DNA of 20,758 bases from a virus. The DNA lies in IMG/VR virus record IMGVR_UViG_3300020021_000055, positions 1-20,758 of that record, one strand, 5' to 3'. Both the position numbers and the translations under genes were made by a program. The notes beneath the pieces were generated by a model, which was given only the letters and a program-made list of their open reading frames with translations, ran no database searches and was not told the DNA's origin. Shown piece by piece: positions 1 through 20,758 of the stretch; position 1 is the first letter of the stretch, and each line of letters starts with the position of its first letter.

Positions 1-78
1 AAAAGGTTTACTGTACCAGATATAGCCCCAAACCGCTACGATAATGAATATTGATATTATAAATCTCAGTAAGTTCAT
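1..78 (-). CDS. Small membrane protein, 3' part outside window
   Basis: The 26 N-terminal codons of a minus-strand gene that runs off the left edge. It starts MNLLRFIISIFIIVAVWGYI, a short basic start followed by about 18 hydrophobic residues, which is a membrane anchor or uncleaved signal. Its ATG overlaps the stop of the gene upstream (TAATG), so the two are probably translationally coupled. The size and place fit a holin-like or other small phage membrane protein, but too little is visible to assign a role. Confidence 0.6.
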   Translation of the reverse strand, partial: MNLLRFIISIFIIVAVWGYIWYSKPF

Positions 79-236
79 TATATTAATTGTAAGCGTTTAA
101 ATTGATTAGATTTTTTAAGCGTACATCCGGGATAATAAATATGTATCATTGCTCTTAATGCTTCTTTTGCAATATTATTATCCTTTAAATCCCTGATCCA
201 TTTATCATGGGCTATCTTTTCTGATGTGGCGCTCAT
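78..236 (-). CDS. Hypothetical 52-residue phage protein
   Basis: A complete short gene of 52 residues beginning MSATSEKIAHDKWIRDLKDN and ending at a TAA that overlaps the next ATG. The product is basic and mostly helical in character, with a single Cys near residue 39, and shows no recognisable domain. It starts 17 nt downstream of one copy of the 24-bp dyad element and directly behind a TATATTTG box, so its transcript may be leaderless or nearly so. I do not recognise a family. The coding call rests on the clean overlap with the following membrane protein and on position within a compact operon. Confidence 0.55.
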   Translation of the reverse strand: MSATSEKIAHDKWIRDLKDNNIAKEALRAMIHIYYPGCTLKKSNQFKRLQLI

Positions 237-239
237 TCT

Positions 240-273
240 CAAATATACATCTTAATCCTAATTATCTTACAAA
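240..273 (-). promoter_or_regulatory. Candidate Bacteroidota-type promoter
   Basis: Minus-strand TTTG at 273-270, 22 nt of spacer, then TATATTTG at 247-240, a full match to the TAnnTTTG -7 box. Transcription would start at or next to the ATG at 236. The spacer is at the long end of the accepted range, so this is a candidate only. Confidence 0.4.
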
Positions 274-277
274 GATT
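254..277. promoter_or_regulatory. 24-bp dyad element, copy A
   Basis: Read on the minus strand it begins AATCTTTGTAAGA and ends TAATTAGGATT. It is one of four elements of exactly 24 bp that share AATCTT at one end and GATT at the other (others at 4474, 8807 and 12598). It overlaps the stop of the -1 frame extension and sits 6 nt before the TATATTTG box. Probable phage operator or activator site; the binding protein is unknown. Confidence 0.5.
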
Positions 278-542
278 ATTTTATTTTACTACTCAACTCC
301 TGATATTTCTTATTATAATCACTCTCTGTTTTATTTAGCAGACATTTTAAATAAACATCCTGATAAGGCAGGTTCATTATTTCCTTCCATTTAAGCACAT
401 CACCCCCTGCTAATGAATTTATGGTGTTATAATGTTTAAACCTTTCAAAAGCCTGGATACCGGCTTTCTTTTCAATATCTGTAGGCGGTGAGCCCAGCGA
501 CTGATTTTCAATTGAGATTAATTCGGATAGTTCAAAAAAAAA
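276..542 (-). other. -1 frame extension of the 518-1126 gene (probable programmed frameshift)
   Basis: The 518-1126 frame reaches a run of nine T (plus-strand A at 534-542) six codons before its stop. Slipping back one base there reads TTT TTT TTT GAA CTA and continues open for 85 further codons to a TAA at 276-278, giving a product of 283 residues. The extension looks coding: it is rich in acidic, basic and aromatic residues, includes the stretch LKWKEIMNLPYQDVYLKCLL, and has no early in-frame start codon of its own. Short and extended forms from a slippery run are a hallmark of tail assembly chaperone genes in tailed phages. A single-base indel in a homopolymer would give the same picture. 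Confidence 0.6.
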
Positions 543-1126
543 TATCTTGCAATAGGCAATGTTTGTGCAACAGATAATTCAATTACTATGTTATAAAATT
601 CCTCTGCCTTGTGTTCCTCATATAAACCACCAATTACCCTGGTATAAAAATAATGAGCCAGTATCATAGCACATGCCCGATATGATGGCTGAATTGATTT
701 CTTCCATTCTTCATCATCCCCGCCGCCAAATTTAGCAACATGTTTATTTATTTCATCTGCCATAAGATCCTTTGCGGCCATGAACGCACCGGCAGGTTCT
801 ACTGATAGATTTTTAATAACATTCACCTTTTTCTTACCGAATTGAATAAACTCAGGTATAGGCGAATTTGTGCTGCTATATAGCAACTGATGTGTGAGTG
901 ATAATAAGCGTTCGCCAATTAATTCAAGTTCTTTTTTGCTTTCAGTTTGATTAACCTGGGCTAACTCGCTAATTGTTTTTCCTGATAATATTGAGATCTC
1001 GTGAAAAAATTCAGGTATTTCAATTTCCTGCATAGCAATTAGCTGGCCCAATGTCATCTCACTTAAATCTGTTGGTATGCTTACTTTAAGCGTTCCTATG
1101 GTTGTTTTTAAGGTTTGGGTATACAT
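518..1126 (-). CDS. Putative tail-assembly-chaperone-like phage protein (short form)
   Basis: A 202-residue soluble protein starting MYTQTLKTTIGTLKVSIPTD. Residues 16-30 (SIPTDLSEMTLGQLI) resemble the P-x(4)-E-x-TLGQ opening that I associate with phage tail chaperone proteins; this is from memory of the family and not tested. The rest is largely helical, with a Gly/Asp-rich stretch GGGDDEE near residue 135. The start overlaps the upstream gene by 41 bp. The gene ends just after a T9 run from which a -1 shift gives a 283-residue form. A tail chaperone would normally sit next to the tape measure gene, whereas here it lies between terL and the left edge, so function stays tentative. Confidence 0.6.
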   Translation of the reverse strand: MYTQTLKTTIGTLKVSIPTDLSEMTLGQLIAMQEIEIPEFFHEISILSGKTISELAQVNQTESKKELELIGERLLSLTHQLLYSSTNSPIPEFIQFGKKKVNVIKNLSVEPAGAFMAAKDLMADEINKHVAKFGGGDDEEWKKSIQPSYRACAMILAHYFYTRVIGGLYEEHKAEEFYNIVIELSVAQTLPIARYFFLNYPN

Positions 1127-1604
1127 TAAGATTTTGATTTTGGTTAAATAAGATATCGGTAGTTTTAATTACCCCGTGCTGAGCTTTCCATTGTTCTACA
1201 AGTTCATCAGGAACAGTTTTAATTGTAAATTCATTTTTCATACGTTCTGATTTAAAGTTTTTAATCAACTCCATTTGTTCCGGCGTAAATTCACTTGTCT
1301 CTTCGATATAAGTAATTGGGTATTGTTTAGTATTTTTAGAGGACGTTAAATAATGATCTAACATTTTACTCGCATCAATATCTTTTCTTATCTGATCTAT
1401 CTCTCTAATTTTAATCTGGTGTAAATCATAATCAGATACTATGCCAAACCTGATGTTTTGGTATGGCAGGATAGTTAATACATCAATATCGGGCATGTAA
1501 AAAATAGATTTACCAAAATAACGCTCGTCGCATTCTTTAAGGAAGTTAAATTCATCCTGCGCGATCTCGACAATCTGGTTATTAATTAGTTTTTGGTATT
1601 TCAT
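1086..1604 (-). CDS. Hypothetical phage protein, 172 residues
   Basis: A 172-residue protein without recognisable domain. The N-terminal half has alternating hydrophobic segments (MPDIDVLTILPYQNIRFGI near residues 37-55) and the rest is charged and helical, with a Lys/Glu-rich stretch around 108-130. It begins 5 nt after the remains of the DUF551-like gene and overlaps the next gene by 41 bp, so it is in the same unit. It lies between the terminase genes and a possible tail chaperone, where small head or connector proteins are often found, but nothing in the sequence confirms that. Confidence 0.6.
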   Translation of the reverse strand: MKYQKLINNQIVEIAQDEFNFLKECDERYFGKSIFYMPDIDVLTILPYQNIRFGIVSDYDLHQIKIREIDQIRKDIDASKMLDHYLTSSKNTKQYPITYIEETSEFTPEQMELIKNFKSERMKNEFTIKTVPDELVEQWKAQHGVIKTTDILFNQNQNLNVYPNLKNNHRNA

Positions 1605-1609
1605 AATGG

Positions 1610-1801
1610 TTAATAAATAACATCATAAGTAGCCCATTTTTCTAGCGGCTTAATTAATACGGCGCCATTGCTTTTTAATGAACGTTCCTTTGTTTTAGGA
1701 TGCACAGCATACACTCCTAACCTTGCTCACCCTGTTTTATCTCTTCCCCAAATAATAACTCCAATTTCGGGTTGTTGAGAATTAATATCTATCCAATCCA
1801 T
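1610..1801 (-). pseudogene. DUF551-like small phage protein interrupted by in-frame TGA
   Basis: Starting at the ATG at 1801 the frame reads MDWIDINSQQPEIGVIIWGR then DKTG, hits a TGA at 1729-1727 (codon 25), and stays open for 38 more codons, ARLGVYAVHPKTKERSLKSN through GAVLIKPLEKWATYDVIY, to a TAA. The W-x-x-(V/I)-x-x-x-x-P opening and the W near the end fit DUF551-type phage proteins, normally about 60-70 residues, so the intact length of 63 is right. One base change from CGA or TGG to TGA explains it. Recoding is possible but I see no suppressor tRNA with a UCA anticodon. Confidence 0.65.
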
Positions 1802-1824
1802 ATCACTAATTTACAAATAAATAC

Positions 1825-2142
1825 TTAATTAAGCCAACTTTTGGCGGTTAATATTTCGGGTATATCAGCTTTAAAAGACTTAAACTTAATACCTGGCTGT
1901 TTATAGTTCTTGCAAAGCTCATGCCTGCCATCACAGCTCTCACCATCACAAGCTTTACCCCTGCAAACAAACTTATACTCATATATGCTTTTATAACCAA
2001 ACGTATGGCACACACGGGCCGCTATCTTCTCATAATCAGTCTTACGAACATCCTTAGCAAAGAAGCCTGCCTTTTTTAAATCAGAAAATGGAATGTACTT
2101 TTCAATAAAATACTTCAACTTATTTTTTTGTGCTAAATCCAT
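1825..2142 (-). CDS. Cys-rich hypothetical protein, possible zinc binder
   Basis: A 105-residue basic protein whose ATG overlaps the terL stop (TAATG). It has five Cys, at about residues 45, 60, 65, 70 and 77; the segment 58-77 (FVCRGKACDGESCDGRHELC) has the spacing C-x4-C-x4-C-x6-C and looks like a small zinc site. The N-terminal 40 residues are Lys-rich and helical. Coupling to terL suggests a role in packaging or head completion, perhaps a nucleic-acid-binding accessory, but no known family is recognised. Confidence 0.65.
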   Translation of the reverse strand: MDLAQKNKLKYFIEKYIPFSDLKKAGFFAKDVRKTDYEKIAARVCHTFGYKSIYEYKFVCRGKACDGESCDGRHELCKNYKQPGIKFKSFKADIPEILTAKSWLN

Positions 2143-3374
2143 TATCTTACTAAATCAAAATCACCGTTATATGTAGGCCTTTCCTGATAGGGTAGGCGGC
2201 TGCTGGCTTTCATTTTATTATGAACCTTAAGTTTATTTAAAGCCACGTAACGAAGTGGATCAATTAGGTGATTCCAGGTATCTACCGGCTCCTGTAAAGA
2301 TCTGCCACTTATCTTATCCTTGCGCCAAGTGTAACGCTCCAACTCTTTACGCAACCAAACACTACCCCTGGTTACATTGATGCGATAGCGTTTTAAAATG
2401 TCAATGCTGTTTTTGATGCTATCCGGGCCTTTAGCCGCGCCATTAATAAACCAACCCATTCTTTTTAATTCTTCAATACTTTTAGGCTCCGCGCTGTCTG
2501 CAATTATTTCCTTGGTTTTGCTTACTCCCTGTTCTTTTAATTTACGGGATATGTCGGGATTTGTTAGGTTGGTTTCATATATCAATTCATCAACCCAAAG
2601 CTCACCGTTTTGCATCCATACCTCAATACAGCCTGTTTCATCGTTCGTAAACCCAAAATCAAGGCCATAACCGATAAATTTAGCATCTTCTGGTATATAA
2701 TCACAGATAAACCAATTAGTGAAGATCATGCCCTCAATACGGCCTGTTAAGCCACGGGCGTAAACTTTCCATTGTTCAATGTCGATATGTTTTAACGCCT
2801 CAATCTTGTCCCTGATCCTCTGATCTAAAAAAGCATTATCCCGGTGATCAGATATCACTAACTGTGTTTTTGGCCTGCCTATTATAAATTCATGCGCCCA
2901 GAACCCAGCATTAGGATTATAATCAATAAAAACTTTATTTTTTGTCCTGATTGCAAGCTCTTGATAAATAGGATAGGGAATGCCGTTAGCCTCATTAACG
3001 AAAAGATAAGATCTTTTACCAGACTTCGCATCCTGGAAACTATCATAACTCTTGAATTCGATAATTGACCCGTTAAAATATTCAAAGATCCTGTCAGATT
3101 TATTGTAAGATTTAATTTTAGCCTTTATTTCTGGTGTGGTTATATAAATGTTTAAAGCATCCCTGAGCGCTCCGGCCTTTAAATTGGGTATATCCTGCCC
3201 GCAAACGGTTATTATCTCACCTTGGCCGTCCTGAACTTCACCTGCAATTGTAAACAAGCATTGCAATATGGAATAGGTTTTACCAGATGATGTGCCGCCC
3301 TGGTGTACCTGTACGTCATCATCACTATTTTTAATGAACTCGTAAGCTTTATAATATAGTTCAGATACTTCCAT
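2142..3374 (-). CDS. terL: Phage terminase large subunit (packaging ATPase-nuclease)
   Basis: The motor that drives phage DNA into the procapsid and cuts the concatemer. The 410-residue product has an N-terminal ATPase domain with a Walker A-type loop GGTSSGKT at 26-33, a Walker B SYLFVNEAN at 122-130 with Glu128 as likely catalytic residue, and a coupling segment FIDYNPN at 149-155. The GRIEGMIFTNW stretch near 211-221 is characteristic of the PBSX/Terminase_3 type. The C-terminal RNase H-like nuclease shows GLDFGFTND (Asp239), IADSAEPKS (Asp293) and HLIDPLRYVAL (Asp372). Length is usual for the family. The ATG overlaps the terS stop (TAATG), so both subunits are made together. Confidence 0.95.
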   Translation of the reverse strand: MEVSELYYKAYEFIKNSDDDVQVHQGGTSSGKTYSILQCLFTIAGEVQDGQGEIITVCGQDIPNLKAGALRDALNIYITTPEIKAKIKSYNKSDRIFEYFNGSIIEFKSYDSFQDAKSGKRSYLFVNEANGIPYPIYQELAIRTKNKVFIDYNPNAGFWAHEFIIGRPKTQLVISDHRDNAFLDQRIRDKIEALKHIDIEQWKVYARGLTGRIEGMIFTNWFICDYIPEDAKFIGYGLDFGFTNDETGCIEVWMQNGELWVDELIYETNLTNPDISRKLKEQGVSKTKEIIADSAEPKSIEELKRMGWFINGAAKGPDSIKNSIDILKRYRINVTRGSVWLRKELERYTWRKDKISGRSLQEPVDTWNHLIDPLRYVALNKLKVHNKMKASSRLPYQERPTYNGDFDLVR

Positions 3375-3982
3375 TACGATAATTCATTAGCTATATCATC
3401 AGCTATCTCCTGTTCGCTGGCTGATGGTGATTCACGCAGGCCGCGCACTACGGTAACTGTAAATGAATTATTTGTTTCAATAGGACCGCCATCTTTGCCT
3501 GTTAAAGTTGTTTCTGTCTTATCGGTTAATCCTAAAACCTTAGCCGCTAAGGTGGCATTATACTTTCCAGTTAGAGCACCGTCAAGCTTCTGTTTGTCGA
3601 TTACATCGCGTATATACGATATAACGTTAGAAAAATCTTTGTTGATTTCTTTCTGTTCCGGGGTTAACTTATCTTTAGTTGTTTTTATACCGGTCTCAAA
3701 ATGATTAAAATATTTAGTATTTACGTGCAAGAAAATGCAAAGACCTTGAAATGTAAAAGGCGTATTAGTTGCAACCGCTACGGTAGTACCGGCAAATTCA
3801 CCGCCTTTTATGGCTTCATTACGCCATTGTACCTGTTTATTTTCATAAATAAAGTATTCAGTCGCTGCCTCCAATAAAATATCAGGATTTGAAAATATTT
3901 TATCACGCCCATGCTTTGCGCGTTTTTTCCAAAATTCATTTCCCTTTGGCGCTCCGCCTTTATGATGTACTTCGTTTATCAT
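3374..3982 (-). CDS. terS: Phage terminase small subunit
   Basis: The DNA-recognition subunit of the packaging enzyme. The 202-residue protein has a basic N-terminus (GGAPKGNEFWKKR, residues 9-21) typical of phage packaging proteins. A helical core follows with FTFQGLCIFLHVNTKYFNHFE (about 76-96), which resembles the helix-turn-helix used for pac-site binding, and then IRDVIDKQKLDGALTGKYNA, matching the DNA-packaging gp3-like group of TerS proteins. The acidic tail probably contacts TerL. Its stop overlaps the terL start by one base. Confidence 0.85.
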   Translation of the reverse strand: MINEVHHKGGAPKGNEFWKKRAKHGRDKIFSNPDILLEAATEYFIYENKQVQWRNEAIKGGEFAGTTVAVATNTPFTFQGLCIFLHVNTKYFNHFETGIKTTKDKLTPEQKEINKDFSNVISYIRDVIDKQKLDGALTGKYNATLAAKVLGLTDKTETTLTGKDGGPIETNNSFTVTVVRGLRESPSASEQEIADDIANELS

Positions 3983-3997
3983 TTCATTGCATATTAA

Positions 3998-4456
3998 TTA
4001 TGATTTATCAGCAAGCAGATAAGAAACATTTACACCTATTCTGTCTTTTAGATATTCATCATATTTCCAAATACCTGATCTATCAGGGCCGCTGCAGGCT
4101 ACCCATCCGCCGTTATAAAGTACCCAATGGCCTTTGCCGTGTTGCTCAGTGCCTGGATTGTACCATCTAATATTAAGTATACACCTATTCGGTAACCGCT
4201 CGCCTGGCTGCATAAGATGTAATCTACCGGGTGTTTTGTAACCCAGGAATATTATAGCTGCTGAAACCTCTTTTACTGTAGTACCTCGTTTTAATTGGCG
4301 CTTAGTCATACCTGTACATAAAAAAGCTATTTCTGCCTCTTCTGGTAATATATTAGCTAAATGGGCAACTGTGAACACCCCACAGTAGTTACTGTGTTCT
4401 GGTTGGGTGTATAATGTTCTTACAACATCCTCACAATTAATCTTGGGCGCTGCCAT
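3998..4456 (-). CDS. Papain-like (C39-like) cysteine peptidase fold protein
   Basis: A 152-residue protein starting MAAPKINCEDVVRTLYTQPE; an in-frame TTG two codons upstream is possible but lies inside the promoter box, so the ATG at 4456 is preferred. EHSNYCGVFTVAHLANIL (about residues 20-37) has the N-x-C-G-x-F-x-x-A pattern of a catalytic Cys at the head of a helix, and GHWVLYNGGWVACSGP (about 109-124) supplies a His-Trp block with a following Asn/Asp, as in C39-like or papain-fold peptidases. There is no signal peptide. It directly precedes terS and follows dyad element B at the usual 17 nt. Head maturation, lysis or host interaction are all possible; the fold assignment is an inference. 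Confidence 0.6.
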   Translation of the reverse strand: MAAPKINCEDVVRTLYTQPEHSNYCGVFTVAHLANILPEEAEIAFLCTGMTKRQLKRGTTVKEVSAAIIFLGYKTPGRLHLMQPGERLPNRCILNIRWYNPGTEQHGKGHWVLYNGGWVACSGPDRSGIWKYDEYLKDRIGVNVSYLLADKS

Positions 4457-4473
4457 ATCCAAATATAATAAAT

Positions 4474-4497
4474 AATCTTATTTATCTCATAAAGATT
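4474..4497. promoter_or_regulatory. 24-bp dyad element, copy B, with TATATTTG box
   Basis: On the minus strand it begins AATCTTTATGAGA and ends TAAATAAGATT, the most symmetrical copy (AATCTT facing AAGATT). A TATATTTG box follows 6 nt later at 4467-4460 and the ATG of the peptidase-like gene 17 nt later, the same geometry as copy A. It probably starts the packaging and late transcription unit. Confidence 0.55.
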
Positions 4498-4512
4498 ATT
4501 TTTACTCAATTT

Positions 4513-4704
4513 TCAGTTTTTATTAATATGAGCATCTCTTAAGGCTGTACATGCGATATCACGAAAGTTTGATATTTCTCCTAATATATCCCCGGATTGT
4601 TTACTTAATGGATGCAGTGCACTACTGTTAACCAAATCCTTTAATTTTTCGTAAATATCAGATAGTTGATTAATGTAATTTTTAAATTGATCGTCTGTTA
4701 TCAT
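4513..4704 (-). CDS. Hypothetical 63-residue helical protein
   Basis: A 63-residue protein, MITDDQFKNYINQLSDIYEK onward, predominantly amphipathic helix with no Gly-rich or enzymatic motif. It starts 11 nt after the PD-(D/E)XK gene and is the last gene before dyad element B, so it is probably the end of the replication-recombination unit. I do not recognise it. Confidence 0.5.
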   Translation of the reverse strand: MITDDQFKNYINQLSDIYEKLKDLVNSSALHPLSKQSGDILGEISNFRDIACTALRDAHINKN

Positions 4705-4715
4705 AATATTTATTT

Positions 4716-5180
4716 TTAAAGGTTAATTTTATTTCTTCTCAATAAAGAGTACATCATCCATCTTTCCTGATTAATATTGCTTTCAAATTGGTTTGTTTTT
4801 TTATAATTTACATCTCGGCCCTTAGTCGGGTCAATCACATTTACCACTTTGTTATTTTCATCTATTTCAATTAATCCCCACTTATCTGGTAATTCATTAG
4901 GATTGATTAATCCCCATGGAGCGCAGTACAATCGGAAGTTACCTAATCCTAATGTTGGGTATATATGATGAAACTTTTTCTTATCGGCTAAAAAGTCACT
5001 TCTTGATATTTTAACTTCAACCAATATGGAACAATCGGAATTAAAACCGATAACATCAGGTATGCAGCTTTGCCCAGCTGCAACTAACTCAACAGCTGTT
5101 ACCGGACACTTGTAATGACATTTGTTTTTAAGCCACTTTGCAGCTACTAAACATAAATCGTGATGTCTACCCTTACTCAT
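4716..5180 (-). CDS. PD-(D/E)XK nuclease-like protein (MmcB type)
   Basis: A 154-residue single-domain protein with a PD-(D/E)XK core: Pro41-Asp42 in SCIPDVIGF and Glu55-x-Lys57 in ILVEVKISRSDFLADKK, separated by the expected beta-hairpin, with a possible upstream Glu31. This arrangement is that of MmcB-like and related phage nucleases, and the aromatic block NFRLYCAPWG follows the core as in that group. It probably cuts or processes DNA during phage replication or repair. It follows the RuvC-like gene after about 40 nt. Nuclease fold is well supported; exact substrate is unknown. Confidence 0.7.
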   Translation of the reverse strand: MSKGRHHDLCLVAAKWLKNKCHYKCPVTAVELVAAGQSCIPDVIGFNSDCSILVEVKISRSDFLADKKKFHHIYPTLGLGNFRLYCAPWGLINPNELPDKWGLIEIDENNKVVNVIDPTKGRDVNYKKTNQFESNINQERWMMYSLLRRNKINL

Positions 5181-5222
5181 TTTTTAATCCTCTCGTTTAT
5201 ACAGCTTTTTTTATCAGCTCAA

Positions 5223-5645
5223 TTAATATCCATAAACCAACATGCCGGCAACCCTTGTCTCAGGGTTGGTTTTTATTTTTAATGGCCACCTGGTTATGTT
5301 GCAAAATAATTCATGTTTGTATGATGAATACCCGGCAGGCTTGATTAGTTTATAGTTGATACTTTGCTTGATCATAAATTTTTCTATCTGCCGGCCTATC
5401 TCATGATTAGCTCCGACCCGCTTCGCTTGTCCGTTGCCTCCCTTGTGCCATGTACCATTAATTAACCAGCCAGCTTCCAGATGTACAGTTAAATCATATA
5501 ATTGATTATGCAGGCTTATTTCACCCATTAGATCAACTAAGTCATATACTTGCAGTGTTAATATTTGCTTTTTACCTATTGAGTATAATGAAAAGCCATT
5601 AAGCGAAACATCCGGATCTATGCCAATTAATACTTTTTCTTTCAT
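5223..5645 (-). CDS. RuvC-like Holliday-junction resolvase homologue
   Basis: A 140-residue RNase H-fold protein. IGIDPDVSLNGFSLY at 7-21 gives the first catalytic Asp (Asp10) and LTVHLEAGW at 52-60 the Glu at the end of the next strand (Glu57), as in RuvC-type phage resolvases. LIKPAGYSSYKHELF matches the region before the last helix. The C-terminal segment TNPETRVAGMLVYGY aligns with the usual last acidic motif but has Val132-Ala133-Gly134 where an Asp would be expected. The protein may resolve branched replication intermediates before packaging, or it may be altered in activity. It starts one base after the DUF4326 stop, so the genes are cotranscribed. Confidence 0.65.
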   Translation of the reverse strand: MKEKVLIGIDPDVSLNGFSLYSIGKKQILTLQVYDLVDLMGEISLHNQLYDLTVHLEAGWLINGTWHKGGNGQAKRVGANHEIGRQIEKFMIKQSINYKLIKPAGYSSYKHELFCNITRWPLKIKTNPETRVAGMLVYGY

Positions 5646-5646
5646 T

Positions 5647-6003
5647 TTAATTATTTGCTATTTCAAGTAATATATCGGCATGGCATAACTCACCTTCTTT
5701 ACAATAACAAGCAAGGTTTTTATCTTTTAGTTCTTCCTGTACCATTTCAGTTATTGAACAATGGTTAGATTGCATGTAGTGCTCCCAGAATAATGAGTTT
5801 TCAAAGTCTGTTTGACAATCTTCCGGCAGTTGTTGAATTTTATAAACCTTAAAGGCTTCTTTAAATAATTGCACCGCCCTTTCCCTTCCATATTTTTCAA
5901 CAGTGAATGGATTACCAAAGTAACTACATCGTGTAACTGACTTGGTATTCTCAGGCAGCTTAAAGCCGCGTGTGCGCTTCCGCTGTACTCTTACTGGTTT
6001 CAT
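5647..6003 (-). CDS. DUF4326 family protein
   Basis: A 118-residue protein with the family signature at both ends: RVQRKRTRGFKLPENTKSVT with NPF at about residues 5-33, and LKDKNLACYCKEGELCHADI at about 92-111. The Cys residues at about 99, 101 and 107 with the His at 108 look like a metal or active site. DUF4326 genes are common in phages; no reaction is established that I know of, though a nucleotide- or DNA-modifying role is often suspected. Its ATG overlaps the stop of the mini HTH gene upstream (ATGA). Confidence 0.8.
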   Translation of the reverse strand: MKPVRVQRKRTRGFKLPENTKSVTRCSYFGNPFTVEKYGRERAVQLFKEAFKVYKIQQLPEDCQTDFENSLFWEHYMQSNHCSITEMVQEELKDKNLACYCKEGELCHADILLEIANN

Positions 6004-6140
6004 ATCGTACTCCGGTTATTTAAAATTTCATAAATACAATGTTTACTTACATTGAATATCTCAGCTAATAGTTTGACAGATAGCCTCGAATTAATTATGT
6101 AGTCTTCCTGATTTGGCGATATTTGTTTTTTGCCTGCCAT
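6000..6140 (-). CDS. Mini helix-turn-helix protein, 46 residues
   Basis: A short gene whose product reads MAGKKQISPNQEDYIINSRL followed by SVKLLAEIFNVSKHCIYEIL and NNRSTI. Residues 18-42 fit a single helix-turn-helix of the resolvase or homeodomain-like type (S-x-K-x-L-A-x-x-F-x-V-S-x-x-x-I-Y). The stop overlaps the DUF4326 start in an ATGA quartet, which supports it as a true gene. It could be a small regulator or a DNA-binding accessory of replication. Confidence 0.6.
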   Translation of the reverse strand: MAGKKQISPNQEDYIINSRLSVKLLAEIFNVSKHCIYEILNNRSTI

Positions 6141-6188
6141 GGTTATTTTTTTAAAATAGTGAGTATGTTTTAAATATTAATAAAAAAA

Positions 6189-7067
6189 TTAACCAGGCGG
6201 CGCGTTAATTTGCTGGTAAATAGATACTCCTTTGGAGTCATATCCGGATAAATACCAGCCATTAACCCTTATGTGCTCGTGATAGAGTTTTAAATCATCC
6301 TGGCTTAATTTTGAAGCAAATGCAGCATTAAATCCGTCAGGGAAGTTTTTATCAGGCCGATGTTTTTTATTATTGTTCTGAAAACGAATATCTGTTTCGA
6401 TCCAACCTGAAGCGGTACTCTTCCAATTTGTGATTTGCCCGTTTTTTATTTTCCAATCGGTTTGATCATAATGTTTTATAAATTTTTTTGCTTCAAATTC
6501 ACATTTTAAATCATCCCAACCGGTTGTTTTTTGTTCTTTAAAAAAAATAAAAACATCGTTAAAAATTGGGGGAGAAAACTCTCTCTCTTCTCTTCTTTTC
6601 TTTACTATTCTCTTCTCTACTATTCTTTGTGTATTACTGTACACTTTTTCAGTATCATAACTTGGTTTAAGTACCCCTAAACTCAATAAAAGTTCCTTTA
6701 ATTCAATTAAAGTAATACATTCATTATTTCGTTTTTTATATGCATCATCAATTGAATCAACAAAATCCTGACACCAAATAATTTTATTGGTCCATAATTC
6801 CTTATCAAATTTCCCAAGTTTTACAATATCGTTTATGATTAATAATAAGCGGTCCTCCGTCACTTTACATTTAGCTGATAAGTACATTACCTCTTCCTCA
6901 TTATTAAGATTCAGATAGTGGTAATCGGTATCACAAAGCTTTTCTAATATCTTATGCCAGGTAGAATATCCATCGTTACCATATTTAGTTTCAATAAAAA
7001 ACATTTTCTTACCGTCGCCAACTATGTGAGGATAATAATCTACCGTATTCTTTTCAGGCCTCGCCAT
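6189..7067 (-). CDS. Lin1244/Lin1753-like (DUF4373) phage replication protein
   Basis: A 292-residue protein. Residues 10-95 (YYPHIVGDGKKMFFIETKYG, then YSTWHKILEKLCDTDYHYL) match the N-terminal Lin1244/Lin1753-like domain, a winged-helix module of phage replication initiators. A basic Arg/Lys/Glu linker (about 150-166) follows. The C-terminal half has W-x(n)-F-x-x-x-Y-x-x-x-D-W and ITNWKSTASGWIETDIRF, the DnaD/Gp-O-like pattern that contacts helicase or loader. It sits right after dnaB, the expected partner, which supports a role in loading helicase at the phage origin. Confidence 0.75.
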   Translation of the reverse strand: MARPEKNTVDYYPHIVGDGKKMFFIETKYGNDGYSTWHKILEKLCDTDYHYLNLNNEEEVMYLSAKCKVTEDRLLLIINDIVKLGKFDKELWTNKIIWCQDFVDSIDDAYKKRNNECITLIELKELLLSLGVLKPSYDTEKVYSNTQRIVEKRIVKKRREEREFSPPIFNDVFIFFKEQKTTGWDDLKCEFEAKKFIKHYDQTDWKIKNGQITNWKSTASGWIETDIRFQNNNKKHRPDKNFPDGFNAAFASKLSQDDLKLYHEHIRVNGWYLSGYDSKGVSIYQQINAPPG

Positions 7068-7076
7068 ACTTATTAA

Positions 7077-7748
7077 TTAAAATGGTTGATCATCATTATC
7101 TGTCTCATAAAAATTATTTGGCCGTATAATGAAATTACTCGGTTTCTCAAATGAATTAGATGGTGATATACCTGAAAAAGCATTAACAGGCGCCGGAATA
7201 AAATCTCTATCTAAATCAGTAAATTTTACATATTTACCTACAAATTTTAACCTGACTTTACCAGTTTCACCGTTACGATGCTTGGCTATAATTACCTCTC
7301 CAATACCAGTTGTAGGCATATTATCCTCGTCAACTTCTAACCCGTAATATTCGGGACGATATAAGAAGAGCACCATATCCGCATCCTGCTCAATTGAACC
7401 TGATTCACGCAAATCTGACAGCATTGGCCGTTTGGATCCTCCTGGTCTATTCTCTACGGCCCGTGAGAGCTGAGATAAAGCTATCACGGGTACATTTAAT
7501 TCTTTAGCTACTGATTTTAAAGCCCTGGAGATACTTCCAATCTCCTGCTCTCGGTTACCACCTCCTTTGGCATCAGCAGCTTTACCATGCATAAGCTGTA
7601 AGTAATCAACAATGATTAATTGAATATCGTGTTGCGACTTTAAACGCCTACATTTAGCACGGAATTCAAATATTGTTAGTGCTGGCGTATCATCTATAAT
7701 TAGATTAGCAGCGTCAAGTTTACCAATTGAATTTTTGTCCATTCCCAT
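7077..7748 (-). pseudogene. dnaB: Replicative DNA helicase DnaB, C-terminal fragment (split by frameshift)
   Basis: The distal half of the DnaB RecA-like motor: [20 protein letters not shown] near the start, Walker [12 protein letters not shown] at 43-53 (Asp48), the [13 protein letters not shown] segment at 90-102, and the arginine-finger region [20 protein letters not shown] at 111-130. It is in the -1 frame relative to the N-terminal fragment and overlaps it by 49 bp. Two ATG codons at the overlap (ATG GGA ATG) could allow separate translation. Together the halves would give about 521 residues, normal for DnaB, with a single junction at an A5 run (plus-strand T at 7732-7736). One extra A there would restore a continuous frame. 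Confidence 0.8.
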
Positions 7749-8641
7749 TCTTCCAGGGTGCCTTTCCTTATTTTTTCCTGTTCAATCTCGGCCTCACCAC
7801 TAATTAGGCGATTAACGAGCTGATTAGATGACATTTCCAATGAAAAAACAACTACTGGCTTATCAAAATCAACCGCAGCATTACGTGCGCATGTTAACAC
7901 GAACGCCGTTTTACCCATTGCGGGGCGGGCAGCTATAATAACCAGGTCGGATTTTTGCCAGCCGGAGGTCATCCGGTCAAGATCAGTAAATCCTGATGCA
8001 ACACCGGTTAAGCCGTCCTTTTTATCTTTAAGCGCTTCAATTTCAGCTAAAGATTCCCGCATCAGGTCATGTATAATTCTTGAATCGCGCCGGGTATTGT
8101 TTTGACCAATCTCAAATAAACTCTTTTCTGCCTTATCCAACAGGTCTAAAACATCGGTTGTATCTTCATATGCTATTTGAATTATTTCACTACTGACCCG
8201 TATCAATTCCCGCTGTATGTGTTTTTGTAAGATGATACGGCTATGATATTCAATATTGGCTGCAGAGGCAACGCGGTTAGTAAGCTCGGTGATATAATAA
8301 GCGCCGCCAATCATTTCAATCTCACCCATCTTGCGTAATTGGGCCGTTACGGTAAGGATATCTATAGGGCTTGATTTCTCAAAAAGATCACTTATAGCTT
8401 TAAATATTTTCTGGTGAGCATCTTTATAAAAAACATCTGCTTTTAAAATATCAATTACTGATGATAGCGCGTCCTTTTCCAGCATTAACGCTCCTAATAC
8501 AGCCTCTTCGACATCAACAGCCTGTGGCGGTAGTTTACCTAATCCAGAATAGAATGGTTGTGTGATCCGATTCCTTCGCTCGTCAGATACCTGGCTTTTT
8601 CGCTCATAGAAATCTTTTTTATCATTATCTAAAATTGACAT
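7700..8641 (-). pseudogene. dnaB: Replicative DNA helicase DnaB, N-terminal fragment (split by frameshift)
   Basis: The proximal 313 codons of a DnaB helicase, the hexameric enzyme that unwinds the fork. The N-terminal domain shows PPQAVDVEEAVLGALMLEKD at 38-57. The linker helix is followed by the motor start with VASGFTDLDRMTSGWQKSDL, Walker A AARPAMGKTAF at 237-247 and VVFSLEMS at 264-271. After [12 protein letters not shown] the frame runs into eight unrelated residues and a stop, whereas the neighbouring frame carries the true continuation. Without the second half it lacks Walker B and arginine finger, so no ATPase would form unless the halves reassemble or a -1 slip occurs. Confidence 0.8.
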
Positions 8642-8677
8642 TAGGTTAATTAATTAGGGATGGAAAATATTAGGAAT

Positions 8678-8728
8678 AAAAAGCCCTGACCCCGGTTTGG
8701 TGGTGTGGCACCGCCCCAGGTCAAGGCT
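8678..8728 (-). terminator. Strong hairpin with T-run upstream of dnaB (terminator or attenuator)
   Basis: On the minus strand AGCCTTGACC pairs with GGTCAGGGCT (10 bp, one GU pair), with an inner GGTG/CACC possible, and is followed by TTTTTATT. It lies between dyad element C and the dnaB start, so it would stop transcripts before the replication genes unless read through. The 8642-8841 interval holds this hairpin and element C and no convincing gene. Confidence 0.55.
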
Positions 8729-8806
8729 CAAAGTATTTTTTGCTGACATACCCCACACGGATATATTTTTTAAGATTGTTTTCTGAAAATCAAACATAAG
8801 TAAAAT

Positions 8807-8830
8807 AATCATAATTATCTATTTAAGATT
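8807..8830. promoter_or_regulatory. 24-bp dyad element, copy C, with TATGTTTG box
   Basis: On the minus strand it begins AATCTTAAATAGA and ends TAATTATGATT, exactly 24 bp. A TATGTTTG box (TAnnTTTG) follows after 8 nt. It precedes the hairpin and the dnaB unit, consistent with a promoter for the replication genes. Confidence 0.5.
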
Positions 8831-8841
8831 AAAATAAATCA

Positions 8842-9054
8842 TTAAGCTTTATAATCACCGACCGTTAAACAATCTTCCCATTCAATTCTTTGGATAGGAA
8901 TTATAATTGGACAGTATTCTAAAGGTGCTATTTCTTGCTTTTTACAATAAAGGTACCTAATCCTGTCTTCAGCTATCTGCCTCAATACAGGGCCAGGTTT
9001 ACCGTGTTCCAGATAATAAACTAAAGCGTATTGCTCCTCTTCGTAATAACTCAT
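8842..9054 (-). CDS. Hypothetical 70-residue protein
   Basis: A 70-residue acidic and Tyr-rich protein beginning MSYYEEEQYALVYYLEHGKP, with two Cys (about residues 37 and 48) and a short hydrophobic run PIIIPI. No domain is recognised. Its start overlaps the stop of the preceding gene (ATGA), and it is the last gene before dyad element C, so it probably ends the methyltransferase operon. Confidence 0.6.
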   Translation of the reverse strand: MSYYEEEQYALVYYLEHGKPGPVLRQIAEDRIRYLYCKKQEIAPLEYCPIIIPIQRIEWEDCLTVGDYKA

Positions 9055-9404
9055 ACCTCTACAGATTCTGATAACTCATGTAAATTATCCATGACTTGTT
9101 TTATTTGTGTGATGGGCAGGCCAATAAAAAATAAGAATACCCGGTGTAATTCTGCCGCGTACTCGCTTGTAAAGTCCATATCAAGGAACTTTATATTAAC
9201 GTTGCTGTTAGTGGCAAGGTGAAGCTGTATTGCGTTGGCATCCTTTACAATTCGTGATGCAAACTGGTTAGCTTGTGGATTTTTAAACCGTACATCCATA
9301 TCCTGGATGTGTTCAATTTTAATTAACTCTGCCATGACAGCAATAAACTGTACGGATTGAAATATCCTGGCCTTTCGGGTGTCTGTTAGGACTTGCTTTA
9401 TCAT
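9051..9404 (-). CDS. Hypothetical 117-residue helical protein
   Basis: A 117-residue protein, mainly alpha-helical by composition, with no catalytic or DNA-binding motif I can name. ATGA overlaps on both sides (with the methyltransferase stop upstream and the 70-residue gene downstream) show strict cotranscription and likely translational coupling. The sequence FLFFIGLPITQIKQVMDNLH near residue 90 is hydrophobic but too broken for a membrane segment. Function unknown; the coupling makes a role next to the methyltransferase possible. Confidence 0.6.
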   Translation of the reverse strand: MIKQVLTDTRKARIFQSVQFIAVMAELIKIEHIQDMDVRFKNPQANQFASRIVKDANAIQLHLATNSNVNIKFLDMDFTSEYAAELHRVFLFFIGLPITQIKQVMDNLHELSESVEV

Positions 9405-10795
9405 GCTGAAAATAAATTATATTGTGAATCCTTTAATTCTTGAATGTATTTTTCACGATTGGCTTTATTTTGCCAATACTTTGTGCGGGCCTCGATGATT
9501 GGTATATAATCATCTTCCATTTCCATAAGTACAATGTTTATATTTTCAAAGGCAGCAGAACAACCACTTGTGCCGCTCCCAGCATATGGATCAAGTGTTA
9601 TGCCACCAACAGGGGTAACAAGGCGCTGGAGGTAACGCATTAAGGAAATAGGCTTTACTGTCGGGTGATTGTTGTTACGTTCATTTTTTCCCCTTTGAAA
9701 CGCGTTATCAGTTTCAATCTGCCTACCATCGTTTGTTTTAATGGCTTCAATGTGCTCACAACCCGAGTTTCTTTCTTCCTGGCTTGCCTTGGCACAATAA
9801 AAGAAGCGTGAAGCGCCCCCGGTGTCACCATATCCCGTTACATCTTGACCCGTGGCATATTGCCCGTAAATATTATTTGATGCGTTACGTATGCCGGAAG
9901 GAATGCCGGAAGTTAACACGCCTGTTTGTTTATCTAAAACATTAGCCATGTGTAGATCTAATATTACATTTGCAGGGAAGCGGCCATCTGAATTAGCTTC
10001 AATATTTTTACGGCCATCTGTAAGTTTGCTACCTACATAGTTAGCGCCTAAAATATTTGTACCAGTACCGTAAGTAGCCGACTTTAAATCTTCATCGCTT
10101 TTAAATTTAATTCTGCATCCGTCAATATTTATTCCACCAGTACCGTACTTTAAAACATTTTCAGCAACTGTGCCAATCAGTGGTTTACGGGCAACACAAA
10201 TAGGTTCTGTTGCTGGCTTAAGTGCTGTTCCGTAGCCATTCCATTGTTTAGCTTCATCAGTTGTTGGCACTGTAACATCAATCATCTGCTGACCGGATTT
10301 CCAGCCGTTTTTAATATTTAAATTGCCATTTTGCCCGGCCATTGTTCCTGTTAATTTACTGCCGACTACCTGCCTTTCTGCACCGGTCATTTTATCGATC
10401 TGTTTACTAATATCCAATGATTTCGGAAACCCAGATCCATAATGCCAGGTTATCATGTCCCTTATCTCAAACCCAGAAAGCCTGATTGCCATTGTTCCCC
10501 AGTCATAGGTCCGGGTACCAAAAAAGGCTAACACGTGACCACCTGGCTTTAAAACCCTAAAAACTTCTTTCCAAAACATCGGCTGAGGTACAAAACTATC
10601 CCATGCTTTACCCATGAAGCCTTTTCCTTTGATTTCATGATAACCTTGATCAATCCAGTCCTGTAGTAATTTCAATGCATTAGGCTCTTTACCTAACCCA
10701 TAAGGGCAATCTGTAACGACGCTATCAAAGTAATTATCAGGGTATTTTTTAAGGAGTTCAATATTATTTCCGCACTCAATCGTTATGTCGCTCAT
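9401..10795 (-). CDS. DNA N4/N6 methyltransferase, DNA-modifying, orphan
   Basis: Transfers a methyl group from S-adenosylmethionine to an exocyclic amine of adenine or cytosine in DNA. The catalytic motif IV DCPY is at 29-32 (a variant of DPPY) and precedes the AdoMet-binding motif DPYAGSGT at 402-409, so the order is that of the beta class. HPTVKPISLMRYLQRLV at 377-393 is the usual segment before motif I. The 464 residues include a long insert (about 130-370) with Gly- and Asn-rich stretches, probably the target-recognition part. No restriction enzyme is adjacent, so a protective role against host restriction is likely. The recognition sequence cannot be read from the protein. Confidence 0.9.
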   Translation of the reverse strand: MSDITIECGNNIELLKKYPDNYFDSVVTDCPYGLGKEPNALKLLQDWIDQGYHEIKGKGFMGKAWDSFVPQPMFWKEVFRVLKPGGHVLAFFGTRTYDWGTMAIRLSGFEIRDMITWHYGSGFPKSLDISKQIDKMTGAERQVVGSKLTGTMAGQNGNLNIKNGWKSGQQMIDVTVPTTDEAKQWNGYGTALKPATEPICVARKPLIGTVAENVLKYGTGGINIDGCRIKFKSDEDLKSATYGTGTNILGANYVGSKLTDGRKNIEANSDGRFPANVILDLHMANVLDKQTGVLTSGIPSGIRNASNNIYGQYATGQDVTGYGDTGGASRFFYCAKASQEERNSGCEHIEAIKTNDGRQIETDNAFQRGKNERNNNHPTVKPISLMRYLQRLVTPVGGITLDPYAGSGTSGCSAAFENINIVLMEMEDDYIPIIEARTKYWQNKANREKYIQELKDSQYNLFSA

Positions 10796-10797
10796 TT

Positions 10798-11391
10798 TTA
10801 AATATTTCTTAATTCAGGTGCAACCATTTTAACTCCCAACCAATTGAAAAAACTTTCTTCGGACTCCCATACGGGCGGCGTGTTGTTTTTATTCCTCACG
10901 CACGTCCATTTTGATTTACCATCGGGTTGCTTTGTTTCTACACAGTCCTTTTCAAGCCTTAAGCCTAAATCAGAACCTACCCAACCTATTTTGCGCCAAC
11001 CATGGGCGATAACTTTAAATGAATAATCAGCGGAGCCGGTTCGGATAGCATATTGTCTGAAAAAGTCCGTGGGATCAGGTATGAATAAATCCAGGTTAAT
11101 TCCTTGTGGCAAAACTATTTTGCAATAGCGGCCCGTTGGTTTGCCTTTTTCAAGCGTACCTAAGCTGTTAACTAATTCAACAAAGTTTGGATGTACCACA
11201 TCGCCGGTACTTACATCACTAAGTAAACTTGTGGATGTACTGGCTACCATTAAAGGGGTTAAGACAATTTCAATATCCTTTACTTCCGGCTTTTTTCGGC
11301 GGATAGAACCGGCAATATTTATGCGGGTGGTAAATGGTTGCAGCTTATAGCAGATATCAATAGCTATGTTTTTTGCTTCGTGTAAAATCAT
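10798..11391 (-). CDS. Pol X-like nucleotidyltransferase (palm-thumb only)
   Basis: A 197-residue protein with the DNA polymerase beta-type palm signature: INIAGSIRRKKPEVKDIEIV at 24-43 gives the G-S motif, two Arg and the metal-binding Asp39 and Glu41; INLDLFIPD at 98-106 gives the third carboxylate, Asp101. RQYAIRTGSADYSFKVIAHG (about 112-131) with the later Gly-Leu fits the thumb of family X. The 8-kDa lyase and fingers modules are missing, so it is a minimal version. It may fill gaps or repair ends during phage replication. The start overlaps the J-domain gene stop (ATGA), and 2 nt separate it from the methyltransferase. Confidence 0.75.
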   Translation of the reverse strand: MILHEAKNIAIDICYKLQPFTTRINIAGSIRRKKPEVKDIEIVLTPLMVASTSTSLLSDVSTGDVVHPNFVELVNSLGTLEKGKPTGRYCKIVLPQGINLDLFIPDPTDFFRQYAIRTGSADYSFKVIAHGWRKIGWVGSDLGLRLEKDCVETKQPDGKSKWTCVRNKNNTPPVWESEESFFNWLGVKMVAPELRNI

Positions 11392-11978
11392 TTTGAAAGT
11401 GATTTTAAAGCCTGTTCATAGGCTGTTTGAATACTTTGAAATATTCCAGTATCACCAGTGCGAGGCACATCTGGATGATAAATCTTAGCAAGGTCCTTAT
11501 ACTTACTTCTGATAATAATTTCATTTGCCGACCTTGAACATTCCAACACTTCCCACCAATTAGCGCCTTTTGGCTCAGGGAGTGCTTTAAATCCTTGAAA
11601 GGCCCTTTTCAATATATCTGATGCTCCCCAACGTTTTAACCCGCGTAAAGCATCAATACTCTTTTCAATCGCTCTTAAATTATCTTGCAGGTATATATAT
11701 CGATCACAGGCTAAAACATATTGTTCATTATCCCATGTGAAGTAAACAGCAATACCAGTATCACCGTCAACAGGCTTCATATTGCCGTACATTTGACCAT
11801 CACGTTTTACCGGGACATTTGATGATATAATTGGATTAACGCCTTTTAATCGGTCTATTTCGTCCAGTACGCCATCACGAGCTTGCGCGATCGTGCATTT
11901 AAACTGGCTATACTTTTTTTCGTGTTGCCTGGTACGTTCAAACCCTACTGGCCATTCTAAAGGAAATGCTTCTATCAT
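11388..11978 (-). CDS. Phage J-domain protein (DnaJ-like C-terminus)
   Basis: A 196-residue protein with two parts. Residues 1-125 (IISSNVPVKRDGQMYGNMKP, then GIAVYFTWDN, ACDRYIYLQDNLRAIEKSI and ALRGLKRWGASDILKRAFQG) follow a pattern seen in phage DnaJ-like proteins from several phyla. Residues 139-196 form a J domain with the diagnostic HPD (HPDVP) after SKYKDLAKIY. J domains stimulate the ATPase of a DnaK chaperone, so the protein may recruit host DnaK to a replication or assembly complex. It overlaps both neighbours by a few bases (ATGA downstream, TAATG upstream). Confidence 0.75.
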   Translation of the reverse strand: MIEAFPLEWPVGFERTRQHEKKYSQFKCTIAQARDGVLDEIDRLKGVNPIISSNVPVKRDGQMYGNMKPVDGDTGIAVYFTWDNEQYVLACDRYIYLQDNLRAIEKSIDALRGLKRWGASDILKRAFQGFKALPEPKGANWWEVLECSRSANEIIIRSKYKDLAKIYHPDVPRTGDTGIFQSIQTAYEQALKSLSK

Positions 11979-12187
11979 TATGCTGCTTTTATATAATACT
12001 CCTTAAACCTTTTTCCGTTATTGGCACACCAGCGCGTTTCAATTGGAAGATGGAACCTGATGCGTATTTCTGTTATGTAATGTCTGAGCTCGAATGTTCT
12101 TAGATCCTCAAACACCGATACAACGGTTAAGACTTCACCAGCTTCCAGTTTGGCCTTAATTTGATTTGCTAAATGGTTATTGTCCAT
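11978..12187 (-). CDS. Small helix-turn-helix protein (HTH_39-like)
   Basis: A 69-residue protein. LEAGEVLTVVSVFEDLRTFE then LRHYITEIRIRFHLPIETRW with a terminal KRFKEYYI follows the HTH_39-type winged-helix pattern of small phage proteins: tripartite helices, then a short wing ending in a Lys-Arg-x-x-x-Tyr strand. It probably binds DNA and is one candidate for recognising the 24-bp dyad elements, the nearest of which is about 400 bp upstream. The stop overlaps the J-domain start (TAATG). Confidence 0.6.
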   Translation of the reverse strand: MDNNHLANQIKAKLEAGEVLTVVSVFEDLRTFELRHYITEIRIRFHLPIETRWCANNGKRFKEYYIKAA

Positions 12188-12192
12188 GATAT

Positions 12193-12597
12193 TTAACCCT
12201 CATTATTTAATGCAAATGAATTATGTTGACTAAATCTCCGGTGTGCATCATGATCAAACAGGGCAGAAAATCCTAAACCAATGGTTTTAGGCTGCTCGTG
12301 AAAAACCGGGATGCTGCAGTGTTTTTCTGCATCCATTAAATTAATCATCCTGATACAAGTGCCAGCTGTTTGGATTAACTCCATACGTAGTGCCTGTACA
12401 TCCCCTGCGCCCTCTCTTATGTGGTTTGCTTCCCTGATAACTTCGCCAGCTTCCTCAACTACTATTGCAGCGCGTTCCACCGGGGACATAGGCCATACAG
12501 GATGTTTTTTAATTGCCCGGTTCATTTCTGCTAATATTTCAATTAGTGCTGTTGCCGCTTCCGGGCTTTCGGTTGTTATAGTTAATTTTGTTTGCAT
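12193..12597 (-). CDS. MazG-like nucleotide pyrophosphohydrolase
   Basis: A 134-residue protein of the all-alpha NTP pyrophosphohydrolase type. SPVERAAIVVEEAGEVIREA at 38-57 carries the E-E-x-x-E metal motif (Glu48, Glu49, Glu52), with Arg71-x-Glu73-Leu on the facing helix. The IEILAEMNRAIKKHPVWPMS stretch is typical of phage MazG-like proteins. It probably hydrolyses (d)NTPs to monophosphates, cleaning or reshaping the nucleotide pool, or affects (p)ppGpp-linked host signalling. It starts directly after dyad element D with no gap, so that element probably governs its expression. Confidence 0.75.
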   Translation of the reverse strand: MQTKLTITTESPEAATALIEILAEMNRAIKKHPVWPMSPVERAAIVVEEAGEVIREANHIREGAGDVQALRMELIQTAGTCIRMINLMDAEKHCSIPVFHEQPKTIGLGFSALFDHDAHRRFSQHNSFALNNEG

Positions 12598-12621
12598 AAT
12601 CGTGTTTGTCTTATAAAGATT
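12598..12621. promoter_or_regulatory. 24-bp dyad element, copy D
   Basis: On the minus strand it begins AATCTTTATAAGA and ends CAAACACGATT, immediately before the ATG of the MazG-like gene. Unlike the other copies it has no TAnnTTTG box behind it, so here it may act from a position over or downstream of a promoter, as an operator. Confidence 0.45.
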
Positions 12622-12629
12622 AATTTAGT

Positions 12630-13025
12630 TTAAATTTTTGATATTGGATGATTCCGTGCCTGATTTCTTGGCTGCATATCCCAATTGTAATCAAGCAGGT
12701 AGTTGTGTGAATTACCGATCAGGTTGTATTTTTCAGTTGATACAGATATTTTAACAAATGTTCGGTAACCTGGCTTACAGTTTTCTGGTGAACGGTGTAT
12801 CACGAATTGATCGAGTTTTAAAAGTGACTTAACTGGATAGGTAACCTCGCATGAATAATTTACGAAGGCTTCCATTTCAAGCAATGACTTTTCATGATCT
12901 TGTGTAAGGTCTGTTAAACCACAATCTGAAAACACAGTCGGCTCACTATCACACCAGATATAATTTATATCATCACACTGTATATCAAATATTCCTAAAT
13001 CAACTGGTAGAGTGCCGTATTTCAT
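12630..13025 (-). CDS. Hypothetical phage protein, 131 residues
   Basis: A 131-residue protein beginning MKYGTLPVDLGIFDIQCDDI, with four Cys in the first 60 residues and one near 93. Beta-strand character dominates and no known domain is seen. The C-terminus, after NLIGNSHNYLLDYNWDMQPR, is basic. It lies alone between the terminator at 13053-13083 and dyad element D, so its own promoter must be downstream of that terminator or transcription must read through. Confidence 0.55.
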   Translation of the reverse strand: MKYGTLPVDLGIFDIQCDDINYIWCDSEPTVFSDCGLTDLTQDHEKSLLEMEAFVNYSCEVTYPVKSLLKLDQFVIHRSPENCKPGYRTFVKISVSTEKYNLIGNSHNYLLDYNWDMQPRNQARNHPISKI

Positions 13026-13052
13026 ATATTATAGTTTTTTAATTTTTCTTTT

Positions 13053-13083
13053 AAAAAGGCCCTTTACCTCGCGTATCGGGCCT
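13053..13083 (-). terminator. Rho-independent terminator after the tRNA-like gene
   Basis: On the minus strand AGGCCC pairs with GGGCCT across a 15-nt loop and is followed by TTTTT. It ends the unit containing the tRNA-like gene and the nuclease-translocase operon. Confidence 0.6.
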
Positions 13084-13106
13084 CTCAACCTAAACCTTAT
13101 CACAAT

Positions 13107-13122
13107 TCAGGCGATTGCCTGA
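13107..13122 (-). other. Perfect 6-bp hairpin just downstream of the tRNA-like gene
   Basis: TCAGGC and GCCTGA pair around a 4-nt loop, beginning two bases after the 3' end of the tRNA-like gene. With no T-run behind it, it looks more like a tRNA 3'-processing signal than a terminator. Confidence 0.4.
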
Positions 13123-13123
13123 G

Positions 13124-13221
13124 TTACCGGGACAGGGATCGAACCTGCATGAGATATTTTAGCCTCGCCAGCATTATTTACTCTCAATCACTTGTTGCGT
13201 CTACCATTCCGCCACCCGGTA
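13124..13221 (-). tRNA. tRNA-Leu-like gene with degenerate anticodon arm (possible pseudo-tRNA)
   Basis: The acceptor stem TACCGGG/CCCGGTA is perfect. The D arm GCG-GAATGGTAGA-CGC matches that of bacterial tRNA-Leu, and the T arm GCAGG-TTCGATC-CCTGT pairs fully. U8 and discriminator A73 are those of tRNA-Leu, and no CCA is encoded. The 48 nt between D and T arms include a long class II variable region, but no five-pair anticodon stem can be drawn: centring on a GAG (Leu) anticodon leaves only three of five pairs and a wrong distance from the D arm. At 98 nt it is about 10 nt longer than normal. It may be decayed or structurally unusual. Confidence 0.5.
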
Positions 13222-13227
13222 ATCAAT

Positions 13228-15357
13228 TTAAACTGTTACTTCAACTGGTTTGTAAAATGCCTGAAACCTGGTAGTTTCATTATACTCAGGTGATTTAATA
13301 AGCCCATCGCCCATTCCTGCTAAAGTTTCAGCGCCTGCCTCGTCAAGTACAACCCTGCTATCAGCTTCTTTAGGGACGCGGAAACAGATTTGTACAGGGA
13401 AGTTAACTTTAGTATCACCGTTTATGATCTTGACTGATGCGCGCTGGGTAGCCGCCATGATTCTAAAGCCAGAAGACCTTCCTTTCTGTAATAAAATCTG
13501 TATATTTTGTTCAAGTGATTTTAATTCACCAGTTTTCTTCATTTGCATTTTAGGCGCACCTTCCATCATCATCCCAAACATGCCCTTTTTGGGCGCGTAG
13601 TTTCCAACCTGAACCTCTTCTCGGATATCTAACTCAACTCCTTTCCGTGAAGCTGCAATTGCGTCTGCAAATTCATCAAGAAAAACAAGTACTTTTCGTT
13701 TAACGCCATTCCTGATGTTCTCATTCATTTTATCAACAAGCATTGCAACAGTTTCCTCAATTTCAAGTATATCAGAAACCACCCGGATATTAGCATTATA
13801 ATCATTTTCGTATTCGCCAAACTCAAATTTTGGATCTATAATGTAAATATCCTCTATACCTGCCTGTTTTCCATATTCAATAGAATTTCGGACCAAAACA
13901 GATTTACCACTGCCTATAGAGCCGCAAACAAGCGCATTGGTTGTTGAATGGTTGTCAAGGTCCCAATAAATAGTATTTTCATAATTATCTTTACCCAGCG
14001 GTATTTTCATATCAACTAATTCTGCCGGGTCAAACAATAAAGTCCGTTCCCTTTTCTTTGAAAACTCAATTGATACATAAGATTTACCATTATGTACTAC
14101 AAGATCTTTGGAGATACGAACAGCCGCAACATCCAGGGCGTTTGCAATGTCAAGCCGGTGGGAGTGTACTGAGGTGATTTTAACACCTGCAGAAACTTCT
14201 AAAAGGTAAGTATTGCTAGAATAGCCGTCAAATTTATAGGCTACATTTACGATAATATTAAAGCTCCGTAAAACGTGCTCAATTTTTTGTTCTGGTGTCA
14301 TGTCTTTATTTGATAAGTCGTATTGAATAAATTGCGATGCGTTTTTTTGAAAGTCGCGGATAACTTTTGGGTTGATCAGGCCTACAGATATATCCCTGAT
14401 CCTTTTTAGGCGCTTTGAAACCATTTCGCGCTTTGATTCCTCAATAGGGAAATCTTCAACCTCCGCAATCATAGTTTTAGCCCAGAATTCATATATATCT
14501 GATTTATCCTCGTAGTTATCTGACTGGTTGATCAGGTAGATATAATCAGGATCCTGAACAGCTGCCAGCATGCGTTTTAAAGGCTCGTATAATAAGGCTT
14601 CATAAAGGCGGCGGGTATCTTTATCAACTTTTATTTTGATAGGTAGTAACTGATTTGAACCGTCTTTATTTTGAGCAATCTTATTTTCAATAAACCAAAT
14701 CTCGTCTATATCAAGGCCTGATTTTGATTCATAGCCCTTAACGTAGGTGATAGCCTGCTCACCAATGCTTAATTTAGCTTCCTGTTCATCTGTAAATGAT
14801 GTTTTTGATTTATGGTCAACTATAATGAGCTTATCATGGATGCTTTGAAAAACTAAGTCAATCTTTAAATGGCAGGGCATAGGGATATCAACCCCGTTAA
14901 TTGTTAGCCATTCATCGCAATAAACCTCAACATCAATTACCTCTTTGATTTCATCTATATAGGTTCCTATATCGCCAAAGAAGTTTTTAAGCAGGGCATT
15001 AACTGTTTTTAATGCCTTTGCTTTACATTCTTCAATTGTTGGCGTAGTTTTCTGAATCTTCCAGAACGGGGCCGGGAATTCATCTATATATTCAAAGGCA
15101 ATAATTTCCAATGAGGCTAAATCAAGCCGGTTATCAGTTTTAATGCCCGTAAAGAACCTGTCCAATGCTTCATGGTAGGCGCTGCCGGCAACACTTGAAG
15201 CCGAATTTTTACCTTTAAGGTTATAGATGTACCGCATTTCAAAAGCCTTTTCATGGCGGGCGAATTGCGCAACCTTTGAATAGCTCCAACTACTAATTAA
15301 GAAGTTGGAGAGCAGGTTATCTACCTGGTCTGGCGTGTATTTTTTATACTCACTCAT
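13228..15357 (-). CDS. RecB-family nuclease fused to FtsK-like DNA translocase
   Basis: A 709-residue fusion. The N-terminal part (about 20-215) is a PD-(D/E)XK nuclease of the RecB/Cas4 class: SYSKVAQFARHEKAF, VAGSAYHEALDRFF with His62, LKIDLVF with Asp167, VDHKSK with Asp181 and Lys183, and the QxxxY motif at 201-205. No iron-sulphur Cys set is seen. Residues about 350-445 resemble the region before the FtsK motor (ANALDVAAVRI, HNGKSYVSIEF). The motor follows, with Walker A GSIGSGKS at 479-486, IIDPKFEFGEY, Walker B VLVFLDEFAD at 556-565, and GRSSGFRIMAATQRA at 626-640. There is no winged-helix gamma domain and no membrane segment. It is coupled to the putative annealing protein upstream through ATGA. 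It probably translocates along and degrades DNA for phage recombination; that coupling of activities is inferred. Confidence 0.85.
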   Translation of the reverse strand: MSEYKKYTPDQVDNLLSNFLISSWSYSKVAQFARHEKAFEMRYIYNLKGKNSASSVAGSAYHEALDRFFTGIKTDNRLDLASLEIIAFEYIDEFPAPFWKIQKTTPTIEECKAKALKTVNALLKNFFGDIGTYIDEIKEVIDVEVYCDEWLTINGVDIPMPCHLKIDLVFQSIHDKLIIVDHKSKTSFTDEQEAKLSIGEQAITYVKGYESKSGLDIDEIWFIENKIAQNKDGSNQLLPIKIKVDKDTRRLYEALLYEPLKRMLAAVQDPDYIYLINQSDNYEDKSDIYEFWAKTMIAEVEDFPIEESKREMVSKRLKRIRDISVGLINPKVIRDFQKNASQFIQYDLSNKDMTPEQKIEHVLRSFNIIVNVAYKFDGYSSNTYLLEVSAGVKITSVHSHRLDIANALDVAAVRISKDLVVHNGKSYVSIEFSKKRERTLLFDPAELVDMKIPLGKDNYENTIYWDLDNHSTTNALVCGSIGSGKSVLVRNSIEYGKQAGIEDIYIIDPKFEFGEYENDYNANIRVVSDILEIEETVAMLVDKMNENIRNGVKRKVLVFLDEFADAIAASRKGVELDIREEVQVGNYAPKKGMFGMMMEGAPKMQMKKTGELKSLEQNIQILLQKGRSSGFRIMAATQRASVKIINGDTKVNFPVQICFRVPKEADSRVVLDEAGAETLAGMGDGLIKSPEYNETTRFQAFYKPVEVTV

Positions 15358-16181
15358 GGCATAACGATTGAAGATTGTCCACCATTTTTGTTTTTAAGAT
15401 CATTTTTTTGCTGGTCGATGTCTTCTTTTGATTTTACACCACCTTTAAAAGCAAATTCAACCGTTGTATCGCCATCTTTAATTGCCTGGCCCACACCAAT
15501 AAGCGTAACAAGATCATCGGCTGTTACGTGATCAATAGCTGCTTTACCAATCGCTGACAGAATTTCAGACTCTTTTAATGAGTAGGTATCTTTAAGCGCA
15601 TCAAAGATTTGTTTCCTGCGGGCTATCAGTTTGGTTTTATCTGAAACATCGCCTACAATAGTGCTTTTGGCCTCGTTATGTACCTTATCAACGACAGAGC
15701 GGGGTATAACACCTAAAATAGCGTTCCTTAGTGCAATTGAATTACCAGCATTACCAGTAACAACAATCATGTCATCGTTCATGCGGCCGGTTTTAGTCAT
15801 TATTGAGCGCTTAACCTCAACCTTTATAGCCAGGTTATTTTCAAGATCAAAAGCAATACCCTGGGAGGTTAGTGTTTTATCCTCAACAGATATTACTTTA
15901 GCCTCTATCCGCATATTACCCCAGCATTGAGCCAATATTTTAGCAAGATGAACGCTTGGGCCTGTTATAGCCTTACCACCTCTAGGAAGCGAATAAGTAC
16001 AGGTTGCGGCTGTTTCTTTATCCATGGTAACTATTGCTATGGCATTTTCATACGCTCTTTTAATGTTCCGTGGAAATGCTTTTGCGGTAGCTATCTGCAC
16101 GTCAATTGTAGCTTTATCCTGCTGATATACTGTATCAACATTGGCTACGGTTTCAATTATTACATCGTCTTCAATATTCAT
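15354..16181 (-). CDS. Candidate single-strand annealing / recombination protein
   Basis: A 275-residue protein of a phage family seen beside RecB-like nucleases. Its marks are IATAKAFPRNIKRAYENAIA (about 30-49), YSLPRGGKAITGPSVHLAKI (63-82), AQCWGNMRIEAKV, the central DDMIVVTGNAGNSIALRNAI (about 136-155), then LGVIPRSVVDKVHNEA. I recall this pattern (PRGG...GPS..LA....WGN...N.......LR..ILGVIP) in phage proteins commonly left unnamed. With the nuclease gene starting inside its stop codon, an exonuclease-plus-annealing pair like RecE/RecT is the natural reading. The annealing role is an inference from context, not from a motif I can prove. A disordered Lys/Asn-rich tail follows residue 245. 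Confidence 0.6.
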   Translation of the reverse strand: MNIEDDVIIETVANVDTVYQQDKATIDVQIATAKAFPRNIKRAYENAIAIVTMDKETAATCTYSLPRGGKAITGPSVHLAKILAQCWGNMRIEAKVISVEDKTLTSQGIAFDLENNLAIKVEVKRSIMTKTGRMNDDMIVVTGNAGNSIALRNAILGVIPRSVVDKVHNEAKSTIVGDVSDKTKLIARRKQIFDALKDTYSLKESEILSAIGKAAIDHVTADDLVTLIGVGQAIKDGDTTVEFAFKGGVKSKEDIDQQKNDLKNKNGGQSSIVMP

Positions 16182-16207
16182 TGTGTGGTTTTTTTAATAT
16201 TTGGTTA

Positions 16208-16375
16208 TTATTTGGTTAAATAGTGTTGATATTCAAGACAGCCTTGTTTGGCCTTATTTACTTTTGGATCCCGCTTTAAGCAACTTTTTTCATGCTTGCA
16301 ATAACCGCAGCCAACTTGTGAGTTAATTATCTCCAAAATCTTTTTTGTGTCCAGGTTTTGTTCTGTGAAATTCAT
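16208..16375 (-). CDS. Small zinc-ribbon-like protein, 55 residues
   Basis: A 55-residue protein starting MNFTEQNLDTKKILEIINSQ; a longer frame to 16510 exists but its extra part overlaps the upstream gene, and this ATG is 5 nt after that gene's stop. VGCGYCKHEKSCLKRD and KQGCLEY give Cys at about 23, 26, 32 and 46 (C-x2-C-x5-C-x13-C), a probable zinc site. It lies just upstream of the putative annealing gene and is likely cotranscribed with it. Confidence 0.6.
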   Translation of the reverse strand: MNFTEQNLDTKKILEIINSQVGCGYCKHEKSCLKRDPKVNKAKQGCLEYQHYLTK

Positions 16376-16380
16376 TTTGG

Positions 16381-16608
16381 TTAATGTGCTGTGGCTATAA
16401 AAAAAGCCAGTCCTAAAAGTGATATTACCAACAAGATCCCTACTGCACGCTTTATGGCTGCATCTTCCTGTTGTTTTTTGTTTTGATCGATACGCCTTTG
16501 GATGTTCCACCAGCTTTGCTCTGATGATAATTGATAATAGCGCTGCCTGGCTACGTCTTTATCGGTGATATCATTTATCCCGTTAAAAACTTTGATGGGG
16601 CTATCCAT
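16381..16608 (-). CDS. Small tail-anchored membrane protein, 75 residues
   Basis: Starting MDSPIKVFNGINDITDKDVA at the ATG overlapping the upstream stop; a GTG eight codons earlier is possible. The first 50 residues are soluble, helical and rich in Gln and Arg (QRRIDQNKKQQ). Residues 55-72 (AVGILLVISLLGLAFFIA) form one membrane helix at the C-terminus. Tail-anchored topology with a cytoplasmic domain suggests a small phage effector at the inner membrane, for example in host takeover or superinfection exclusion. Not recognised. Confidence 0.55.
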   Translation of the reverse strand: MDSPIKVFNGINDITDKDVARQRYYQLSSEQSWWNIQRRIDQNKKQQEDAAIKRAVGILLVISLLGLAFFIATAH

Positions 16609-16942
16609 TGTTGTGCCCTTTCCTTTTTTCACTGATTTCAGCTAAACGTACACTTGCTTCATTTAGCTGTTTTTTTGCAGTATCAATTAACTCATTTTGA
16701 GCTTTAAGTTTGGCTTTGATATTATCAATCCTGGCCTCAACTGATTCAGGGGTTACTTTAACTCCTTTGTCGGTAGCAACTGAACACTCAGCCATTTTGC
16801 CTTTGAATAATCCGAAGTGATCTCTTAAAACCAGGTAAATACCAAAAGCAAAAATGAAAAGCAGGATACAGCCAACGATAAAGGCAGCTATGCATACACC
16901 AACAATTGTAGCGGTAGATGCGTTTTGAAACTCACTAAACAT
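16601..16942 (-). CDS. Membrane-anchored coiled-coil protein, 113 residues
   Basis: Residues 12-39 (TIVGVCIAAFIVGCILLFIF and on) form a strong membrane helix. The rest is cytoplasmic, with a heptad-like coiled coil at about 65-105 (VEARIDNIKAKLKAQNELID, then KKQLNEASVRLAEISEKRKG). It overlaps both neighbours by 8 bp. Position in the early unit and next to another small membrane protein suggests they act together. It could be spanin- or Rz-like in shape, but its place far from any lysis gene argues against that. Confidence 0.55.
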   Translation of the reverse strand: MFSEFQNASTATIVGVCIAAFIVGCILLFIFAFGIYLVLRDHFGLFKGKMAECSVATDKGVKVTPESVEARIDNIKAKLKAQNELIDTAKKQLNEASVRLAEISEKRKGHNNG

Positions 16943-17333
16943 GATTCAACTCCCTTCCGGCTTCTATATAAGCCTTTACAGCATCGTTAAGATTGTATTT
17001 AAGGTAATAATCCATTGGAATAGGACCCGATTCCTGTACATGGCAACCGTCGTTATCTGAGGTGTTAAACTCGTAGGCGTTGAGGCCCCGGCTAATAATG
17101 AAACCAATAAGTGAGTCAGTTTCAATTTCAACTTCTTTCCAGTCATCCTCATTTGACAGTCCACCGTTTAAAATAGCCTCATTAATGTAGGTTACATTAA
17201 CCACATCGCCGTTTAAATCGGCATCTTCAATAAAGAATGTAGGGCGCTCAACTATCCTTTTTAAGGCATTGTGAGCAACTTTTAACCTGTTGGTATTGAC
17301 AGGCCGACTTTTAAATGTTAGATTTGTGTTCAT
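16935..17333 (-). CDS. Hypothetical phage protein, 132 residues
   Basis: An acidic 132-residue protein beginning MNTNLTFKSRPVNTNRLKVA. Mixed alpha/beta character is suggested by FFIEDADLNGDVVNVTYINE and later IGFIISRGLNAYEFNTS. No catalytic or binding motif is recognised. It follows the hairpin at 17356-17375 and overlaps the membrane protein downstream, so it belongs to the early unit. Confidence 0.55.
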   Translation of the reverse strand: MNTNLTFKSRPVNTNRLKVAHNALKRIVERPTFFIEDADLNGDVVNVTYINEAILNGGLSNEDDWKEVEIETDSLIGFIISRGLNAYEFNTSDNDGCHVQESGPIPMDYYLKYNLNDAVKAYIEAGRELNHV

Positions 17334-17355
17334 AATAAGAGATTTTTAAATGATT

Positions 17356-17375
17356 AGCCAGATTGCCGTCTGGCT
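17356..17375. terminator. Perfect 7-bp hairpin in the early operon
   Basis: AGCCAGA and TCTGGCT pair around a 6-nt loop. On the plus strand it is followed by TTTTCTT, so it has terminator form only for transcripts running rightwards, antisense to the operon; on the minus strand it may only be a stalling or mRNA-stabilising structure. Confidence 0.4.
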
Positions 17376-17395
17376 TTTCTTGTTTATATTATTTG

Positions 17396-17602
17396 TTAAT
17401 TGAAATTTATTGCTGGTTTTTCAAGCATTGCACGAAGCATTGTGTTTTCAGCCTGCAGGTTCTTGATATTTTCTTTAAAGGTTTCCTCCTGGTTTAAAAA
17501 CAGCTCAGTAAAATGTAATTCTGACCGGCTGGCTTTAAGCTTATAATTCCTTACCTTGTTTTCAAGGTCTTCAATACATGGTTTAGTTTTGATCTTGCTC
17601 AC
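17396..17602 (-). CDS. Small coiled-coil protein, about 68 residues
   Basis: Two starts are possible: a GTG at 17602 overlapping the upstream TAG (TAGTG), used here, or a TTG at 17617. The product is largely a coiled coil (IEDLENKVRNYKLKASRSEL and later NIKNLQAENTMLRAMLEKPA) with no domain that I recognise. As the second gene behind the lytic promoter it may be an early regulator or host-takeover protein. Confidence 0.5.
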   Translation of the reverse strand: MSKIKTKPCIEDLENKVRNYKLKASRSELHFTELFLNQEETFKENIKNLQAENTMLRAMLEKPAINFN

Positions 17603-17844
17603 TATGCTTTCCTCCAAACCATTATTCCGCGATCTTTTTTTGAAGTCTCAAATTTCAAATCGGTGAACTTGTGAATTATTGAAACAACTGTCCTGACATT
17701 GGAAGCCCTTTCAAGCTCTACCCAATAACCATCGGCTTCATTACATATATCCATAGATTGTAATGTGCCAGTTATATCTTTTGTGGGTAATAACCGCAAC
17801 CCAGGCTGCGTAGAATTACTTAAAGTTTGGCTTTGTTCTTGCAT
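17602..17844 (-). CDS. First early gene, hypothetical 80-residue protein
   Basis: An 80-residue protein starting MQEQSQTLSNSTQPGLRLLP. The C-terminal half (WVELERASNVRTVVSIIHKF, then DLKFETSKKDRGIMVWRKA) resembles a small alpha/beta unit ending in a W-R-(K/R) tail found in many short phage proteins. As the gene nearest the repressor-controlled promoter it occupies the cro position, yet it has no obvious helix-turn-helix. Not recognised. Confidence 0.55.
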   Translation of the reverse strand: MQEQSQTLSNSTQPGLRLLPTKDITGTLQSMDICNEADGYWVELERASNVRTVVSIIHKFTDLKFETSKKDRGIMVWRKA

Positions 17845-17859
17845 TTGATTAAATGTGTT

Positions 17860-17867
17860 TATATTTG
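17860..17867 (+). promoter_or_regulatory. Candidate -7 box for the repressor gene
   Basis: TATATTTG matches TAnnTTTG. The nearest upstream TTTG at normal spacing is absent (12 or 24 nt instead of about 19), so the promoter would be weak or activated. It would give a leader of about 77 nt before the repressor ATG. Confidence 0.3.
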
Positions 17868-17883
17868 ATTAGTTATTGTTTAT

Positions 17884-17914
17884 CAAATGTAATTACATTT
17901 TTCATAAATGCAAA
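17884..17914 (-). promoter_or_regulatory. Lytic (early leftward) promoter, Bacteroidota sigma-A type
   Basis: On the minus strand TTTG at 17914-17911, exactly 19 nt, then TACATTTG at 17891-17884, a perfect match to TTTG-N19-TAnnTTTG. Transcription would begin near 17877, about 33 nt before the ATG at 17844. The -7 box is embedded in the palindromic operator. Confidence 0.75.
17885..17900. promoter_or_regulatory. Repressor operator, 16-bp perfect palindrome
   Basis: AAATGTAATTACATTT is fully self-complementary and covers most of the -7 box of the lytic promoter, so a bound repressor would block RNA polymerase. A flanking ATTTGAT/ATCAAAT pair (about 17863-17887) could be a second, partly overlapping site. 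Confidence 0.6.
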
Positions 17915-17950
17915 TACTTTTTAAATAAAAGTTATTAACAATTTTTATCT

Positions 17951-18640
17951 ATGTCCATACCACCTGCCCATAATGGGGAATTATTGAAACAATATTTAAA
18001 GTCTAAAAAGATCAGGCAGGAGGATTTTGCCAATAATTTAAATATTTCTCGTAACTATTTAATTACAAAACTTAAGGAATTCACCTTTAAAGATGACTTT
18101 AAGCAGAAAGTAATTACAAATCTTGGCGTGGATGAAAGTTTTTTTGAAAGTAATTACAATTCTGTCGCGCAAACAAAATCAGCACACTATACAATAAACA
18201 CCGAATCCTTAAATAAGCCATCGATCAATACAGGTAAAGGTGTGCCTTATTATGATATAGATTTCATGGGAGGTTTTGACCTGGTGTTTAATGAGCAGGC
18301 TATACAGCCGACGTTTTATATTGACTTTTTACCTTTTAATGATTGCGATTGCTGGATAAACGTAACCGGTAAAAGTATGGGACCATTAATTGCACATGGT
18401 GATATCGTAGGACTAAAAAAGGTGGAGGATTGGCGGCGCTTTCTGTTGGAGGGGGAGATATACGCCATCGTAACAGATAATGGCTTTAGAACCATTAAAA
18501 TGCTTGGGCCTGGGGATGATAATGATCATTATAAATTGATACCATATAATAAAGGCGAAGAATACAAACCACAATCAATTCCAAAAGATGTAATCACCCA
18601 TATATTCCGGGTGAAGGGAAATATTAAAAAGTTCTTTTAA
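17951..18640 (+). CDS. Phage repressor with S24 (LexA/CI-type) self-cleaving domain
   Basis: Keeps the prophage silent and is expected to cut itself when RecA filaments form. The 229-residue protein has an N-terminal helix-turn-helix (about 8-62: LLKQYLKSKKIRQEDFANNL then NISRNYLITKLKEF). A linker carries the likely cleavage region near IDFMGGFDL (about 103-111), Gly-Gly instead of the classic Ala-Gly. The peptidase domain has the nucleophile Ser142 in NVTGKSMGP and the Lys183 base in FRTIKML. It is divergent from the lytic operon, and the palindromic operator lies in the shared spacer. Confidence 0.9.
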   Translation: MSIPPAHNGELLKQYLKSKKIRQEDFANNLNISRNYLITKLKEFTFKDDFKQKVITNLGVDESFFESNYNSVAQTKSAHYTINTESLNKPSINTGKGVPYYDIDFMGGFDLVFNEQAIQPTFYIDFLPFNDCDCWINVTGKSMGPLIAHGDIVGLKKVEDWRRFLLEGEIYAIVTDNGFRTIKMLGPGDDNDHYKLIPYNKGEEYKPQSIPKDVITHIFRVKGNIKKFF

Positions 18641-18652
18641 AAACCTTAAACC

Positions 18653-19171
18653 ATGAAAAAATCATTAATTGTTATTTTGTTATTGTCTGCAGCCTATATA
18701 AGTAAGGCTCAAAAACTTGAAAAGCCAAAAATAGATAAGATAACCGGCGATACTACATTTTCAACATCTAAAGAAATCATTACCAATAAAGTGGGCTTGA
18801 TCTATGATTATTTAGGTGTTAAGACCATTAAAACAAAGGGTGATGTATTCTTATCTTTTTATATATCAAAAGGCATTACAATGCTTTATTCAGTTAATCC
18901 CGGTGATAAGCTTATTTTAAAAACAACCGATGATAAAGTATTAGAAATAAAGAGTATTGCCAGTCAGAATTCTGATTTTACACACAGCTCAGCAAATACC
19001 TACTCAGATCTCATAGCGTTATACCCAGTTAGTAGCGATGATCTTATCAAGTTAAAGGCTGGCACCATTAAAGTAATTAGGATTGAAACTTCAAAAGGTA
19101 ATTTTGATTATGATATAAAGCTTAAAAATGCCGATATAATTAAAAAGCAAATTGAACTAATAACAAAATAA
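18653..19171 (+). CDS. Secreted accessory (moron-like) protein
   Basis: A 172-residue protein with a clear signal peptide: basic MKKS, hydrophobic LIVILLLSAAYI, and cleavage after SKA before Gln20, the usual Bacteroidota Sec/SPI pattern. There is no lipobox Cys. The mature part is mostly beta strand with repeated Lys and Ser/Thr and contains no motif I can name. It sits 12 nt after the repressor and 2 nt before the XRE gene, so it is expressed in the lysogen. Periplasmic location plus lysogen expression suggest superinfection exclusion or lysogenic conversion; this is inferred. Confidence 0.7.
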   Translation: MKKSLIVILLLSAAYISKAQKLEKPKIDKITGDTTFSTSKEIITNKVGLIYDYLGVKTIKTKGDVFLSFYISKGITMLYSVNPGDKLILKTTDDKVLEIKSIASQNSDFTHSSANTYSDLIALYPVSSDDLIKLKAGTIKVIRIETSKGNFDYDIKLKNADIIKKQIELITK

Positions 19172-19173
19172 CT

Positions 19174-19569
19174 ATGCAAATTACAATCTCAGAAACAGAA
19201 CGCATGCATTATGTTCAGCAGGGCCAGCGATTGAGGATCTACCGAAAGTCAAAGAACTGGACCCAGCAAGATCTTGCAGCAATATTAAATAAGACCCAAG
19301 GCACGCTTTATAAATATGAAACGGGCTTAACTGATATTCCATCTGCTGATATCAGGAAGCTTCACAATGAATATGGTTTATCTTATTCCTGGTTCTATGA
19401 TAATGTAGGCGATATGGAAAACATTAAAAATATAATTGCGCCAGGTAAGGGGAACACTGATAAAAATTTACTTGCAATGTATGAGCAGCTTGAAGCGAGG
19501 TTTAACAAGTTGGAGCGCGATTACAGAAAATTGATCGGGCTTAATAAGCCAAAAAAACAAAGTGTTTAA
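19174..19569 (+). CDS. XRE-family transcriptional regulator
   Basis: A 131-residue DNA-binding protein. Residues 16-66 (GQRLRIYRKSKNWTQQDLAA, then LNKTQGTLYKYETGLTDIPS) are a Cro/CI-type helix-turn-helix with the typical W-T-Q-Q-D-L-A second helix. LHNEYGLSYSWFYDNVGDM follows as in short XRE proteins of Bacteroidota. A coiled coil at about 101-122 (LLAMYEQLEARFNKLERDYR) probably dimerises it. It is the last gene of the lysogeny unit, only 2 nt after the secreted protein, and could regulate the 24-bp dyad sites or host genes. Confidence 0.85.
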   Translation: MQITISETERMHYVQQGQRLRIYRKSKNWTQQDLAAILNKTQGTLYKYETGLTDIPSADIRKLHNEYGLSYSWFYDNVGDMENIKNIIAPGKGNTDKNLLAMYEQLEARFNKLERDYRKLIGLNKPKKQSV

Positions 19570-19609
19570 ATGCTAATTATCTCATTTGTGTGTGAAAAGT
19601 GTGTTAATT

Positions 19610-19645
19610 AAAAAAGCCACCTACAAAATTAATCTGTAAATGGCT
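19610..19645 (-). terminator. Terminator of tRNA-Lys
   Basis: On the minus strand AGCCATTTACA pairs with TGTAGGTGGCT (11 bp including two GU pairs) around a 9-nt loop and is followed by TTTTTT. It lies 10 nt after the tRNA 3' end; on the plus strand it may also weakly end the XRE transcript. Confidence 0.7.
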
Positions 19646-19655
19646 GATTTAAAGG

Positions 19656-19728
19656 TGACCTGGGAGAGGATCGAACTCTCGACCCACTGATTAAGAGTCA
19701 GTTGCTCTACCGGCTGAGCTACCAAGTC
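19656..19728 (-). tRNA. tRNA-Lys (anticodon CTT), probable prophage attachment site
   Basis: A complete 73-nt cloverleaf: acceptor GACTTGG/CCAGGTC, D arm with GCTCAGCCGGTAGAGC, anticodon stem ACTGA/TCAGT with loop CTCTTAA (anticodon CTT, Lys), and T loop TTCGATC. CCA is not encoded. The 3' end points left towards the lysogeny genes, the usual geometry for integration into a tRNA gene, so the right attachment site probably lies at or just beyond this end. The matching copy of the 3' end would lie left of the window. Confidence 0.95.
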
Positions 19729-19769
19729 AATTTGTTTTTTTCCGGGCTGCAAATAAACGGTTTTTTTTT

Positions 19770-19801
19770 GAAGTCCGGAAGTCCGAAAGACGGAAAGTTT
19801 G
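19770..19801 (+). repeat. Period-8 purine-rich tandem repeat
   Basis: Two exact GAAGTCCG units and two diverged ones (AAAGACGG, AAAGTTTG) follow a T9 tract in the intergenic space between tRNA-Lys and the ABC-F gene. Noncoding; no function suggested. Confidence 0.6.
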
Positions 19802-19819
19802 AAAGAAATGAAAAATAGT

Positions 19820-19885
19820 GATTAGAGACCGGAGATTAGTTATTTTCCCGTGAAGAATTTTTTTCCTAATCTCTGGTCTCTAATC
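19820..19885. repeat. 20-bp inverted repeat downstream of the ABC-F gene
   Basis: GATTAGAGACCGGAGATTAG at 19820 faces CTAATCTCTGGTCTCTAATC at 19866 with one mismatch, separated by 26 nt. Each arm also repeats ATTAG/GAGA units internally. It could terminate the ABC-F transcript or be a dispersed intergenic repeat of this genome. Confidence 0.6.
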
Positions 19886-19894
19886 TCTAATTAA

Positions 19895-20758
19895 CTATGC
19901 AAGAGCGTACAGCTCATCCCTTTGCTTCTGCACTACATCGCTGTTGATATACTCATCATAGGTCATCAGCTTATCTATGGTGCCGCCGGGGGTTAGTTCA
20001 ATAATGCGGGTGGCAACGGTTTCTACCAGCTCATGGTCACGCGAGGTGAACAGGATGGTGCCTCGGAAGTCTTTCAGACCGTTGTTTAACGCGGTGATGG
20101 ATTCCAGGTCGAGGTGGTTGGTTGGTTCATCAAACATCAGCAAATTGGCTGATTGCAGCATCATGCGGCTAAACATGCATCGCATTTTTTCGCCGCCTGA
20201 CAGTACATTGCTTTTCTTTAATACTTCTTCGCCCGAGAACAGCATGCGGCCTAAAAAACCACGGATAAACTGGTCATCCTTTTCACCGGGCGAGTATTCA
20301 CGCAGCCAGTCGATCAGGTTATCATCCTTACCTTTAAAATATTCGGCATTGTCAATCGGAATATCGGCAGGATTTATGGTTACACCCCATTTAAATTCGC
20401 CTTTATAGTCCTTATCTCTGCCTGTTAATATGTTATAAAAAGCGGTGGTAGCTAAGCTGTTTTGTGAGAGAATGGCTATTTTATCGCCCTTGTTTACCAT
20501 CAGGCGGATGTCATTAAATAACACCTCGCCGTTCAATGATTTGCTCAGGTTCTCAATCTGCAGGATCTGGTCACCAGCTTCACGACCCTGGTTATTGAAT
20601 ATAATACCCGGGTATTTACGGTTTGACGGCTGGATCTCGTCAATGTTAATTTTATCCAGCGCTTTTTTACGGCTGGTTGCCTGTTTTGATTTGGAAGCAT
20701 TGGCGCTAAACCTGCGGATAAATTCCTGCAGCTCTTTTACCCGGTCTTCTGTCTTTTT
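19895..20758 (-). CDS. ABC-F family ATPase, YbiT-like, C-terminal part
   Basis: A soluble ribosome-associated ATPase of the ABC-F class, running off the right edge; 287 residues are visible. The first 40 form the basic inter-domain linker (LQEFIRRFSANASKSKQATS) typical of YbiT-like proteins. The second nucleotide-binding domain has signature LSGGEKMR, Walker B LLMFDEPTNHLD and D-loop. The Walker A position reads ILSQNSLATTAF, without the usual Gly-Lys, and the H-switch region reads FTSRDHELV where FVSHDREFV is common. Such substitutions may be a Bacteroidota lineage feature. This is chromosomal and outside the prophage. Confidence 0.9.
   Translation of the reverse strand, partial: KKTEDRVKELQEFIRRFSANASKSKQATSRKKALDKINIDEIQPSNRKYPGIIFNNQGREAGDQILQIENLSKSLNGEVLFNDIRLMVNKGDKIAILSQNSLATTAFYNILTGRDKDYKGEFKWGVTINPADIPIDNAEYFKGKDDNLIDWLREYSPGEKDDQFIRGFLGRMLFSGEEVLKKSNVLSGGEKMRCMFSRMMLQSANLLMFDEPTNHLDLESITALNNGLKDFRGTILFTSRDHELVETVATRIIELTPGGTIDKLMTYDEYINSDVVQKQRDELYALA

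Follow-up and report, generated by a model that had tools for sequence, protein, structure and literature searches.

The 20,758-base virus record IMGVR_UViG_3300020021_000055 (hereafter the window, i.e. the whole stretch of DNA that was analysed) likely encodes a SynExo-type module for homologous recombination in a phage, with a nuclease that is joined in one chain to an entire double-stranded DNA motor of the FtsK type; its activity, the formation of a complex and its part in recombination are inferred. The window also codes for a terminase, DnaB, a DNA methylase and an S24-type repressor, which marks it as all or part of a temperate-type phage. The module comprises the following features:

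13228..15357, minus strand: nuclease-translocase fusion, ORF of 709 aa
14461..15324, minus strand: PD-(D/E)XK nuclease domain of the fusion, residues ~12-299, Pfam core 23-212, catalytic H62, D167, D181, K183, Q201 and Y205
13231..14304, minus strand: FtsK alpha+beta motor of the fusion, residues 352-709, profile E 8e-39, with matches to FtsK structures
13900..13923, minus strand: Walker A motif GSIGSGKS, residues 479-486, with G484 and K485 invariant in 85 sequences
15354..16181, minus strand: partner gene, ORF of 275 aa, phrog_3657 family, putative annealing protein (SSAP)
15354..15357, minus strand: ATGA overlap of 4 bases between the partner stop and the fusion start
15357..15428, minus strand: C-terminal tail of the partner, residues 252-275, of DIDQQKNDLKNKNGGQSSIVMP type, ending in MP-COOH, proposed docking peptide

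A preliminary description of this DNA had recognized in the 709-residue protein a RecB-family nuclease joined to an FtsK-like motor, and this is borne out by both Pfam domains and structure matches. Three Pfam domains were recovered above their curated cut-offs, namely PDDEXK_1 (residues 23-212; E 3e-7), FtsK_alpha (354-431) and FtsK_SpoIIIE (450-548); the alpha domain, which is absent from the preliminary description, means that the whole motor is present. In the AlphaFold model of the fusion (pLDDT 88, pTM 0.52) residues 12-299 match the nuclease domain of AdnA (9np6; Z 16.4) and the putative exonuclease 3l0a (Z 16.2), and Foldseek additionally recovered Dna2 and the Cas4-like ACE1. Residues 352-708 match the FtsK structures 6t8o, 2iut and 2ius with Z ~33 and 30% identity over 309 aligned residues, above the Z of 17-20 obtained with HerA structures. 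The placement of the nuclease relative to the motor is uncertain, as reflected in the pTM. Across 85 aligned fusions H62, D167, D181, K183, Q201, G484, K485 and E562 are invariant, with Y205 retained in 84 and D561 in 83 of these, and the catalytic residues and Walker A and B motifs named in the preliminary description are hence observed to be intact among the relatives. Thus, the nuclease possesses the H, D, D-x-K and QxxxY motifs and the fold that define the RecB/Cas4 group (PF12705) of PD-(D/E)XK enzymes, and the motor combines the alpha domain with a RecA-like beta domain bearing Walker A and B, as required of the FtsK/SpoIIIE type. Neither the N-terminal membrane domain nor the C-terminal gamma (KOPS) domain of FtsK was found in the chain by Pfam or structure comparison, as had been noted before: the nuclease takes the place of the membrane part, the motor begins near residue 352, and the chain ends at residue 709 with the beta domain as its last part, which establishes the absence of the gamma domain. 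With a nuclease at its N-terminus and a chain that stops after the beta domain, the fusion is an FtsK motor and not an FtsK protein. Inteins favour essential sites such as P-loops, and in one homologue of 967 aa (L082:3784-6687) the Walker A motif of the FtsK part is interrupted by an intein (PF14890 plus HNH_3; GATG^C...HN^SGKS), a position that fits an essential P-loop.

Scans of viral contigs and GTDB genomes recovered 93 distinct homologous fusions (~50-71% identical to that of the window in the 85-row alignment), nearly all of them full length, which argues against the fusion being a chance or assembly artefact. The carriers are phages and prophages, almost all of Bacteroidota, and the titled genome records with the fusion include Chitinophaga, Flavobacterium, Dysgonomonas, Tenacibaculum, Pedobacter, Chryseobacterium and others; mis-binning may account for two short fusion-bearing MAG contigs that carry the labels Sedimentibacter and Gracilibacteria. 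Fusion-bearing host genomes have an FtsK of their own as well, of ~780-890 aa, and among 296 Bacteroidota genomes the fusion was found only in the one that seeded the search. These observations rule out that it is the host FtsK and mark it as an accessory phage gene, and, together with the missing membrane and gamma domains, they agree with the earlier view that it is not a chromosome segregation protein. When 50,697 phage and 72,556 plasmid records were searched by tblastn with the fusion, no match covered more than ~60% of it, the coverage being confined to the FtsK half, so that named isolate phages are uninformative on the fusion.

The preliminary description had placed the start of the fusion inside the stop of a candidate annealing protein, and the DNA at the junction (..ATG CCA TGA.., with the fusion ATG lying inside CCATGA) agrees with this. 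We classified the gene directly upstream of the fusion in each locus, for the 93 distinct fusions plus the window, and found this slot to be occupied by the following families:

phrog_3657: 31 loci, window included
RecT (RecT/Bet PF03837): 17 loci
Sak4 (PF13479): 15 loci
cl3, unclassified: 10 loci
ERF (PF04404): 7 loci
Rad52 (PF04098): 4 loci
Bet-type RecT (RecT/Bet PF03837): 3 loci
RecT-like phrog_561: 3 loci
phrog_15333: 2 loci
singleton (L063 protein): 1 locus

Here PF13479 represents the Sak4 family (PMC8093625); one further fusion, L057, has no partner within reach. The survey of relatives that had been suggested as a check of linkage thus found the fusion and annealer genes side by side in nearly all loci. 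The annealer slot is linked to the fusion and is filled by at least six recognized kinds of annealing protein, and the defining feature of a SynExo pair, i.e. an annealing-protein gene adjoining a nuclease gene, is met. The best tree of the fusions requires a minimum of 30 switches of partner family, and the fusion nearest to that of the window (L020, 70% identical) is paired with a RecT. A modular pairing of the fusion with varied annealers is accordingly well supported.

That the 275-residue partner is itself an annealing protein, as the preliminary description had suspected, is likewise supported, its annealing activity being inferred from slot exchange, fold matches and the neighbours of its relatives. 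The strongest evidence is the presence of recognized annealing proteins in the same slot beside homologous fusions. Sequence models of RecT, ERF, Rad52 and Sak gave no match to the partner, and no Pfam hit was obtained; the profile search proposed earlier thus failed to place it in any of these groups, its sole family match being phrog_3657, of unknown function. For its AlphaFold model (pLDDT 84), compared by VIA-align, the twelve best PDB matches are all to human RAD52 (Z 7.9), yeast Mgm101 (Z 6.2) and the phage 80alpha Sak (Z 6.1), and all lie below Z 8, with lambda Red beta (Z 5.0) and A118 RecT (Z 3.5) scoring lower still. Foldseek with the same model returned nothing better than E 0.04, which is not significant and is uninformative alone. 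These Z values are weak by themselves, and in our weighing it is the coherence of the matches to the predicted model together with the genomic context that makes the case; a match to an unrelated enzyme fold, which had been set beforehand as refuting, did not emerge from the structure prediction. Furthermore, phrog_3657 members without the fusion adjoin RecE-type or DUF3799 (RecE-like) nucleases, and those of Gordonia and Mycobacterium phages lie next to RecE and were named RecT-like by their depositors, pointing again to an annealing protein. A phrog_3657 search of 395 Bacteroidota genomes matched nothing, a result that supports no conclusion.

Unrelated partner families were found to have similar C-terminal ends, such as ..KxELP, ..KxDLP, ..PEMP, ..NLP and ..IMP. 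The partners end in [LM]P in 70/93 cases and in [LM][PLMA] in 88/93, as against 0/141 and 3/141 respectively for distinct fusion-free relatives drawn from three families (RecT, phrog_3657 and Sak4), and 7/708 and 15/708 for the other ORFs of the fusion loci. At position -2, 91 of the 93 partners have L or M, and at position -1, 70 have P. The association between tail and fusion is thus directly observed (Fisher P 6e-40, a value that overstates independence, the sequences being related). Additionally, a lysine-rich KKxx[LIMV]K stretch precedes the tail in 50/93 partners versus 6/162 controls. The tail is absent both from the nearest fusion-free relatives, which are 70-83% identical, and from 9/9 RecTs of fusion-free Bacteroidota genomes, showing, by sequence comparison, that it goes with the fusion and not with any one annealing-protein family. 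Partners situated 47-523 bases from the fusion retain EMP, KMP, DLP or DMP ends and all four proline codons are used in the tails; the idea that the tail merely reflects the ATGA overlap is rejected on these grounds. On the phrog_3657 tree the tail changes ~17 times and the fusion neighbourhood ~16 times; a strict independent-pairs sign test of tail against fusion on this tree was not significant, only 4 pairs being available on well-supported branches. Profile-profile alignment of phrog_3657 with RecT, cl3, RecT-like and phrog_15333 aligned only the C-terminal stretch, and sequence homology of phrog_3657 to RecT was rejected, the profile match being limited to the tail. The tail is most simply explained as a docking peptide for the fusion, docking being an inference for which there are no binding data. 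The partner swapping and the shared tail, neither of which was noticed in the preliminary description, constitute the strongest evidence for its interpretation of the locus as a recombination system.

Individual loci provide further glimpses of how partners and tails change. L045, L046, L049 and L050 have fusions nearly identical to that of L051 and are paired with an unrelated annealing protein; the L049 and L051 fusions are 98.6% identical and both partners end in MP, making this a recent natural partner swap that kept the MP end. The fusions of L064, L080, L105 and L115 belong to a single clade; their partners fall into two unrelated families and have the end NQSPTL[ML] in common, a pattern that would fit transfer of a C-terminal module from one core to another. 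The partners of L105 and L080 have a longer C-terminal segment in common (54% over 100 residues), and their tail DNA is itself alike (25/30 of the last bases); their common tail may be explained by recombination in this segment, and some tails may hence have been inherited through recombination inside the gene. No such likeness of tail DNA was seen in the pairs L049/L051, L021/L112 and L025/L053. In L054, one of the five partners outside [LM][PLMA], the RecT next to the fusion (L054:3141-3986) is interrupted by a single in-frame stop, and the frame beyond it ends in ..EMP. The partners of L025, L029 and L063 (cl3, phrog_15333 and the singleton) sit in the annealer slot and have the tail, without a match to any recognized annealing protein, and these three families are candidates for new annealing proteins.

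The architecture is compatible with motor-driven resection combined with tail docking, a mechanism that remains inferred at each step. By inference from FtsK, the motor would form a hexamer close to a double-strand end of the phage DNA and might pump the duplex through the nuclease, which, being of the RecB/AdnA type, could degrade one strand, for which no polarity data exist. The C-terminal x[LM]P-COOH tail might hold or recruit to the fusion whichever annealing protein is present, and this protein, by analogy with Red alpha/beta, would be loaded on the emerging single strand and pair it with complementary DNA. FtsK pumps duplex DNA and is not a helicase, and the origin of the single strands is therefore unproven for the fusion. 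A motor of the FtsK/HerA type can nonetheless drive 5' resection to a 3' tail, as in the bacterial NurA-HerA (PMC9960219). With no more than modest confidence, we further favour the idea that this motorized end-resection nuclease presents a universal socket, with which any of at least six unrelated families can partner by gaining the x[LM]P-COOH tail, phages swapping annealers freely, and that new families of annealing protein (phrog_3657, cl3, phrog_15333 and the L063 protein) are likewise marked out by slot and tail.

Pairing and tail docking could be real without the motor feeding the nuclease; the motor might instead remove proteins, drive the migration of branched intermediates or bring the complex into position, leaving the nuclease to act alone as in Red/RecET: FtsK motors are established to move along duplex DNA without unwinding it and are able to strip off proteins, and fusion-free members of the same annealer families lie beside motorless nucleases. 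We consider this possible if unlikely, given that the single chain with both sites invariant in 85 sequences suggests coupled action, and that motor and nuclease are coupled in both HerA-NurA and AdnAB. A different objection concerns the tail, which might bind not the fusion but a third partner such as the host SSB, sliding clamp or a protease. That the tail is missing both in 141 fusion-free relatives, some of them as much as 83% identical, and in all nine RecTs of fusion-free Bacteroidota genomes, and that it follows the fusion through at least 30 partner switches, makes this distinctly improbable, even though the C-termini of SSAPs are known to meet other factors and the fusion-bearing phages come nearly all from one phylum.

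Two further readings assign the fusion another role. The structural similarity of the fusion to HerA, whose motors pair with nucleases in defence systems, might imply a DNA-destroying weapon or counter-defence enzyme akin to the HerA-nuclease defence complexes, with an incidental annealer linkage; such a role appears very doubtful, as a recognized or candidate annealing protein lies upstream in nearly all of the 93 loci and the module of the window is adjoined by phage replication genes such as the DnaB helicase. Even less credible is an FtsK for segregation, conjugation or packaging with a decorative nuclease, which could claim that most database matches come from the FtsK half alone and that the TcpA coupling protein is the second-best fold; it is opposed by the lack of membrane and gamma domains, by the FtsK that hosts carry themselves together with the single occurrence among the Bacteroidota genomes searched, and by the separate terminase in the window.

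The preferred reading, a recombination module with a motorized nuclease, can be set beside several known systems. It shares with Red alpha/Red beta and RecE/RecT the adjoining nuclease and annealing-protein genes and an annealer C-terminus implicated in contact, the C-terminal domain of the Red annealer contacting the nuclease (PMC5052646); it differs in the full FtsK motor carried by the nuclease. Moreover, the Red and RecET partners are not exchangeable (PMC5052646), whereas one family of fusion nucleases is combined with many unrelated annealers having a common tail. HerA-NurA likewise couples a hexameric HerA/FtsK-type motor to a nuclease (PMC9960219), the hexamer being inferred for the fusion; however, it requires a HerA-type motor and a separate NurA nuclease and pairs with RadA/RecA, whereas the fusion, which does not meet this definition, is a single phage-borne chain with a PD-(D/E)XK nuclease in place of NurA, a motor closest to FtsK and an annealer as its partner. 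AdnAB, AddAB and RecBCD resemble it in joining a RecB-type nuclease to a motor, with the AdnA match noted above, but their motor is a superfamily 1 helicase. The resemblance to the FtsK translocase itself is limited to the alpha+beta motor, the fusion lacking the other FtsK parts and having an N-terminal nuclease added. Finally, the RecT-like phrog_3657 proteins of Gordonia and Mycobacterium phages represent the same partner family in a similar context beside RecE, with no fusion in their annotated neighbourhoods, and among Bacteroidota members of the family the x[LM]P tail is confined to those accompanied by the fusion.

The literature searched yielded no account of a nuclease-FtsK fusion in a phage, and an earlier mention in a survey of the FtsK-HerA superfamily is not excluded; among the neighbours of RecT, a survey of annealing proteins in Firmicutes names YqaJ and DUF3799 nucleases, and it leaves FtsK unmentioned (PMC8093625). 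Relative to the known SynExo pairs, the novel elements are the motor and a seemingly universal docking tail, and the observations suggest a plug-in recombination machine, undescribed in the literature searched, in which a motor-fused nuclease works with at least six unrelated kinds of annealer, nearly all having the same short tail. In the systems studied so far annealer and exonuclease are tightly matched and unexchangeable, and their coupling is only partly understood; here one nuclease has undergone at least 30 natural exchanges of its annealer with a short C-terminal peptide kept, which renders this coupling testable with a few residues. The fusion might also furnish a motor-assisted, annealer-agnostic recombineering tool for Bacteroidota, and its slot could serve as a genomic bait for unrecognized annealing proteins.

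Two peculiarities of the window lie outside the module. The DnaB-type helicase (7077-8641, minus strand) is broken into two ORFs that overlap and lie in different frames (DnaB_C 1-93 and 94-255), and its homologue in L002 is a single 517-residue ORF; the split could represent either a frameshift or an assembly error. At the right end, past the repressor and regulator genes, the window contains the C-terminal part of an ABC ATPase resembling a host ABC-F gene (19895-20758, minus strand), which possibly marks a prophage boundary.
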